DNA of 64,000 nucleotides, taken from positions 558,001-622,000 of the forward strand of contig NZ_KB911821.1 of assembly GCF_000383675.1 (NCBI RefSeq), written 5' to 3'. The DNA comes from Terracoccus sp. 273MFTsu3.1 (GTDB lineage: Bacteria; Actinomycetota; Actinomycetes; Actinomycetales; Dermatophilaceae). Positions within the stretch are counted from its first letter, which is position 1; each line of letters begins with the position of its first letter. Made by a program: the position numbers and the translations under genes. This document shows positions 1 through 64,000 of the stretch, piece by piece. Below the pieces are notes generated by a model. The model did no database searches, was not told where the DNA came from, and worked only from the letters and a program-made list of their open reading frames with translations.

Positions 1-7
1 GACGGCG

Positions 8-37
8 ATGCCGGGGGTCCGTCGGAACCCCCGGCAT
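8..37 (-). terminator. Hairpin terminator downstream of pnkp
   Basis: Perfect inverted repeat with 11-bp arms ATGCCGGGGGT / ACCCCCGGCAT (8-18 and 27-37) around an 8-base loop. It lies just past the pnkp stop codon, so it probably ends the hen1-pnkp transcript. There is no U-tract, as is usual in GC-rich actinomycetes. Confidence 0.6.
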
Positions 38-60
38 GCCCGGCGGGGCAGGGGAATGCG

Positions 61-2637
61 TCAGAGACGGGGGTCGACCGGCTCCGACTCGAGGGCGAGC
101 ACGGCGAAGACGGGCTCGTGGACGCGCCACAGCGGCTCACCCCGGGCCAGTCGCTCCAGGGACTCGAGCCCGAGCGCGTACTCGCGCAGGGCGAGGGACC
201 GCTTGTGCCCGAGGTTGCGCTCCCGGAGCCGCTCGAGGTGCTGCGGCAGCGTGTAGTCGGGCCCGTAGATGATGCGGAGGTACTCCCGACCGCGCACCTT
301 GAGGCCCGGTTGCACGAGACCCGACCGGGTGCGCAGCAGGCCGGCGGCCGGCTTGACCACCATGCCCTCGCCACCCGAGGCGGTGAGCTCCTCCCACCAC
401 CGCACCCCGGCCGCGACCGACGCCGGGTCGCCGGTGTCGACGACGAGACGGCGCGTCGTGCGGAAGGTCTGCGCGTCGGCCTCGACGAGGCGGTCGATGC
501 GCTCGAGGTGCCACCGGTGCCCGCGGTCGTGCCACGTGCTGCCCTCGCCCGCGAGCAGCTGGAAGGGTGCGAGCTGCACGCCGTCGAGACCGTCGACATC
601 CCAGCAGTACCGGCGGTATGCCGCCGTGAACGCCTCGGCGTTGGCCCGCCGCGCCGTGGTGCGACCGAGCAGGTCGGCGACGTCGAGACCGCGGCCGGCG
701 GCCCGCTCGAGCACGTCGACGGCGGCGGGCAACGCGGCGCGGGCCGCAGCGCCGACGGAGGCGTACTGCTCGCGCAGCAGCACGTCGGCCTTGAGCGACC
801 ACGGCAGCAGCTCTGCGTCGAGCAGCAGCCAGTCGGTGCCGAGCTCGTCCCACAGGCCGGCCTCCCCGACGGCCGTGCGCACCCGCCCGAGCAGGGACTC
901 CGTGAGCGGGCCGTCGAGGAAGGACCGACCCGTACGCGTGTGCACGACCCCGGTCTCGCCCGCCGGGGCCCCGAAGCGCCGCGCGGCCGTGGCGGCGTCG
1001 CGGCACACGAGCACGACGGCCCGCGAGCCCATGTGTTTCTCCTCGCACACGACCTCTCCGACGCCGGCCTGGGCGTAGGCGCCGAAGGCCTCGTCAGGGT
1101 GCTCGAGCACGTCGGGGCGGCGCGACGTCGCGACCGGCGCCATGGTCGGCGGGAGGTAACCGAGCCAGCGCGGGTGCACGGCGAAACGGCTCATCACCTC
1201 GAGCGCGCCGGCGGCGTTCTCGCCGCGGATCGAGATCCGCCCGTGGTGGGCCGTCTCGACGACACGGCGCCCGAGGACGTCCGTGAGGTCGAGGTCGTCG
1301 TCGCCACGGGCCTGCCCGGCGCGGGTGTCGCCCGCTGCGTCCGTGCTCCCGCCGGCGACCGGGAAGGGCTTGGACGGCGCGTACCAGACCTGCTCGGCGG
1401 CGACCTGCACGACCTCCTTCTCCGGGTAACGCAGGGCGGTGAGATGACCTCCGAAGGCACATCCGGTGTCGAGGCACATCGTGTTGTTGACCCACTCGGG
1501 GTCGGGTGTCGGCGTGTGGCCGTAGAGCACCATGGCCCGGCCTCGGTAGTCGCGCGCCCACGGGTAGCGGACGGGCAGCCCGAACTCGTCGGTCTCCCCC
1601 GTCGTGTCGCCGTAGAGGGCGAAGGACCGGACCCGCCCGGAGGCGCGCCCGTGGTAGGCCTCCTTGAGCCCCGCGTGGGCGACGACGAGCCGGCCGTCGT
1701 CGAGCACGAGGTGCGACACGAGGCCGTAGCACCAGTCGCGCACGGCCGCGCGGAACTCGGCGGGCTCCTGCTCGAGCTGCGCGAGCGTCGTCTCGAGCCC
1801 GTGGCTCACCTGGACCCGGGCGCCGTCCAGCGCCCGGACGAGCTTGTGCTCGTGGTTGCCCGGGACCGCGAGCGCGTGCCCCGACGCCGTCATGCCCATG
1901 GCGAGGCGCAGCACCCCCGGGGTGTCGGGACCCCGGTCGACGAGGTCGCCGACGAACACGGCGCGACGGCCCTCGGGGTGCTCGGCGTCGACGGCTCGCC
2001 CCTCGTCGTCGCGGACCAGCGCGTAGCCGAGCCGGTCGAGCAGCTGCTCCAGCTCGACCCGGCAACCGTGCACGTCACCGATGACGTCGAACGGGCCGTG
2101 CTCGTCGCGCCGGTCGTTGAGCAGTCGCTCGCGGATCACCTCGACCGAGGCGATCTCGTCGACGCCGTTCAGGACGTGGACCTTGCGGAAGCCCTCTCTC
2201 CCAAGGCCTTTCAGTGACCGGCGGAGCTGGTCGTGGTGCCGTTTGACGACATGGGCACCGAAGTCGCGGTCGGGCCGTTCACGGTTGCGCTCGACGGCGA
2301 CGGACACCGGCACGTCGAGGACGACGGCGACGGGCAGCACGTCGTGCGCCTTGGCGAGCTCGACGAGCTGGCGCCGCGCGTCCTTCGAGACGTTGGTCGC
2401 GTCGACGACCGTGAGCCGTCCGGCGGCGAGTCGCTTGCCGGCGATGTAGGCGAGCACGTCGAAGGCGTCCTTCGAGGCCGCCTGGTCGTTCTCGTCGTCG
2501 GACACGAGCCCGCGGCAGAGGTCGCTCGAGATGACCTCGAAGCGGCCGAAGTGCTGGGCCGCGAACGTCGACTTGCCCGACCCGGACGCACCGACGAGGG
2601 CGACGAGGGCGAGCTCGGGGATCGCGATCGTCGTCAT
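61..2637 (-). CDS. pnkp: Polynucleotide kinase-phosphatase (bacterial RNA repair Pnkp)
   Basis: Trifunctional RNA end-healing and sealing enzyme of 858 aa. The N-terminal 5'-OH kinase has the P-loop GASGSGKST (residues 16-24) and RNRERPDR (about 117-124). The central calcineurin-type 2',3'-phosphatase starts near residue 185 with GDVHG, then GDLVDRG, GNHEH and VAHAG. The C-terminal ligase-like adenylyltransferase carries EKHMGSR (533-539), where Lys534 should be the AMP-accepting lysine. The length matches the roughly 850-870 aa norm, and all three active sites look intact. The ATG overlaps the hen1 stop by 4 bases (ATGA), so the two are probably translationally coupled. Known Pnkp proteins work as a complex with Hen1. 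An open extension upstream overlaps hen1 in another frame and is rejected as the start. Confidence 0.93.
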   Translation of the reverse strand: MTTIAIPELALVALVGASGSGKSTFAAQHFGRFEVISSDLCRGLVSDDENDQAASKDAFDVLAYIAGKRLAAGRLTVVDATNVSKDARRQLVELAKAHDVLPVAVVLDVPVSVAVERNRERPDRDFGAHVVKRHHDQLRRSLKGLGREGFRKVHVLNGVDEIASVEVIRERLLNDRRDEHGPFDVIGDVHGCRVELEQLLDRLGYALVRDDEGRAVDAEHPEGRRAVFVGDLVDRGPDTPGVLRLAMGMTASGHALAVPGNHEHKLVRALDGARVQVSHGLETTLAQLEQEPAEFRAAVRDWCYGLVSHLVLDDGRLVVAHAGLKEAYHGRASGRVRSFALYGDTTGETDEFGLPVRYPWARDYRGRAMVLYGHTPTPDPEWVNNTMCLDTGCAFGGHLTALRYPEKEVVQVAAEQVWYAPSKPFPVAGGSTDAAGDTRAGQARGDDDLDLTDVLGRRVVETAHHGRISIRGENAAGALEVMSRFAVHPRWLGYLPPTMAPVATSRRPDVLEHPDEAFGAYAQAGVGEVVCEEKHMGSRAVVLVCRDAATAARRFGAPAGETGVVHTRTGRSFLDGPLTESLLGRVRTAVGEAGLWDELGTDWLLLDAELLPWSLKADVLLREQYASVGAAARAALPAAVDVLERAAGRGLDVADLLGRTTARRANAEAFTAAYRRYCWDVDGLDGVQLAPFQLLAGEGSTWHDRGHRWHLERIDRLVEADAQTFRTTRRLVVDTGDPASVAAGVRWWEELTASGGEGMVVKPAAGLLRTRSGLVQPGLKVRGREYLRIIYGPDYTLPQHLERLRERNLGHKRSLALREYALGLESLERLARGEPLWRVHEPVFAVLALESEPVDPRL

Positions 2638-4094
2638 GCCGCACCACCTTCCGCCGTCGCGTGGGCGGGACCGTCCCGGCGGAGGTCCACGCGTCGGAAG
2701 AGCGCGAGCTGGGTCGGTGACCCGAGCTCCGGGTCGTTCTCGCCCACGGGACGCAGCTCGACGGCATACCCGTGGGTCTCGGCGACGGCCGTGGCCCACT
2801 GCCCGAACTCGGTGCGGGTCCACTCGAACCGGTGGTCGAGGTGGCGCATCGCGCCGGCCGCGAGACGCTCGTAGCGCACGTTGAACTCGGCGTTCGGAGT
2901 GGTCACGACGACCGACGCCGGGCGCGCGTGGCCGAAGACGCTGCGCTCGAGGGCCGGCAGCCGGTCGGGGTCGAGGTGCTCGACCACCTCCATGAGGACG
3001 ATGGCGTCGAAGCCCTCGAGCGCGCGGTCGCGGTAGGTGGCCGACGACTGGCGCAGGGTCAGGCGAGCACGGACGCTGTCGGGCATCCGCTCCAGCGCCA
3101 GACGCCGCTCGGCACGCTCGAGGGCACCGGCGGCGACGTCGACGCCGACGACCTCGGTGAACGCGGGATCGGCCAGCAGCTCGCGCAACAGCGCGCCCTC
3201 GCCGCAGCCGAGGTCGACGACGCGGTGCGAGGCCGTGTCGCGCAGGGCGGCGAGGACGGCGGCGGACCGGAGCCGGACGAGCGGGGTCGCCGACTCGACC
3301 TCGTCACCTACGACGGTGGGCTCGGGCTGCTGCGACTCGGCGGCGACGTCGTCGAGCGCGTCGAGGCGCTCGGTGGCCTCCGCGACGAACACGCCCTGGT
3401 GCTTGAGGTAGCGGCGGGTGACGAGGTCGCGCTCCGGGTGGCTGGCGAGCCAGGCGCCCGCGTTCCGGACGAGCTTGTCGACCTCGTCGGTGCTGACCCA
3501 GTAGTGCTTCGCGCCGTCGAGCACCGGCAGGAGGACGTAGAGGTGGCTCAGGGCGTCGGCGAGCGGCAGCGTGCCCGTCAGCGTCACGTCGGCGTAGCGC
3601 GAGTCGCCCCACCGCGGCACCTCGGGGTCGAGGGCGACGGCGTCGGCCCGGACCTGCCAGCCGATCGGTGCGAAGAGTCGCTCGACGAGCTCGACGCCCC
3701 CCGAGCAGGGCAGCGCGGGCACGGTGACCGTGAGCGGCAGGGCGACGCCCTCCAGGTCGGGCCGGGCCGGGCAGCGGCCCTTGAGCGCCGTGCCCCACAC
3801 CTTGCCGAGCGCCACCGCGAGCATCGACGACGCGGCATACGGCCGGTCGTTGACGTACTGCGCGAGGGCGAAGCCGTCGCCGCCGAAGCGCTTGCCCCGG
3901 ACGATGCCGACGGGGTCGACCTCGAGCAGCAACGCTGCCGTGCACCGCTGCTCGTCCGACTCGGGGTAGAAGACGTGGGCCGTGCCGACCGGCAGCTCGA
4001 AGGACTGCACGCGGTCCGGGTGCTTGTGCAGCAGGTAGCCCAGGTCGCTCGCGACCGTGGTCCGGGTCGCCGTCGTCGTGATGGTCAGCAGCAC
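2634..4094 (-). CDS. hen1: Hen1-type 3'-terminal RNA ribose 2'-O-methyltransferase
   Basis: Protein of 486 aa that should methylate the 2'-OH at a broken RNA 3' end before Pnkp seals it, which would protect the repaired RNA from a second cut. Residues 1 to about 240 are the bacterial Hen1 N-terminal domain, known to activate the Pnkp ligase. The SAM-binding motif VDLGCGEG (293-300) and the hallmark metal site EVVEH (369-373) with HRFEW (421-425) lie in the C-terminal methyltransferase. The GTG start at 4094 fits the family; another in-frame GTG lies 15 bases upstream. The gene precedes pnkp with a 4-base overlap. All expected metal ligands are visible. Confidence 0.92.
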   Translation of the reverse strand: MLLTITTTATRTTVASDLGYLLHKHPDRVQSFELPVGTAHVFYPESDEQRCTAALLLEVDPVGIVRGKRFGGDGFALAQYVNDRPYAASSMLAVALGKVWGTALKGRCPARPDLEGVALPLTVTVPALPCSGGVELVERLFAPIGWQVRADAVALDPEVPRWGDSRYADVTLTGTLPLADALSHLYVLLPVLDGAKHYWVSTDEVDKLVRNAGAWLASHPERDLVTRRYLKHQGVFVAEATERLDALDDVAAESQQPEPTVVGDEVESATPLVRLRSAAVLAALRDTASHRVVDLGCGEGALLRELLADPAFTEVVGVDVAAGALERAERRLALERMPDSVRARLTLRQSSATYRDRALEGFDAIVLMEVVEHLDPDRLPALERSVFGHARPASVVVTTPNAEFNVRYERLAAGAMRHLDHRFEWTRTEFGQWATAVAETHGYAVELRPVGENDPELGSPTQLALFRRVDLRRDGPAHATAEGGAA

Positions 4095-4199
4095 GCGCTC
4101 ATTGTGCACGCCACGAGAGGGGAGGTCGGGCGACGCGCGCGTCTGCAGAGGATGAGCCGTCCTCGTCGCAGGACCGCGGTGATCGGGCATGCTGGGCGC

Positions 4200-4760
4200 A
4201 TGAACGGGCCCCTCCTTCTCGCGGGCGACCGCCTTGCCGAGCTGGCGCTGGCGCCGCTGACCTATGCCGAGGTGGGCGCGAGCCTGCGCAAGGGGCCCCT
4301 CCCGGCCGGCTACGGGCACCTGCGACGGCGCGCCGTCGTGGGCCAGGGCACGGATGCCTTCGACCGTGCGTCGGAGGCGCTGCTCGGCTGGGCCGTCCAG
4401 CGCGGCGCCGGCGTACGCGTGGTCGCATCGAGCCCAGTCGTGCTGCCCGCCGTCGTCGCCGATCTGCGCCTCGGCCCGGGGCCGCTGTCCCTCCGGGCAC
4501 CCGTACGCGTCGTCGACGTCGTCGAGGGACCGCGGCGCCGCGGCTTCGCCTACGGCACGCTGCCGGGTCACCCGGAGGCCGGCGAGGAGTCGTTCGTCGT
4601 GTCGCTCGGGGAGGACGGCGCCGTCACGTTCACGGTGCGCGCCTTCTCGCGCCCGGACGGCGCCCTGACGCGCCTCAGCGGCCCCGTCGGCCGCCGGGCC
4701 CAGCGGCTCGTCGCAGGTCGCTACCTGAGGTCCCTGGAAGCGCTGGTCCGGGCGTCCTGA
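4200..4760 (+). CDS. DUF1990 family protein
   Basis: Protein of 186 aa that I recognise as DUF1990-like from its N-terminal LTYAEVGAS...GYGHLRRR region and later sections RGFAYGTLPGHPEAGEE and FTVRAFSRPD. The function is unknown; the fold is thought to bind a small hydrophobic ligand. The ATG at 4200 is divergent from hen1, whose start is about 105 bases away, so the two share a promoter region. There are no membrane segments or signal peptide. A much longer open frame running in from 2772 is an antisense shadow of hen1 and is not used. Confidence 0.75.
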   Translation: MNGPLLLAGDRLAELALAPLTYAEVGASLRKGPLPAGYGHLRRRAVVGQGTDAFDRASEALLGWAVQRGAGVRVVASSPVVLPAVVADLRLGPGPLSLRAPVRVVDVVEGPRRRGFAYGTLPGHPEAGEESFVVSLGEDGAVTFTVRAFSRPDGALTRLSGPVGRRAQRLVAGRYLRSLEALVRAS

Positions 4761-4815
4761 ACCACGCGTCGCGCCGCGCGCCCGCGGAGGGGCGCCGGCA
4801 GCCTGTGGCGGACCC

Positions 4816-5322
4816 TCAGTGCAGGAACGTCTTGGCCGCGACCATGACGACGCCCAGGAGCGCTGCAGCGAGCGACTCCCGGGCGGCCGTGCCCGGGCTC
4901 GAACCGACGGCGCGCGCCCCCAGGTAGCCCACCGCACCGAGCTCGACGACGGTGAGCCACAGGGCGAGGTTCACCGCGAGCGCGGTGTCGGCGCCGAGCA
5001 GGGTCGCCACGAGCACGACCACGAAGGCGGGCACACCCCCGAGGAGCACCCGGGACTCGTGGCGCACCGCGGCGACCATCCGCCGGGGCAACGGCGACCC
5101 GGCGTGGATGAACTGGTCGGAGAAGGCGCGCACGTAGACGTCGGCGAGCCAGTAGACGACGAGGACGAAGACCGCCGCGACGACGACGCGCCCCGTCGAC
5201 GGTGCGTGGTTCGCGGTCGCGCTCATGACGGCGCCGGTGATGATGGCGCCGTAGAGCAGTCCAGCCGGGTTGCCCCGGGCGATGAGTCGCGTGGCCCGTT
5301 CCCGGGCTGTCTCCTCCACCAC
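4816..5322 (-). CDS. Small integral membrane protein, unknown function
   Basis: Protein of 168 aa with about five hydrophobic segments (beginning PAGLLYGAIITGAVM, VVVAAVFVLVVYWLA, VLLGGVPAFVVVLVA, LALWLTVVELGAVGYL, SLAAALLGVVMVAAK). The N-terminal 15-20 residues are charged and probably cytosolic. The GTG start at 5322 follows a GAGGGG ribosome site. I do not recognise the family. It lies downstream of tRNA-fMet on the same strand but is separated from it by a strong hairpin, so it probably has its own promoter. An open extension to 5610 runs through the tRNA and is rejected. Confidence 0.7.
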   Translation of the reverse strand: MVEETARERATRLIARGNPAGLLYGAIITGAVMSATANHAPSTGRVVVAAVFVLVVYWLADVYVRAFSDQFIHAGSPLPRRMVAAVRHESRVLLGGVPAFVVVLVATLLGADTALAVNLALWLTVVELGAVGYLGARAVGSSPGTAARESLAAALLGVVMVAAKTFLH

Positions 5323-5417
5323 GGTGCCCCCCTCGGCGGGCGCCACCGGACGCGGCGCCTCGGGCCCAGCCTCCCGCGACGGCAGGTCGTTGCGCCAGTG
5401 GCTCCGTCCGGAGAACG

Positions 5418-5451
5418 ACGAAGGGCCCCAGATCTCTCTGGGGCCCTTCGT
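5418..5451 (-). terminator. Terminator of tRNA-fMet transcript
   Basis: Perfect 15-bp arms reading ACGAAGGGCCCCAGA and its complement around a TCTC loop. It sits 18 bases past the 3' end of the initiator tRNA, which is read on the minus strand. Confidence 0.75.
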
Positions 5452-5468
5452 GTCGCTGACGCGATCAG

Positions 5469-5542
5469 TAGCGGGGGCAGGATTTGAACCTGCGACCTCC
5501 GGGTTATGAGCCCGGCGAGCTACCGAGCTGCTCCACCCCGCG
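5469..5542 (-). tRNA. Initiator tRNA-fMet (CAT anticodon)
   Basis: The reverse strand folds into a cloverleaf of 74 nt starting CGCGGGGTGGAGCAG and ending CCCCGCTA. The anticodon loop is CTCATAA on a stem with three consecutive G:C pairs, the signature of an initiator tRNA. Position 1 (C) does not pair with position 72 (T), another initiator hallmark. The T-arm reads GGTTCAAATCC. CCA is not encoded. Confidence 0.95.
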
Positions 5543-5554
5543 TCGGCAAGAGCA

Positions 5555-5583
5555 ACGTTACGCGAAACCTCGCGCAGGACCAA
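5555..5583 (-). promoter_or_regulatory. Candidate housekeeping promoter of tRNA-fMet
   Basis: On the minus strand TTGGTC (5583-5578) and TAACGT (5560-5555) are separated by exactly 17 bases, and the -10 box ends 12 bases before the tRNA. This fits a primary-sigma promoter. Confidence 0.6.
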
Positions 5584-5628
5584 ATCGAGGCCCCGTCGTG
5601 CACGGATCAAGCGCCGTCGACACCGGAA

Positions 5629-5669
5629 CGACCTGTGGCAGCACGCGATTCGCGTGCTGCCACAGGTCG
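5629..5669 (-). terminator. Long hairpin terminator of the UPF0182 gene
   Basis: 20-bp perfect arms (5629-5648 and 5650-5669; CGACCTGTGGCAGCACGCGA and its complement) with a single central base. It lies 18 bases beyond the stop of the UPF0182 gene. Confidence 0.7.
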
Positions 5670-5686
5670 TGATCGAGTTCGGTCGC

Positions 5687-8600
5687 TCAGGGTGTCGCTG
5701 TCGGCGCCGACCGCGGTGAGGCCTCGACCGCGCGCGTCAGCGCCTCCTTGAGCTTGGCCTGCGCCTGGCCGTAGGCGGCGAAGTCACCCCGCTTGAGGGC
5801 AGCCTCGCCCTCGACGTAGGCCGCCTGGGCGTCCTTGAGCGCCTTCGACAGCGCCGCCGCGTCCGGGCTCCCGGGCGTCGCGGTCGACGACGGCGTCGGC
5901 GTGGGCGTGGCCGTGCTGCCCGGCGTCGGCGTCGGCGTCGGGGTCGGAGTCGTGCCCGTGCCGGTGTCACCCGCCTGCGCGCCCGACGACCCACCGAAGA
6001 GGTCGTTGAGAGCCGCATCGAGCGACCCGGCCCAGGCGATCTTGTCGCCGAAGGCGACCGCGACGGCCGAGAGACGCGGGTAGGTGCCCGAGCCGCTCGA
6101 CCTGGCCTGCACGTAGATCGGCTGGACGTAGAGCAGTCCCCCACCGACCGGGAGGGTCAGCTGGTTGCCGAAGATGACGCTGGCCCCGGTCGACGACGTC
6201 GTCGAGATGAACTGCGCGAGGGTCAGCTGGCGACCGAGCGACGCGTCGTTGGAGGTGACGGTCGAGGTCCGCATGTCGTTGTAGACCTGACCCGGACCGT
6301 TGACCGACCCACCGGTCGTCTCGAGCAGGCGCATCTTGCCGTAAGCCGGCGACTTCTTGCCGTCCTGGGTGCCCGCGTCGCCGTCCACCGCGAGGAAGCC
6401 GGAGAGCACGTTGCGGTCACCGGTCGGCATGAACGTCGACGTCAGCGAGAACGCCGGGCTCGACTGGTCGGGCATCGCGAGCGAGAGGTAGTACGGCGGC
6501 TGGAGCAGGTTGTCGGCCGGCTGCGTCGGGTCGTCGGGCACGCGCCAGAAGTTCTGGCCGCCGTAGAACGACGCGGCGTCCTGGTCGTGGTACTTCTCCA
6601 ACAGCGTGCGCTGCACCTTGAAGAGGTCCTCCGGGTAGCGCAGGTGCGCCATGAGCGAGCCGTTGATGTCGCTGAGCGGCTTGACCGTGCCCGGGAAGAT
6701 CGACATCCACGCCTTGAGCACCGGGTCCTGCTCGTCCCACTGGTACAGCGTCACCGTGCCGTCGTAGGCGTCCACCGTCGCCTTGACGGAGTTGCGGACG
6801 TAGTTGACCTGGCCGGCCTGCACGGCACGCACCGAGTTGCGGGTGCTCGTCACGGCGTCCTCGGTCGCCGTGTCGAGCGTCGTCGTCTGGGAGTACGGGT
6901 AGTTCGCCGACGTCGTGTAGCCGTCGAGGATCCACTGGACCCGACCGTCGACGACCGCGGGGTAGGCGTTGCCGTCGAGCGTCAGCCACGGCGCGACCCG
7001 CTGCACGCGCTCACGCGGCGTGCGGTGGTCGAGGACGCGCGAGTCGTTGGTCACCGCGTCGGAGAGGAGGAAGTTGATCTCGCGGTACTTCACGGCATAC
7101 GCGAGCCGCCTGAGGGCGTCGAGCTGCACGCCACCGGCTCCGGCGTACGTGTAGTTGATCTGCCCGGTGCCCTGCGGGTCCGGGTAGTCGAACTCCTGCT
7201 TGTTGCCGCCGACGACGGAGTACTCCGGCGAGTTCTCACCGAAGTAGATGCGCGGCTCGTACTTCCCGAGGGCTCCCTCGGTGCCGATCTGGGACTCGAT
7301 GAAGGTCGGTCGACCGTCGGCCTCACGGGTGTTGCCCTTGGCCGCGACGACGCCGTAGCCGTGGGTGTAGACGGTGTGGTCGTTGAGCCAGTTGCGCTGG
7401 CCGTCGGGAACGCCGCTGAGGTCGAGCTCGCGGGCCGCGATGACGGTGTCCTGGGACTTCCCGTCGATCTGGTAGCGGTCGACGTCGAGCACGTCGGCGA
7501 ACTGGTAGTAGCCCTTGCTCGCCTCGAGCTGCTTGAACGTCGGGCCGACGACGTTGGGGTCGATGAGGCGGATGCCCGGCACCGTGGCCGCGTCGCCACG
7601 CAGCTGACCGGGCGCCGCGACGGTCTTCGTGTCGTAGGAGTCCACCTTGATGTCACTGAAGCCGTAGGCCGCCCGTGTGGCGTTGATGTTGCGCTGGATG
7701 TACGGGACCTCGAGGGACTTCTCCGAGGGGCGCACCTTGAGCGACTGCACGAGGGCCGGGTAGATGCCGCCGACCGCGACCACGATGACCGCGAGCACCG
7801 CGACGCCGACGAGTGGAAGGCGCCACGAGCGCGTCCAGATCGTCGTGAGGAACATGATCGCGCACATGACGGCGGCGAGCGCGAGGATGCCCTTCGTCGG
7901 GATGATCGCGTGCGACTCGGTGTACTGGATGCCGGTGATCTTCGTCGACTGCGCGGTCGCGAGGTTGTAGCGGTCGACCCAGAAGGCGACGGCGCGCACG
8001 AGCACGAGGGCGGCCGCGATGACCGACAGGTGCACGCGGGCGGCCTGGGTCGAGCGCATCTTGTTGCCGGCGACGATGCCGCCGTAGAGGTAGTGCGTGA
8101 ACGCAGCCGTGATGAAGCCGATGACGAGGATCATCGTCAGGAACGCGACGACGAAGTTGATCCACGGCAGGTCGAAGACGAAGAAACCGATGTCGAGGCC
8201 GAACTCGGGGTCGGTGGTGCCGAACGGGCTGCCGTTGCGCCACAGCAGGAAGGTGTCCCACTGCGTCGCTGCCGACAGACCGGCGAAGAGACCGACCGCG
8301 AGCGGTGCCGCGATCGTCGCGGTGCGACGCATCGGCTCGACGAGCTGGCGGTAGTGCTCCATGGCCTGCGTGTCGGGCGACGGGGCGTAGATCGGGCGGT
8401 TGCGGAACGCGAAGTGGATGCTCGACCACACCATCGCCGCCGTGAGCAGGCCACCGACGAGACCGAGCAGGAGCTTGGTGACGATCTGGGTGCTGAAGAC
8501 GCCCGCGAAGCCGACCGACTGGTACCACAGCACCTCGGTCCAGAACTGCGCCGCGATGGCGATGACCACGAGCAGCGCGGCCGCCACGACCAGAGAGGTG

Positions 8601-8710
8601 ACGAGCGGGCGTCGGGTGGGCGGCAGCGTGGCCGCGTCGGGGCGTCGGGGCGGGCCCGAGTCGTCGTCGTTGAAGTTGCCCGGCGGGGGGCCGAAGTTGC
8701 TGTCGCTCAC
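5687..8710 (-). CDS. UPF0182 family large membrane protein
   Basis: Protein of 1007 aa matching the UPF0182/COG1615 family in length and layout. About seven N-terminal membrane segments (for example TSLVVAAALLVVIAIAA, NFVVAFLTMILVIGF, LPLVGVAVLAVIVVA) are followed by a large domain with sections such as RLIDPNVVGPTF, YFGENSPEYSVVG and GGGLLYVQPIYV. The C terminus is a lineage-specific Pro/Thr linker (PTPTPTPTPG) and a helical tail. The function is unknown. The GTG start at 8710 has AAGG upstream. A PDZ/Lon-like gene close by is the same arrangement as in mycobacteria (Rv3193c/Rv3194c, from memory). Confidence 0.9.
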   Translation of the reverse strand: MSDSNFGPPPGNFNDDDSGPPRRPDAATLPPTRRPLVTSLVVAAALLVVIAIAAQFWTEVLWYQSVGFAGVFSTQIVTKLLLGLVGGLLTAAMVWSSIHFAFRNRPIYAPSPDTQAMEHYRQLVEPMRRTATIAAPLAVGLFAGLSAATQWDTFLLWRNGSPFGTTDPEFGLDIGFFVFDLPWINFVVAFLTMILVIGFITAAFTHYLYGGIVAGNKMRSTQAARVHLSVIAAALVLVRAVAFWVDRYNLATAQSTKITGIQYTESHAIIPTKGILALAAVMCAIMFLTTIWTRSWRLPLVGVAVLAVIVVAVGGIYPALVQSLKVRPSEKSLEVPYIQRNINATRAAYGFSDIKVDSYDTKTVAAPGQLRGDAATVPGIRLIDPNVVGPTFKQLEASKGYYQFADVLDVDRYQIDGKSQDTVIAARELDLSGVPDGQRNWLNDHTVYTHGYGVVAAKGNTREADGRPTFIESQIGTEGALGKYEPRIYFGENSPEYSVVGGNKQEFDYPDPQGTGQINYTYAGAGGVQLDALRRLAYAVKYREINFLLSDAVTNDSRVLDHRTPRERVQRVAPWLTLDGNAYPAVVDGRVQWILDGYTTSANYPYSQTTTLDTATEDAVTSTRNSVRAVQAGQVNYVRNSVKATVDAYDGTVTLYQWDEQDPVLKAWMSIFPGTVKPLSDINGSLMAHLRYPEDLFKVQRTLLEKYHDQDAASFYGGQNFWRVPDDPTQPADNLLQPPYYLSLAMPDQSSPAFSLTSTFMPTGDRNVLSGFLAVDGDAGTQDGKKSPAYGKMRLLETTGGSVNGPGQVYNDMRTSTVTSNDASLGRQLTLAQFISTTSSTGASVIFGNQLTLPVGGGLLYVQPIYVQARSSGSGTYPRLSAVAVAFGDKIAWAGSLDAALNDLFGGSSGAQAGDTGTGTTPTPTPTPTPGSTATPTPTPSSTATPGSPDAAALSKALKDAQAAYVEGEAALKRGDFAAYGQAQAKLKEALTRAVEASPRSAPTATP

Positions 8711-8949
8711 GTGGAGTGCCTTGGGTGCTGGGGCGGGCAGGTGGTCGGGCGGACCCGTGGGCAGCCTCCTGAGGCCGCCTGCGGCAACCATAACCCGCGC
8801 TCGTGCGGCACCCGCGGCGCGATACCGCAACGTGACCGGCACGAGACCCCGAGCGTCGACGGCGTACGCGTCAGGCTCGTCCCGAGCCCGGCGCCCGGTC
8901 CGCGCCGGGTCCGCGCCGGCCACCCCACGGCATACGGCAGCATGGGGGC

Positions 8950-9480
8950 GTGAACGCGCAGCCCGTCATCGACCCACTCGCCATCGCCGCCCTCGACACC
9001 GAGCGGCACGTCGCGGCCTCCGGCTGGGACCAGCCCGCGCGGCTCTTCGCGCTCGTGCGCACGGCCGACCTGCTCGAGCGCGAGCCGCAGCTGCGCGACC
9101 AGATGGGACCCTCCGACCTCGCCGACGGCGCCCTGACCGCCATCGAGCAGGAGGGTCTGCCCACGACGAGCTCGCTCGAGACGCTGCTCGGCCGGCTCGC
9201 CTGGCCCGACGAGGTCGACGGCTGCGCCTTCGCCATCGAGCGCATGGTCGTTCCGCCGGAGGCCGAGCGCGAGCTGCCTTCCCGGGACGACGACGCCGTC
9301 GACCACCTCGCGGCCCACCCGGACCGCAAGGACGTGCGGCTCGTCGTGGCGGTCCTGCGCGACGGCACCTCGATCTGCCTGCTGCGCCAGCGCGACCACG
9401 ACTCGGACGACGCCGTCGCGACCGGCAAGGACATCGCCCCGGGTCTCGTCGAGGCCCTCAAGGCGACCTTCGAGGACTGA
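8950..9480 (+). CDS. PPA1309 family protein
   Basis: Protein of 176 aa from a GTG start. It resembles the actinobacterial PPA1309 family, with an N-terminal HVAASGWDQPARLFALV section, a middle LAWPDEVDGCAFAIERMV and a C-terminal RLVVAVLRDGTSICLLRQR. It is soluble with no known function. It is divergent from the UPF0182 gene (240-bp gap) and convergent with the PDZ protease gene. No catalytic motif is obvious. Confidence 0.75.
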   Translation: MNAQPVIDPLAIAALDTERHVAASGWDQPARLFALVRTADLLEREPQLRDQMGPSDLADGALTAIEQEGLPTTSSLETLLGRLAWPDEVDGCAFAIERMVVPPEAERELPSRDDDAVDHLAAHPDRKDVRLVVAVLRDGTSICLLRQRDHDSDDAVATGKDIAPGLVEALKATFED

Positions 9481-9509
9481 CCGCCGGAGCGCGGCCCGCT
9501 CCTGCGTCG

Positions 9510-10646
9510 TCAGCAGCGGGGCAGCGAGCCCGTCTGGCCCTTGGCGATGGCCTCGACCGCGGTGCGGGCCTCGTCGAACGTGCCCACCTTGAAGACCTCG
9601 AGCCCGTCGGGCACGTGCCCGACCACCTCGGTGCAGTTGTCGGCCGGGGCGAGGAAGTAGGCGGCGCCGTCCGACCTGGCACCGGCGAGCTTCTGGCGGA
9701 TGCCGCCGATGGGGCCGACCTTGCCCTCGTCGTCGATCGTGCCGGTGCCGGCGATCTGGCGACCCCCGGCCAGCGGGCCCGGCGTCAGCTTGTCGTAGAT
9801 GCCGAGGGAGAACATCAGTCCCGCGGACGGACCGCCGATGGCGCCGGCGTCGATGGTCACCGTGGCAGGGAAGTCGTGGTCGAGCCCGAGCAGGACCCCG
9901 AGGGCCGTGCGGCCACCCTGGCCCTCGACGGTCGGGACGTCGACCGTCACCTCCTTGCCGGCGCGCGTGACCGCGAGGGAGACGCTGTCTCCGGGCTTCG
10001 TCTTCTGGAGGGTGTCGCGCAGGGCCTGCGTCGTCGTCACGGGCTCGCCGTCGATGCTGTCGAGACGGTCGCCGACCTTGAGCAGGCCCTTGGCCTTCGA
10101 CGAGTCGGTGATGCCGGCGATGGCGACGTGGGTCGGCACGTCCTTGCCGATCGCGCGCAGCGCGACGGCCGTGGCCTCCTCCTGGGAGCCCTCCATCTGG
10201 ACGGCGTTCTCCTCGGCCACCTGCTCCTGGGTGACCTGCGGGTCGAAGACGTCGTCGACCGGGAAGACGTCGCGGGCGGGGTCGACCCATGCCTGCAGGA
10301 TGTCCCACGCGTCGACGGGGTAGCCCGGCCCGCCCTCGACGCGCACCGTCGTGAAGCGCAGGGCTCCGTCGGTCGGATAGGTGGGCAAACCCGAGATCGC
10401 GATGATCGGCTTGTTCTGGGCGCCGGACGTGCCGAGGGTGTCCTGCGTCGGCCCGGGGCTCATGACGGCATACGGCAGGTGGACGACCGAGCCGACGACC
10501 ATCAGGACGAGGAAGACGAAGAACGCCGCCAGGACCGCCTTGTTGCCGCGGGTGAGCCTGCCGGTGTCCTCGGCCTCGAGCACCTCGGCACGGGTCGGCA
10601 GGTCGGTACCGGTGGGCTGCTCCGGCACGCGCTTGATCGTCCTCAC
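9510..10646 (-). CDS. PDZ domain, Lon-like serine protease (YlbL type)
   Basis: Protein of 378 aa: a cytosolic N terminus, one membrane anchor (about AVLAAFFVFLVLMVVGSVV), a PDZ domain in the middle (GLLKVGDRLDSIDG), then a Lon-type S16 protease domain. The catalytic Ser lies in GGPSAGLM and the Lys in GGIRQK, so both members of the Ser-Lys dyad are present. It is predicted to act on the outer face of the membrane. The GTG start at 10646 overlaps the moaE stop by 4 bases (GTGA), which implies co-translation with moaE; I see no functional link. An alternative upstream start at 10661 would overlap moaE more. Confidence 0.88.
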   Translation of the reverse strand: MRTIKRVPEQPTGTDLPTRAEVLEAEDTGRLTRGNKAVLAAFFVFLVLMVVGSVVHLPYAVMSPGPTQDTLGTSGAQNKPIIAISGLPTYPTDGALRFTTVRVEGGPGYPVDAWDILQAWVDPARDVFPVDDVFDPQVTQEQVAEENAVQMEGSQEEATAVALRAIGKDVPTHVAIAGITDSSKAKGLLKVGDRLDSIDGEPVTTTQALRDTLQKTKPGDSVSLAVTRAGKEVTVDVPTVEGQGGRTALGVLLGLDHDFPATVTIDAGAIGGPSAGLMFSLGIYDKLTPGPLAGGRQIAGTGTIDDEGKVGPIGGIRQKLAGARSDGAAYFLAPADNCTEVVGHVPDGLEVFKVGTFDEARTAVEAIAKGQTGSLPRC

Positions 10647-11092
10647 GGCAGCCCGACCCACTCGTCGGCGCCGTCGGCGAAGCGTTGGTGCTTCCAGATC
10701 GGGATCGTCGCCTTGAACTCGTCGATGAGCTCGCGGCAGACGTCGAACGCCTCGCCGCGGTGCTCGGCGCTGACACCGACGACCACCGCGACGTCGCCGA
10801 CCTCGAGGTGGCCCACCCGGTGGACGACGGCCAGGCGCACGGAGCGTCCGTCGGCCGCGAGACGCTCGGCGAGCGCACGGGCCGCCTCGGCCGCCTGCGG
10901 GTGCGCCGAGTAGTCGAGGGCGGCCACCGTCTTGTCCGCGGTCTCCACGGCGACTTCGCCCGCCGGCCCGTCGTGGTCGCGCACCGTGCCGACGAAGAGG
11001 CAGACGCCGCCGGCCCTGGGCGAGGAGACGCTCGTGAGCACCTCGTCGACCGACAGAGGTGTCTCACGGATCTCGGCAAGGGTGACCGTCAC
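10643..11092 (-). CDS. moaE: Molybdopterin synthase catalytic subunit MoaE
   Basis: Protein of 149 aa. With thiocarboxylated MoaD it converts cyclic pyranopterin monophosphate to molybdopterin. Family motifs visible are FVGTVRDHD, LDYSAHPQA, VVHRVGHLEVGD, and the catalytic-lysine region IPIWKHQRFADG. The GTG start at 11092 lies in a divergent region shared with the DUF2342 gene. No moaD is seen nearby; moeZ, about 25 kb away, may supply sulfur to a MoaD elsewhere. The gene leads a two-gene operon with the PDZ protease. Confidence 0.92.
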   Translation of the reverse strand: MTVTLAEIRETPLSVDEVLTSVSSPRAGGVCLFVGTVRDHDGPAGEVAVETADKTVAALDYSAHPQAAEAARALAERLAADGRSVRLAVVHRVGHLEVGDVAVVVGVSAEHRGEAFDVCRELIDEFKATIPIWKHQRFADGADEWVGLP

Positions 11093-11252
11093 GCCCGCAA
11101 TCGTATGCCGCCGCGCGGGCCCCCGCGTCCCGCGCCCGCGGCCGCGCCCGTGCACGTGCCCGGGGCGGGGAACCAACGAGGTCGATCCGTGGTTGTCTTG
11201 GTGTACGGCCAGACGGCCGGCACGAGATCCGTTCGAGTGGGGATGAGCAGGC

Positions 11253-13076
11253 ATGGCCGACGACCGTGGACGCGGTGACGACAACCACAGCGACAAGGAC
11301 GACGTGTCCGGCGAGGACCAGGGCGAGGCGGGCCAGCAGGACGCCGCCGGCCAGCCTGGCGACACCGCCGGTCAGCCTGGCGACCAGCCCGGTGACGCCG
11401 GCGACCAGGTCGGCCCACCGGACGCAGGTCGGGCGCCCGGCGAGTCCCCCTTCGGCCTGCCGCTGAACCGCCCCGGCGGCGGCTCCCCCGGCTCAGGAGC
11501 CGGACCGGTCGGCTTCGGCAGCGGCTTCGGGGGCGGCTTCGGTGAGGGCTTCCCCGGCCTGCCGGACCTGGGCGGGATGGACCCGTCCGACCTCGGGGCC
11601 ATGCTCGAGAAGGTGCTCGGCGAGGCCGCCGACAACCCCGAGCTCGCCGAGGCCATGAAGAGCATGGGCGTCGACCCCCGCGACCCGGCCACGCAGGCCG
11701 CGATGCGTGCCCAGCTCGGCACCTTCATGGCTGCCCAGGACTCCCCGACCGGCTCACGCGACCTGGCGACCGAGGTCGCCCGCCGTCACGTGATGGCCGC
11801 GCAGGGCAACGACGTGCACGACGAGGCCGCCGCACGGGCGGTCGCCGACGCGGTCGCCGTGGCGACCCTGTGGCTCGACGAGCAGACGACACTGGCCTCC
11901 CCCGCCTGGCGTGCGACCGGCCTGAGCCGCGCCGAGTGGGTCGAGGCGACGATGCCGCGCTGGTTCGAGCTCATCGAGCCCGTCTCCGACGGCGTCACGG
12001 CCGCGACGTCCGACGCCATGCGCAAGCAGGTCGGCGAGCTCGGCCCGGAGGCCTTCGGCGAGTCCCTGCCCGAGGGGCTGCCGGAGGGCTTCGACCCGCG
12101 GCAGATGGTCGAGCAGTGGGCGCCGATGCTCGGCAACCTCAGCCGCCAGATGTTCTCGGCCCAGCTCGGCCAGGCCGTCGGCACGCTCGCCACCGAGGTC
12201 GTGACCGGCACCGAGGTCGGCCTCCCCCTCACCGAGCCGGGCGTCGTCGCCCTGCTTCCCGGCAACGTCGCCGAGCTCGCCGAGTCGCTCGAGATCGACA
12301 TCGCGCAGGTCCGTCTCTACCTCGCGGTGCGCGAGGCGGCCCGCGTCCGCCTCTTCTCCGAGGTGCCGTGGCTCGGGCCGCAGCTGCTCTCGGCCGTCTC
12401 CGACTACGCCCGCAACATCACGATCGACACCGACGCCATCGAGTCGGCTCTGTCGACGATCGACCCCTCGGACCCCGAGGCGCTGCGCACCGCCCTGCAG
12501 GGCAACCTCTTCCGGCCGCAGCCCACCCCTGCCCAGCGCGCGGCGCTCGACCGGCTCGAGACGCTCCTCGCCCTGGCCGAGGGCTGGGTCGACCACGTGA
12601 CCGACCGCACGACGGCCCGGCACCTGCCGCTGTCGGCGGCCCTGGCCGAGACGATCCGCCGACGACGCGTGGGCGGAGCGGCTCAGAAGACGTTCGCCGG
12701 GCTCGTCGGGCTCGAGCTGCGCCCGCGCCGGCTGCGCGACGCCGCGAACCTCTGGGCTGCGCTCGAGAGCGCCGGCGGCGCGACCCTGCGTGACGGCCGC
12801 TGGGCCCACCCGGACCTCGCCCCCACCTCGGCCGACCTCGACGACCCGATCGGCTACGTCGAGCGGGCCACGGGCACCTCCTCGACGGGCGCGCTGCCCG
12901 AGGGCGGTGACAACCTGGGCGCCGACCTCGACTCCGTGCTTCAGGGCATCCTCGAGGAGGCCGACCGCGAGCGCGGCACCGACACCGGCACTGGGACCGG
13001 CACCGGCACGGCCGCCGGGGACGACGACGGCGACACCGGCGGCGACGGCGACACCGGCGCCGGCCCTCAGCGGTGA
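11253..13076 (+). CDS. DUF2342 zincin-like protein lacking HExxH
   Basis: Protein of 607 aa. The first 100 residues are a Gly/Pro/Asp-rich low-complexity region. The DUF2342 domain (COG5282, the F420-biosynthesis-associated or putative hydrolase type) occupies about residues 120-530, with GTEVGLPLTEPG, RLYLAVREAARVRLF and HVTDRTTARHLP. The tail is another Gly/Asp/Thr repeat (TGTGTGTG). Related proteins are called zinc-dependent metalloproteases, but where HExxH would be expected I read REAAR, so catalysis is doubtful. It overlaps the NUDIX gene by 4 bases. It matches the Rv3195 position in mycobacteria. Confidence 0.8.
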   Translation: MADDRGRGDDNHSDKDDVSGEDQGEAGQQDAAGQPGDTAGQPGDQPGDAGDQVGPPDAGRAPGESPFGLPLNRPGGGSPGSGAGPVGFGSGFGGGFGEGFPGLPDLGGMDPSDLGAMLEKVLGEAADNPELAEAMKSMGVDPRDPATQAAMRAQLGTFMAAQDSPTGSRDLATEVARRHVMAAQGNDVHDEAAARAVADAVAVATLWLDEQTTLASPAWRATGLSRAEWVEATMPRWFELIEPVSDGVTAATSDAMRKQVGELGPEAFGESLPEGLPEGFDPRQMVEQWAPMLGNLSRQMFSAQLGQAVGTLATEVVTGTEVGLPLTEPGVVALLPGNVAELAESLEIDIAQVRLYLAVREAARVRLFSEVPWLGPQLLSAVSDYARNITIDTDAIESALSTIDPSDPEALRTALQGNLFRPQPTPAQRAALDRLETLLALAEGWVDHVTDRTTARHLPLSAALAETIRRRRVGGAAQKTFAGLVGLELRPRRLRDAANLWAALESAGGATLRDGRWAHPDLAPTSADLDDPIGYVERATGTSSTGALPEGGDNLGADLDSVLQGILEEADRERGTDTGTGTGTGTAAGDDDGDTGGDGDTGAGPQR

Positions 13077-13702
13077 CGGGGGCGCACCGCCCTTCAGCGC
13101 AGGCGGGCCCGCACGGGTCCCTCGGGCCCCTTGCCGGGCCGGACGGGGTCGCCTGGCGCCGACTGCACGACGACGCCCTCGCTCGGCTGGAGTCATGGGT
13201 GGCACCCGACGAGCAGCAGGAGCGCCTGCGCACGGAGTTCCTCGACCACCTCCGCGCTCATCCGGACGCGATGAGCAAGGCCGGACCGCCGGCACACCTG
13301 ACGGGAAGCGTCATCGTGCTCGACGACGACGGCGACGCCGCGCTGCTGACCCTGCACCGCCGGGCCCTGGCCTGGTTCCAGTTCGGCGGACACTTCGAGC
13401 CGGGCGACGCGACGGTGTGGCACGCGGCCACTCGTGAGGCGCGTGAGGAGTCGGGCATTGCGGACATCACGGCCTTTCCGGAGATCGCGCAGCTCGATCG
13501 ACACATTCTTTCCGGGAATTTCGGCACGTGCCGTGAGCACCTCGACATCCGTTTCGCGGCGCGTACTCCGAGGTCGACCGAGTCGGCCGTCAGCACCGAG
13601 TCGATCGACGTCCGGTGGTGGCCGGTGGACGCCCTTCCGGAGGGGACGCGAGAGGACCTGCGCCCCCTCGTGGACGCCGGCCTGAGACTGCACCGGCGCT
13701 GA
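13073..13702 (+). CDS. NUDIX hydrolase
   Basis: Protein of 209 aa. The NUDIX box is visible as GGHFEPGDATVWHAATREAR followed by EESGI (about residues 105-130), although one canonical Glu position reads Asp. It probably hydrolyses a nucleoside diphosphate derivative; the substrate cannot be told. The GTG start overlaps the TGA of the DUF2342 gene (GTGA), so it is translated from the same mRNA. It is convergent with the YgjP-like gene. Confidence 0.88.
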   Translation: MTGAHRPSAQAGPHGSLGPLAGPDGVAWRRLHDDALARLESWVAPDEQQERLRTEFLDHLRAHPDAMSKAGPPAHLTGSVIVLDDDGDAALLTLHRRALAWFQFGGHFEPGDATVWHAATREAREESGIADITAFPEIAQLDRHILSGNFGTCREHLDIRFAARTPRSTESAVSTESIDVRWWPVDALPEGTREDLRPLVDAGLRLHRR

Positions 13703-13775
13703 CCGACGGGGCCGCCGCGCGGGACGTCACGGCATACGTCGGCCGTCTGCCGTCAGGCGGAGCGCGGGGTGGCGT

Positions 13776-14327
13776 TCACTCGTCACTGAGGCCGAGGCCG
13801 GCGGCAGCGGAGACGCCCTGGAGGTAGCCGCGGGCGCGCTCGAGACGCGGGTAGCCCTGCAGCAGGGCCCAGAACTCCGCGCCGTGCCCCGGCTGCAGCA
13901 GGTGGGCCAGCTCGTGGAGCAGGACGTAGTCGACGACCCAGCTCGGCATGCCACGGAGCTTGTCGGACAAGCGAATCGAGCCCTCGGCCGGAGTGCACGA
14001 CCCCCAGCGGGAGTTCTGGTTGGAGACCCAGCGCACGCTCGCGGGAACGGCCCGTCCGCCCAGGTGGTCGCGCGACAGGGCGAGCGCGCGCTGCTCGAGG
14101 TCGCCGTCGCTGCGCTGGCGGCGCTGCTCGGACGCGGCCACCCGCGCCACCATGGTGCGCACCCACTCCCCCTCCTCGGCGCGGCTCATCCGCGCCGGGA
14201 CGAGGACGACGAGGCGACCCTCCTGGCGGTAGGCCGACACGGTGCGGCGACGCTTGGCGCTGCGGCGGACCTCGACGGTCACCCCGTCGACCACCGTGTG
14301 CACCACCTCACGTCGCACCGTCGCCAT
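13776..14327 (-). CDS. YgjP-like (DUF45) M48-type metallopeptidase
   Basis: Protein of 183 aa with the zincin motif HELAHLLQPGHGAEFWALL near the C terminus (HExxH with a downstream His/Glu), preceded by RWGSCTPAEGSIRLS and VVDYVLLHELAHL, typical of the DUF45/WLM family. Members are described as metal-dependent peptidases or UTP pyrophosphatases; the substrate is unknown. The start ATG at 14327 is chosen because homologous proteins begin near this basic beta-strand region. An in-frame ATG at 14399 would add 24 residues, and neither has a strong ribosome site. Confidence 0.82.
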   Translation of the reverse strand: MATVRREVVHTVVDGVTVEVRRSAKRRRTVSAYRQEGRLVVLVPARMSRAEEGEWVRTMVARVAASEQRRQRSDGDLEQRALALSRDHLGGRAVPASVRWVSNQNSRWGSCTPAEGSIRLSDKLRGMPSWVVDYVLLHELAHLLQPGHGAEFWALLQGYPRLERARGYLQGVSAAAGLGLSDE

Positions 14328-14431
14328 GAGGGCAGGGTAGGCCAGCGCGGGGACAACGGTCCGGAGCACGGCCCCGACACGGCCGCGCTCGCGCGTCATA
14401 CCTCATCGCGGACGGGCGCGCCAAGCGGGGA

Positions 14432-14451
14432 TGAGCATGATTTCGTGCTCA
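14432..14451. promoter_or_regulatory. 20-bp imperfect palindrome upstream of DUF5679 gene
   Basis: TGAGCA and TGCTCA arms enclose 8 bases, and 8 of 10 half-site positions are symmetric. A TAGGGT hexamer (14460-14465) lies just downstream and could be a -10 element. This looks like an operator for the DUF5679 gene; no regulator is identified. Confidence 0.35.
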
Positions 14452-14516
14452 GCGTGCTCTAGGGTTGAACGAGTCGAGGCACCCGTCGGATGGGTGCCAT
14501 CTACAAGGAGACATCA

Positions 14517-14678
14517 ATGGCTGACGAGACCTACAAGGGCGAGTTCTACTGCGTGAAGTGCAAGGAGAAGCGCGAGGCCGAGGGCAAGGTTGTCGTTTCT
14601 GACAACGGTCGCCGCATGGCCAAGGGACAGTGCCCCGTCTGTGGCACGAACCTGAACCGCATTCTGGGCAAGGCCTGA
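14517..14678 (+). CDS. DUF5679 zinc-ribbon protein
   Basis: Small protein of 53 aa with two CxxC knuckles (YCVKCKEK and CPVCGTNL) in the DUF5679 pattern, so it is a zinc ribbon of unknown role. The ATG at 14517 has a strong AAGGAG six bases upstream. An upstream in-frame ATG at 14490 lacks a ribosome site. A strong hairpin follows, so the gene is likely monocistronic. Confidence 0.88.
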   Translation: MADETYKGEFYCVKCKEKREAEGKVVVSDNGRRMAKGQCPVCGTNLNRILGKA

Positions 14679-14712
14679 CCAGGTCGCGGCGGCGTCGCTG
14701 ACGCCGCAGATC

Positions 14713-14744
14713 GAGGGGGCGGGACCACACGGTCCCGCCCCCTC
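14713..14744 (+). terminator. Terminator of the DUF5679 gene
   Basis: Perfect 14-bp arms GAGGGGGCGGGACC / GGTCCCGCCCCCTC with an ACAC loop, 35 bases after the stop codon. Confidence 0.75.
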
Positions 14745-14927
14745 GCGCGTACCCACCGCGAACCGCCCCCGGCAGACTCACGCCTCCCCAGGCTCGACCG
14801 GAGGTCTGGGGTCCTCGGTCCCGGCCTGACGGGGCTGTGGACGACGACCACGGCCGCACCCGGGCGGCTGCGAGCCTGACGACCGAGGGTGGCGCACGCT
14901 GGTGGCGCCACCGGGTCTGGAGGTCCG

Positions 14928-15920
14928 ATGTCCGCTGCTGAGGTCCCACCCCACCCCCGCGTGCCCGTGTGGCTGCGTCCGATGACGAGACGACGCGGGG
15001 AGGTCCAGTTCGGCGTGCTCCCGGGCGGTCCTGTCGTCACGGGGGTCAGCGACACCGAGGCCGACCTGCTCGGCCGCCTCGACGGCGCCCTCCCCCTCCT
15101 CTCGACCGAGCGCGTGGCGGCCGACGCGGGAATCCCTCCTGCACGATGGCGTGCCCTGCTCGAGCTCGTCGCCGAGCTCGGCGTGCTCACCGACCGGCTC
15201 CCGGCGGGGACGTCGCTGTCCGGAGCCGCGACCACAGCACGCGTCAGCGCCCGCGGGCGGGTCGTCGTCGACGGCTGTGGCCACGTCGCCACCGACATCG
15301 CCGAGGCCGTGGCGCACACCGGCGCCACCGTCGTGCACGGCCGGACCGCGGTCGACCGAGCGGTCGCCGCCCCGCTCCGCCCACGACCAGACCTCGTCGT
15401 CCTCGTGGGGTCGCCTGTCGTCGACCCTCGTCGAGGCGACCTCTGGCTGCGTCACGGCATCCCGCACCTGCCCGTGGCTCCGGCCGGGCCGCGTACGGTG
15501 ATCGGTCCCCTCGTGGACGGCTCCCCCGGCGCCCCGTGCCTCTGGTGCCTCGACCGACACCGGGCCGACCGCGACGACGCATGGCCGACGCTGATGAGCC
15601 AGGCGACGCCGACACGGGCTCTCACGCCGGCCGGGTCGCCCGAGGGCGAGCACGACGGTCTCGCTCCGGGCCTGTCCCATCTCGTCGTCGGCAGCGTGAC
15701 CCTCCTCGTCAACGGGGTCCTCGAGGGCCACCCTCCCCCGCCCGGGGTCTCGGTCGAGGTGAGCCCGCCGTGGCCGCGGATGGACCACCGACGCTGGCCG
15801 ACGCACCCGCTCTGCCCGGCGCACCCCTCCCCGGGCGGCACGAGCGACCCGGCCGGCCCCGTCGGCCCCGTCGGCGCATGGCCGGGCACCGGAGGCGCGT
15901 CGCTCCGTCGCGGGGCGTGA
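14928..15920 (+). CDS. E1/ThiF-fold protein of TOMM leader-binding type
   Basis: Protein of 330 aa. It resembles actinobacterial ThiF-family proteins annotated as TOMM precursor leader-peptide-binding proteins: an N-terminal winged-helix-like part (TEADLLGRLDG...IPPARWRALLELV), a Rossmann-like strand (GRVVVDGCGHVATDIAEAV) and a signature GPLVDGSPGAPCLWCLDRHRAD (written here as key residues CLWC and DRHR). The usual GxGGxG is degenerate, and the Cys pair could bind zinc with a later CPAH. No RiPP precursor or YcaO gene is nearby, so a peptide-modification role is unproven. ATG 14928 has GGAGG just upstream. Confidence 0.55.
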   Translation: MSAAEVPPHPRVPVWLRPMTRRRGEVQFGVLPGGPVVTGVSDTEADLLGRLDGALPLLSTERVAADAGIPPARWRALLELVAELGVLTDRLPAGTSLSGAATTARVSARGRVVVDGCGHVATDIAEAVAHTGATVVHGRTAVDRAVAAPLRPRPDLVVLVGSPVVDPRRGDLWLRHGIPHLPVAPAGPRTVIGPLVDGSPGAPCLWCLDRHRADRDDAWPTLMSQATPTRALTPAGSPEGEHDGLAPGLSHLVVGSVTLLVNGVLEGHPPPPGVSVEVSPPWPRMDHRRWPTHPLCPAHPSPGGTSDPAGPVGPVGAWPGTGGASLRRGA

Positions 15921-15957
15921 CCCGACTCCCAGCGCAACGCTGGACAGATGGTCTGAC

Positions 15958-15977
15958 GTACCCGCCCTGGCGGGTAC
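15958..15977. promoter_or_regulatory. Perfect inverted repeat before the ABC1 kinase gene
   Basis: 9-bp perfect arms GTACCCGCC / GGCGGGTAC separated by CT, in the 170-bp gap between the E1-like gene and the ABC1 kinase gene. It could be a terminator stem for the first gene or an operator for the second. An AT-richer ACATAGAGT follows. Confidence 0.4.
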
Positions 15978-16091
15978 ACATAGAGTCGAGGGTGGGGCTC
16001 GACCCGCCGCCGCGTGATGCTGTCTCGTTCACCGGCGCCGGGCCGACCGCTCGCGCCCGCACGACCGTCGACCCGCCCGAGGAGGTGCGCC

Positions 16092-17423
16092 GTGACCGAC
16101 CTGCCACGCAAGGCCGTCGTACGCTCGGCCAAGCTCGCCTCGGTGCCGCTCGGTTTCGCCGGCAGGACCGCCCTCGGCCTCGGCAAACGGCTCGGCGGTC
16201 GCCCCGCGGAGATCGTGGCAGCCGAGCTGCAGGCCCGGACGGCGCAGCAGCTCTTCCAGGTCCTCGGCGAGCTCAAGGGCGGCGCCATGAAGTTCGGACA
16301 GGCGCTCTCGATCTTCGAGGCCGCGCTGCCCGAGGACCTCGCCGTGCACTACCGGACCATGCTGACGAAGCTGCAGGACAGCGCCCCACCGATGCCGACG
16401 ACCTCCGTGCACGGCGTGCTCCGCGCCCAGATGGGCACACGGTGGCGCAGCAGGTTCGAGTCCTTCGACGACCACCCCGTGGCCTCCGCGTCCATCGGGC
16501 AGGTGCACCGGGCCGTCTGGAAGGACGGTCGCGACGTCGCGGTGAAGATCCAGTACCCCGGCGCCGGCGCCGCACTGATGAGCGACATCCGCCAGATCAG
16601 CCGGGTCGCCAAGGTCGCAGCGAGCTGGGTGCCCGGCATCGAGCTCGGTCCGATCCTCGACGAGCTGCGCGACCGGATGGCGGAGGAGCTCGACTACCGC
16701 CTCGAGGCCGAGTCCCAGGCCACCTTCGCGGCCGCCTTCGACGGCGACCCGGACTTCGCCGTGCCGCACGTCGTCGACGGCCGTGAGCACGTCATCGTCT
16801 CGGAGTGGCTCGAGGGGCTCCCCCTCTCACGGATCATCGCCGAGGGCACCCAGGAGCAGCGTGACACCGCCTCGCAGCTCTACCTGCGCTTCCTGCTCGC
16901 CGGGCCGGCACGAGCGGGGCTGTTGCACGCCGACCCGCACCCCGGCAACTTCCGGATGACACCCGACGGGCGCCTCGGCGTCATCGACTTCGGGGCCGTG
17001 AACCGGCTCCCGGACGGTATGCCGCCCGAGATCGGGCCGCTGCTGACCACCGGCCTCGAGGGCAGCGCCGAGGACGTGCTCGAGGGCCTGCGCGGGATCG
17101 GCTTCGTCAAGGACAACATCGACCTCGACCCCCAGCGGCTGCTCGACTACCTCGAGCCCTTCATGGCGCCGTTCCGCACCGACACGTTCACCTTCAGCCG
17201 GGACTGGCTCCGTGGCGTCTTCGCGCACATCAACGACCCGCGTCAGCCCAACTACGCCGTCGCCTACAAGCTCAACCTGCCGCCGGAGTACCTCCTCATC
17301 CACCGGGTGTGGGGTGGCGGGATCGGCGTGCTCAGCCAGCTCGGCGGCACCGTCCACGGGCGCGCCATCGTCGACGAGCTGCTCCCCGGTGCGGAGCTGC
17401 CGCCCGTGGGCGACGCCGACTGA
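16092..17423 (+). CDS. ABC1/AarF (UbiB-like) atypical kinase
   Basis: Protein of 443 aa of the ABC1/ADCK/UbiB family. Diagnostic motifs are the KxGQ-type helix GGAMKFGQALS (about residue 60), the Ala-rich loop ASIGQVHRA in place of a Gly-rich loop, the VKIQYPG lysine strand, the catalytic HADPHPGNF, and the metal-binding VIDFGAV. Family members have ATPase or atypical kinase activity in lipid or quinone metabolism; the role in actinomycetes is unsettled. GTG 16092 follows a strong GAGGAGGT. The position corresponds to Rv3197 beside whiB7. Confidence 0.88.
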   Translation: MTDLPRKAVVRSAKLASVPLGFAGRTALGLGKRLGGRPAEIVAAELQARTAQQLFQVLGELKGGAMKFGQALSIFEAALPEDLAVHYRTMLTKLQDSAPPMPTTSVHGVLRAQMGTRWRSRFESFDDHPVASASIGQVHRAVWKDGRDVAVKIQYPGAGAALMSDIRQISRVAKVAASWVPGIELGPILDELRDRMAEELDYRLEAESQATFAAAFDGDPDFAVPHVVDGREHVIVSEWLEGLPLSRIIAEGTQEQRDTASQLYLRFLLAGPARAGLLHADPHPGNFRMTPDGRLGVIDFGAVNRLPDGMPPEIGPLLTTGLEGSAEDVLEGLRGIGFVKDNIDLDPQRLLDYLEPFMAPFRTDTFTFSRDWLRGVFAHINDPRQPNYAVAYKLNLPPEYLLIHRVWGGGIGVLSQLGGTVHGRAIVDELLPGAELPPVGDAD

Positions 17424-17480
17424 CGGACGTCCGGTCGGGACGACCCACGCTGACGTCGCGCGCTCACGCGGGCCCGCTCG

Positions 17481-17699
17481 TCACCACCAGACGGGGTCGA
17501 GCTTGCTCTCGATCGAGCGGAGGTTCTCGCGGCTGCACCGCTCGCAGGTCCACGTGGTGCGGCCGGCGTCGGTCCCTCGGCTCCACGTGAGCCGGGCGGC
17601 GGCCTGGTGCTCGGGCTGCGGGGTCGTGCCACACGCGGAGCAGACGAGGGTCTCGTCTCGGGCTGCGGCGTCGGTGGCCGCTTCGGTAGAGGTGTTCAC
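17481..17699 (-). CDS. 72-residue zinc-ribbon protein
   Basis: Small protein of 72 aa with two CxxC pairs (CSAC, CERC) and a conserved-looking tail ending SIESKLDPVWW. The GTG at 17699 has AAGGAGA six to seven bases upstream, a good ribosome site. It probably binds zinc; the role is unknown. It is read on the same strand as whiB7 but lies beyond a strong hairpin at 17836-17863, so it is likely a separate unit. It is convergent with the ABC1 kinase gene. Confidence 0.75.
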   Translation of the reverse strand: MNTSTEAATDAAARDETLVCSACGTTPQPEHQAAARLTWSRGTDAGRTTWTCERCSRENLRSIESKLDPVWW

Positions 17700-17835
17700 G
17701 GGGTTCTCCCTTCTCCTCCTGCGAGTATCCGCCGACGGCGGGGCCGTTCGTGGCGCCACGCGCGATCTCGGGTCGGGCAGGAGGGGGCTGTGCACGAGCA
17801 TCAGGACCGGAGCGAACGGCCCCGGACGTGCGGAA

Positions 17836-17863
17836 CCGCGGGTGACGTGCGCGTCACCCGCGG
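17836..17863 (-). terminator. Terminator after the whiB7-44aa unit
   Basis: Perfect 12-bp arms CCGCGGGTGACG / CGTCACCCGCGG with a TGCG loop, about 50 bases past the stop of the 44-codon gene. Confidence 0.7.
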
Positions 17864-17913
17864 CTCGCTCACTCGATTCAGTTGTCCTGCAACGCGCCTC
17901 GTGGCGCGGTCGT

Positions 17914-18048
17914 TCACTTCTGGCTGTGGCGTCGACTGGCGCGGATCTCCTGGGCGATCAGCCGGGCGCTGCGACGGATGCCGCTGCGTTCCTGGCGCTG
18001 ACTGCGCTGGTTGATCCGCTCGCGAGCCAGCATCTCGAGCTGGTTCAT
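17914..18048 (-). CDS. 44-residue very basic protein downstream of whiB7
   Basis: A short reading frame of 44 codons starting ATG at 18048, with AGGAG five to six bases upstream and a TGA at 17914. The product is Arg/Gln-rich (begins MNQLEMLARERINQ, contains RRSARLIAQEIRASRR) and is probably helical and strongly basic. It lies 74 bases after whiB7 and is followed by a clean hairpin, so the two probably share a transcript. No family is recognised. A nucleic-acid or ribosome-binding role is only inference from the charge. Confidence 0.6.
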   Translation of the reverse strand: MNQLEMLARERINQRSQRQERSGIRRSARLIAQEIRASRRHSQK

Positions 18049-18122
18049 GACGATCTCCTGGTCTGTGAAGAAAAGTGCTGGTGGTGGGCGTGGGTGTCTG
18101 GGTCATGCGCGGTCACGCAGGC

Positions 18123-18410
18123 TCAGGCAGCCACGGGGTGCTTGCGCGGACGGCCGCGGGGCCGCTTGCGAGCCACGATGGCGCCCTGGACGAGCAGCTG
18201 GCCGCCCCAGACTCCCCACGGCTCCTGGCGCTCGAGGGCGCCGGCGAGGCACTGGACGCGCGCCGGGCAGAGCCCGCAGAGCGTCTTGGCGAACTCGACG
18301 TCCTCGGGTCGCTCGGCGAACCAGAGCTCCGCGTCGTAGTCGCGGCACGGAATGGTCTCGCCGACCTGCTCCGCCTCGGTTCTCATGTCGATCAGTTCGC
18401 TCAGCTGCAT
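18123..18410 (-). CDS. whiB7: WhiB7-type transcriptional regulator
   Basis: Protein of 95 aa. It has four cysteines for a [4Fe-4S] cluster (one in ETIPCRDYD, then CGLC and VQC), the GVWGG turn, and a C-terminal AT-hook RGRPRK, which is the feature separating WhiB7 from other Wbl proteins. WhiB7 partners the primary sigma factor and activates intrinsic antibiotic-resistance genes, including its own. The ATG at 18410 is preceded by GGAGGTGA five bases away; an in-frame ATG at 18536 would add 42 residues but lacks such a site. A short leader ORF lies upstream. It sits between the ABC1 kinase gene and uvrD2, as in mycobacteria. Confidence 0.92.
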   Translation of the reverse strand: MQLSELIDMRTEAEQVGETIPCRDYDAELWFAERPEDVEFAKTLCGLCPARVQCLAGALERQEPWGVWGGQLLVQGAIVARKRPRGRPRKHPVAA

Positions 18411-18552
18411 CGTTCTCACCTCCGTCTCCTGGGCGCCCGTGGTGGGGAGCCCCTGCTCACTCGTGTCTGGTCTGGCCCGAAGACCTGCACCGGTGGTGCG
18501 CGTCTCGGTCCTGCTGCTCGGCATCCGGGGAGTCATCTGTGTCCCTGATCTG

Positions 18553-18576
18553 TTAGGCACCCGGTCGGGTGCTCAT
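18553..18576 (-). promoter_or_regulatory. Seven-codon leader ORF with overlapping hairpin in the whiB7 5' region
   Basis: In the 230-base whiB7 leader a mini-ORF ATG...TAA encodes MSTRPGA. A stem GCACCC/GGGTGC with a GGTC loop (18557-18572) overlaps its last codons. whiB7 genes in other actinobacteria are controlled by a translated upstream ORF with ribosome-responsive attenuation, so this layout suggests the same. No strong ribosome site precedes the mini-ORF. Confidence 0.45.
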
Positions 18577-18642
18577 CTGTCGGTGTCGGGTGGTGCGGCG
18601 TGGGAGCGGCATTCGGCCGGGGAACTCCCCCGGGAAACACGA

Positions 18643-18677
18643 AGGCCGCGGACCCGGTGATGTCGGGTTCGCGGCCT
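18643..18677 (-). terminator. Terminator of the 87-residue protein gene
   Basis: Stem AGGCCGCG-A-ACCCG with CGGGT-C-CGCGGCCT (one mismatch) around a 7-base loop. It is followed on the minus strand by a TTCGTGTTT tract and placed just after the stop at 18700. It also insulates the whiB7 promoter region. Confidence 0.65.
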
Positions 18678-18699
18678 GGAGGTGAGGCTTCTGGTCTTG

Positions 18700-18963
18700 T
18701 CAGACCGGTGGCCTCCCAGAGCGGGAGCGAACGACATCGAGAGTCTTGTAGGCGCGGGCGAACGTGAGGCCGGCGACCGAGACGTCTCCCTGGATCGGAG
18801 CGCGGAAGTCGGCGACGCGGCCGCCCATGACGGCGGCGATGGACACAGTGGTCCCCTGCTCCGGAGCGTGCGTGGCCGCCAGGCGGACATCGCCGGTGGT
18901 CGGCCGCAGACGCACGGAAAGGACGCAGGAGACTGCGTTCATCGTCATCGTGGTGTTGTCCAT
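18700..18963 (-). CDS. 87-residue hypothetical protein
   Basis: Protein of 87 aa starting ATG at 18963 with GAGGAGG eight bases upstream. It has alternating beta-like segments (SCVLSVRLRP, VRLAATHAP, TTVSIAAVMGG, DVSVAGLTFARAYKTL), no Cys cluster and no membrane span. The family is not recognised. It lies between uvrD2 and whiB7, with its own terminator behind and a palindrome plus AT-rich stretch in front. An in-frame start at 18990 is possible but has a weaker ribosome site. Confidence 0.65.
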   Translation of the reverse strand: MDNTTMTMNAVSCVLSVRLRPTTGDVRLAATHAPEQGTTVSIAAVMGGRVADFRAPIQGDVSVAGLTFARAYKTLDVVRSRSGRPPV

Positions 18964-19020
18964 CAGGCCGACCTCCTCACTTCTGCTCACGGGCCCCAGC
19001 TGGCCACCGAGACCACTGGG

Positions 19021-19035
19021 CTTGACTTCGTCAAG
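19021..19035. promoter_or_regulatory. Perfect 15-bp palindrome CTTGAC-TTC-GTCAAG
   Basis: Lies 58 bases upstream of the start of the 87-residue protein gene. On the minus strand TTGACG could act as a -35 inside the palindrome, so a repressor bound here would block it. An unusually AT-rich stretch (19064-19093) lies immediately upstream, reminiscent of WhiB7-type promoters. Confidence 0.45.
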
Positions 19036-19106
19036 GGTACGCGTGCGCCTCGCGGGCGAACAACTGATTTAACGAAGTTTTCCGAACTTATTTTGCGCCG
19101 ATGCCC

Positions 19107-21248
19107 CTAACCCGCGGATTCCTTTGCCGCAGAACGGGTTTCGATGAGATCCTGCGGGTCTGCACCGGCCAGGATGGCGAGCACGTCGCTGCCGTACTGC
19201 TCGATCTTGCGCGCGCCGACGCCGCTGATGACCGACAGACCTCCTTCGTCGGAGGGCGCGTCCTCGGCGATCGCGGTGAGCGTCGCGTCGGTGAAGACGA
19301 CGAATGCCGGCACGCTCGCCTCTCGCGCAACGGCCAGGCGCCAGGTGCGCAGCCGCTCGAACGTCGCCTCGTCGTAGGTGGGCGGGCAGTCGTCGCAGCG
19401 CCCGGTCTTGCGTTGCGCCGCGGACGCGAGCTCGGCGCCACAGCTGCGGCAGTGCGCGAGGGGTGCCACCTTCGGCGCGGACCGCTTGGACCCGCCCGAC
19501 CGCGCTTCGCTGCGGGCGCCCTGGCCGAGGATGTCGGCCGCCGGCGCGAGGAACCTCGAGACGCGGCGCGTGGCCCGGGCTCCGGGCGTCCGGGCACCGG
19601 ACCATGACAGGAACAGCTGCTTGCGGGCGCGCGTGAGCCCGACGTAGAGCAGGCGCCGCTCCTCCTCCACGGCGTCGGGGCCCTCCGCCATCGAGATGGG
19701 CATGAGGCCGTCGGAGGCACCGACGAGGAAGACGGTGTCCCACTCCAGGCCCTTGGCGGCGTGCAGGCTGGCGAGCGTCACGCCCTGCACGGCCGGGGCG
19801 TGCTGCTCGGCCGCCCGCCGCTCCAGCTCGGCGACGAGCTCGGGCAGCCGGGCCTCCGGTGCCGCTGCGGCGATGTCGTCGGCGAGCGTCGCGAGGGCCG
19901 TCAGCGACTCCCAGCGCTCGCGGGTGGCCCCGCTGCCCGACGGGGGCTCGTGCGACCAGCCCGCGCCGGTGATGACGTCGCGGGCGATCTCACCGAGCGG
20001 CTTCTCGCCGTCGTCGCTGCGGGCGGCACCGCGCAGGAGCAGGACGGCGTCGCGCACCTCCTTGCGGGCGAAGAAGCGGTCGCCGCCCCGCACGAGGTAG
20101 GCCACCCCGGCGTCCGTGAGAGCCGACTCGAAGGCCTCGGACTGCGCGTTGGTGCGGAAGAGGATCGCGATCTCGGCCGCCTGGTGGCCGTTGGCGACGA
20201 GCGTGCGGATCCGCTCGGCGACCGCCGCGGCCTCCGAAGGGTCGTCGGGATAGCTCGTCAGCTCCGGCGCCGGGCCCGGCTCGGACTGGGCGAGCAGGCG
20301 CATCGCCCCGTCGCGCGCCGCCTGGGTGCCGGACGCGACGATGGTGTTGGCGAGCCCGACGATCTGCGGCGTCGAGCGGTAGTTGCGCACGAGGCGCACG
20401 ACCTGGGCGCCCGGGAAGCGCTGGGGGAAGCCGACGAGGTGCCGCGGGCTCGCCCCGGTGAAGGAGTAGATCGTCTGGGCCGGGTCGCCGACGACGCAGA
20501 GGTCCTTGCGCTCCCCCAGCCACTGGTCGAGCAGGCGCTGCTGAAGGTCGTTGACGTCCTGGTACTCGTCGACGACGAACTGGCGGTACTGGCCGCGCAC
20601 CGTGCGGGCGATGTCCTCGCGCTCGTCGAGGATGCCGACGGTCAGGAGCAGCACGTCCTCGAAGTCGATGACGCCTCGGCGCTGCTTGACGTCCTCGTAC
20701 GCCTCGAAGAGGCGTGCCATGGCCGTGAGGTCGAGGCCCGGGGGCTCGCGGCGCTGCTCACGGGCGCGCGCGGCATACGACTGCGGCGTCAGCAGGTTGA
20801 CCTTGGCCCACTCGATCTCGGCGGCGAGGTCGCGGACGGTGGTGCGGTCGAACTGCATGCGCAGCCGGCTCGCCGCCTCGGCGACGGCCGCCGCCTTGTG
20901 GCTCATCACCTCGGGCGCCGCTCCCCCGATGGCCTGCGGCCAGAAGAAGTGCAGCTGCCGCAGCGCGGCGGCGTGGAAGGTGCGGGCCTGGACGCCCTGC
21001 ACCCCGAGCCCGCGCAGGCGCGTGCGCATCTCGCCCGCGGCGCGGGCCGTGAAGGTCAGCGCGAGCACCCGTTGCGGCTGCTGCGCACCCGAGTGGACGG
21101 CATACGCGATGCGATGGGTGATGGCGCGGGTCTTGCCCGTGCCGGCACCCGCGAGGATGCACAGCGGACCCGGCGGGGCCATCGCGACCTCGCGCTGCTC
21201 GGGGTCGAGACCGGCAAGGATCTGGTCTGCGGAGGGGACTGCGCTCAG
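19107..21248 (-). CDS. uvrD2: ATP-dependent DNA helicase UvrD2
   Basis: Protein of 713 aa, an SF1A 3'-5' helicase. Walker A is GAGTGKT (about residue 34), motif II VVDEYQDV, motif III GDPAQTIYSFTGA, motif IV VRNYRST, motif V ASLHAAKGLEWD, motif VI VGLTRARK. Between motor and tail is a four-Cys zinc knuckle (CRSC...CDDC), then a C-terminal HRDC domain, the UvrD2 layout of mycobacteria. The start appears to be CTG at 21248, in a CTGA overlap with the ppk2 stop and with GGGAG about six bases upstream. No ATG/GTG lies near the expected N terminus; the next in-frame ATG would cost the first residues before Walker A. Confidence 0.9.
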   Translation of the reverse strand: MSAVPSADQILAGLDPEQREVAMAPPGPLCILAGAGTGKTRAITHRIAYAVHSGAQQPQRVLALTFTARAAGEMRTRLRGLGVQGVQARTFHAAALRQLHFFWPQAIGGAAPEVMSHKAAAVAEAASRLRMQFDRTTVRDLAAEIEWAKVNLLTPQSYAARAREQRREPPGLDLTAMARLFEAYEDVKQRRGVIDFEDVLLLTVGILDEREDIARTVRGQYRQFVVDEYQDVNDLQQRLLDQWLGERKDLCVVGDPAQTIYSFTGASPRHLVGFPQRFPGAQVVRLVRNYRSTPQIVGLANTIVASGTQAARDGAMRLLAQSEPGPAPELTSYPDDPSEAAAVAERIRTLVANGHQAAEIAILFRTNAQSEAFESALTDAGVAYLVRGGDRFFARKEVRDAVLLLRGAARSDDGEKPLGEIARDVITGAGWSHEPPSGSGATRERWESLTALATLADDIAAAAPEARLPELVAELERRAAEQHAPAVQGVTLASLHAAKGLEWDTVFLVGASDGLMPISMAEGPDAVEEERRLLYVGLTRARKQLFLSWSGARTPGARATRRVSRFLAPAADILGQGARSEARSGGSKRSAPKVAPLAHCRSCGAELASAAQRKTGRCDDCPPTYDEATFERLRTWRLAVAREASVPAFVVFTDATLTAIAEDAPSDEGGLSVISGVGARKIEQYGSDVLAILAGADPQDLIETRSAAKESAG

Positions 21249-22084
21249 GAGTGATCTCCCTTCGAGGTGGCCAGCACGCTCGCGGCGTGGTCCGGCACGT
21301 AGTTCTGCTCGTGCTGCGGTGGGCGCTCGTAGCCGCGCGGCGCCGGGCGCTCGGGCACGGGCGGCACGACGGGAGCCACCGCGGCGTGCGGGATCGAGCT
21401 GAGCAGGTGGTGCATGACGTTGACCCGCGAGCGCCGCTTGTCCTCGGACTCGACGACGTGCCACGGCGCCCAGTCGGTGCTCGTCGCCGCCATCATGATG
21501 TCCTTGGCCTCGGAGTAGTCCTCCCACCGGGTGATGGACTCGAGGTCCATCGGTGAGAGCTTCCACTGGCGCATCGGATCCTTGGCGCGGCTGCGGAAGC
21601 GTCGCTCCTGCTCGACGTCGGAGACGCTGAACCAGTACTTGCGCAGGATGACTCCGTCGTCGACGAGCATCTGCTCGAAGAGCGGGGCCTGCTCGAGGAA
21701 GCGGACGTACTGCTCGTCGGTGCAGAAGCCCATGACCCGCTCGACGCCGGCGCGGTTGTACCAGGAGCGGTCGAAGAGCACGATCTCGCCGGCCGCGGGC
21801 AGGTGCGCGATGTAGCGCTGGAAGTACCACTGCGTCTTCTCGCGGTCGGTCGGCGCCGGGAGGGCGGCGATGCGGGCGACGCGAGGGCTGAGGTACTCGG
21901 TGATCCGCTTGATCGCAGATCCCTTGCCGGCGGCGTCCCGCCCCTCGAAGACGACGACGACCCGCTGACCCGTCGCGCGCACCCACTCCTGGAACGCGAC
22001 GAGCTCGGCCTGCAGTCGACGGACCTCGGTCTCGTAGACGTCGAGGTCCATCCTCGGGGATCGTTTTGCGCCGCGCTTGGCCAT
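21245..22084 (-). CDS. ppk2: Polyphosphate kinase 2
   Basis: Protein of 279 aa. PPK2 enzymes transfer phosphate between polyphosphate and nucleoside diphosphates. Walker A is GRDAAGKGSAIKRI, Walker B FDRSWYNRAGVERVMGF, and the lid region includes RRSRVNVMHHLLS, matching class I PPK2. The C terminus adds a Pro-rich tail (VPPVPERPAPRG). ATG 22084 is clear. It is upstream of uvrD2 with a 4-base overlap, so the two are co-translated; this pairing is absent from the mycobacterial arrangement I recall. Confidence 0.92.
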   Translation of the reverse strand: MAKRGAKRSPRMDLDVYETEVRRLQAELVAFQEWVRATGQRVVVVFEGRDAAGKGSAIKRITEYLSPRVARIAALPAPTDREKTQWYFQRYIAHLPAAGEIVLFDRSWYNRAGVERVMGFCTDEQYVRFLEQAPLFEQMLVDDGVILRKYWFSVSDVEQERRFRSRAKDPMRQWKLSPMDLESITRWEDYSEAKDIMMAATSTDWAPWHVVESEDKRRSRVNVMHHLLSSIPHAAVAPVVPPVPERPAPRGYERPPQHEQNYVPDHAASVLATSKGDHS

Positions 22085-22168
22085 GGGGTCATCCTTGCAC
22101 CGAGGGAGGACGCCCGCGGTCGACCGTCCCCACCACCACGCACGACGTCGCGACACGAGTAGGAACCG

Positions 22169-22438
22169 ATGCCCCAGTCCACGCAGGTCACGCCCGACGA
22201 GGGCTCGATCACGATGTTCACGACGACGTGGTGCGGCTACTGCACCCGCCTCAAGGGCCAGCTGACCCGCGAGGGGGTGCCGTTCACCGAGATCGACCTC
22301 GAGGCCAACCCCGAGCACGTCGACTTCGTCGAGCACGTCAACGGCGGCAACCGCACGGTCCCCACGGTCGTCTTCCCCGACGGCTCGGCCGCGACGAACC
22401 CCTCGCTCGCCGAGGTGCGCTCGCGCCTCGCGGGCTGA
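22169..22438 (+). CDS. mrx1: Mycoredoxin (glutaredoxin-like)
   Basis: Protein of 89 aa with a thioredoxin fold and active site TTWCGYCTRLKG. Mycoredoxins reduce mycothiol mixed disulfides. TVPTVVF supplies the cis-Pro, and NPSLAEVRSRL the C-terminal helix. It is divergent from ppk2 and convergent with nudC. It occupies the same place as Rv3198A between uvrD2 and nudC. Confidence 0.9.
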   Translation: MPQSTQVTPDEGSITMFTTTWCGYCTRLKGQLTREGVPFTEIDLEANPEHVDFVEHVNGGNRTVPTVVFPDGSAATNPSLAEVRSRLAG

Positions 22439-22456
22439 GGGCCGCGCCCACCGCGC

Positions 22457-23443
22457 TCAGAAGCCCGTCGGCGTCCCCGGCTCGACGACGGACTCGACCG
22501 TCTGGCCGAGCCAGTGCTCGATGATCCGCTTGGCGATGGAGATGCCGCTCGGCGTGCGGATCGAGCCGTCGCGGAGCAGGTCGCGGTACTCCTCACGGCT
22601 CACCCAGCGCGCCTCGGCCATCTCGACGGGGTCGATCGTCAGCTCCGTCGCGCGCGTCGTCGCCTCGAAACCGATCATCACCGACGAGGGGAACGGCCAC
22701 GGCTGGTTGCCGAGGTAGCGCGCCGCCTGGACGGTGATGCCGACCTCCTCGGCGACCTCGCGGGCGACCGCGGACTCGAACGACTCCCCCGGCTCGACGA
22801 AGCCGGCGAGCACCGAGAAGCGCCCTTCGGGCCAGTGCGCCCCCCGCCCGAGCAGCAGCCGGTCGTCCGGGTCGACGACCGACATGATGACCGCCGGGTC
22901 GGTGCGCGGGTAGTGCTCGCTGCCCTCGCGCTCGCAGCGCCGCACCCAGCCACCCTGCCGGGGCTCGGTCGGGGCGCCACAGCGCGGGCAGAAGCGGTGT
23001 GTCGCGTGCCAGTTGGCCAGCGCCAGCGCGGTCGTGAAGACTCCTGCGTCGCGGGGTGCGAGCGCCTCGCCCGCCTGCCGCAGGGTGAGCCAGCCGTCGG
23101 GCCGCCGGTCGGGGTCGTCGGCCGGGTTCTCGTCGTCCGTCGAGACGACGCCCACGTATGCCGTCCCGTCGCCGTCGCGGCCGAGGTGCAGTCCGAGACG
23201 GGCGTGGTCCTCGGGCTCGGGGGCGCGCAGGACGAGCGTCAGACCGTCGTCACCACCGCCCCCTGCGCCGGCTGCACCCAGGGCTGACACCCGCATGCGG
23301 TCACCGCGGACCTCGGCGACCCGGGTCTGCGGGTCGTCGAGCAGCTCGGTGAGGACCTCGGGTCGCCGACGCTCGAGCGCCACCCGGTCCAGTGAGCTGC
23401 GCGAGAGCGCGAGGTCGGCCAGGGTCTCGTCGGTCACTGCCAC
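22457..23443 (-). CDS. nudC: NAD+ diphosphatase NudC (NUDIX, zinc ribbon)
   Basis: Protein of 328 aa. It hydrolyses NAD(H) to NMN(H) and AMP, and family members remove NAD caps from RNA. The zinc ribbon has FCPRCGAP plus a second site that is altered: WVRRCEREG leaves a single Cys where CxxC is usual. The NUDIX box is GFVEPGESFESAVAREVAEE, followed by the NudC-specific SQPWPFP-like stretch, read here as NQPWPFPSSVMIGF. The GTG start at 23443 is chosen, with another GTG two codons later. It is divergent from the APH-like gene. Confidence 0.88.
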   Translation of the reverse strand: MAVTDETLADLALSRSSLDRVALERRRPEVLTELLDDPQTRVAEVRGDRMRVSALGAAGAGGGGDDGLTLVLRAPEPEDHARLGLHLGRDGDGTAYVGVVSTDDENPADDPDRRPDGWLTLRQAGEALAPRDAGVFTTALALANWHATHRFCPRCGAPTEPRQGGWVRRCEREGSEHYPRTDPAVIMSVVDPDDRLLLGRGAHWPEGRFSVLAGFVEPGESFESAVAREVAEEVGITVQAARYLGNQPWPFPSSVMIGFEATTRATELTIDPVEMAEARWVSREEYRDLLRDGSIRTPSGISIAKRIIEHWLGQTVESVVEPGTPTGF

Positions 23444-23561
23444 GCGACCCACCCTAGGGCGGCGAGCCGGCACCGGAGCACCGGTGTCGAGCCTGCACCG
23501 AACCGACCGGCGCGGGCGTCGCCTCCCACGCTCGGCGCGCTGCTCGACCTACGGTGGACAC

Positions 23562-25082
23562 GTGACGCGCAGCCCGCTCTTCCTCGCCGCCCTGGCGAGC
23601 TCGGCCGTGCCGGGCCTCGACCCGGTGACGGTGGAGGGTGTCCCGGGCCGTTCCGGCGACCTCTTCGAGATCGCCTACGTCCAGGACAGCCAGGACCGCC
23701 GCTGGGTCGTCAAGGCGCCGTGCACGTCGGCGGCCGGCGCGATGCTCGACGACATCTCCGCGCTGTCCGGTCTGCTCGGGCGGCGGCTCGACGTGGCCAT
23801 GCCCATGGTCCGTGGCCTCGCCCAGGTGCCGGAGGGCCGAGCGGCCGTCTACCTGCGGGTCCCCGGTCGCCCCCTCGACTTCGCGGGGCTCCGTCCGGGA
23901 CCGTTGACGGCCGAGGTGGGTCGCACCCTCGCGCACATCCACAACGTCGAGCACCTGCTCTACGAGGAGGCCGGGCGACCCACGTACGACGCCGAGGCGT
24001 ACCGCCGGCGCCAGCTGTCCGAGCTCGACCGGGCCGCCGCGACAGGACACGTGCCCACCGGGCTCCTCACGCGGTGGGAGCACGCCCTCGAGGACGTCTC
24101 GCTGTGGCGCTTCGCCCCGACCACGGTCCACGGCACCTTCACCGGCGAGAACGTCCTCGCCTCCTTCGACGACGATGACGATTCATCGAGCGGTCACGTG
24201 CGCGGCGTCCTGGCCTGGGAAGCCAGCCGCGTCGGCGACCCGGCGGACGACTTCGCCGAGCTCGCCAGTCTCGCGCCGGCCGAGACGCTCGATGCCGTGC
24301 TCGAGGCCTATGCCGAGTCGCGCATCGAGCGACCCGACGTGCACCTTGTGCGCCGCGCTCGGCTCGCGGCCGAGATGGCGCCGCTGCGGACCCTGCTCCA
24401 CGCTCTCGCCTCCGGGCAGCTCGACGTCGTCGAGCGCACGGCGGACGAGCTGCGCGCGCTCGACGGCCGGGTCGAGGACGACGACCGCCGCCACGCGCAG
24501 GAGGACGCCGAACGCAGCGAGCGCACCCGGCAGGCCCGAGAGCGCGCCGCGGCTGTCCTCGACCCCGACGACCCCGAGCGACCCGAGCCCGAGTGGGACG
24601 CGACCCAGCCGCACGTGCCCTTCCCGATGCTCGGCGAGACCCAGGCGATCTCGATGACCTCCCTGCTCGACGACCCGCAGACACCCCCGGCGGGGACAGC
24701 CTGGAGCGTCGAGCCGACGGCGGACCCATCCCTGCAGTCACCACCACCCGAGCCCACCGTCACGTCGGACCCGTGGGACACCGAGCCGCCCGCGACCCCG
24801 CGGGCGACGGAGGATGGGTCACCGGGGGCGGGCGCCAGCCCTGACGGCGTGGCCCCGGTCGCCGACGGCGCGTCTGCGCCGGAGCCGGAGCCGGAGCCGT
24901 GGCACGGCGAGGCCGTCAAGGAGTCCCAGCCGGTGCCGCTCATGGCCGCGGACGCCGACGCCTCCACCTTCGAGATCGACGAGGTCGAGGCCCTGCCCGA
25001 GGACGCCGACGGCGTGCTCGACCTCCACGAGGGCGCCTCCGACTTCGTCCCCGTCGAGCACCGCCCCCACGAGCACCCCTGA
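23562..25082 (+). CDS. APH-fold phosphotransferase homologue, probable pseudokinase
   Basis: Protein of 506 aa. Residues about 1-300 have the aminoglycoside-phosphotransferase fold: KAPCTSAAGAML, then VHGTFTGENVL (about 189-199) where active enzymes have HGDxxxxN, and VLAWEASRVGDPADDFAEL where IDW is usual. Both the catalytic Asp (now Thr192) and the first metal-binding Asp (now Ala, about 218) are missing, so phosphotransfer is doubtful. Residues 300-506 are an acidic, Pro-rich, probably disordered tail. GTG 23562 is divergent from nudC. An antibiotic-resistance function should not be assumed. Confidence 0.7.
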   Translation: MTRSPLFLAALASSAVPGLDPVTVEGVPGRSGDLFEIAYVQDSQDRRWVVKAPCTSAAGAMLDDISALSGLLGRRLDVAMPMVRGLAQVPEGRAAVYLRVPGRPLDFAGLRPGPLTAEVGRTLAHIHNVEHLLYEEAGRPTYDAEAYRRRQLSELDRAAATGHVPTGLLTRWEHALEDVSLWRFAPTTVHGTFTGENVLASFDDDDDSSSGHVRGVLAWEASRVGDPADDFAELASLAPAETLDAVLEAYAESRIERPDVHLVRRARLAAEMAPLRTLLHALASGQLDVVERTADELRALDGRVEDDDRRHAQEDAERSERTRQARERAAAVLDPDDPERPEPEWDATQPHVPFPMLGETQAISMTSLLDDPQTPPAGTAWSVEPTADPSLQSPPPEPTVTSDPWDTEPPATPRATEDGSPGAGASPDGVAPVADGASAPEPEPEPWHGEAVKESQPVPLMAADADASTFEIDEVEALPEDADGVLDLHEGASDFVPVEHRPHEHP

Positions 25083-25096
25083 CCCACCCACCACCA

Positions 25097-25176
25097 ACTC
25101 GAGTGAGCGCCTATTCCCACTCGAGTGAGCGCTTGTTCCCACTCGAGTGAGCGCCCAACCCCACTCGAGTGAGCCC
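25097..25176. repeat. Left array: four copies of a 22-bp repeat
   Basis: Copies start at 25097, 25119, 25141 and 25163, exactly 22 bp apart, each with the core ACTCGAGTGAGCGC (the last one reads GAGCCC). The core contains the palindrome CACTCGAGTG. The array is inverted relative to the longer array at 25278-25492 and begins 15 bases after the APH-like gene. With its partner it fills the 410-bp convergent gap, where I see no gene. Confidence 0.9.
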
Positions 25177-25277
25177 TCACCCCACGCGCCCGCGGGGCCT
25201 GCCACCCCTGCACGTCGAACTGACCCCGCGTGCACACCCGACACGTGCGCCCCGGATTGGGGCCAGAGTGACGACAT

Positions 25278-25492
25278 GCTCACTCGACTGGGACGGGGCG
25301 CTCACTCGACTGGGACCGGGCGCTCACTCGACTGGGACCGGGCGCTCACTCGACTGCGACGGGGCGCTCACTCGACTGAGACGGGGCGCTCACTCGACTG
25401 CGACGGGGCGCTCACTCGACTGGGACGGGGCGCTCACTCGACTGGGACCGGGCGCTCACTCGAGTGGGACGGGGCGCTCACTCGAGCGACGG
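25278..25492. repeat. Right array: ten copies of the same 22-bp repeat, inverted
   Basis: Copies of GCTCACTCGA start at 25278 and recur every 22 bp up to 25476. The typical unit is GCTCACTCGACTGGGACGGG plus two bases. Most units read CTCGAC, while the last two read CTCGAG, which restores the palindrome seen in the left array. The array abuts the adnB stop codon. Spacing by a near-integral number of helical turns would put every copy on one DNA face. Open frames crossing it are repeat-derived and not credible genes. Confidence 0.9.
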
Positions 25493-28400
25493 CTAGTCGG
25501 GGAGGGTGCGGAGCAGGTCGACGAGGGCGGCCTCGCCCGGCAGGTCGGGACGCACGGTGACGCCTTCCCCCGCGTAGTAGAACGCCGCGTCGACGAGCGA
25601 CGGGTCGACACCGCGCAGCCGGGCGAAGGCGACGGCATACGCGCCGAGCTGGAGCGCACGGACGGTCGCGTCGCGCCCGGTCGGCCTGGCACCCGTCTTC
25701 CAGTCGACGACCGTCCAGCCGCCGTCGTCGCGCGGGAAGACGGCGTCGACCCTGCCGCGGACGGCGATCCCGTCGATGACCGTCTCGATCGACATCTCGA
25801 TCTCCTCGGGGATGCGGTCGGCCCACTCGCTGACGAGGAAGCGTTCCTTCATCCCGTCCAGGTGGCCGTCGTCGGCCGCCCCCTCGTCGGCGCTGCCCGG
25901 GAGGTCGAGCAGGTCGACGAAGGCGGCGCGCGAGTAGTGCTCCTCGATCCATGCGTGGAAGGCCGTGCCCTGCCGCGCGGCGACGGCCGGCGGGCTCGGC
26001 ATGGGGCGCCTCAGGGACATGGCGAACGCCTCCGCGTCCCGGGCCAGCGACACGACCGCGGATGCCGAGAGGTGGCGCGGGACATCGACGACGGCCTCAG
26101 CACGAGACCGTCGGGCCGCCTGCTCGGCGAGCAGGATGCGGAGGTCGTCGACGCGTGGATCCCCTTGCGGCACGGTGAGACCCGCGTCGACGAGGGCGGC
26201 GATCCGTCGGTGCGCGCCGAGCAGGCCGGCGCGCCTCGCCCCCATCGGGTCGTGCGGCCACAGCTGTGAGATCGGCACGGCGAGGTGCGGGTTGGTCGGT
26301 GCCGACGCCTTGCCCTTGGCGTCGAGGACCGGCTCGGGGTCGGGTGCCCAGGCGGTGCGCACGACGGACCCGGGCAGGGTCTCCTCGACCTCGGTCAGGA
26401 AGCGTGACGGCACCGACAACGTCTTCTTCGCCGCACCCCAGAGGTGGGTCGTCAGGAGCATCGAGGCGCGCGCTCGGGTCAGCGCGACGTAGGCGAGACG
26501 CCGCTCCTCGGCCACGGCATGCCGCCCGCCCTCGAGGACGAACGCGTCGATGGCGACGCTCAGCGCCTTGCGGTCGGGCACACCGCGCCAGTCGAGGTGC
26601 GGCAGGCCGGCCCGGTCACCGCGCAGGTCGTAGGGCAGCGAGTCGAGACCGATGAGCCAGCCCTTGTCCTTGACGTCCCCCGAGCAGGCGTATGCCGTGG
26701 GCTCGCTGTCGGCGACGGGCGCCACCGCGGTCGCGCCGTGCGCCGGGAAGACACCCTCGACGAGGGTCGGGACCGCCACGACGTCCCACTCGAGCCCCTT
26801 CGCCGCGTGGACGGTCAGGACCTGGACGGCGTCGGCGTCGGACTCGGAGTGCCCGGCGTCGAGGCCGCGCTCCTGGTCGCGCGCGGCGTCGAGCCAGCTG
26901 AGGAAGCCGGACAGGGTGGGCCGGTCGGCCGTCGTGGCGTAGCGCGCCGCGACGTCGGCGAAGGCGTCGAGGTGCACGCGGGCGGTGGAGGCCGTGTGCT
27001 CGGGTCGTGAGAGCACCTCGATGTCGAGCCCGATGGCGACCTCGGCCTCGGCGACGAGGTCGACGAGGGGCAGGGCCGTGAGCCGACGCAGCCGCCGCAC
27101 GACGTCGCCGAGGTCGTGCAGGCGGGCCAGCGCCTCGTCGCCGATGCGGGTGCCGTCGCGCCCGGTCCACCCGGCGCGAGGCAGGTCGTCGAGGGCCTCG
27201 ACGAGGGTGGCGGTGTCGGCACTGTCGGCCGCGAGGTCCGAGCCCCGGCGGTCGCCGGTGGGGGCCTCGGCGCCATCGGCACTCGCCGCCTCCGCCACGC
27301 CGTCGTCCGCCATGCCGTCGTCCGCCACGCCGTCGTCCGCCACGCCGTCGTCCGGCACGCCGTCGCCCGCGACGCCGTCGTCGACTGCGCGGTCACCCGC
27401 AGGTGGCTGGCCGCCCGAGGCCACTGGCCCCGGGCTCGCCTGCGCGGAGGCGGCGCCGGCCTCCGCCCGGTCGGGTGCGGTCGAGGTCGTGGTCCCTGCT
27501 CGCGGTGCCCGCTGGTGCAGCTCACGTGCCCAGGCCCACAGCCCGGCCAGGTCGGCCGCGCCGAGGCGCACGACGGGCCCGGTCAGCAGGCGCATCAGCT
27601 GGTCGCCCCGGCTGGGGTCCTGCACCACCCACAGGGCGGCGACGAGGTCGCTGACCTCGGGGGTGACGAGCAGGCCGCCGAGGCCGACGACCTCGACGGG
27701 CAGCTGGTGGCGGCGGAGCGCCTCGAGGACGACGGGGAAGGTCGAGCGTCGCCGGCACAGCACGGCCGCGCTGCGTCCCGTGCGCCGGCCGCTCGGGCTG
27801 AACCAGTGCGCGGCGATCCAGGCGGCGAGGTGGTCGGCCTCCTCCTCGGCGGTCTCGAGCCGGGCCACCTCGATGGTCCCCACCCCCGCCCCGGGCCGTG
27901 GTCGCAGCGGCTGCACGTGCTCGGTCGCGAGCGGCGCGGCGACGGCGTTGGCCGCGTCGAGGATGAGCGAGTCGTTGCGCCAGCTCGTCGACAGCGGCAG
28001 GACGTCGGCGGGACCCTCGTCGCCGCCGAACTCGGACGGGAAGCGCAGCAGGGTGGTCGCGCTCGCGCCGCGCCATCCGTAGATCGACTGGTTGGGGTCG
28101 CCGACGGCGGTCAGCGCCACCCCGGGGTGGTGGAAGAGCGAGCGGAGCAGCTCGAGCTGGGCCTCGGACGTGTCCTGGAACTCGTCGAGCAGCACGGCCC
28201 GGAACCGCTCGCGCTCGATCTGACCGACGGCCGGCACCGACCGGGTGAGCCGGGCGGCGATGGCCATCTGGTCGGCGAAGTCGAGGGACTCACGCTCACG
28301 CTTGAGGGCGAGGAAGGCCTCGACGATCGGCAGCACCGTGCGGCGCTCGCGCAGGACCCCGACCGCGTCTCGCGCGGCGGTGAGCGATCCACGGCCCTCC

Positions 28401-29068
28401 CCGTCGGGCAGGGCGTCGAGGCGCGCGAGCACGGCGTCGAGGTGGTCCATCACCTCGACCGGCGTGCGGACGTGCTCTGCCATCTCGCCGGCGAGCGCCA
28501 TGACGGCCTGGATGACGGTCGCCTCGCTCTTGACGACGTCGTCCATCGGGCCGTCCCAGCGCGACACCGCCTCGGCGGCGAGCTGCCACGCCCCGGCCTC
28601 GGTGAGGATGCGGAACTCCGGCTCGATGCCCACCCGGAGCGCGTGCTCGCGGACGAGCCGGCCGGCATACGCGTGGTAGGTGGAGACGGTCGGGGTGCCG
28701 CCGAGCACCTCGGCGCCCGTGCCGTCGTCGGCAGGCGGTGTCCAGATGCCGGCCCGCTCGAGGCCACGCAGGCGCTTGGCGATGCGCTGGGAGAGCTCGG
28801 CCGCGGCCTTGCGGGTGAAGGTGAGGCCGAGCACCTGGTCGGGGTCGACGAGGCCGTTGGCGACGAGCCACACGACCCGGGCCGCCATCGTCTCGGTCTT
28901 GCCCGAGCCGGCGCCGGCGACGACGAGCAACGGACGGGCCCCCGCCTCGATGACGGCCGCCTGCTCGGCGGTGGGCGGTGGCATCTCGAGGGCCGCGGCG
29001 ATGTCGAAAGCGCTGTGCCGCACGGTCGTCGCGGACCGTGCCTCCGTGGCGTCAGCAGTGGTGGTCAC
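25493..29068 (-). CDS. adnB: AdnB-like UvrD-type helicase-nuclease subunit
   Basis: Protein of 1191 aa. The SF1 motor has Walker A VVAGAGSGKTETM (about residue 50), motif II LLDEFQDTSEAQL, GDPNQSIYGWRGA, LTVHAAKGLEWDVV and VALTRARASML. The C-terminal RecB-type nuclease has GTAFHAWIE, VRGRVDAVF and TVVDWKTG. AdnA/AdnB form the heterodimeric motor-nuclease that resects double-strand breaks in mycobacteria, and the second gene of the pair is AdnB there. A repetitive Asp/Gly/Val linker of about 100 residues interrupts the protein between motor segments. GTG 29068 overlaps the adnA stop by 4 bases. Confidence 0.85.
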   Translation of the reverse strand: MTTTADATEARSATTVRHSAFDIAAALEMPPPTAEQAAVIEAGARPLLVVAGAGSGKTETMAARVVWLVANGLVDPDQVLGLTFTRKAAAELSQRIAKRLRGLERAGIWTPPADDGTGAEVLGGTPTVSTYHAYAGRLVREHALRVGIEPEFRILTEAGAWQLAAEAVSRWDGPMDDVVKSEATVIQAVMALAGEMAEHVRTPVEVMDHLDAVLARLDALPDGEGRGSLTAARDAVGVLRERRTVLPIVEAFLALKRERESLDFADQMAIAARLTRSVPAVGQIERERFRAVLLDEFQDTSEAQLELLRSLFHHPGVALTAVGDPNQSIYGWRGASATTLLRFPSEFGGDEGPADVLPLSTSWRNDSLILDAANAVAAPLATEHVQPLRPRPGAGVGTIEVARLETAEEEADHLAAWIAAHWFSPSGRRTGRSAAVLCRRRSTFPVVLEALRRHQLPVEVVGLGGLLVTPEVSDLVAALWVVQDPSRGDQLMRLLTGPVVRLGAADLAGLWAWARELHQRAPRAGTTTSTAPDRAEAGAASAQASPGPVASGGQPPAGDRAVDDGVAGDGVPDDGVADDGVADDGMADDGVAEAASADGAEAPTGDRRGSDLAADSADTATLVEALDDLPRAGWTGRDGTRIGDEALARLHDLGDVVRRLRRLTALPLVDLVAEAEVAIGLDIEVLSRPEHTASTARVHLDAFADVAARYATTADRPTLSGFLSWLDAARDQERGLDAGHSESDADAVQVLTVHAAKGLEWDVVAVPTLVEGVFPAHGATAVAPVADSEPTAYACSGDVKDKGWLIGLDSLPYDLRGDRAGLPHLDWRGVPDRKALSVAIDAFVLEGGRHAVAEERRLAYVALTRARASMLLTTHLWGAAKKTLSVPSRFLTEVEETLPGSVVRTAWAPDPEPVLDAKGKASAPTNPHLAVPISQLWPHDPMGARRAGLLGAHRRIAALVDAGLTVPQGDPRVDDLRILLAEQAARRSRAEAVVDVPRHLSASAVVSLARDAEAFAMSLRRPMPSPPAVAARQGTAFHAWIEEHYSRAAFVDLLDLPGSADEGAADDGHLDGMKERFLVSEWADRIPEEIEMSIETVIDGIAVRGRVDAVFPRDDGGWTVVDWKTGARPTGRDATVRALQLGAYAVAFARLRGVDPSLVDAAFYYAGEGVTVRPDLPGEAALVDLLRTLPD
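27292..27381 (-). repeat. 15-bp tandem repeat inside adnB
   Basis: Roughly six imperfect 15-bp units (CGCCGTCGTCCGCCA type) encode repeated DDGVA/DDGMA pentapeptides in the AdnB linker. The repeat stays in frame, so the gene is not broken. Confidence 0.8.
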
Positions 29069-32000
29069 AGCGCGTCCCCCTCGGGCTGGACCGGGCAGGA
29101 CGACCGCACGGGACACGTCTCGCACGCCTTGCCCTGGGCGGCGCGGAACTCAGCGGCGCCCATCCCCTCGGCCGTCGACTCGACGAGCGTCCGTGCCCAC
29201 GTCGGGTCGTCGCTGCTTGCGAGCGGTGGCTGCGGCATCACGCTCGGCTTGAGTCCGGACAGACCGCCCTTGCCGATGAAGGCGAGCGCTGCGCCGGCAC
29301 TGCGGTCGCCGAGCGCGGGGAAACCGCCCTCCTCGACGGCCACCTGGTAGGCCCCGAGCTGGCCGTGCTGGGCGAGCTCGGCCTTGGTCGGCTTGGACTT
29401 GCCGGTCTTGAGGTCGACGATGCGCAGGCGCCCCTCGGCGTCGCGCTCGATGCGGTCGACGCGCCCGGCCACGACGGCACGCCCGACCTCCACGCGGAAG
29501 TCGGTTTCGATGCCGACGCGCTCCCAGTCCCGCTCGGCGCCGGCCCGGTAGGCCACGAACCGCGCCACCATGTCGTGCGCCTCCTGGTGGGTGCGATCGG
29601 TGACCCAGCCCGGCTTGAGCCCGAGGCGTCCCCAGCGGTCGTCGACCTCCTGCTTGAGCTCCTCGAGCGGCGCGTCGGGCAGCTCGGCGACGATGTCGTG
29701 GACGAAGGTGCCCACGGAGGCCGCGCCGAGGGAGACGCCCTCGCCGCCGACCGACGTGAGGAACCAGCGCAGCCCGCACTCGGCGAAGTAGGTGACCTTC
29801 GAGGGCGACACCGGCACCGGCTCGTCGGGTCGGCGCACGGGACGCTCGCTCGTGACCGACCGGAGCGCCCACCAGGACGTCGGGTCGGCTCCGCGCACGC
29901 CCTCGCGCGCCGCGGCTGCGAGCAGGTTGAGGGCGGGCTCGGCGACGCCGGGGTCGGGGCTGACGGCCTCGCGCCGCAGCTCGCCGACGAGCCCCGGCAG
30001 GGTCATGGTGCGCGCGACCTCGGAGTGCGGCCTCACCTCGTCGGCGAGCCGCGTCGTCGCGGGAGGGTCGACGAGGTCGAGGTAGACCGACGGCTGCTCG
30101 TCCTCGTTGCCCACGGCGGTGACGAGCAGGCGCTCCGTGGCGCGCGTGACGGCCACGAGGAAGAGGCGCGTCTCGTCGTAGCGCACCGCCGCCTGGGCGG
30201 CGCGGAAGCCGAGCGGTCGCTGGGCGACGACGTCGACGAGGTCCTCGGACCCGAGCACGGAGCCGCGCAGGCGGAGGTCTGGCCACACGCCCTCCTGCAC
30301 GCCGGCGACGACGACGATGCGCCACTGCCGGCCGGCGGCGGTCTGCGGCGTCAGCAGCGCGACCCGGCCACCGGACTGACCTCCCACGAGCAGGGTGTCG
30401 CCGGGGACGTCCTGGCCCTGGATGTGCTCGAGGAACTTGTCGGGGCCGGCGGTCGGCAACCGGTCGACGAACGCGCCCGCAGCGTCGAAGAGCGCGAGCA
30501 CGGCGTCGAGATCGCGGTCGGCCCGCTCGCCCGACGTGCCGCCGGAGAGCGCCTGTCGCCGCCACCCGTCGGCGACCCCCGCACCCTGCCAGATGGCCCA
30601 CAGCACGGACTCGGCCGTGACCCCGCGCGCCCACCGGCCGTCGTCGGCGACGCGCGCTGCCGCGGCGCCGGCGGCGAGCGCCGTCGCGATGCGTTCGGCG
30701 GGCCGTGCGGTCGACCCGAGCATCCGGGCGCGGGGCTGCGACTGGAGCAGCTCGGCGAGCAGCTCGTCGCTGGACCGCCCACCGCCCGAGGCGAGCTCGT
30801 CCTGTCGGAGCAGCCGTCGCAGGCGTCGCAGGCCGACGGTGTCGCTCCCCCCGACCGGGGACAGCACGAGGTCGGCGGCCCGCACGGGGTCGATGACGTG
30901 GGTCTCGCCGCGGTGCTCGGCGCGGGCGATGGCGATGCTCTCGTCGAGCAGCTGCAGCAGCGGGCGCACCGCGCTCTCGTCGCGGACCGGGGTCTCGGCG
31001 CTGCCGGCCTGGACCGGCACCCCGGCCTGCCCGAGCAGGCGACGCATCGCGTCGGCGCGCCCCGATCCGCGCACGACGACGGCCATGTCGGTCCAGGGCA
31101 CGCCCTCGACGAGGTGGGCCCGGCGCAGCAGGGCCGCGACATGAGCCGTCTCCTGGGCGGCGGAGCGCAGCAGCGCCACCTCGACGGTGCCCCGCGACGG
31201 GTCGGCGGTCGCCGACGACACCCGGCGCTGCTCGCCGCCGCCGAGCGCCCCGATGCGACGCGAGACGCGGTCGGCCACCCCCACCATGTCCTCACCCAGC
31301 CTGTGGGTGCGGTCGAGCACGACGGTCTCGGCACCGTCCGCCGCGTCGTCGATGAGGTCGAAGAGCCCGCCGACGAAGCGGGGGTCGCGCCCACTCCCGA
31401 CGAGATCGGTCCAGCCGTCGGCGAGGAAGCGCGGGTCGGCGCCGCGGAAGGTCTGGACGGCGACGTCGGGGTCGCCGAGGAGGACCACCCGGGGGCTACC
31501 CGCGCGGGCGACGACGCGCAGCAGCCGTGCGGCCGCAGACGTCAGCTCCTGGGCCTCGTCGACGACGACGAGGCGGATGCGGTCGTGGAGCCGGTCGAGC
31601 GCGGACGGGTCGTCGTCGAGCAGCTCGGCGACCGCCGTGAGCACCCAGGCGGGGTCGTAGGAGCCGTGCCGGCTGAACGAGGTGACCTGGTCGTACTCGC
31701 GCAGCACGTGCGCCGCCGCCGCCCACTCGGGCCGGTCGTGCTCGTCGGCCAGACGGGCGAGATCGTCGGGGCCCTGCCCCAGCTCGACCGAGCGCATGAG
31801 CAGGTCGCGCAGCTCGTTGCGGAAGCCGCGGGTCGTCAGCGCCTCGCGCAGCTGCTCGGGCCACGCCGGCCCGCGCACCTCCCCCGAGGCGTGCCCGGCG
31901 AGCAGGTCGCGCAGGATGACGTCCTGCTCGGGGCCGTTGAGCAGCCTCGGCGGTGGGTCGCCGCGCAGCGCCGCCTCGGCCCGGAGCACCCCGAAGCCGA

Positions 32001-32298
32001 AGGCCTGCCACGTCCGCGCGAGCGACTCGGTCGACGTGCCGCCGAGCCGCGCCGTGACCTGCTGGCGCAGCGCGGCCGCCGCGCTGCGGCTCGAGGTGAG
32101 CACGAGGCACGAGTCAGCCCGCAGCCCCTGCCGGCGCACGGCGTCGACGACGAGCTCGACCGCGAGGGTCGACTTGCCGGTGCCCGGTCCGCCGAGGACC
32201 CGCAGCACCCGGGCCGAGGAGTCGAGCGCGGCCTGCTGCCGCTCGTCGAGCCGCACCTGCGCCGGGGCGAGGGCTGGAGCTCGACGGAGGATGACCAC
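29065..32298 (-). CDS. adnA: AdnA-like helicase-nuclease subunit
   Basis: Protein of 1077 aa. The N-terminal UvrD-like motor has LGGPGTGKSTLAVEL, VVDEAQELTSAA and LLGDPDVAVQTFRG. The C-terminal RecB-like nuclease has VAGRVDRIERD and RIVDLKTGKSKP, bracketed by Cys residues (AECGLRW; CETCPVRSSC) that fit an Fe-S cluster. It should work with AdnB as a double-strand-break resecting motor-nuclease. The GTG at 32298 has no strong ribosome site, and the promoter presumably lies in the 210-bp gap before katG. Assignment as AdnA follows gene order and the Cys cluster. Confidence 0.83.
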   Translation of the reverse strand: MVILRRAPALAPAQVRLDERQQAALDSSARVLRVLGGPGTGKSTLAVELVVDAVRRQGLRADSCLVLTSSRSAAAALRQQVTARLGGTSTESLARTWQAFGFGVLRAEAALRGDPPPRLLNGPEQDVILRDLLAGHASGEVRGPAWPEQLREALTTRGFRNELRDLLMRSVELGQGPDDLARLADEHDRPEWAAAAHVLREYDQVTSFSRHGSYDPAWVLTAVAELLDDDPSALDRLHDRIRLVVVDEAQELTSAAARLLRVVARAGSPRVVLLGDPDVAVQTFRGADPRFLADGWTDLVGSGRDPRFVGGLFDLIDDAADGAETVVLDRTHRLGEDMVGVADRVSRRIGALGGGEQRRVSSATADPSRGTVEVALLRSAAQETAHVAALLRRAHLVEGVPWTDMAVVVRGSGRADAMRRLLGQAGVPVQAGSAETPVRDESAVRPLLQLLDESIAIARAEHRGETHVIDPVRAADLVLSPVGGSDTVGLRRLRRLLRQDELASGGGRSSDELLAELLQSQPRARMLGSTARPAERIATALAAGAAAARVADDGRWARGVTAESVLWAIWQGAGVADGWRRQALSGGTSGERADRDLDAVLALFDAAGAFVDRLPTAGPDKFLEHIQGQDVPGDTLLVGGQSGGRVALLTPQTAAGRQWRIVVVAGVQEGVWPDLRLRGSVLGSEDLVDVVAQRPLGFRAAQAAVRYDETRLFLVAVTRATERLLVTAVGNEDEQPSVYLDLVDPPATTRLADEVRPHSEVARTMTLPGLVGELRREAVSPDPGVAEPALNLLAAAAREGVRGADPTSWWALRSVTSERPVRRPDEPVPVSPSKVTYFAECGLRWFLTSVGGEGVSLGAASVGTFVHDIVAELPDAPLEELKQEVDDRWGRLGLKPGWVTDRTHQEAHDMVARFVAYRAGAERDWERVGIETDFRVEVGRAVVAGRVDRIERDAEGRLRIVDLKTGKSKPTKAELAQHGQLGAYQVAVEEGGFPALGDRSAGAALAFIGKGGLSGLKPSVMPQPPLASSDDPTWARTLVESTAEGMGAAEFRAAQGKACETCPVRSSCPVQPEGDAL

Positions 32299-32458
32299 CG
32301 GAGGATTCCATCACGCCCGACCGACACCCGCGCACGACCCGACGCCGTATGCCGTCCGCCCCGTCCCAGCGGACCGGCCCGGTGCTCCCTCCGCGGCGAC
32401 CCGGGCCCTCGCTGACCCGCCCGGGACCCAGCCGCCCGCTGCCGAGCGGGCACGCGAA

Positions 32459-32488
32459 GGCCCGGGCCGGCATACGCCGTCCCGGGCC
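32459..32488 (-). terminator. Terminator after katG
   Basis: Arms GGCCCGGG / CCCGGGCC with an inner GGC/GCC pair and an ATAC loop, 20 bases past the katG stop. The loop itself carries the recurring GGCATAC heptamer. Confidence 0.6.
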
Positions 32489-32508
32489 CCGTGCGGTGCG
32501 TCAGGCCG

Positions 32509-34764
<2,256 letters not shown>

Positions 34765-35193
34765 TCAGGAGGCGGCCGCGGCGGCGCACGCAGGGCAGGT
34801 GCCCCAGTACGTCACCTCGGCCTCGTCGATCACGAATCCGTGAGGGTCGGATGCCGTGAGGCAGGGGGCGTGGCCGACGGCGCAGTCGACGTCGGCGATG
34901 GCACCGCACGACCGGCACACGACGTGGTGGTGGTTGTCGCCGACGCGCACCTCGTAGCGGGCGACGGAGCCCGTCGGCTGGATGCGGCGCACGAGACTGG
35001 CGTCGGTGAGGGCGCGCAGGACGTCGTAGACGGCCTGATGGGACACGTCGCCGGCGACCTCGCGGACTCGACGGATGACGGTGTCGGTGTCCGTGTGCGG
35101 GTGGTCGCGCAGGACCGTGAGGACGGCGACGCGCTGGCGCGTCACGCGCAGACCCGCCTCGCGCAGCTGCACCTCGACGTCGGCTCCGGTCAT
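34765..35193 (-). CDS. furA: Fur-family regulator FurA
   Basis: Protein of 142 aa. The winged helix spans residues 10-80 (LREAGLRVTRQRVAVLTVL, VSHQAVYDVLRALTDASLV). The dimer domain holds the HHHVVC metal region and two CxxC pairs (CRSC, CPAC). As in other actinomycetes it precedes katG and should repress it together with itself in response to peroxide. The ATG at 35193 is chosen; an in-frame ATG at 35223 would add ten residues but overlaps the likely operator. Confidence 0.9.
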   Translation of the reverse strand: MTGADVEVQLREAGLRVTRQRVAVLTVLRDHPHTDTDTVIRRVREVAGDVSHQAVYDVLRALTDASLVRRIQPTGSVARYEVRVGDNHHHVVCRSCGAIADVDCAVGHAPCLTASDPHGFVIDEAEVTYWGTCPACAAAAAS

Positions 35194-35218
35194 GTCCCGA
35201 GTCTTCCGCCCTTTCTGG

Positions 35219-35237
35219 AACAAATCAAGTCTTTGAC
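35219..35237. promoter_or_regulatory. AT-rich candidate FurA operator/promoter
   Basis: An unusually AT-rich patch with dyad TCAAGTCTTTGA (35225-35236) lies 26-44 bases upstream of the furA start. Fur boxes in this family are AT-rich dyads overlapping the furA promoter. Confidence 0.4.
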
Positions 35238-35292
35238 TGCTCCGAAGAGCCCGTCCCGCAGGTCCGGGCCGGCGGACCCGGGCCGTCCCTGC

Positions 35293-36027
35293 TCAGCCTG
35301 CGACGACCTCGACCTCGAAGCCCTCGCCGCTCTCGAGGTAGGCGGCGTAGTGCTGCGTGCCACCGGCATACGGGTGCGTGTCGGCGAACATCAGAGTCCA
35401 GCCGCCCTCGCCGCAGGCGTCGACGAGCGCGTCGACCTCGGCGCGCGAACCGCCATGGAAGGCAAGGTGGTTCAGGCCCGCACGGGTGCGCTCGTGGCGT
35501 CCGGCGACGACGTCGGGGCCGGCCTCGACCACGACGTAGAGCGAGCCGAGCTCCCACGCCTGTCCGTGCCCCCAGTCGTCACCGAGGCGGTAGCCGAGCC
35601 GTCCGAGCAGCCAGCCCCACTCGCGCGTCGCCGCCGTGATGTCGTCGACCCAGATCTCGACGTGGTGGAGGCCACCGCGCGGCCCCGCTCCCCCGCCGTC
35701 ACCGGACGCGGCCGGCGCTCCGCCGAAGTCCCAGCGCGCCCGACCCATGTCGGCGCGGCCACCCTCGACGAGCCCGCCCACCATGGGCGTCCCCTCGGCC
35801 CGCCAGTGCTCGAGCGCCTCGTCCTCGAGGCCCTGCGGCGGCCGACCATCGGACCGGATGACCCGCCACCACGGCAGGTCGGACCCGTAGCGGCTCATCA
35901 CCGTGCCGACCGTGCGCGGACCCATGCCGCCGAGGCGCTTGGCGATGTCGCCGTAGGCGAGCACCCGCCCCTCGGGGATGGTCGCGACGAGGTCGAGCAC
36001 GCGCTCGGCGTGGTCCTCCAGCGGCAC
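35293..36027 (-). CDS. Fusion of alkyltransferase-like (ATL) and VOC domains
   Basis: Protein of 244 aa in one uninterrupted frame. Residues 1 to about 90 are the DNA-binding half of an O6-alkylguanine transferase homologue (VLAYGDIAKRLGGMGPRTVG, then DLPWWRVIRSDG). The reactive Cys of PCHR is replaced by Trp, which marks an ATL protein that flags lesions for nucleotide excision repair. After a Gly-rich linker (about 100-120), residues 121-244 are a VOC/glyoxalase-like domain (GLHHVEIWVDDI, LNHLAFHGGSRAEVDALV, YLESGEGFEVEVV). GTG 36027 follows GAGAGG, 11 bases after moeZ. ATL is normally a stand-alone protein of about 100 aa. Confidence 0.82.
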   Translation of the reverse strand: MPLEDHAERVLDLVATIPEGRVLAYGDIAKRLGGMGPRTVGTVMSRYGSDLPWWRVIRSDGRPPQGLEDEALEHWRAEGTPMVGGLVEGGRADMGRARWDFGGAPAASGDGGGAGPRGGLHHVEIWVDDITAATREWGWLLGRLGYRLGDDWGHGQAWELGSLYVVVEAGPDVVAGRHERTRAGLNHLAFHGGSRAEVDALVDACGEGGWTLMFADTHPYAGGTQHYAAYLESGEGFEVEVVAG

Positions 36028-36037
36028 GGGCGTCCTC

Positions 36038-37216
36038 TCAGTACTCGGGTTGGCTCGGGTCGATCTCCCGGAGGTAGGCGAGTATGCCGCCCTCGACGTT
36101 CGCGACGTCCGTGAGCCCCGCGCGCAGCGCGAGCCGCGTCGCCTCGGCCGAGCGGCCCCCGACCTTGCAGTGGATGAGCACCCTTCTGTCCGTGGGCAGC
36201 TCGTCGAACGCCTCCCCGGACCGGAAGCGGTCGAGGTGGATGGCGACGGCACCGGGGATCGAGGCGATGGCCCGCTCCTCGTCGCCGCGGACGTCGACGA
36301 GAAGGGGCGGGTCGTCGGCGGCGAGCTCTCCCACCATGTCGCGGACGGTGACCGTCGGCAGGTCGCCCTCGTCGTGGGCCGCAGCACCGGGCACGCCGCA
36401 GAACTCGACGTAGTCGATGAGCTCGGTGACGGTCGGCTCGTCGCCGCAGACCGGGCACTCGGGGTCGGCCCGGACCGTCAGGGTGTCCCAGGTCTGGCGT
36501 AGCGCGTCGTGCACCACGAGCCGCCCGACGAGCGGCTCGCCGATGCCGAGCAGGAGCTTGATGGCCTCGGTCGACTGGATCGACCCGATGGCGGCGCACA
36601 GGACCCCGAGCACGCCGCCCTCGGCGCAGCTCGGGACCGAGCCGGGCGGCGGCGGGTCGGGGAAGACGCAGCGATAGCACGGCCCCTGCCCGGCCCACCA
36701 CACCGAGACCTGGCCGTCGAAGCGGAGGATCGAGCCCCACACGTGCGGCTTGCCGAGCATGACGCAGGCGTCGTTGACGAGGTAGCGAGTGGGGAAGTTG
36801 TCGGTGCCGTCGACGACGAGGTCGTAGTCGCCGATGATCCCCAGGGCGTTGGCCGAGTCGAGCGCGACGTCGTGACGCACCACCTCGACGTGCGGGTTGA
36901 CGCGGTGGACGGCCGCCTCCGCGGACTCGGTCTTGAGTCGGCCGATGTCGGCGTCCGAGTGGATGACCTGACGGTGCAGGTTGGTGAGGTCGACGACGTC
37001 GGCGTCGACGACCCCGATCGTGCCGACCCCCGCGGCGGCGAGGTAGAGCAGCGCGGGCGACCCGAGACCACCGGCACCGACGACGAGCACCCGGGCGGCG
37101 GCCAGGCGCTCCTGTCCGTCGCGGCCCACGTCGGGCAGCAGCACGTGGCGGGCGTACCTCGTCGTCTCGGCCTTGCTGAGCGCCCGACCCGTCTTGACCA
37201 GCGGATCCGTCGACAT
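36038..37216 (-). CDS. moeZ: MoeZ adenylyltransferase/sulfurtransferase
   Basis: Protein of 392 aa. The N-terminal E1-like domain has the ATP loop GAGGLGSP, DLTNLHRQ, DGTDNFPTRY and zinc-binding CYRC with CPVC. The C-terminal rhodanese domain ends with the active-site loop HCKVGGRS. MoeZ adenylates and thiocarboxylates sulfur carriers such as MoaD or CysO for molybdopterin and cysteine synthesis. Substrate use here cannot be told. It is followed closely by the ATL-VOC gene and is divergent from the TetR gene, matching Rv3206c. Confidence 0.92.
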   Translation of the reverse strand: MSTDPLVKTGRALSKAETTRYARHVLLPDVGRDGQERLAAARVLVVGAGGLGSPALLYLAAAGVGTIGVVDADVVDLTNLHRQVIHSDADIGRLKTESAEAAVHRVNPHVEVVRHDVALDSANALGIIGDYDLVVDGTDNFPTRYLVNDACVMLGKPHVWGSILRFDGQVSVWWAGQGPCYRCVFPDPPPPGSVPSCAEGGVLGVLCAAIGSIQSTEAIKLLLGIGEPLVGRLVVHDALRQTWDTLTVRADPECPVCGDEPTVTELIDYVEFCGVPGAAAHDEGDLPTVTVRDMVGELAADDPPLLVDVRGDEERAIASIPGAVAIHLDRFRSGEAFDELPTDRRVLIHCKVGGRSAEATRLALRAGLTDVANVEGGILAYLREIDPSQPEY

Positions 37217-37318
37217 GTCCTCACCGTACTGCTCGGTATGGTGAGACGGACACGGTCGTCTGCGGGGGCGGACGCCGAGGACCGACGAGCATCGCGCCGA
37301 CACCCGAAGAGGATCCGC

Positions 37319-38011
37319 ATGGCAGACGAGACCACCCCGCCGGGCCGCGGCCAGCGGCTGCCCCGATCGGAGCGGCGCGCCCAGCTGCTCGACGCCGCGC
37401 TCGGCGTCTTCGTCGAGAACGGCTACCACGCTGCAGCGATGGACGACATCGCCGCGCGGGCCGGGGTGTCCAAGCCGGTGCTCTACCAGCACTTCCCCGG
37501 CAAGCTCGAGCTCTACCTCGCGCTCATCGACCAGCACACCGGCGAGCTCGAGCAGCTCGTCCGCGACGCCCTGGCCCTGTCGGACAACAAGGCCCGCATC
37601 AACACGATGACGCGCGCCTACTTCGACTTCGTCGGTCAGGAGGGCGCGGCGTTCCGGCTCATCTTCGAGTCCGACCTCGCCAACGAGCCCGAGGTGCGTC
37701 GGCGCCTCGACCAGATCGACCTGACGTGCGCCGAGGCGATGGCCGAGATCATCCGCAGCGAGACCTCGATGGACCAGGAGGAGGCCGTCCTGGTCGGCGT
37801 GGCCTTCGTCGGCCTGGCGCAGACGTCGGCCCGTCACTGGCTGACCCACGAGGCGACGCTCTCCAAGGAGACGGCCGTCCGCCTCACCGCCGCGCTGATC
37901 CGCCGGGGCTTCGGTGCGTTCCCGGTCGTCGGACGGGGCGAGGGCCGGGGCGACGAGGGCGACAGGCCCGGCGGCGCGGCCAGGGAATCGGTCGGCACGC
38001 CGGCTCGTTAA
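37319..38011 (+). CDS. TetR-family regulator
   Basis: Protein of 230 aa. The N-terminal helix-turn-helix reads RAQLLDAALGVFVENGYHAA and MDDIAARAGVSKPVLYQHFPGK. The ligand domain (80-210) is unremarkable, and the tail is Gly/Asp-rich. ATG 37319 has AGAGGA upstream. It is divergent from moeZ by 100 bp and followed by the DUF3107 gene, the same order as Rv3208-Rv3208A. The target genes are unknown. Confidence 0.88.
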   Translation: MADETTPPGRGQRLPRSERRAQLLDAALGVFVENGYHAAAMDDIAARAGVSKPVLYQHFPGKLELYLALIDQHTGELEQLVRDALALSDNKARINTMTRAYFDFVGQEGAAFRLIFESDLANEPEVRRRLDQIDLTCAEAMAEIIRSETSMDQEEAVLVGVAFVGLAQTSARHWLTHEATLSKETAVRLTAALIRRGFGAFPVVGRGEGRGDEGDRPGGAARESVGTPAR

Positions 38012-38067
38012 GGTGACGACAGGACGCGGTCGACCGCGTCCACCAGAACTGAGAAAGCAGGTTTGAC

Positions 38068-38289
38068 GTGGAGGTCCGCATCGGCGTGCAGAACGTGGCA
38101 CGCGAGATCACCTTCGAGACGAGCCAGAGCAGCGACGAGATCTTCGCCGCCGTCAAGGCGTCGCTCGGCTCCGAGGCCCTCGAGCTGACCGACGACAAGG
38201 GCGGTCGCATCATGGTCCCGTCCGCCTCGATCGGCTACGTGACGACAGGTGCCGAGCGCAAGTCAGGAGTCGGCTTCGGCGCTCATTGA
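38068..38289 (+). CDS. DUF3107 family protein
   Basis: Protein of 73 aa from GTG, with EVRIGVQNVAREITFET and ALELTDDKGGRIMVPS, diagnostic for DUF3107, a small actinobacterial beta-rich protein (TB9.4/Rv3208A in M. tuberculosis). The function is unknown. It lies 56 bases after the TetR gene and is followed by a long hairpin. Confidence 0.88.
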   Translation: MEVRIGVQNVAREITFETSQSSDEIFAAVKASLGSEALELTDDKGGRIMVPSASIGYVTTGAERKSGVGFGAH

Positions 38290-38390
38290 ACGCACCCGAG
38301 GAGCACGACCCTGCCGACAGTCCCGGTCCCGGCCACGGCGACCGCCGTGTGACCCGCCGGAGGGCCACCGCCCGAGCACGGGGCTGTACA

Positions 38391-38439
38391 GGCATGACGA
38401 AGGCCGCCGACCACCATGGTCGGCGGCCTTCGTCATGCC
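38391..38439. terminator. Very long perfect hairpin after the DUF3107 gene
   Basis: 23-bp arms (38391-38413 and 38417-38439) around CCA, beginning GGCATGACGAAGGCCGCC. It lies about 100 bases past the DUF3107 stop and before the GlsB genes. It is likely an intrinsic terminator that works in both directions. Confidence 0.65.
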
Positions 38440-38473
38440 CGTCGGACCGGCGTCCCGACACGTCTCACGTCGG

Positions 38474-38501
38474 GTGTGGCCCAAAGCGACCATGCGGGTA
38501 C
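38474..38501 (+). promoter_or_regulatory. Candidate stress-sigma promoter for the first GlsB gene
   Basis: GTGTGG (38474-38479) and GGGTAC (38496-38501) are separated by 16 bases, close to the actinobacterial SigB/SigF-type GTTT...GGGTAC pattern, 74 bases upstream of the start codon. Confidence 0.45.
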
Positions 38502-38574
38502 AAGGTGGAGGAACGAGCCGGGATCGCCGGTTCGTCCCCGCCCGCCCGGCGGGCTCGAAGGAGGAAGCGTAGAC

Positions 38575-38847
38575 ATGATCGGAACCATCCTTGCCGCCCT
38601 CGTCGCGGGTGCGATCGTGGGACCGCTCGCCCGGCTGGTGCTCCCCGGGAAGCAGGACATGAGCGTCCTGCTCACCGTCGTCCTCGGTGCCATCGGCTCC
38701 TTGATCGGCGCGTTCATCTACTACAAGGCCACCGGGGTCAACGACACCAAGGGGATCGACTGGATCTCCGGCCTCATCGGCGTCGTCGTCGCAGCCGCGC
38801 TCATCGTCGGCTACGGCATGATCACCGGCAACCGCCAGACGCGCTGA
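38575..38847 (+). CDS. GlsB/YeaQ/YmgE family stress membrane protein (copy 1)
   Basis: Protein of 90 aa with three hydrophobic helices (MIGTILAALVAGAIVGPLA, LLTVVLGAIGSLIGAFI, ISGLIGVVVAAALIVGYG) and the family signature GPLARLVLPGKQ. The role is unknown, but the family is often stress-induced. ATG 38575 has a strong AAGGAGGA. Its closest relative is the next gene. Confidence 0.85.
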   Translation: MIGTILAALVAGAIVGPLARLVLPGKQDMSVLLTVVLGAIGSLIGAFIYYKATGVNDTKGIDWISGLIGVVVAAALIVGYGMITGNRQTR

Positions 38848-39039
38848 CGCTTTCCGACGGGCCCCGGACCCGGGTCGCTCGTCCCCTTCGTCCCCTCGCG
38901 GGCGAATCCTCGTGGAATTGGCAGGCGCCACATCCACCACACCAGCCCCACGCGATGGGACATTGATCTCGTCGCATGTGTTGTCCGCACCCCTCGCGGA
39001 CCAAGCGGTCGCCCACGTGGCGGCCAGAAGGAGCGTCAC

Positions 39040-39303
39040 ATGATCGGAACAATCATCGGGGCCATCATCGTCGGTGCCATCATCGGTGCACTCGGCCGCC
39101 TCATCCTCCCTGGCAAGCAGAACATCTCGCTCGTCGTGACGATCCTCATCGGTATCGTCGCCAACGTCATCGTGACGTTCGTCGTGCGTCAGCTCGGCTA
39201 CTCCAACAACTCGGGCATCGCGTGGATCCCGCTGATCCTCGGCGCCATCGTGGCGGCGATCATCATCGTTCTCTACGGACGCATGAGCCACAAGTCGGTC
39301 TGA
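39040..39303 (+). CDS. GlsB/YeaQ/YmgE family stress membrane protein (copy 2)
   Basis: Protein of 87 aa, a diverged tandem paralogue of the preceding gene: same MIGTI start, GALGRLILPGKQ signature and three helices. AGAAGGAG precedes the ATG. The 192-bp gap between copies suggests separate promoters, and a perfect hairpin follows. Confidence 0.85.
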   Translation: MIGTIIGAIIVGAIIGALGRLILPGKQNISLVVTILIGIVANVIVTFVVRQLGYSNNSGIAWIPLILGAIVAAIIIVLYGRMSHKSV

Positions 39304-39316
39304 CCGACCGCACGAC

Positions 39317-39350
39317 CGAAGGGCCCGACCGCACGCGGTCGGGCCCTTCG
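39317..39350 (+). terminator. Terminator after the GlsB pair
   Basis: Perfect 15-bp arms CGAAGGGCCCGACCG / CGGTCGGGCCCTTCG with a CACG loop, 14 bases past the stop codon. Confidence 0.8.
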
Positions 39351-39441
39351 GCATATCCACCCGACGCACGGGTATGCCGTGTCGACCGGTCCCGGGCACT
39401 CCGGCCTCCGTCGGGTGGCCGGCGGGACGGCATACGCCCTC

Positions 39442-40170
39442 TCAGGCCGACAGGCCGAGGCGCTCCATCCGGCGGGAGTGCTCGTCGGTGAGGCGCGCGA
39501 ACATGCGGCCGAGCTCGGCGAGGTCCGCCCCGGCACGCCCGGGGGCACCGACGAGAATGCTTGCGAGGGCGTCACGCTCGACGCCGACGCGCTGGGCCTG
39601 GGTGATGGCCTCCCCGACGAGACGACGGCCCCAGAGGGCGAGCCGGCCCGCGAGACGCGGGTCGGCGGCGATGGCCTCGCGGACGACGGTGACCGCGAAG
39701 TCGGCCTGACCGGTGTCCTCGAGGACGCTGACGACGAGCGAGCGGGTGTCCTCGTCGACGTAGCGCGAGATCTCGCGGTAGAAGTCCTGGGCGATGCCCT
39801 CGCCGACGTAGGCCTTGACGAGTCCCTCGAGGAAGTCCGAGGCCGCCGTCCGCTCGTGGAAGGCGTCGACGGCCGGCACGAACGGCTCCATGGCCGACTC
39901 CGGCTCGACACCGAGGGACTGGAGGCGCTCGGTGAGCACTGAGTAGTTCTTCAGCTCGTGGGCGGCGAGGACGGCGAGCGCCGACTTGTGACGCAGCGTG
40001 GGCGCGAGCTCGGCGTCCTTGGCCAGCTGGCTGAAGGCACGCAGCTCGCCGTACGCGAGTGCACCGAGCAGGTCCGTGACGGCAGCGAGGTAGCCGGGCT
40101 CGTCGATGCTCTCCTCGTGGCTCTCACCGTCCGTGTCGACGTGGGGTCCGGGCGTCGCGTCGTCGCTCAT
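39442..40170 (-). CDS. Ferritin-like fold protein
   Basis: Protein of 242 aa, mostly helical, with ferritin-like helices (LLGALAYGELRAFSQLAKDA, ALAVLAAHELKNYSVLTERL, DFLEGLVKAYVGEGIAQDFY, ADFAVTVVREAI). Glu/His residues at helix positions could hold a di-iron site, but the full ligand set is not certain by eye. It resembles Rv3210c in type and position beside rhlE. The acidic N terminus (about 25 aa) is probably disordered. Divergent from rhlE across a 244-bp gap. Confidence 0.75.
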   Translation of the reverse strand: MSDDATPGPHVDTDGESHEESIDEPGYLAAVTDLLGALAYGELRAFSQLAKDAELAPTLRHKSALAVLAAHELKNYSVLTERLQSLGVEPESAMEPFVPAVDAFHERTAASDFLEGLVKAYVGEGIAQDFYREISRYVDEDTRSLVVSVLEDTGQADFAVTVVREAIAADPRLAGRLALWGRRLVGEAITQAQRVGVERDALASILVGAPGRAGADLAELGRMFARLTDEHSRRMERLGLSA

Positions 40171-40414
40171 GCGCCCAATCTAGTGAAGGAGTTCGGGCGT
40201 TCTGCCCGCATGCCGGTAGACTGGGCTTGACAACTCGGTGCCCGGTCGGCCCGATGGTTTGCCCAGATGGTGCTCGCGGAGTTCCCGCGCACCGGTGGAG
40301 CCCGCACCGCGTCCATGCAGTGCGAGAGCCACCCACCGTCCCTGACAGTCTCCGATCGGCCCGTCACGCGCCACTGAGCTCCCGCACCGTCGGGGTGCTC
40401 GTGCCGATCGAGAG

Positions 40415-42277
40415 ATGCCCATGACCCAGCCCCACGAGACCCCCGCCGACGCGGGGGTCGCCACGGACGCGCCCGAGCCCACCGTCGCCGAGACGGTCGC
40501 GGACACGGCTCCCGAGGCCCCCACCGAGTCGGCCGAGCCGCTCACCCCCGCGGCCGAGGAGCCGGTCGCCCCCGAGCTGACCTTCGCCGACTTCGACGTC
40601 CACCCCGACATCGTCGCCTCGCTCGCCGAGCACGGGATCGTCCACCCCTTCCCCATCCAGGCGATGACGCTTCCGGTCGCCCTCGGCGGCCACGACATCA
40701 TCGGCCAGGCCAAGACCGGCACCGGCAAGACCCTCGGGTTCGGCGTGCCGATCCTCAACCGCGTCCTCGCCCCCGGCGACGCCGGCTTCGACGAGCAGGC
40801 CCGTCCGGGCAAGCCGCAGGCCCTCGCCGTAGCCCCGACGCGCGAGCTCGCCGTCCAGGTCGCGAGCGACCTCGAGCGGGCCGGCCGCAAGCGCGGCGTC
40901 CGCGTCCTCACCGTCTACGGCGGCCGCGCCTACGAGCCGCAGATCGAGGCCCTCAAGAAGGGCGTCGAGGTCGTCGTCGGCACGCCCGGCCGCCTCATCG
41001 ACCTGGCCAAGCAGGGCCACCTCGACCTGTCGCAGGCGCGCACCGTCGTGCTCGACGAGGCCGACGAGATGCTCGACCTCGGCTTCCTGCCGGACGTCGA
41101 GACCCTCATGTCGCTGACGCCGGCCTCGCGCCAGACGATGCTCTTCTCCGCGACGATGCCGGGCGCCATCGTGGCCCTCGCCCGCCGCTACATGTCCCAG
41201 CCGACTCACATCCGCGCGATGGGCGACGAGAACGAGAACGCCCACACGGTCAAGGCCGTCGAGCAGTTCGTCTACCGTGCGCACGCCATGGACAAGGTCG
41301 AGATGCTCTCGCGCATGCTCCAGGCCAACGGCCGCGGGCTGACGATCATCTTCAGCCGCACCAAGCGCACCGCCGCCAAGGTGTCCGACGAGCTCGTCGA
41401 GCGTGGCTTCGCGGCTGCCGCGATCCACGGCGACCTCGGGCAGGGTGCCCGCGAGCAGGCGCTGCGCGCCTTCCGCAACGGCAAGGTCGACATCCTCGTC
41501 GCCACCGACGTCGCGGCCCGCGGCATCGACGTCGAGAACGTCACGCACGTCATCAACTACCAGTGCCCCGAGGACGAGAAGACCTACCTGCACCGCATCG
41601 GCCGCACGGCCCGTGCCGGCAACACCGGCGTCGCCGTGACCTTCGTCGACTGGGACGACCTGCACCGCTGGGCGCTCATCAACAAGACGCTCGACCTCGG
41701 CATCCCCGAGCCGCAGGAGACCTACTCCAGCTCCGACCACCTCTACAGCGACCTCGACATCCCCACCGACGCCAAGGGCCGCCTGCGTCGCTCGCAGCAG
41801 AAGCTCGCGGGCCTCGGTGCCGAGGAGATCGAGGACCTCGGGGAGACGGGCAAGCGCCACGGCAAGTCCGGCGCGCGCGCCGGTGCCGGTCGTGGCGACC
41901 GTGACCGAGGTGGCGACCGTGACCGTGGTGACCGCGGCGACCGTGGGCGCTCGCGCTCCGACCGCGGCGAGGCCGAGGTCCACGCAGCGTCCGGCCCGTC
42001 CGACGCCGGTGAGACGCCGGCCGGCGACGGTGGCGAGAGCCGCCCCCGTCGCAGCCGCAACCGCCGTCGCACCCGTGGTGCCGGCGCTGCGGCCGCCGGA
42101 GCCGCAGGCGAGGCCGGTGGCTCCGAGGCGTCGGCTCCTGCCGGCAACGGTCCCGACAGCGGGTCCGACGCCGCCGAGGGTGGCTCGCGCCCGCCGCGTC
42201 GTCGCCGTCGTGGCGGCGCCGGCCGTGGTGGTGCCGGTCGCGGTGAGTCCGCGCCGGCGACGGCAGCAGCCGAGTGA
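40415..42277 (+). CDS. rhlE: DEAD-box RNA helicase RhlE-type
   Basis: Protein of 620 aa. The Q motif is FPIQAMTLPVAL, Walker A AKTGTGKT, PTRELA, DEAD at VLDEADEMLDLGF, SAT, and motif VI HRIGRTARAG. An acidic leader (about 50 aa) precedes the core, and the C-terminal 170 residues are an Arg/Gly/Asp-rich tail (RDRGGDRDRGDRGDRGRSRS) likely to bind RNA. The start may be 40415 or the ATG two codons later. The 244-bp leader may matter for cold or stress control; I see TTGACA (40227-40232) and TAGACT (40216-40221) but no convincing pair. Confidence 0.9.
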   Translation: MPMTQPHETPADAGVATDAPEPTVAETVADTAPEAPTESAEPLTPAAEEPVAPELTFADFDVHPDIVASLAEHGIVHPFPIQAMTLPVALGGHDIIGQAKTGTGKTLGFGVPILNRVLAPGDAGFDEQARPGKPQALAVAPTRELAVQVASDLERAGRKRGVRVLTVYGGRAYEPQIEALKKGVEVVVGTPGRLIDLAKQGHLDLSQARTVVLDEADEMLDLGFLPDVETLMSLTPASRQTMLFSATMPGAIVALARRYMSQPTHIRAMGDENENAHTVKAVEQFVYRAHAMDKVEMLSRMLQANGRGLTIIFSRTKRTAAKVSDELVERGFAAAAIHGDLGQGAREQALRAFRNGKVDILVATDVAARGIDVENVTHVINYQCPEDEKTYLHRIGRTARAGNTGVAVTFVDWDDLHRWALINKTLDLGIPEPQETYSSSDHLYSDLDIPTDAKGRLRRSQQKLAGLGAEEIEDLGETGKRHGKSGARAGAGRGDRDRGGDRDRGDRGDRGRSRSDRGEAEVHAASGPSDAGETPAGDGGESRPRRSRNRRRTRGAGAAAAGAAGEAGGSEASAPAGNGPDSGSDAAEGGSRPPRRRRRGGAGRGGAGRGESAPATAAAE

Positions 42278-42325
42278 CGCCGCGACGTCGAGCCGCATCG
42301 GCTGACGTCGCACCGAGCACGTGAG

Positions 42326-42367
42326 AGGCCCGGGCGGTCGACACCAGACGGTGTCCCGCCCGGGCCT
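42326..42367 (+). terminator. Terminator of rhlE
   Basis: Arms AGGCCCGGGCGG / CCGCCCGGGCCT with an inner GACACC/GGTGTC extension and an AGAC loop, 49 bases past the stop. Confidence 0.75.
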
Positions 42368-42484
42368 TCGCGCATCCCGACGCCTCCGGAGCACCCGGGC
42401 GGTCCACGCTGCGGTCAGCCCGGGTCGGCCTCGCGACGGGGCTCCTACGCTGGAGCGAGACGCCGGCACCGAGGAGGCCCACCC

Positions 42485-43051
42485 ATGAAGCTGCACGATG
42501 GCATCGACGAGAGGCTGCGTGCCTTCATCGAGGCGCAGCACCTCTTCTTCGTCGCGACGGCGCCGCTCGCCGCCGACGGTCACGTCAACCTCTCCCCCAA
42601 GGGCCTGCCCGGCACCTTCGCGGTGCTCGGCGAGCACGAGGTCGCCTACCTCGACCTCACGGGCAGCGGCTCCGAGACCGTGGCCCACCTGCGCGAGAAC
42701 GGTCGCATCACCGTCATGTTCTGCGCGTTCGAGGGGCCACCGAACATCGTGCGGCTGCACGGGACGGGCCGCCACGTGCCGCTCGGTGAGGCCGAGTTCG
42801 ACTCGTACCGCGGGCTCTTCGCCGACCACCCCGGCGCCCGGGGCGTCGTCGTCATCGACGTCGAGCGCGTCTCCGACTCGTGCGGCTATGCCGTGCCGTT
42901 CATGAGCCACGACCGCGACCGGGACCTGCTCACGCGGTGGGCGGGCAACCGGGGCGACGACGGCCTGGCGACCTACCGCGCGACGAAGAACGCGACGTCC
43001 ATCGACGGCCTCCCCGCGCTCGACCCGCCGTCCACCCCCGCCCCGTCCTGA
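42485..43051 (+). CDS. Pyridoxamine 5'-phosphate oxidase-like flavin protein
   Basis: Protein of 188 aa with a split-barrel fold. It begins RLRAFIEAQHLFFVATAPLA and has DGHVNLSPKGLPG, the FMN-binding stretch of this general-stress/PNPOx-like family, then RITVMFCAFEGPPNIVRLHG. True PNP-oxidase activity is not implied; many members bind F420 or FMN. GAGGAGG lies upstream of ATG 42485. It is convergent with the alcohol dehydrogenase gene. Confidence 0.82.
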   Translation: MKLHDGIDERLRAFIEAQHLFFVATAPLAADGHVNLSPKGLPGTFAVLGEHEVAYLDLTGSGSETVAHLRENGRITVMFCAFEGPPNIVRLHGTGRHVPLGEAEFDSYRGLFADHPGARGVVVIDVERVSDSCGYAVPFMSHDRDRDLLTRWAGNRGDDGLATYRATKNATSIDGLPALDPPSTPAPS

Positions 43052-43052
43052 C

Positions 43053-43123
43053 GCAACACACCGTGGAAGTCACAACACCCCGGGATCGGATCCCGGGGTG
43101 TTGTGACCTGTTCGGTGTGTTGC
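43053..43123. terminator. Nested bidirectional hairpin between convergent genes
   Basis: Inner perfect 19-bp arms GTCACAACACCCCGGGATC and its complement (43069-43087, 43089-43107), and outer arms GCAACACACCG / CGGTGTGTTGC (43053-43063, 43113-43123). It starts one base after the upstream stop codon and ends 20 bases before the convergent stop, so it can serve both genes. Confidence 0.7.
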
Positions 43124-43142
43124 GGCGGCTACGGGTCTCGCG

Positions 43143-44189
43143 TCAGGCGTTGATCGTCGCGGTGTCGATGACGAAGCGGTAGCGCACGTCGCCGGCCACG
43201 ACGCGGTCGTAGGCCGCGTCGACCTCGTCGGCCGAGATCGTCTCGACCGTCGCGCCGATGCCGTGCTCGGCACAGAAGGCCAGCATCTCGGCGGTCGCGG
43301 GGATGCCGCCGATGTTCGAGCCGGCCACGACGCGGCTGCCGCCGACGACGGCACCGGGTGCGAAGTCGTAGTTGCCCGTGGGCAGCCCGACGTTGGCGAT
43401 GACACCGAGCGGGCGCAGCAGGCCGATGTAGGTCTGCATCGGCAGGTCGGCGCTCACCGTGTTGATGATGATGTCGAAGGTCCCCTTGAGGCCCTTGAGG
43501 ACACCGTCGTCGCCGGTCGCGAAGTAGTGCGTCGCGCCGAGCGCCTCGCCGTCGCCCTTCTTGGCGTCGGTGCGGCTGAGCACGCTGACCTCGGCGCCCA
43601 TGGCGGCGGCGAGCTTGACGGCCATGTGGCCCAGGCCGCCGAGCCCGATGACGGCGACCTTCTTGCCGGGGCCGGCACCCCAGCGCTTGAGCGGCGACCA
43701 CACGGTGATGCCGGCGCAGAGCAGCGGGGCGGCGACGTCGAGCTCGATGCCGTCGGGGATGCCGACGGCGAAGCGCTCGGAGACGACGACCTGCTGGGCG
43801 TAGCCACCCTTGGTCGGCTCGCCGTCGTAGCCCGTGCCGTTGTAGGTCATGACCGCGCCCTTGGCGCAGAACTGCTCCTCGCCGTCCTTGCAGTGCTCGC
43901 ACTCGCCGCACGAGTCGACCATGCAGCCGACCCCGACGCGGTCGCCGACCTGGTACCTCGTGACGCCGTCACCGACGGCGGACACGACACCGGCGATCTC
44001 GTGGCCGGGGACCATGGGGAAGATCGCGCTGCCCCACTCCTCGCGGACCTGGTGGATGTCGCTGTGGCAGATGCCGGCGAACGCGATGTCGATGAGGACG
44101 TCGTCGTCACGCAGGTCACGGTGCTCGACGGTCCGGGCCTCGAAGGCGGCTCCGGCGCTCGGTGCGACCAGTGCGGGGGTGGAAATCAA
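43143..44189 (-). CDS. Zinc-dependent NAD(P) alcohol dehydrogenase (AdhC/YahK-like)
   Basis: Protein of 348 aa, medium-chain dehydrogenase. The catalytic zinc site is GICHSDIH with PGHEIAG, the structural zinc C-x2-C-x2-C-x7-C is in CGECEHCKDGEEQFC, and the cofactor loop is GLGGLGHMAVKLA. It probably reduces aldehydes with NADPH. The start is TTG at 44189, with AAGGAGA six bases upstream, and no nearby ATG fits. It sits between rhlE and parA, where mycobacteria have other genes. Confidence 0.9.
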   Translation of the reverse strand: MISTPALVAPSAGAAFEARTVEHRDLRDDDVLIDIAFAGICHSDIHQVREEWGSAIFPMVPGHEIAGVVSAVGDGVTRYQVGDRVGVGCMVDSCGECEHCKDGEEQFCAKGAVMTYNGTGYDGEPTKGGYAQQVVVSERFAVGIPDGIELDVAAPLLCAGITVWSPLKRWGAGPGKKVAVIGLGGLGHMAVKLAAAMGAEVSVLSRTDAKKGDGEALGATHYFATGDDGVLKGLKGTFDIIINTVSADLPMQTYIGLLRPLGVIANVGLPTGNYDFAPGAVVGGSRVVAGSNIGGIPATAEMLAFCAEHGIGATVETISADEVDAAYDRVVAGDVRYRFVIDTATINA

Positions 44190-44293
44190 GGGGTTTCTCC
44201 TTCGTGGTGGGATGGCGACGCTCCTGGGTGCAGCACGCCGTCACCACGGTTCATTCCCCGTCGGCGGGTCGGGTCGAACGTCTGGGACCTTGG

Positions 44294-45124
44294 TCACAGC
44301 CTCGCGAGCAGGGCGGTCGCGACGTCGCGGTAGGCCTGGGCGCCCTTCGACGTGCGAGCCGTCGCGAGGATCGAGCGGCCCACGGCGGGCGCCTCGGCGA
44401 AGCGCACCGTCTTGGGGATCGGTGGCTCGAGGACCGGCAGGTCGTAGCGCTCCCCCACGTCGGCGAGCACCTCGCGGGCGTGGTTGCTGCGGCCGTCGAA
44501 CAGGGTCGGCAGGATGCCCCACACCTCGAGGTCGCGGTTGAGGATCTTCTGCACGTCGGCGACGGTGTCGAGCAGCTGTCCGACGCCGCGGTGGCTGAGC
44601 ATCTCGCACGGCATCGGGATGATGAGTGCGTCGGCGGCCGTGAGCGCGTTGAGCGTCAGCACCCCGAGGCTCGGCGAGCAGTCGAGCAGCACGACGTCGT
44701 ATGCCGTGTCGGCGCCTTCGAGGGCCGAGCGCAGGACGTACTCGCGACCGGGTCGCGGCAGCAGCATGGCCTCGGCACCGGCGAGGTCGATCGCCGACGG
44801 CACGAGGTCGACGCCCTCCTCGCACGTGACGACGACGTCACCGAGCTCGGCGGAGCCGGTGAGGACGTCGTGGATCGAGCGCTCGACGGTGTCGGGGTCG
44901 ACGCCCAACGAGAAGGTGAGGCAGGCCTGCGGGTCGAGGTCGACGAGGAGGACGCGCTGCCCGAGCTCGGCGAGCGCGGCGCCGATGCTCGCGACCGAGG
45001 TCGTCTTGGCCACGCCACCCTTCTGGTTCGCGAGGGCGATGACCGTGGGCCCGCCGCCGTCGGAGGAGCTTGCCGGGCCCTGACGCGCCGTGGACGGGCC
45101 GGAGGTGCGGGTGCGGGGCGCCAT
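44294..45124 (-). CDS. ParA/Soj-family ATPase (orphan)
   Basis: Protein of 276 aa with the deviant Walker A NQKGGVAKTT, LLVDLDPQACLT, and VVLLDCSPSLGVLTLNAL, typical of ParA/MinD ATPases. The first 25 residues are a Ser/Pro-rich extension. No parB lies next to it, so it is an orphan as in Rv3213c; roles in positioning cargo are only family knowledge. It lies about 100 bp upstream of the alcohol dehydrogenase gene on the same strand. Confidence 0.87.
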   Translation of the reverse strand: MAPRTRTSGPSTARQGPASSSDGGGPTVIALANQKGGVAKTTSVASIGAALAELGQRVLLVDLDPQACLTFSLGVDPDTVERSIHDVLTGSAELGDVVVTCEEGVDLVPSAIDLAGAEAMLLPRPGREYVLRSALEGADTAYDVVLLDCSPSLGVLTLNALTAADALIIPMPCEMLSHRGVGQLLDTVADVQKILNRDLEVWGILPTLFDGRSNHAREVLADVGERYDLPVLEPPIPKTVRFAEAPAVGRSILATARTSKGAQAYRDVATALLARL

Positions 45125-45150
45125 GCGGCCCAGTGTGTCAGGTCGGCCGA

Positions 45151-45876
45151 TCAGAAGGCCGAGATGGTCCGGGGGGTGCGCTCGGAACGTGACAGGGCCG
45201 ACACCAGGGCTCCCTGGCCGTGCCGGCGCGCGGCCAGTCGGGTCAGCAGGGCCACGACGGGCGCGAGCACCTCGTCGGGCAGCGTCGGCGCGGTGAAGCC
45301 GACGCTGGCGGCGGCGTCCTCACCGTGGACGACGATCTCCATCATCCGTCCGGTGAGGAAGTCGTCGCGGCGCAGCGCCCAGCCCGTCCACGGGATGAGG
45401 ACGGCTCGGTCGGCGTGCTGGTCGGCCAGCAGGTCGGGCAGCTCGTCCCGCGCCGCGACGACCCGTGCGAGGACGGCATCGCGCCCGGCCTCGGCCTGCT
45501 CGTCGCTGCCGGACCGGATGGAGACGTTGACGTCGTCGTCGAGGCCGCCCGACACCCACGCCGAGCGGGCGTAGTGCTCGTCGAGCGCGATGGCGTCGGT
45601 CACGGGATCGGCGCGCAGCAGCGTCAGGGCCGTGAGGGGCTGGCTCGCGAGGTGGGCCACGAGTCCGCCGACGCTCCACTCGGGCAGCGCGCTCGGCTGG
45701 TGCCAGGCGGCGGCGACGTCGTCCCGGGACAGGATGGCGATGACGTGGTCGGTGGCCGCGAGGAACGCCGCCCGCAGGTCGCGCTCGGGCGCGGACCCTG
45801 TGGTGGTCTCGGTGGTGGTCTCGGTGGTGGTCTCGGTGGTGGGTTCGGTGGCGGGCTCGGTGGCGGGCTCAGGCAT
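45151..45876 (-). CDS. Maleylpyruvate isomerase/DinB-fold (mycothiol-type) protein
   Basis: Protein of 241 aa. A Thr/Glu tandem repeat (TETTTETTTETTTG, from 12-bp DNA repeats around 45800-45850) forms the N terminus. The rest resembles MDMPI_N proteins: AAFLAATDHVIAIL, LPEWSVGGLVAHLA and MMEIVVHGEDAAASVG, with His residues that could bind the metal. Such proteins are mycothiol-dependent or uncharacterised transferases. It overlaps the RecB-like gene by 8 bases and is co-transcribed with it. Confidence 0.72.
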   Translation of the reverse strand: MPEPATEPATEPTTETTTETTTETTTGSAPERDLRAAFLAATDHVIAILSRDDVAAAWHQPSALPEWSVGGLVAHLASQPLTALTLLRADPVTDAIALDEHYARSAWVSGGLDDDVNVSIRSGSDEQAEAGRDAVLARVVAARDELPDLLADQHADRAVLIPWTGWALRRDDFLTGRMMEIVVHGEDAAASVGFTAPTLPDEVLAPVVALLTRLAARRHGQGALVSALSRSERTPRTISAF

Positions 45877-46753
45877 CGTCGCGCTCCGGTGGGGTGGTCT
45901 CGTAGCCGGTGGGCTCGAGGCCGGCCCAGTCGGACTTCTCGGGGCCCATCTGCTGGCCCTCGGGGCAGTGCGCCCGGAAGTCGCACCACGAGCAGATCGC
46001 CGACGTGCGGGGCGCGAACCTCGTCGACTCGACGCCGAGCTCCTTGAACTCGGCGTCCGCGCGGCGCAGGTCGGAGGCGATCGACTCGGCCTCGGCGATC
46101 TTGCGCGCCAGCGACTCGTCGGTGTGCTCGTGCGCGGCGATCGTGCCGGAGGGCACGTGGTGCAGCTCGACCCGGTGGCACGGCCGGCGGAACATCCGGG
46201 AGGCCGCGACGGCATACAGCGCGAGGGGCAGCGAGGTGCGCGCGTCGTCGTCGGTGGGGACCTGGCGGCCCGTCTTGTAGTCGACGACGACGAGCTCGCC
46301 CTCGCGGTCGTCGAGCCGGTCGATGCGGCCGGTGATGGCGACCTCGTCGGTCTTGAGCGAGACGCTGCGCTCGATGCCGACGGGCTGGTTGTCGCGGTCG
46401 CTCGTGCGGAGGTAGTCGGTGACGGCGTCGCGGACCCGCAGCCGCCATCCGGCGGACTGCTCGGGGTCGCGGAAGCCGACGTCGATCCACGACGAGCGGA
46501 CGAGCTCGGCGACGCCGGCCGGCGTCCGCTGGCCGACCGGGAGGTCCCAGAAGTCGCGGAGGGCGTTGTGGGTCGCGATGCCGACCGAGGTGTGGGCGCG
46601 CTGCGGGCGGGCCTGCGGGCGTGGTCGGTCGAGGTACTGCATGCGGTAGCGCCGCGGGCAGTCGAGCCAGGCGAGCAGCCGTGACGGCGAGCCGGAGTAG
46701 AGCGGTGTGGGCATGCCCGCAAAGGTCGTCTGCTCAGCCGGTCCCATCGTCAC
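45869..46753 (-). CDS. RecB-like PD-(D/E)XK exonuclease with Fe-S cysteines
   Basis: Protein of 294 aa made only of a RecB/Cas4-type nuclease domain. Motifs are YSGSPSRLLAWLDCPRRY (N-terminal Cys), AITGRIDRLD, LVVVDYKTGRQ, and the C-terminal Cys triplet in CSWCDFRAHC, which with the first Cys can hold a 4Fe-4S cluster. It is probably a stand-alone exonuclease. There is no CRISPR array or cas gene near, so Cas4 is unlikely. The GTG at 46753 or ATG at 46747 may start it. Confidence 0.85.
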   Translation of the reverse strand: MTMGPAEQTTFAGMPTPLYSGSPSRLLAWLDCPRRYRMQYLDRPRPQARPQRAHTSVGIATHNALRDFWDLPVGQRTPAGVAELVRSSWIDVGFRDPEQSAGWRLRVRDAVTDYLRTSDRDNQPVGIERSVSLKTDEVAITGRIDRLDDREGELVVVDYKTGRQVPTDDDARTSLPLALYAVAASRMFRRPCHRVELHHVPSGTIAAHEHTDESLARKIAEAESIASDLRRADAEFKELGVESTRFAPRTSAICSWCDFRAHCPEGQQMGPEKSDWAGLEPTGYETTPPERDDA

Positions 46754-46805
46754 GCCGACACCCTACGACCCGCCGGCGACATCCACGCGACGACGTCCCC
46801 ACCCG

Positions 46806-47744
46806 TCAGTGGTTGCGGGAGGCGACGCGGTCGAGGCGGGCCGCAGCGGCCCGGAACTCGCGCTCGAGCTCGTCCACGACGTCGGCGACCGGGGTCACCG
46901 ACCGGATGCTCTGGAGCCCTTGCCCGGCCGCCCACAGCTGCGACCACTTCTTCGCCGGTGACTGCGCGGCGTCGTAGCTGCGGACACCGTCGTGCACGAG
47001 GTGGTCGGGGTCGAGGCCGTGAGCCTGCAGGCTCGGCCGGAGCCAGGACGCATCGGCTCCCGTGATGCCGTCGCTGACGACGAGGTCGTCGGGGCCGTGC
47101 GCGACGACCATCTGCTTGTAGTCGTCGGCGGCCCGGCTCTCCGTCGTCGCGAGGAAGCGGGTGCCCATGTAGACGAGGTCGGCGCCGGCGGCCACGGCGC
47201 CCGCGACGCCGGCACCGTCCGCGATGCCCCCGCCCACGGTGACGAGGCCGTCGAAGAGGTCGCGCACCGCCGAGACGAACGCGAAGGGCGAGAGGTGGCC
47301 GGTGTGTCCGCCTGCTCCGGCGCTGATGCAGGCGAGACCGTCGACGCCCGCCGCGATCGCCTTGCGGGCGAGGACGAGGTCGATGACGTCGGCCACGACG
47401 AGCCCGCCGTACGCCTTGACGGTGTCGATGACCGGCCGCGGCGAGCCGAGGGCGGTGATGACGACGGGCGGCCGGTGCGCCGCGACGAGGGCGAGGTCGT
47501 CGGCCAGGCGCGTGTTGCTCCGGTGCGTGACGAGGTTGACGGCCCACGGTGCGTCTCCCGACCCGGACGCGATGGCCCCGAGCCACTCGTCGAGCTGTTC
47601 GGGCGTGCGGCAGTTCTGCGTCGGGAATGCCCCGAGGATGCCCGCCCGGGCCGCGGCGACGACGAGCTCGGGCCCCGAGACGAGGAACATCGGCGCCGCC
47701 ACGACGGGCAGCCGCAGCGCCGCGAGCAGCTCCTGCGGCGTCAC
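46806..47744 (-). CDS. NAD(P)H-dependent flavin oxidoreductase / nitronate monooxygenase-like
   Basis: Protein of 312 aa with the FMN TIM-barrel of the NMO/2-nitropropane dioxygenase family: VVAAPMFLVSGPELV, GAGGHTGHLSPFAFV, VGGGIADGAG and ADLVYMGTRFLAT. Many members are quinone reductases or flavin enoyl reductases rather than nitronate oxidases, so the substrate is open. GTG 47744 overlaps the ligase stop by 4 bases, placing it in the catabolic block as the ligase's partner. Confidence 0.83.
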   Translation of the reverse strand: MTPQELLAALRLPVVAAPMFLVSGPELVVAAARAGILGAFPTQNCRTPEQLDEWLGAIASGSGDAPWAVNLVTHRSNTRLADDLALVAAHRPPVVITALGSPRPVIDTVKAYGGLVVADVIDLVLARKAIAAGVDGLACISAGAGGHTGHLSPFAFVSAVRDLFDGLVTVGGGIADGAGVAGAVAAGADLVYMGTRFLATTESRAADDYKQMVVAHGPDDLVVSDGITGADASWLRPSLQAHGLDPDHLVHDGVRSYDAAQSPAKKWSQLWAAGQGLQSIRSVTPVADVVDELEREFRAAAARLDRVASRNH

Positions 47745-49516
47745 CCGCTCGCCCCCGGCGTCCCTGCTCCGCCACCGCCCTGGAGCTCGCGGACCGCGGG
47801 CGCGTCCGGCTGCCGCAGCAGCCGCTTGAGCACCTTGCCGACGGGGTTGCGGGGCAGCTCCTCGCGCACCTCGAGCCGCTCGGGCAGCTTGAACGAGGCG
47901 ATGCTCCGCTCGCGGAGCCAGGCCACGAGCGACTCGAGCGTCAGCGACTCCCCGGGGCGGAGCACGACGACGGCCGCGACACGCTCGCCCAGCCGCTCGT
48001 CAGGGTCGCCGATGACGGCGACGTCGGCGACCGCCGGGTGGTCGGCGATGAGTCCTTCGAGCTCGGCCGGGGCGATGTTCATGCCGCCGCGGATCACCTG
48101 GTCGCGGGCCCGGTCGAGGTAGCGGAGGAACTGCCCGCGGTCCCCCGCGATCTCGAAGAGGTCGCCGGTGCGCAGGTAGCCCCGGTCGTCGAAGGGGCTC
48201 GGCAGGTCCTCGCCGTGGAGGTAGCCGGCGAAGACGCTCGGCCCGCTGATGTGCAGCTCCCCGGGGTGGCCGGGCTCGGTGACGTCCTCGCCGGTGACGA
48301 TGTCGACGAGCCGGGTGTCGGTCCAGTCGCCGGCCCGGGTCGACCACGTGACCCCCGGCGCGCCGAAGCGCGGGAAGTACTGCGCGCGGTCGTCGGGGTC
48401 GGGGAAGTCGACGGGACTCGACAGCAGGCCGATCCCCTCGTTGGACCCGAAGAAGTTGATGACACTGATGCCGTGCCGCTCCTGCCAGCCGCGCACCATC
48501 GCCGGCTGCAGCGGCGCCGAGCCGGAGCCGATGCGGGTCAGGCTGCTGACGTCGACCGTCGCCATGAGCGCCTCGTTGCCGAGCAGCATCCACAGCAGCG
48601 CGGGAGGGGCGCACGTGTAGGTGGCGCGCTCGGCGGCGACCTGACCGAGGAACGTCGGCAGGTCGAAGGGGTGGTGCTGCACGAGGACGCAGCCGGTGAG
48701 CAGCCACGGCAGGAACATCCCGCTGATGCCGGCCATGTTGATCATCGGGAAGGGGTTGAGCAGCACGTCGTCGACCGTCACCTGCGGCGCCTCGGTGGTC
48801 GCGACGCCGACGGCGAGCCAGTCCATGTGGCAGCGCGGCACGCCCTTCGGCGCGCTCTCGGTGCCCGACGTCCAGCAGATCGTCACGGCGTCGTTGGCCT
48901 CGTTGGGGTCGGCGGCGGCGCGTGCCTCGACCGCCTCGCGGTCCGCGTCCGTCGCGGGACGCGGGTGCCACACACGGATACCGATGGGCACGTCGGCCGT
49001 CTCCTCCTCGGGGCCGTACGCGACGACGGCCCGCACCGACTCCACGCCCCCGAGCGCCGTGGCCGCGTCCACGACGAGGGACCGGTCGCCGAACCGGGCG
49101 CTGCTGAGGTATGCCGTGACGGCGGCCCTCGCGCACATGGCGGCCACCTCGCGCTCGCGCAGCTGCACGGGCATCGGCGACACGACGACGCCGATGCGCC
49201 AGGCCGCGAGGTAGACCTCGACGAGCTCGACCGAGTTGGCGAGCTGGACCCCGACCACGTCACCTCGGACGAGCCCGAGCGACAGCAGCCGCGCGGCCAG
49301 GGCCGTCACCTCGTCGTCGAGCTCGCGCCACGTCAGCCGTCGCGGCGCCGAGCCGAGCAGCGCCTCGCGGTTGGCGGGGTCGACGACGGCGAGGGCGTCG
49401 CCGCGGGCGCGTACCCGCTCGGCGAAGAGCCCGTCGAGGGTGTCCTCGCCCCACCATCCCCGGGCGCGGTAGTCGGCGACCTTCACCGGCGCGTGCAGTC
49501 CCCGTGCGTTCGCCAT
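47741..49516 (-). CDS. Acyl-CoA ligase (AMP-forming)
   Basis: Protein of 591 aa of the ANL superfamily. The ATP motif is CWTSGTESAPKG, then FFGSNEG (A5), YLRTGDLFEI, RDQVIRGGMNIAPAELE, and the catalytic-lysine region PRNPVGKVLKRLL (A10). It activates a carboxylic acid as an acyl-CoA; the acid is unknown but may be the product of the neighbouring oxygenase. ATG 49516 has AAGGAG upstream. It starts an operon with the flavin oxidoreductase and is separated from the HxlR gene by 115 bp with a TACGTGTACG element. Confidence 0.88.
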   Translation of the reverse strand: MANARGLHAPVKVADYRARGWWGEDTLDGLFAERVRARGDALAVVDPANREALLGSAPRRLTWRELDDEVTALAARLLSLGLVRGDVVGVQLANSVELVEVYLAAWRIGVVVSPMPVQLREREVAAMCARAAVTAYLSSARFGDRSLVVDAATALGGVESVRAVVAYGPEEETADVPIGIRVWHPRPATDADREAVEARAAADPNEANDAVTICWTSGTESAPKGVPRCHMDWLAVGVATTEAPQVTVDDVLLNPFPMINMAGISGMFLPWLLTGCVLVQHHPFDLPTFLGQVAAERATYTCAPPALLWMLLGNEALMATVDVSSLTRIGSGSAPLQPAMVRGWQERHGISVINFFGSNEGIGLLSSPVDFPDPDDRAQYFPRFGAPGVTWSTRAGDWTDTRLVDIVTGEDVTEPGHPGELHISGPSVFAGYLHGEDLPSPFDDRGYLRTGDLFEIAGDRGQFLRYLDRARDQVIRGGMNIAPAELEGLIADHPAVADVAVIGDPDERLGERVAAVVVLRPGESLTLESLVAWLRERSIASFKLPERLEVREELPRNPVGKVLKRLLRQPDAPAVRELQGGGGAGTPGASG

Positions 49517-49631
49517 GGCTCGGCGCTCCTTCGTGGTTCGGCGTGAGGTGGTCACTGCGAGATCTACGTGTACGTGTGCCTGGGCTGACGTGCGGCTGTG
49601 GGTCTGTCTTCTCGGGAGTGGCTGGTCGCCG

Positions 49632-50636
49632 CTACCGGTCGGACCGGCGGTGCGCGCGTGGCACGACCTCGATGTCGCTGCCGTGGAGGTCCGCCGAGCA
49701 CTGGTCGCAGGCGAGCGCTACGGCGAGCGCGGCGCCGCACGGCACGTGCCGCTGGACGAGCGCGGGGCCCTCCTCGGCGGCATACCAGTGCTGTGCCCAG
49801 TCGATGGCCACGGCGACCACCGGGTAGAAGGCGTGGCCCTTGTCGGTGAGGTGGTACTCGGCGCGGCCGTCGGCTCCGCTCGTCCGGCGGCCCCTGGCCT
49901 CGAGCACGCCGATGTCGCAGAAGGCGCGCAGCCGCTCGGCGACGAGGCTCGGCGGCGCACCGAGGGCCTCCTCGAAGTCCCCGAAGCGCGTCAGCCCGCG
50001 TAGGGAGGCACCGATGAGGGCGGAGGACCACCGGTTGCCGAAGATCGCCATCGTCTCGGGAAAGAGTCCGGCGGAGGTCCGGTCCACGCGAGGGTCGGAG
50101 CGCCGCCGCGTCGTCGACTCCGGGACGGACCGCTCCCAGGAGCCGCTCGGCCCCCACTCGGCGTGGACGTCGCCGGAGCGCACGACCTCGCGGCAGCTCG
50201 TGCACGTCAGGACCGGTGCGAAGTTCTGGCCGCAGAGGGCGTGGCGCATCGCCGGCAGGGTCGCGGCGTGCCGCGGCACCCAGCGTCGCTCCCAGTCCCA
50301 GATCGCGATGGTGACCGGCCACAGCCCTCGGCCCCGCTGCGTCAGGACGTACTCGGCCCGCACCGGCCGCTCCTGGTAGACGACGCGGCGCAGCAGTCCC
50401 TCGCGCTCCATCGTCGCGAGTCGCGAGGTGAGGACGGCGTTCGAGATGGCGACCTCGTCGAGGAACTGGCCGTAGCGGGTCGTGCCTCGCAGCGCCCGCT
50501 GGAGGATGAGGAGGGTCCACTCGTCGCCGAGCAGCCCGAGCATGCGGCCGATGGCGTTCGTCGACCCGGCATCGAGCCGGGTGGGCACGGTGCCGGGGTC
50601 GACGTCGTCGACCACCGGCTCAGAGACCGATCGCAT
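49632..50636 (-). CDS. Duplicated HxlR-type regulator with two zinc-ribbon-like tails
   Basis: Protein of 334 aa containing two HxlR winged-helix units. Unit 1: MLGLLGDEWTLLILQRAL, VLTSRLATMEREGLLRRV, followed by a CTSC pair. Unit 2: MAIFGNRWSSALIGASL, LVAERLRAFCDIGVLEAR, followed by CDQC. HxlR proteins act as dimers, so a fused tandem could bind DNA as a monomer. It overlaps the end of the oxygenase gene by 17 bases, and is probably the local regulator of the oxygenase/thiolase operon. Confidence 0.85.
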   Translation of the reverse strand: MRSVSEPVVDDVDPGTVPTRLDAGSTNAIGRMLGLLGDEWTLLILQRALRGTTRYGQFLDEVAISNAVLTSRLATMEREGLLRRVVYQERPVRAEYVLTQRGRGLWPVTIAIWDWERRWVPRHAATLPAMRHALCGQNFAPVLTCTSCREVVRSGDVHAEWGPSGSWERSVPESTTRRRSDPRVDRTSAGLFPETMAIFGNRWSSALIGASLRGLTRFGDFEEALGAPPSLVAERLRAFCDIGVLEARGRRTSGADGRAEYHLTDKGHAFYPVVAVAIDWAQHWYAAEEGPALVQRHVPCGAALAVALACDQCSADLHGSDIEVVPRAHRRSDR

Positions 50637-52137
50637 CCGCTGCCGTGTCCGCCGTGTTCCACCGTCGCAGCTCCGAACCGGGGGCCCACGTGGAGTGGGT
50701 GCCGCTCGAGATCCGCTCGGGCAGCCGGAGCTTGCACACCGGTCCGTCGGAGACCCGTGCCGCGTCGAACACGACGCAGTAGGAGGCGTCGTCGTTCATG
50801 TCGGTCGTCAGGGTCACGAGGTAGCCGTCGTCCTCGGCGGCGCTGCCGATGCGCGGCGCCATCGCGGTCTCGCTGCCGAAGACGTTGTCCCCGAAGGAGT
50901 ACCGCTCCTCCGTGCCTGAGTGGAGGTCGTGCTTGACGAGACCGTCGAAGAGGAACCATGCGGGCTTGCCCGTAGCGGCGTAGGCATACCGGTACTTCCC
51001 ACCGGCGTACGAGCCGTTCATCATGCCGAACTCGGTGATGCTGTCGGAGAGCGGCGACTCGGTGACGAGGCCGGTGCGGAGGTTGAGCCGCCAGCGGTGC
51101 AGACGTGCCTGCATGCGGTCGAGGGCGAGGAAGCGGAAGGCCCGCTCCCACCGGTTGCCCATGCCGTTGTCCTGCGGCTCGGGGTCGCCCTGGAAGAAGC
51201 CGTCGAGGACGATCTCGTCGCCGTCCTCGTAGGCGTTGACGAAGTGCAGGACGTACGTCGGGTCGGCCTCGAACCACCGGATGTCGCTCGTCCGACCGCG
51301 CCGCGGGATGACGGCGAAGCGGCTCGGCATGTCACGGTGGAAGCGCGCGACGTGTGCGCCCTTGGCAAGGGCCTCGGGCTCCCAGAAGAGCGGGAAGTCG
51401 TTGAGGACCACGTAGTTCTCGGTGAAGGCCATGTCGTGCGGCAGCCGCGGCCCCGGCAGGGGGACGTCGACGTAGTGGACGAGGTCGTCCGCCTCGTCGA
51501 CGACGCCGTAGTGCATGTACGGCGCCTCCTTGCTGTAGTTGAAGAAGAGGAGCTCGCCCGTGCGGTCGTCGACCTTCGGGTGTGCCGAGACGCCCCAGTC
51601 GAAGGGGAAGCGGCCGTTCCACGTCGCCTTGCCGAGGGTCTCGGCCGACATCGGGTCGACGCGGTAGAGGTCACCGCACTGGTAGAAGCTCGTCAGGGCG
51701 GTGCCACGGTGGACGATGACGTCGGTCGACGACGCGTCCTTCATCTGGCGGCGGGCGCCCCAGCCGTCCTCGCGGAGCGAGAGGTAGGGCGGCTCGGCGA
51801 GACCGGCCCACAGCGACTGTCCTGCCTCCTGCTCGGCGAGGAAGCCGTCCGTGCGCACGAACCGGTTGCGGTAGAAGGCCTTTCCGTCCCGGAAGCCGAC
51901 GACGTGGACCATCCCGTCACCGTCGAACGGGTGGTAGTGCTTGAGCGACGGATGGACGGGGTTCTCCGTGTTCCGGAGGTAGACGCCGTCGAGGTCGGCC
52001 GGCACCTCGCCCTCGACGACGTCGAGGTCCTCCGCCCTCCACTCGGTCGTCTGCGGCTGCCACGGACCGGTGCGGTAGGGGTGGTCGTCGTCCGCGGGCA
52101 GGGTCGAGAGCATCCGACCGACGATGTCGACATCCAT
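50620..52137 (-). CDS. Carotenoid/stilbene-cleavage-type oxygenase (RPE65 family)
   Basis: Protein of 505 aa. Non-haem iron beta-propeller dioxygenase. Four candidate iron His ligands are seen in SAHPKVD, LPHDMAFT, VLHFVNAYEDG and GTHSTWAP, matching the four-His pattern. Other landmarks are YLRNTENP, HPFDGDGMVH and KVDDRTGELLFF. Family enzymes cleave an alkene bond in carotenoids, lignostilbenes or isoeugenol-like phenylpropenes. There are no carotenoid-synthesis genes here, and the ligase and thiolases point to aromatic side-chain catabolism. It lies between the thiolase gene and the HxlR gene on one strand. Confidence 0.87.
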   Translation of the reverse strand: MDVDIVGRMLSTLPADDDHPYRTGPWQPQTTEWRAEDLDVVEGEVPADLDGVYLRNTENPVHPSLKHYHPFDGDGMVHVVGFRDGKAFYRNRFVRTDGFLAEQEAGQSLWAGLAEPPYLSLREDGWGARRQMKDASSTDVIVHRGTALTSFYQCGDLYRVDPMSAETLGKATWNGRFPFDWGVSAHPKVDDRTGELLFFNYSKEAPYMHYGVVDEADDLVHYVDVPLPGPRLPHDMAFTENYVVLNDFPLFWEPEALAKGAHVARFHRDMPSRFAVIPRRGRTSDIRWFEADPTYVLHFVNAYEDGDEIVLDGFFQGDPEPQDNGMGNRWERAFRFLALDRMQARLHRWRLNLRTGLVTESPLSDSITEFGMMNGSYAGGKYRYAYAATGKPAWFLFDGLVKHDLHSGTEERYSFGDNVFGSETAMAPRIGSAAEDDGYLVTLTTDMNDDASYCVVFDAARVSDGPVCKLRLPERISSGTHSTWAPGSELRRWNTADTAADAIGL

Positions 52138-52185
52138 TCGGGTCTCCTTGGCTCGCAGTGGTTTCCGTGGTTCGGGAGTTCGCGT

Positions 52186-53436
52186 TCAGTCGGCGACGGC
52201 GCCGACCACGAGGCTGACGGTGGTGGCGGTGCTGCCCCCGAAGTTGAGCGTGCCGAAGGTGCGGGCACCCTCGACCTGGTAGTCACCGGCGGTGCCGCTG
52301 ACCTGCTTGGCCGCGTCGACGAGCATTCGGATGCCACTGGCTCCCACCGGGTGCCCGCCGCCGATGAGCCCACCGCTCGGGTTGATGGGCAGGCGACCAC
52401 CGAGGGCGATGGAGCCGTCCTCGACGGCCTTCCACGACTCCCCCGGGCCGGTGAGGCCGATGTGGTCGATGGCGAGGTACTCGGTCGGGGTGAAGCAGTC
52501 GTGCACCTCGAAGCCGTCGAGGTCCTCGAGGGTGACGTGGGCCCGGTCGAACGCGTCGGTCACGGCCAGCCGCACGTGGGGCAGGACGTAGAGCTCGTCG
52601 CGGTCTCGGTCGAGCTTCTGGCGGAGCCCGAGGCCGACGGTTCGGTGGCCCCAGCCCTCGACGCACGCGACCGGTCGGCGTCCCGGGTGGTCACGGAGCC
52701 AGGTGTCGGAGACGAGGACCACCCCGGCGGCCCCGTCGGTGACCTGGCTGCAGTCGTAGCGGCGGATCCGGCCCTCGACCACGGGGTTCCGCGTCTCGTC
52801 CGTGGCGTCGGGACCGGTGAGGTCCGGGACGTCCCATCCGCGTGTCTGCGCGTGGGGGTTGCGCCCGGCGTTCGCGAGGTTGAGCGCGGCGATGGCGCGC
52901 AGGTGGGCGTCGTCGAGACCGTGGCGCCGGTCGTACTCGTCGGCGATGGCGCTGAAGACGTGCGGCCACATGAAGCGGGCGCCCTCCCCGTCGTGCCCCA
53001 CCCAGGCGGCGGCGCCGAGGTGCGTGGCTGCCTCGTCGCCAGGCACGGTCTTCTCGAGCTCGACGCCGAGCACGAGGGCGCAGTCGTAGTGCCCGGCCCT
53101 GAGGTCGGCCATGGCGGCGAGCAGGGCCACCCCGCCCGATGCGCACGCGGCCTCGTGCCGCGTGGCGGGCAGGCCCCACAGGTCGGGACGGACCGTCGCC
53201 GGCATGGCACCGAGGTGCCCCTGTCCGGTGAAGAGCTGTCCGAAGGCGTTGGCGACGTGGATGACCTCGACGTCGGCCGCCCCGGTGCGGCTCGCCTCGA
53301 GGGTGCGGTCGACGATCTCGCCGACGAGGTCGGAGACGTCTCGGCCCTCGCGGGTCAGGTGGCGCGCGAAGTCCGTCTGCGAGCCACCGAGCACCCAGAC
53401 CCCCGTCGGGGAGGTGCTCGAGCTGCCGGCCGTCAT
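52186..53436 (-). CDS. SCP2-type thiolase / acyltransferase
   Basis: Protein of 416 aa of the SCPx/SCP2-thiolase branch. The nucleophile is in EAACASGGVALLA (Cys, about residue 96), then FEVHDCFTPTEYLAI, and GGGHPVGASGIRML near the C terminus. It probably carries out the thiolytic cleavage or retro-Claisen step on an acyl-CoA. ATG 53436 follows GGAGG. It is the first gene of an operon (thiolase, oxygenase, HxlR) and divergent from the second thiolase gene. Confidence 0.85.
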   Translation of the reverse strand: MTAGSSSTSPTGVWVLGGSQTDFARHLTREGRDVSDLVGEIVDRTLEASRTGAADVEVIHVANAFGQLFTGQGHLGAMPATVRPDLWGLPATRHEAACASGGVALLAAMADLRAGHYDCALVLGVELEKTVPGDEAATHLGAAAWVGHDGEGARFMWPHVFSAIADEYDRRHGLDDAHLRAIAALNLANAGRNPHAQTRGWDVPDLTGPDATDETRNPVVEGRIRRYDCSQVTDGAAGVVLVSDTWLRDHPGRRPVACVEGWGHRTVGLGLRQKLDRDRDELYVLPHVRLAVTDAFDRAHVTLEDLDGFEVHDCFTPTEYLAIDHIGLTGPGESWKAVEDGSIALGGRLPINPSGGLIGGGHPVGASGIRMLVDAAKQVSGTAGDYQVEGARTFGTLNFGGSTATTVSLVVGAVAD

Positions 53437-53607
53437 GTCCGCCTCCGCTCCCGACGCCGCCGTCGGTGCCCAGCCTTGCCGTTCTCCGGGCACGGTACTA
53501 CAACTAGCAGAGTGACTCGCCGGGTGTGATGATCCGACCCACCCCCGGGCCGGGCGACCCGGAGCGGCGGGTCCCGCACGCTCTGGCAGGACCGATGGGG
53601 AGGATGC

Positions 53608-54837
53608 ATGGGCGACGTCGACGACGCATACGTCCTCGACGTCGTGCGCACGCCCCGGGGTCGCGCCTCCGCCCGCGGATCGCTGCACGGCCTCACCGCC
53701 ATCGACCTCGTCGTGCACCTCCAACGGGCCCTCGTCGAACGCACCGGCATCGACCCGGAGCGCGTCGACGACGTGACGCTGGGCTGCGCGACCCAGGTGG
53801 ACGAGCAGGGCGCCGACCTCGCCCGCACGGCCACCCTCGTCGCCGGCTGGGGCGCCTCCGTGCCCGGCGCCACGCTCAACCGCTTCTGCGCGTCCGGCAT
53901 CGACGCCGTCGGCCAGACCGCCGCCCGGGTGCGCGCCGGCGACCTCGGGCTCGCCGTCGCCGGGGGCGTCGAGAGCGTGTCGCGCGTGCCGATGTTCGCC
54001 GACCGCGGCGCGTTGTATGCCGACCCGGCACTGGTGCGCCGGCTCGGCTCGGTCCACATGGGCATCGCTGCAGACCTCAACGCGACGCTCGAGGGCTTCA
54101 CCCGCGAGCAGCTCGACGCCTACGCCCTCGAGACGCAGGCCAAGGCGACCCGGGCCCGCGCGGAGGGTGCCTTCGCCCGATCGCTCGTCCCGGTCCCGGC
54201 CGACGACCGCGGCCCCGGCCTCGACCACGACGAGCTCGTCCGGCCCGGGACGAGCGCCGAGTCGCTGGCGATGCTGGCGCCCGCCTTCGCGCAGCTGGGT
54301 GCGGACGGCCAGGACGCCATCGCGCTGGCGGCGGCGGACGGCATACGCCCCCTCGACCGGATCGACCACCTGCACACGGTGGGCACGTCCCCCGCCGTCG
54401 CTGACGCGGCAGCGCTGGTGCTCATCGGGTCGGCTCGCGCAGCCCGGACGACCGGTCTCGCGCCACGGGCACGGATCGTCTCTGCCGCGTCGACCGCCGT
54501 GGACCCGGTCGTCATGCTCACGGCCGGGCAGTCGGCCGTCGAGCAGGTGCTCGCCCGGGCCGGCCTGTCTCCCAGCGACATCGACGTCTTCGAGTTCGCC
54601 GAGGCCTTCTCGGCGCTGTGCCTGCGCTTCCGTCGCGACCTCGACGCCGGCCCCGACCGGATGAACCCCGACGGCGGCACGATGGCGATGGGTCACGCGT
54701 TCGGCGCCACCGGGGCGATCCTCGTCGGTCAGTGCGTCGAGGCGCTCGAGCGTCGCGGCGGGCGCTGGGGCGTCGCGGCCGTCAGCGGCGCGGCCGGTCT
54801 CGGCACGGCCGTCCTCGTCGAGCGCGTCGACGGCTGA
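53608..54837 (+). CDS. Thiolase II-like acetyl-CoA acyltransferase with altered second Cys site
   Basis: Protein of 409 aa. FadA-like layout: the acyl-binding Cys is in NRFCASGID (Cys94), then DVFEFAEAF, GGTMAMGHAFGATGA, and a C-terminal AVSGAAGLGTAV where CxGxG usually supplies a second catalytic Cys (residue about 392 is Val-Ser here). It should still form the acyl-enzyme, but its mechanism may differ. ATG 53608 is divergent from the SCP2-type thiolase by 170 bp and reads opposite to the rest of the block. Confidence 0.82.
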   Translation: MGDVDDAYVLDVVRTPRGRASARGSLHGLTAIDLVVHLQRALVERTGIDPERVDDVTLGCATQVDEQGADLARTATLVAGWGASVPGATLNRFCASGIDAVGQTAARVRAGDLGLAVAGGVESVSRVPMFADRGALYADPALVRRLGSVHMGIAADLNATLEGFTREQLDAYALETQAKATRARAEGAFARSLVPVPADDRGPGLDHDELVRPGTSAESLAMLAPAFAQLGADGQDAIALAAADGIRPLDRIDHLHTVGTSPAVADAAALVLIGSARAARTTGLAPRARIVSAASTAVDPVVMLTAGQSAVEQVLARAGLSPSDIDVFEFAEAFSALCLRFRRDLDAGPDRMNPDGGTMAMGHAFGATGAILVGQCVEALERRGGRWGVAAVSGAAGLGTAVLVERVDG

Positions 54838-54858
54838 GCGGCATCGGCCCGTCGGCCG

Positions 54859-55473
54859 TCAGCCCTCGCCTGCCACGAAGGCCCGCACGGAGTCGGCGAC
54901 CATCTGCACGGCGATCGCCGACAGCAGCAGGCCGGCGATGCGGGTGAGCAGCATCGTGCCGCTCTCGCGCAGCAGCCGGCGCACCTGTCCGGCGAAGCGG
55001 AGCACGAGGTAGACGACGAGCATCGCGCCGACGAGGGCGGCGCCGACGGCGACGTAGGCCCCCGTCGTGTCCGATGCCTGTACCGCGAGCATCGTCGCGA
55101 CGATGGCGCCCGGACCCGCGAGCAGCGGCGTCCCGAGCGGCACGAGCGCCACGTTGACGCCGGCGTCGGCGAGCGAGTCGGACTCCTTGCCGGTCAGCAG
55201 CTCGAGCGCGACGAGGAGCAGGAGCAGGCCACCGGCGCCCTGGAGCGCGGCGATCGAGATGTGGAGGTAGTCGAGGATGCTCTTGCCGAAGAGCGCGAAC
55301 ATCCCGATGACGAAGACGGCGACGAGCGAGGCACGCCGCGCCGCGACGTGGCGCTGGACCCTCGTCAGCGACCCGGTCAGGGCGAGGAAGATCGGCACGG
55401 CGCCGGGTGGGTCGAGGATGACGACCAGGGTGATGAAGGTGCTGAGGAAGACGGTCGTGTCGAAGACGCTCAC
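54859..55473 (-). CDS. MarC family integral membrane protein
   Basis: Protein of 204 aa with six membrane helices (begins VFDTTVFLSTFITLVVILDPPGA) and the family GKxILDYLHISIAALQGAGG-type segment and LVPLGTPLLAGPGAI. MarC/UPF0056 function is unknown; it is not the multidrug regulator. The GTG at 55473 overlaps the PHP gene stop by 4 bases. Confidence 0.88.
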   Translation of the reverse strand: MSVFDTTVFLSTFITLVVILDPPGAVPIFLALTGSLTRVQRHVAARRASLVAVFVIGMFALFGKSILDYLHISIAALQGAGGLLLLLVALELLTGKESDSLADAGVNVALVPLGTPLLAGPGAIVATMLAVQASDTTGAYVAVGAALVGAMLVVYLVLRFAGQVRRLLRESGTMLLTRIAGLLLSAIAVQMVADSVRAFVAGEG

Positions 55474-56360
55474 GGCCTGATGACCTCCGTGGCCCCGCTC
55501 GAGGCCGCCTCGATCGCGTCGAGCACCTCGAGGGTCGTCGTGTTCTCGGCGAGGCGGTTGCGCTTGCCCTCGCCGTGGTAGTCGCTCGAGCCCGTGAGGA
55601 CGAGGCCGAGCCGGTCGGCGAGCGCCGTCGCGCGCGCGACCTCCTCGGGGCCGTGGTCGCGGTGGTACGCCTCGAGGCCCGCGAGCCCGGCCCCACGCAT
55701 CCGCGCCACGAGGGCGTCGTCGAGGTCGCCCGACCGGGTCCGCGTGAAGGGGTGCGCGATGACCGGCACCCCACCCGCTGCGCGCACGAGCTCGACGGCC
55801 CGCACGGGGTCGGGCGCGTAGTGGCCGACGTAGTAGGGCGAGTCGTCGCCGAGCCAGGAGCGGAAGGCCTCGTCGCGGTGACGGATCGTGCCGTTGGCGA
55901 TGAGCGCGTCGGCGATGTGGGGGCGTCCCGGGGTGGCACCGGGGCCGACCTGCGCGAGCACCTCGTCGTAGCCCAGGGGTATGCCGTCCGCCGCCATGAG
56001 CGCGACCATCCGTTCGAGACGCGTCGAGCGGGAGTCGCGGGCGCGAGCGAGCTCGTGCCGGAGCGGCCGGTCGTCCGCGTCGGGGAGGTAGCCGAGCAGG
56101 TGGATCGAGGAGTGGCGCCAGGCGCACGAGATCTCGATGCCGCGCACGAGCGTCACGCCGTGGAGGCGGGCGGCCTCGGCCGCCTCGGCCCAGCCGCCGA
56201 CCGTGTCGTGGTCGGTGATGGCGAGGACGTCGACGCCGGCCGCGGCCGCAGCGGCCACGAGCTCGGTCGGCGTCTCCGTGCCGTCGCTGACCGCCGAGTG
56301 GGTGTGCAGGTCGATGACCGGGCGTGCGTGCCCTGCACTGTCGGTCCCGGTCGGAGTCAC
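55470..56360 (-). CDS. PHP-domain phosphoesterase (RnaAM/YciV-like)
   Basis: Protein of 296 aa. PHP metal motifs are DLHTHSAVSDG, ITDHDTVGG, GIEISC, VIAHPF and SSDYHGEG. The length matches 5'-3' exonuclease/3',5'-nucleoside bisphosphate phosphatases of the YciV (RnaAM) type, which degrade short RNA or pAp. GTG 56360 is divergent from the sigma-factor gene. It is translated with MarC. Confidence 0.88.
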   Translation of the reverse strand: MTPTGTDSAGHARPVIDLHTHSAVSDGTETPTELVAAAAAAGVDVLAITDHDTVGGWAEAAEAARLHGVTLVRGIEISCAWRHSSIHLLGYLPDADDRPLRHELARARDSRSTRLERMVALMAADGIPLGYDEVLAQVGPGATPGRPHIADALIANGTIRHRDEAFRSWLGDDSPYYVGHYAPDPVRAVELVRAAGGVPVIAHPFTRTRSGDLDDALVARMRGAGLAGLEAYHRDHGPEEVARATALADRLGLVLTGSSDYHGEGKRNRLAENTTTLEVLDAIEAASSGATEVIRP

Positions 56361-56437
56361 GCCCCAAGCGTAGGGGCGTCCGCAGCCCGCCCCGGACACG
56401 ACCCGTCCGTGCCGGCGAGCGGTCGGTCACGGTCACT

Positions 56438-56466
56438 GGCAACCTTTGTGGAGCACGGCCCGTAGG
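56438..56466 (+). promoter_or_regulatory. ECF-type promoter upstream of the sigma gene
   Basis: GGCAACC (56438-56444) and CGTAGG (56461-56466) with a 16-base spacer, the classic ECF pattern (-35 AAC, -10 CGT). It lies 33 bases before the sigma-factor start, suggesting autoregulation. Confidence 0.6.
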
Positions 56467-56498
56467 TAGGGCATGACGAGCTTGGACAGGGGAACGAC

Positions 56499-57074
56499 GT
56501 GAGCCGCCGCAGTGCCGCGCGCGACGCCGACTTCACGGCCTTCATGGAGCAGGCGGGCCCGGCGCTGCTGCGCACGGCGTGGCTGCTGACGGGCGACCAC
56601 CACCGGGCGCAGGAGCTGACCCAGGCCTCGCTCGTCAAGACGTACGTCGCCTGGCCGCGGGTGCGCGAGGGCGAGGCCTTGGCGTACGCCCGACGGGTCC
56701 TCGTCAACTACCGCACCGACGTGTGGCGGGCGACACGACGCGAGCTGGTGACCGACAGCCCTCCGGAGGCGGGCTCCGGCACGTCGCGGCGCGACGCGGT
56801 CACGACGAGCGACGACCGTGACCTCGTCGTCCGGCTGCTGCGCACCCTTCCCGAGCAGCAGCGCACCGTCGTCGTGCTCCGCTACTACACCGACCTCTCG
56901 GAGCAGGCGACCGCCGAGGTGCTCGGCATCTCGGTCGGCGCCGTCAAGAGTGCCGGCTCGCGAGGCCTCGCCGCGCTCCGGTCGGCGCTCGCCGCAGCCG
57001 AGGCCGCGGATGCCAGCGTGGGGCCGACCTCGGCGAGCCCCACCCCGACCGAGCGAGACAGGAGCGTCCGATGA
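56499..57074 (+). CDS. SigE-family ECF RNA polymerase sigma factor
   Basis: Protein of 191 aa. Region 2 contains FMEQAGPALLRTAWLLTGDHH, ELTQASLVKTYVAW and ARRVLVNYRTDVWR. Region 4 contains LPEQQRTVVVLRYYTDLSEQ and ISVGAVKSAGSRGLAAL. SigE-family ECF factors are actinobacterial, usually partnered by a membrane anti-sigma. GTG 56499 is preceded by GGGGAAC. It overlaps the next gene by 4 bases (ATGA). Confidence 0.9.
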   Translation: MSRRSAARDADFTAFMEQAGPALLRTAWLLTGDHHRAQELTQASLVKTYVAWPRVREGEALAYARRVLVNYRTDVWRATRRELVTDSPPEAGSGTSRRDAVTTSDDRDLVVRLLRTLPEQQRTVVVLRYYTDLSEQATAEVLGISVGAVKSAGSRGLAALRSALAAAEAADASVGPTSASPTPTERDRSVR

Positions 57075-58198
57075 ACGCCACACCGGAGACCGACATCCGC
57101 GCTGCCCTCGGCGAGGCCAGCCACGAGGCAGGGCTGACCTTCAGCCCCGAGGCCGTGCTCGCCGAGGGTCACCGGGTCGTGCGTCGTCGGCGGATCGCCG
57201 CCGGCGCCGCTGTCGCGGCCGCCACCGCGGTCGTCGCCGTCGTCGCCGTCCAGCTCGGCACCGGCCAGCCCCGCGCCCTCCCCGCCGGCGACCCGAGCGC
57301 GAGCCAGACGGCCGTCGCGGCGGCCCTGGACGAGTCGGCCCAGCTCTACCCCGACGGGTCCACGCAGTCGTCGAACGCGACGGGCGTCCGCGTCGAGATC
57401 GCGTCCGCCCCCGGCGGCAGGGTGCACGAGACGTGGATCGTGCTCGAGGGCTTCAAGCCCGTCAAGGCCGTGCGCCGGGAGGTGCCCCGACCGAAGGTGG
57501 GTGAGTCGAGCCTGCTGCTGCCGGCCGAGAGCGGGCTCCCGGGTGTCATCGCCGGTTGGGTCGAGACCGGGACACCACGCACCGTCATCGCCGGGCCCGT
57601 CTTCGCGCCGGACGTCACGATGGGAGGCTCGGGGTCCACCACCCGGCTCGTGCCGGCCGCGGGTGGGCCGGCCCCCACGCGCTACCTCTTCGTGACGCAG
57701 GCCGAGGGCCTCGACCCCACCCAGCTCGCGGGCGTCGTGTGGAGCGACGCCCTGGACGATGCCGACCCGACCAAGGTCGGTTACCGGGCGGCGCTGACGG
57801 CGAACGCCCGCACGGATCTCCACCGGGCGGTCCTCACGACCCCGGACGGCACCATGCGGATCCTGTGGACCGACGACAAGCAGTCCGGCCTTCTCTGGGT
57901 GCCCGGGGCGATCCAGGGCCCGAGCGGCGCGGGCCCGCTGCGGCTGCTCCTCGTGTCGTCCAAGATCGGCGTCGAGCCGACGCCGGACCTCGTCTTCGGG
58001 TGGGCCGACGGCACGGAGGAGGTCAGGGCGACGTCGTCGGACCCCGCCGACCACGTCGTGGTGTCCACCCAGCAGGTCGACGGCCGAACGGCCTTCGTCG
58101 TGGCGCCCACGTCGGCGCAGCAGGTCAAGGGGCAGCTGACGATCACCGGCGGGGGCACGTCCAGCACCGTCGACTTCGCCACCGAACGTCAGGGCTGA
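57071..58198 (+). CDS. Putative membrane partner of the ECF sigma factor
   Basis: Protein of 375 aa. A short cytosolic N terminus (about 45 aa), one membrane span (IAAGAAVAAATAVVAVVAVQLG) and an extracytoplasmic Ser/Thr/Val-rich domain. It is coupled to the sigma gene by an ATGA overlap, which is the usual place for an anti-sigma factor. However, I see no zinc-anti-sigma HxxxCxxC motif and do not recognise the family, so the role is inference. A hairpin follows. Confidence 0.6.
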   Translation: MNATPETDIRAALGEASHEAGLTFSPEAVLAEGHRVVRRRRIAAGAAVAAATAVVAVVAVQLGTGQPRALPAGDPSASQTAVAAALDESAQLYPDGSTQSSNATGVRVEIASAPGGRVHETWIVLEGFKPVKAVRREVPRPKVGESSLLLPAESGLPGVIAGWVETGTPRTVIAGPVFAPDVTMGGSGSTTRLVPAAGGPAPTRYLFVTQAEGLDPTQLAGVVWSDALDDADPTKVGYRAALTANARTDLHRAVLTTPDGTMRILWTDDKQSGLLWVPGAIQGPSGAGPLRLLLVSSKIGVEPTPDLVFGWADGTEEVRATSSDPADHVVVSTQQVDGRTAFVVAPTSAQQVKGQLTITGGGTSSTVDFATERQG

Positions 58199-58217
58199 GG
58201 CCGGCTAACGAGCTGCG

Positions 58218-58254
58218 TGGAGGTCGTCCGGCACCGGGCGCCGGAGGACCTCCA
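58218..58254. terminator. Terminator shared by sigma operon and MaoC gene
   Basis: Stem TGGAGGTC-G-TCCGGC with GCCGGA-G-GACCTCCA (one mismatch) around an ACCGGGC loop, between convergent stops at 58198 and 58269. Confidence 0.7.
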
Positions 58255-58268
58255 GACAGCCGACGCGG

Positions 58269-58823
58269 TCAGGGCCGGGCGGGTGGCTCGGGAGTGGCCT
58301 CGCGACCGGGCCAGTTCCTGTCCGGCACCGGCACGGGGCGACCGGGCTGCTCGCCGCCGCGGGCCTCGAGGTAGTTCTCCTTGGGCACCATGACCTTGCG
58401 TCGGAAGATGCACACGACGGTGCCGTCCTGCTTGTAGCCGATCGTCTCGACGTGCACGACGCCGCGGTCGTCCTTCGACGTCGACTCCCACTTGTCGAGG
58501 ACCGTCGTCTCGCCGTAGATCGTGTCGCCGTGGAAGGTCGGCGCGACGTGGCGCAGCGACTCGATCTCGAGGTTGGCGATGGCCTTGCCCGACACGTCCG
58601 GCACCGACATGCCGAGGAGCAGCGAGTAGACGTAGTTGCCGACGACGACGTTCTGCCCGAACTGCGTCGATCCCGCGGCGTAGTGGGTGTCGAGGTGCAG
58701 CGGGTGGTGGTTCATCGTCAGCAGGCAGAAGAGGTGGTCGTCGTACTCCGTGACCGTCTTGCCGGGCCAGTGCTGGTAGACCGCACCGACCTCGAACTCC
58801 TCGTAGCTGCGTCCGAACTGCAT
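58269..58823 (-). CDS. MaoC-like (R)-specific enoyl-CoA hydratase
   Basis: Protein of 184 aa with a hotdog fold. It begins RSYEEFEVGAVYQHWPGKTVTE and has NHHPLHLDTHYAAGS, the hydratase-2 Asp/His neighbourhood, and HVAPTFHGDTIYGETTVLDK. It probably hydrates short enoyl-CoA or belongs to the mesaconyl/methylmalyl-CoA dehydratase type. GAGGAG precedes ATG 58823. It is 33 kb from the fatty-acid-like ligase and may be independent. Confidence 0.8.
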   Translation of the reverse strand: MQFGRSYEEFEVGAVYQHWPGKTVTEYDDHLFCLLTMNHHPLHLDTHYAAGSTQFGQNVVVGNYVYSLLLGMSVPDVSGKAIANLEIESLRHVAPTFHGDTIYGETTVLDKWESTSKDDRGVVHVETIGYKQDGTVVCIFRRKVMVPKENYLEARGGEQPGRPVPVPDRNWPGREATPEPPARP

Positions 58824-58927
58824 GCCCGCTCCTCGTCGACGGTGGTCACCCGGCCCCGCTGGGACGAGCCGCTCCCAGCCTGCCGGAGCAGGCGGCATAC
58901 GCCCATGGTCGTATGCCGTGTGCTTGC

Positions 58928-60490
58928 TCACGCCTGCGCGTCGGCGTCGCTCGTGGCAGCGAGGTCGCTCGTCTCGGAGAGCACCGGCGCGGTGCTGCCG
59001 GTCGCCTCGGGGTCGGGGTCGGCGGGAAGGGTCGCGCCGGCGGCCGGACGGGGCCGCACGCCCTGGCTCTTGGCGACGAGCAGGCTCGCGAAGTAGGTGC
59101 CGAGCGACACCCCGGCCGCGAGTCCCAGCCCGAGCCCGAACGCCTGGAGCAGCGTCGGGACGCCCACCGCGAAACCGTTGCCGTCGGGATTCGTGACGAG
59201 CTGCGAGATCCCCTCGTAGGCCATCCGGCCCGGGAGCAGCGGGACGATCGCGGCCGTCGTGACGGCGAGCGCGGAGATGGTGAGCCGCCGGGCGACGAGG
59301 CGCGCCGCGAAACCGATGACGAGCGCCGCGGACGCGGACGCCGTGACCGCGCCGAGCTGGAGCAGCCGCTCGGCCAGGGCGAGCACGACCCACCCGACTC
59401 CGCCGGCGACGCCTGCGACGACCACTGCGGTGCCACTCGAGTAGGACAGCACCGCGAAGGCGACCGAGATGATGACGGCGCAGACGACCTGGACGACGAC
59501 GTCGTCGCTGAGCAGGGTCTGCGAGCTGATCGCGATCGGGTAGTCGAGCCGCTTGCCGAGCGAGAGCACGACCGAGATCCCGACGGCGATGCCGAGCGAG
59601 AGCACGACGACCTCGAACCCGCGCGCTCCGGCCGTGACGTAGTAGCCCTCGAGCGCGTCCTCGGCGGCGCCGACGACCGACAGCCCGGACAGGAGCAGGA
59701 CGATGCCGGACGCGACGACGAGGGACGGCGACACGTCGCCGACGAAGGTCATGCCGGCCGACTGGGCCGCGACGACGAGCGTCGCCACCGCGGTCGGGAT
59801 GGCCGCGCCGACGCACTGCGCGAAGAACGCCGCGACGCCAGCGCCGGTGAGCCAGCTGAGGACGCGGCCGACGACCGTCGCGGTGAGGAAGCTGAGCAGG
59901 ATGATGAACGGCCCGGCCCCGACGAGGCCGGCCGCACCGGCAGCGAGCGCACCACCGGCGACGGTGACGAGCCAGCGACGGTAGGGGTGAGGCGCCGTGA
60001 TGACCGAGTCGAAGCGCACCCGGGCCTCGTCGACCGGCACCGGGTCCTGCGAGAGGTCGACGATGAGCCCGCGGAGGCGCTCGAGACGCGTGTAGTCCTG
60101 CACGCGGAAGCGCACGATGCGCATCACCGTGATCGGGTCGGCGTTCGGGCCGCGGTGGTAGGAGACGGTGACCGACGTGTAGGTGACGTCGACGTGGACC
60201 GAGCTGAGGCCGTACGCCTTGGTCAGGGTGAGCACGGTCGCCGTGACGTCCGCAGCGGCGGCACCGGTGGCGATCATCGCGACGCCGGCGCGCATGGCGA
60301 GGTCGATGACGGCCTGGGCGGTCACCGAGTCCACCCCGTCCGGCGTCGTCCAGATGGGGATCTCGTCGGTCGGCGGCCCACTCGGCCTCATGGCGCGCCG
60401 GGTGCTCGCCCTCAACGAGGGCAGGCTCCGGTGGGCGGTGGTCGGCCGGGCGGGTCGGTCGGTGCGGGCCACCCCCAGACCGTATGCCAC
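58928..60490 (-). CDS. ThrE-type threonine/serine exporter
   Basis: Protein of 520 aa. The N-terminal soluble DUF1212-like domain has AVIDLAMRAGVAMIATGAAA and SVHVDVTYTSVTVSYHRG. It is followed by about ten membrane segments (for example GALAAGAAGLVGAGPFIILLSF and LVIGFAARLVARRLTISALAV). ThrE in corynebacteria exports threonine and serine. The C-terminal 50 residues are a disordered acidic tail. GTG 60490 is on the minus strand; a GTATGCC heptamer covers it. Confidence 0.85.
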   Translation of the reverse strand: MAYGLGVARTDRPARPTTAHRSLPSLRASTRRAMRPSGPPTDEIPIWTTPDGVDSVTAQAVIDLAMRAGVAMIATGAAAADVTATVLTLTKAYGLSSVHVDVTYTSVTVSYHRGPNADPITVMRIVRFRVQDYTRLERLRGLIVDLSQDPVPVDEARVRFDSVITAPHPYRRWLVTVAGGALAAGAAGLVGAGPFIILLSFLTATVVGRVLSWLTGAGVAAFFAQCVGAAIPTAVATLVVAAQSAGMTFVGDVSPSLVVASGIVLLLSGLSVVGAAEDALEGYYVTAGARGFEVVVLSLGIAVGISVVLSLGKRLDYPIAISSQTLLSDDVVVQVVCAVIISVAFAVLSYSSGTAVVVAGVAGGVGWVVLALAERLLQLGAVTASASAALVIGFAARLVARRLTISALAVTTAAIVPLLPGRMAYEGISQLVTNPDGNGFAVGVPTLLQAFGLGLGLAAGVSLGTYFASLLVAKSQGVRPRPAAGATLPADPDPEATGSTAPVLSETSDLAATSDADAQA

Positions 60491-60582
60491 CGCCCCGGTC
60501 GCGGGGGTACCCCACCGGGGTGCCCAGCGAGCCGGAAACCGGGTTCGGCGGGGTCCGCGCTTCGTGGCACCATGACGGGGTG

Positions 60583-62127
60583 ATGAGTGAAGAGCAGAAG
60601 ACCTCTCCGAGCCGCAAGCGCCCGACGACCGACGAGTTCCGGGCCTTCGTCGCGAGCGGTTGGGCGCCGCGCGACACCGGGGTGACCCCCCGGGCCGAGG
60701 TCGCCGACCACGCAGCCCGTCGCCGTGACGCCGTCAGTGCCGCCTTTCCCGGCGAGCGCCTCGTCGTCCCGGCCGGCGGCCTCAAGGTGCGCAGCAACGA
60801 CTGCGACTACGTCTTCCGCCCGCACAGCGCCTTCGCCCACCTGACGGGCCTCGGCAGCGACCGCGAGCCCGACGCCGTGCTCGTGCTCGAGCCGCGGCCC
60901 TCCGCCGACGGTGAGGCCAGCGACGGGCACGAGGCCGTGCTCTACTTCCGCCCGCTCGCCGACCGGGACACCGAGGAGTTCTTCGGCGACTCGCGCTACG
61001 GCGAGTTCTGGGTCGGTGCCCGCCCCACCCTGGCCGACATCGAGTCCGAGCTCGGCGTCACGGCCCGTCACATCGACGAGTTCGGTGAGGCCGTGGGCAA
61101 GGACGCCGGCCAGGTGACGATCCGCGTGGTGCGCGACGCCGATGCCGAGGTCGCGACCCGCGTCGACAAGGCCCGCGCCGCCGCGGCCGAGACGCAGGAG
61201 TCCGGCGAGGCCGAGACCCGCGTCGACCGCCAGCGCGAGGCCGACGAGCAGCTTGCCGCGTTCCTCTCGACGCTCCGCTTCGTCAAGGACGAGTGGGAGG
61301 TCGAGCAGATGCGCGACGCCGTCGACGGCACCCACAAGGGCTTCGACGCCGTCATCGCAGACCTCCCCGAGGCGGTCCGCCGCGGCCGCGGCGAGCGCTG
61401 GGTCGAGGGCGTCTTCGGACTGCACGCCCGCCACCACGGCAACGGCGTCGGCTACGACTCGATCTGCGCCAGCGGCGACCACGCCAACACGCTGCACTGG
61501 ATCAAGAACACCGGCGACATCAAGGACGGCGACCTGCTGCTCCTCGACGCCGGCGTCGAGGTCGACTCCCTCTTCACCGCCGACATCACCCGCACCCTGC
61601 CGGTGAGCGGCACCTTCACCGACGCGCAGCGCAAGATCTACGACGCCGTGTACGCCGCCCAGGAGGCCGGCATCGCTGCCTGCAAGCCCGGCAACAGGTT
61701 CAGCGACGTCCACGCGGCGGCCATCCGCGTCATCGCCGAGCACCTTCACGAGTGGGGCCTGCTGCCCGAGGGCATCGACGTCGAGGGCACGCTCGACGCC
61801 GACCACGGGCAGCACCACCGCCGCTGGATGGTCCACGGCACGAGCCACCACCTCGGCATCGACGTCCACGACTGCGCGCTGGCGACCCGCGAGGAGTACT
61901 CCGACGCCGAGCTGAAGCCCGGGATGGTCCTCACCGTCGAGCCGGGCCTCTACTTCAAGTCCGACGACGAGCTCGTCCCCGACGAGTTCCGGGGCAACGG
62001 TGTGCGCATCGAGGACGACATCCTCATCACCGACGACGGCTGCGAGAACCTCTCGGCGGCGATGCCACGCAGCTCCGACGAGGTCGAGCAGTGGATCGCC
62101 CGGATCTGGGGCAGCGCCAAGGCCTGA
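60583..62127 (+). CDS. pepP: Xaa-Pro aminopeptidase (M24B, PepP-like)
   Basis: Protein of 514 aa. The N-terminal creatinase-like domain ends near residue 210. An acidic insert (KARAAAAETQESGEAETRVD) follows. The C-terminal pita-bread domain holds five metal ligands: Asp in LLDAGVEVDS and ADITRTLP, His in GTSHHLGIDVHD, Glu in TVEPGLYF and VRIEDDIL. It removes N-terminal residues before proline. ATG 60583 or the GTG one codon upstream starts it. Confidence 0.92.
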   Translation: MSEEQKTSPSRKRPTTDEFRAFVASGWAPRDTGVTPRAEVADHAARRRDAVSAAFPGERLVVPAGGLKVRSNDCDYVFRPHSAFAHLTGLGSDREPDAVLVLEPRPSADGEASDGHEAVLYFRPLADRDTEEFFGDSRYGEFWVGARPTLADIESELGVTARHIDEFGEAVGKDAGQVTIRVVRDADAEVATRVDKARAAAAETQESGEAETRVDRQREADEQLAAFLSTLRFVKDEWEVEQMRDAVDGTHKGFDAVIADLPEAVRRGRGERWVEGVFGLHARHHGNGVGYDSICASGDHANTLHWIKNTGDIKDGDLLLLDAGVEVDSLFTADITRTLPVSGTFTDAQRKIYDAVYAAQEAGIAACKPGNRFSDVHAAAIRVIAEHLHEWGLLPEGIDVEGTLDADHGQHHRRWMVHGTSHHLGIDVHDCALATREEYSDAELKPGMVLTVEPGLYFKSDDELVPDEFRGNGVRIEDDILITDDGCENLSAAMPRSSDEVEQWIARIWGSAKA

Positions 62128-62153
62128 CCGCCTGGCCGGCTCTCCCCCACCTG

Positions 62154-62223
62154 ACCGAACGCGGCGTTCGGTCTCGAGCGCAGCGGCACAACACCGCTCT
62201 CTAGACCGAACGCCGCGTTCGGT
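62154..62223. repeat. Two mirror-image 19-bp hairpin units
   Basis: ACCGAACGCGGCGTTCGGT (62154-62172) is the exact reverse complement of ACCGAACGCCGCGTTCGGT (62205-62223). Each also folds on itself with 8-bp arms and a 3-base loop. The pair sits between convergent stops (62127, 62237), so at least one unit probably terminates transcription. Confidence 0.75.
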
Positions 62224-62236
62224 GTGTCAGGAGGGG

Positions 62237-63409
62237 TCACTTCGTCATGGGGATCTCGGTCGGGGTCGCTGGCTCGATGCCGGTGCCGGCCCCGCCACCG
62301 CCCGTCGAGCCGGGCACCTCGGCCGGTGCCGTCGCGTCGGGCGCCGGCGGCACGACCGTGCCGTCCGACGACACCGAGCCGTTCAGGTCGGGGCCGGGGA
62401 TCCGCGGGCTCCACTGCTCGACGAGCTCGACGAGCGATGACGCGTCGGCGGACTCGAGGTTGGTGCCGAGCACGGCCGGTGCGCAGTCCGGGTCGACGGT
62501 GAGGCGCACGGGCGGCCCGACGGCATACGTGAGCAGGAGCGTGAACCGCCCGTTGCCCGGGTTGTCCCGGCCCTGGCACGTCTGCCCCGTCGGCCTCGTC
62601 GGCAGGGCGCGCAGCGCCGCGACGACCTCGGCAGACTGCGTGGCGTCCAGCGGCGTCGCCTTCACCGTGCCGTCAGCCGCGTCACGGCACACGGTCGCCG
62701 TCGGGTCGCCCTCGGGGGCCAGGCTCCGGTCGTCGCCGAGGCGTCCCCACGACGTCCGGTTGCACGCGACGACGTCGGCGGAAGGAGGGGTGCGCGTGCC
62801 GAACATCCTTTCGAGCACGACCGCAGGACCGGGACCCGACCGGAAGTCGCCGTTCGTCGACGTCGAGCAGGCGTTCGCGTCGGCCAGCGCGCTGACCCAT
62901 ACGACGGCGTCGCCGTAGGACGCACCGACCACGTATGCCGTCTCGTTGCCGGCCATCAACGTGCACACCCGCCGGGCCCCGGAGTCGCGCGGCGACCACG
63001 TCAGGGCCTCGACGAGCTCGACCCGCTGGCCGTCGCTCGCCACGGTGCGCTTCGCGAGGCGGAACGGGGGCTGGATCGGCTTCATGATGTCGACGACGGG
63101 ATAGGCGCACACGACGAGGGAGGTCGGGTCGCGGTCGGGCAGCAGGCGAGCGGCGCCGTCGACGCCCTGCGGCTTCTGCGGCACGGGCACCGGCTTGTCC
63201 ACGGCCGCGGCGGCGACCGACTCGGGGCACTGCAGGGCCCCGTCGGCCTCCACGGGCTGGCTGGTGACCGGCCGGACCGGGCCGGAGGCGAGCGACGTCT
63301 CCCCCGGCTGGGGCGTGGTGGCCGTGCCGCACGCGACGAGCGCGAATGCGGCGGCTCCGGTCAGCAGGACGCGGCAGACGGCGTACGGGCGGGGCCTTCG
63401 GGACTCCAT
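62237..63409 (-). CDS. Secreted lipoprotein, DUF3558-like
   Basis: Protein of 390 aa starting with a signal peptide and lipobox (FALVAC, Cys27). Extracytoplasmic sections contain paired Cys and YVVGASYGDAVVWV. The C terminus is Pro/Ala/Gly-rich. The family is suggested by the general shape (short Cys-rich actinobacterial lipoprotein) and is not certain. The function is unknown. Confidence 0.65.
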   Translation of the reverse strand: MESRRPRPYAVCRVLLTGAAAFALVACGTATTPQPGETSLASGPVRPVTSQPVEADGALQCPESVAAAAVDKPVPVPQKPQGVDGAARLLPDRDPTSLVVCAYPVVDIMKPIQPPFRLAKRTVASDGQRVELVEALTWSPRDSGARRVCTLMAGNETAYVVGASYGDAVVWVSALADANACSTSTNGDFRSGPGPAVVLERMFGTRTPPSADVVACNRTSWGRLGDDRSLAPEGDPTATVCRDAADGTVKATPLDATQSAEVVAALRALPTRPTGQTCQGRDNPGNGRFTLLLTYAVGPPVRLTVDPDCAPAVLGTNLESADASSLVELVEQWSPRIPGPDLNGSVSSDGTVVPPAPDATAPAEVPGSTGGGGAGTGIEPATPTEIPMTK

Positions 63410-63478
63410 CGGGCGCTCCTTCGTCGGGGATCCGTCACCGGGAAGGACACCTGGGCGCGCGCTTTCGTTGCAGCCGCG

Positions 63479-64000
63479 TCAGCCAGCGGGAGGCGGCGGG
63501 CCCGGCTGGTCCGGACTCGACGGCTGCGACGGCTGCGACGGCTGGATCGGCGGCGACGTCGGGGTGACCGGGGCGATGCCGATGCCCGCCCGGCCACCGA
63601 CGTCGATCCCCGCGTCGGCGAGGATCTGGCGACCCTGCTGGGCGAACTTGTGCTCGCAGAAGACCTCGTAGCGCGTCGCGACGACCTGGCTGACCGACGA
63701 GAAGTCGCGTGCTCCGCGGGTGAAGGCGTAGCCGGCGAGCGACCAGATCAGGCCGAAGACGGCGCCGTAGAGGGCGGTGGAGAGCAGCAGGGTCAACGGG
63801 TTCGAGGGACGCGAGAAGAGCGAGAGGATCAGACCGACGAAGAGTCCGAGCCACACTCCGGAGAGCAGACCGCCGAGCGCGACACGTCCCCACGTGAGGC
63901 GCGCGGTGACCCGCTCCATCTGCTTGAGGTCGGTGCCGACGATGAGGCAGTTCTCGACCGGGAACTGGTTGTCGGACAGCGTGTCGACGGCCTTCTGCGC
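63479..64000 (-). CDS. General stress protein 17M-like membrane protein (5' end cut)
   Basis: Reading frame open to the window end, so the first codons lie beyond 64000. Translated sections are AVDTLSDNQFPVENCLIVG (N-terminal general-stress 17M fold), then membrane helices ALGGLLSGVWLGLFVGLIL and LLLSTALYGAVFGLIWSLAGY, and a Pro/Ser tail with PSQPSQPS repeats. An internal ATG at 63919 lies within the domain and is not the true start. 174 codons visible. Confidence 0.75.
   Translation of the reverse strand, partial: AQKAVDTLSDNQFPVENCLIVGTDLKQMERVTARLTWGRVALGGLLSGVWLGLFVGLILSLFSRPSNPLTLLLSTALYGAVFGLIWSLAGYAFTRGARDFSSVSQVVATRYEVFCEHKFAQQGRQILADAGIDVGGRAGIGIAPVTPTSPPIQPSQPSQPSSPDQPGPPPPAG

Follow-up and report, generated by a model that had tools for sequence, protein, structure and literature searches.

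REP-type palindromic repeats are associated with RAYT transposases and with GTAG or CGTC tags. The REPs of these two super-families lie mostly between co-directional and convergent genes, combine their tags with variable stems, and form clusters; in two species, most of those between convergent genes lie less than 20 bp from a 3′ end (PMC3733652). BIMEs bind gyrase, and REPs help Rho termination (PMC2817692). Hairpin potential readable from both strands of a convergent gap is also the mark of bidirectional intrinsic terminators, and compensatory change has been reported in those of Bacillus cereus (PMC5381666). Against this background we describe a family of inverted 22-bp arrays in the soil bacterium Terrabacter, starting from a single intergenic gap.

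The window, the whole stretch of 64,000 nucleotides that was analysed, contains a 410-bp gap (25083-25492) between two convergent genes. Core scan, TRF and folding showed that two tandem arrays in inverted orientation, with a spacer between them, take up the whole gap. It is bounded by the stop (25082) of a gene for a 506-aa APH-domain protein (23562-25082, plus strand; Pfam PF01636, E 4e-10) and the stop (25493) of a gene for a 1191-aa AdnB-like helicase-nuclease (25493-29068, minus strand). The UvrD-helicase and PDDEXK_1 domains of the latter are consistent with the name AdnB given to it by an earlier, sequence-only reading, and the adjoining gene (29065-32298) carries the same two domains. 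Inside adnB, a 15/30-bp tandem repeat (27284-27400) codes for a (DDGVA)n-like stretch.

Fourteen cores (TCGAGTGAGC / GCTCACTCGA, at most one mismatch) were found in the gap, four on the minus and ten on the plus strand. The left array (25097-25174, minus strand; core starts 25099, 25121, 25143 and 25165) has four units whose core TCGAGTGAGC points away from the APH-like stop, and the right array (25278-25485, plus strand; core starts 25278, 25300 and on to 25476) has ten units with the core GCTCACTCGA; its orientation relative to adnB is that of the left array relative to the APH-like gene. All steps between cores within an arm were 22 bp, and TRF recovered both arrays with period 22 and scores of 121 and 367. 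This agrees with the sequence-only reading, which had described four left and ten right copies, spaced by 22 bp and opposite in orientation, in a 410-bp convergent gap, and had rightly set them apart from CRISPR. Its 100-bp spacer proved to be slightly longer, with 103 bp between the inner cores (25175-25277), and its "exact repeat" applies to the period and nearly to the core, the linker of each unit being variable. The left-arm core includes the palindrome CACTCGAGTG, in line with the palindromic core noted by that reading. As had also been seen, the copies differ at the base after TCGA on the core strand, which is G in all four left copies (CTCGAG) and in 2 of the 10 right copies, and C in the other 8 right copies (CTCGAC). 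With up to two mismatches, CGCTCACTCGASTG matched the window 15 times, 14 of them inside this gap; over 100 shuffles the mean was 3.71 (sd 2.25) and the maximum 10. Folded as RNA, the minus strand of 25083-25495 reached −262.9 kcal/mol (z −15.4), and none of 100 shuffles was as low. Rfam covariance models gave no match in 24800-25800 at E up to 1, and no terminator-like site was found within 24900-25700.

The array in the adnB gap is one member of a dispersed family of self-complementary gene-end repeats. With one mismatch allowed, GCGCTCACTCGASTG matched the genome of the same strain 198 times, against 1 match for the reversed-pattern control, and CGCTCACTCGASTG matched 203 times, against 4. 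The cores form at least 36 clusters of two or more, the adnB gap among them; this is a lower bound, since 40 of 52 candidates were scored. The underlying search gave 116 overlapping matches, which were grouped by core. The repeat, which had been noticed at adnB, is therefore not special to that gene. Two clusters at contig ends, L037 and L040, may be halves of one element, because the flanks of both map to a single element of Terrabacter Root85 (L084). Strict (−)n(+)m architecture was seen in 21 of the 36 clusters, three had minus cores only, three had plus cores only (two of these at contig starts), and nine were mixed, several of them because GCTCACTCGAGTGAGC reads on both strands. Steps of up to 70 bp between cores on the same strand were exactly 22 in 146 of 156 cases in this genome and in 61 of 72 at 39 loci of relatives. 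Typically, an element consists of 22-bp units that share the core GCGCTCACTCGA and are arranged as (−)n-spacer-(+)m; it lies close behind stop codons and preferentially between convergent genes. Across 242 units, which were picked for their core match, each position of CACTCGA was conserved in 232 or more. Linkers were more alike within an arm (identity 0.727) than between the arms of one locus (0.562; 28 elements), which fits a multiplication of units inside each arm. The spread over the genome is uneven: contig C1 has no exact core in 400001-800000, 33 lie in the first 400,000 bases of C3, and the 283-kb contig C7 carries 8 of the 36 clusters.

Placement relative to genes was determined with a purpose-built codon-usage gene finder and a survey of gaps of 25-600 bp in 864 kb of contiguous sequence (C1 400-800 kb, C3 0-400 kb and the window). 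Over these 864 kb, 2 of 48 exact cores fell in predicted coding sequence. Among arms whose outermost core has the usual orientation, 20 of 27 left and 20 of 26 right ones face a stop codon. These 40 of 53 arm ends compare with a survey background of 390 stop-codon ends among 890 gap ends (binomial p 3e-6). Of the stop-facing arms, 27 of 40 begin 0-30 bases from the stop (median 13). Convergent gaps carried arrays in 4 of 68 cases, tandem gaps in 1 of 254 and divergent gaps in 1 of 123 (p 0.006); with the window excluded, the counts were 3 of 61, 1 of 236 and 1 of 115 (p 0.025). Even among convergent gaps, the share with an array is just a few per cent. An element-centred sample agreed in direction but is biased and was kept out of these rates. 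Among convergent gaps of 40-300 bp, 23 of 39 contained a hairpin of any sequence with z below −3 (21 of 37 when gaps with arrays are set aside); in the tandem and divergent samples, of 70 gaps each, the numbers were 11 and 4. A run with five T in eight within 25 bases of an outer end was present in 1 of 72 cases, which amounts to no U-tract.

We found tandem-core arrays in Terrabacter only. A scan for two tandem cores in one genome per species (84,980 species, in which the genome described here may be missing) returned 32 stretches, all from Terrabacter (Root85, Root181, T. tumescens and Ter38). When one mismatch was allowed, tandem cores were present in 5 of 186 genomes of the family, all of the window's genus. 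Core numbers varied widely among nine genomes of the genus: 198 here (reversed control 1), 107 in G008 (1), 50 in G005 (1), 32 in G006 (1), 14 in G007 (3), 11 in G003 (3), 5 in G001 (3), 3 in G004 (3) and 0 in G002 (0), whose genome is 74% complete. In the literature searched on intergenic and palindromic repeats of the genus and family, no published account of these repeats was found among the matches listed.

To follow the positions of the arrays, the 500-base flanks of the 36 clusters were compared with all fetched loci of the other Terrabacter genomes. At least one core was present in the same gap of another Terrabacter for 30 of the 36; the flanks of L019 and L036 were found in relatives with no core between them, and L027, L029, L038 and L041 had no flank among the relatives' fetched loci. 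In the compared locus pairs the flanks were 79-98% identical, unit number and linkers differed, and core and step were kept. About two units, with one full core, stand in the adnB gap of G006; in the same gap G005 has variant units (TCGAGTGGCCCCGTC), G007 has decayed units, and G001-G004 have no core. In G008 two cores follow the APH-like gene on a separate contig, at its start (L070). In the same genome (Root85, L050), a stretch that resembles an insertion sequence and is repeated on both sides of an N starts at the stop codon of adnB, the place of the array in the present genome. The one-armed copy L033 has counterparts in G008 and G006, and G007 has a more decayed one. The corresponding gaps of relatives may be nearly empty, with as little as 2 bp between the aligned flanks. 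No target duplication was seen by eye in six aligned loci, where gaps differed wholesale between the two stops. Plasmid and phage records held no match to the array, and an origin from either was rejected.

The 22-bp array family is a subfamily, the Terrabacter form, of a class of TCGAGTG-tipped hairpins in the same bacterial family, which share this one tag and have lineage-specific stems. In the same gaps of relatives TCGAGTG is often kept and the other half of the unit changed: to TCGAGTGGCCCCGTCGTCACA in G005 and G006, to TCGAGTGGGCAC in G004 and G005, to TCGAGTGGTCGTTTTGG as a 65-bp tandem in G001, and to CACTCGACGGGGCGTACGGAACTGAG with steps of 25-27 bp in G003. The pattern TCGAGTG-N14..44-CACTCGA, for which arrays score several times, had at least five matches in 21 of 186 family genomes and 10 of 53 genera (reversed control 2 of 186), and in 5 of 394 genomes of the taxonomic class, the present one included (control 2). 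In two other genera, the gaps with TCGAGTG hairpins among the matches listed were 11 convergent, 9 tandem and 1 divergent (n = 21). Steps in other genera were 20 bp (G039, G040) and 61-63 bp (G053), and overall the related gene-end elements step by 20, 25-27, 29-30 or 61-65 bp. Because of these other steps, the 22-bp step is by itself no evidence of helical phasing. Two genomes from another genus of the family (L201-L214) carry hairpins at gene ends, and in their stems lie units of the TCGAGTGGCATACATATG type spaced by 20 bp, which share the building principle of the Terrabacter array and differ from it in sequence and step.

Other palindromes occur at such gaps. The unrelated palindrome ACCGAACGCNGCGTTCGGT replaces the array in 3 of 3 relatives examined at the L019 gap and in 5 of 7 at the L036 gap, and this second family also lies in convergent gaps at 62127-62237 of the window and at 5439-5520 of L013. 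A third, GGGATCSGATCCC beside CGGTGTGTTG, was seen in convergent gaps at 43051-43143 of the window, L020 4827-4919, L023 3896-4021 and L029 685-746. A fourth recurring hairpin, ACGGCATACG / CGTATGCCGT, lies at 39303-39442 of the window, L017 706-791 and L016 1122-1194; its counts in the gap survey were 6 of 68 for convergent gaps, 16 of 254 for tandem ones and 4 of 123 for divergent ones.

How does this family compare with the described systems? Like REPs and BIMEs, it is high in copy, extragenic, palindromic and clustered, and its stems vary by family and its end tag is kept. REPs are expected in more than about 100 extragenic palindromic copies, placed at gene 3′ ends; the 198 cores, rarely in coding sequence, and the excess of arm ends facing a stop agree with both. 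The tags, however, differ, being TCGAGTG here and GTAG or CGTC in REPs and BIMEs. When an unpaired GTAG or CGTC end tag was sought in the 18-nt stretch behind TCGAGTG in the 242 units, GTAG was found in 9 and CGTC in 81; the latter falls in the variable linker and is absent from two thirds of the units. The Y1_Tnp/RAYT domain (PF01797) was detected in none of the nine genomes of the genus (one of them 74% complete); as a positive control, it was detected in 5 of 14 known genomes, one of them E. coli. A RAYT as the spreading enzyme was rejected for the genus. Because the family fails the tag and RAYT tests, we liken it to REPs and BIMEs and do not class it with them. The main text of the GTAG/CGTC survey gives no match for actinobacteria (PMC3733652), and a 2025 survey counted REP-like sequences in three Actinomycetota genomes, with Terrabacter unmentioned in the passage on them (PMC12306157).

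Bidirectional intrinsic terminators share the two-way hairpin potential in a convergent gap. The Terrabacter array differs from them: its hairpin lacks a U-tract, its stem is very long, it is built from a repeat that has been copied, and its arms show no sign of compensatory change. The MIRU/VNTR minisatellites of actinobacteria are intergenic, tandem and variable in copy number. Against these, the array has a short 22-bp unit with a palindromic core and, at most loci, an inverted second arm.

On the analogy with REPs and BIMEs, we tentatively propose, at close to an even call, that the family acts as those repeats are thought to, as a long hairpin that would limit read-through and/or shield mRNA 3′ ends. 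Transcripts passing either stop would fold into a long G+C-rich hairpin, in which pairing could join the two arms or the adjacent palindromic cores of one arm. Such a hairpin may hold back read-through into the opposing gene and/or protect the mRNA 3′ end from exonucleases. Units would be gained and lost through local 22-bp duplication within an arm, and new loci would presumably be seeded by some copying process. This proposal builds on the placement behind stops, the two-way readability, the folding potential, the finding that hairpins are generally common in convergent gaps, and the ACCGAACGCNGCGTTCGGT swap. Two left units fold at −17.5 kcal/mol and two right units at −10.8, with adjacent CACTCGAGTG palindromes paired; folding of this kind, within one arm, would accommodate copies that have no second arm, for example L033.

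Several observations speak against a tuned or required stem, and with them the absence of a U-tract. The arms do not co-vary: when the left-arm and right-arm linkers of a locus were compared in complementary sense, identity was 0.562, lower than the 0.603 ± 0.012 for arms of different loci (28 elements, units from cores readable on both strands included), and 2000 of 2000 permutations reached or exceeded the observed value. Innermost units were as alike within as between loci (0.512 vs 0.509), and no compensatory change between arms was seen in this linker comparison. In relatives, convergent gaps with no core had z below −3 in only 8 of 26, and four further gaps were shorter than 25 bp (4 of 77 fetched gaps had been dropped for a missing right flank). 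A hairpin is therefore not required in the relatives' convergent gaps. Against the gene-end hairpin role also stand the 6 of 36 clusters with one orientation only and the small share of convergent gaps that carry arrays.

The distance between the two arms bears on a different reading. The 25 other arm-to-arm distances in this genome range from 20 to 90 bp, with 36-38 the commonest. Together with those of relatives (26 own distances, from L009-L041 and 25175-25277 of the window; 21 from L042-L048 and L069-L100), they cluster at 26-30, 36-38, 47-50 and 58-60. Their spectrum peaks at 10.5-10.75 bp here and at 10.5 bp in relatives, with R 0.78 each, and none of 2000 jittered sets reached this value in either group. 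This analysis excluded five own distances of 5-6, which stem from cores readable in both directions, and the relatives' distances often come from the same gaps and are not independent. Distances quantised by about 10.5 bp are what protein sites on the helix would give and favour such sites; an RNA role does not predict them. Taken modulo 22, the same distances fall at 6 ± 2 in 8 of 26 own and 8 of 21 relatives' cases and at 15 ± 2 in 14 of 26 and 10 of 21, which leaves four own and three from relatives in neither class. The first class corresponds to one common 22-bp lattice, because the core is palindromic. Two founder forms modulo 22, with whole units decayed or lost, would explain the arm distances as well and are the plainer account. 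The sequence-only reading had suggested cooperative binding on one helical face from the 22-bp period; the period is no proof of this, and the arm distances lend the idea some support to which the lattice offers an alternative.

Two further accounts of the family overlap in part with the gene-end hairpin and with each other, and are not fully exclusive of it. The arrays could be putative binding sites set helically for a nucleoid-associated factor, or for gyrase at the positive supercoils of converging polymerases, which we consider unlikely. Beyond the quantised distances, this would fit the conserved core, the constant step, linkers that are uncoupled between arms, and the binding of gyrase by BIME-2 of E. 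coli (PMC2817692), but the two modulo-22 classes with whole units fit the distances too, related elements have other steps, and copies of one or two cores persist. Alternatively, a REP-like hairpin with no host role might be copied by a trans-acting enzyme and tolerated mainly behind stops, where its insertion does least harm. The wide range of core counts among species would be expected of such a selfish repeat, as would the mere 14 cores of G007, one of the two nearest relatives by AdnB (95-96%), the second half of the unit, which varies between species and genera, and the nearly empty gaps of relatives. This somewhat unlikely account has to accommodate a genus with no Y1_Tnp/RAYT in nine genomes, the want of a plasmid or phage match and, at six loci by eye, of a target duplication, and the 30 of 36 positions common to another species.

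Two other explanations carry very little weight. At the adnB gap alone, the differences between genomes (14 units here, about two in G006, variant units in G005, decayed units in G007, no core in G001-G004) could be taken for those of a neutral minisatellite, the sequence-only reading having named free variation of copy number, with neither period nor position conserved, as its sign. Unit number does vary freely; period and position are largely kept, and at least 36 clusters have the same core, step and gene orientation, 30 of 36 of them shared in place. A single-locus minisatellite is refuted as the full account and highly improbable, although slippage is a likely source of changes in unit number. 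DNA uptake sequences of competent species, as in Neisseria and Pasteurellaceae, are also paired at gene ends, and a short over-represented word in inverted pairs at gene ends recalls them. Uptake words occur singly inside genes too, however, and the present word has about 200 copies, mostly in arrays and rarely in coding sequence, which makes an uptake role similarly far-fetched.

A broader possibility, which we regard as rather doubtful, is that these repeats form a separate super-family of mobile TCGAGTG palindromes spread by a non-RAYT enzyme, whose arms would grow by whole units and be helically phased, which would act as a two-way barrier tuned by unit number, and which unrelated families would replace, as they would one another, at the same gaps. 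If this were true, a convergent gene pair could tune a two-way barrier, whether RNA hairpin or protein-DNA complex, through the number of units. What is described here is a class of gene-end palindromes with another tag, in a genus with no RAYT, with lineage-specific stems and extendable inverted arrays. The swap of unrelated palindromes at the same gap between species and the quantised arm distance open both the gene-end and the protein-site role to direct tests. The TCGAGTG class is an independent case for asking why bacteria keep repeats behind stop codons. High-G+C actinobacteria are held to be poor in U-tract terminators, and the class bears on how these bacteria keep convergent genes apart.
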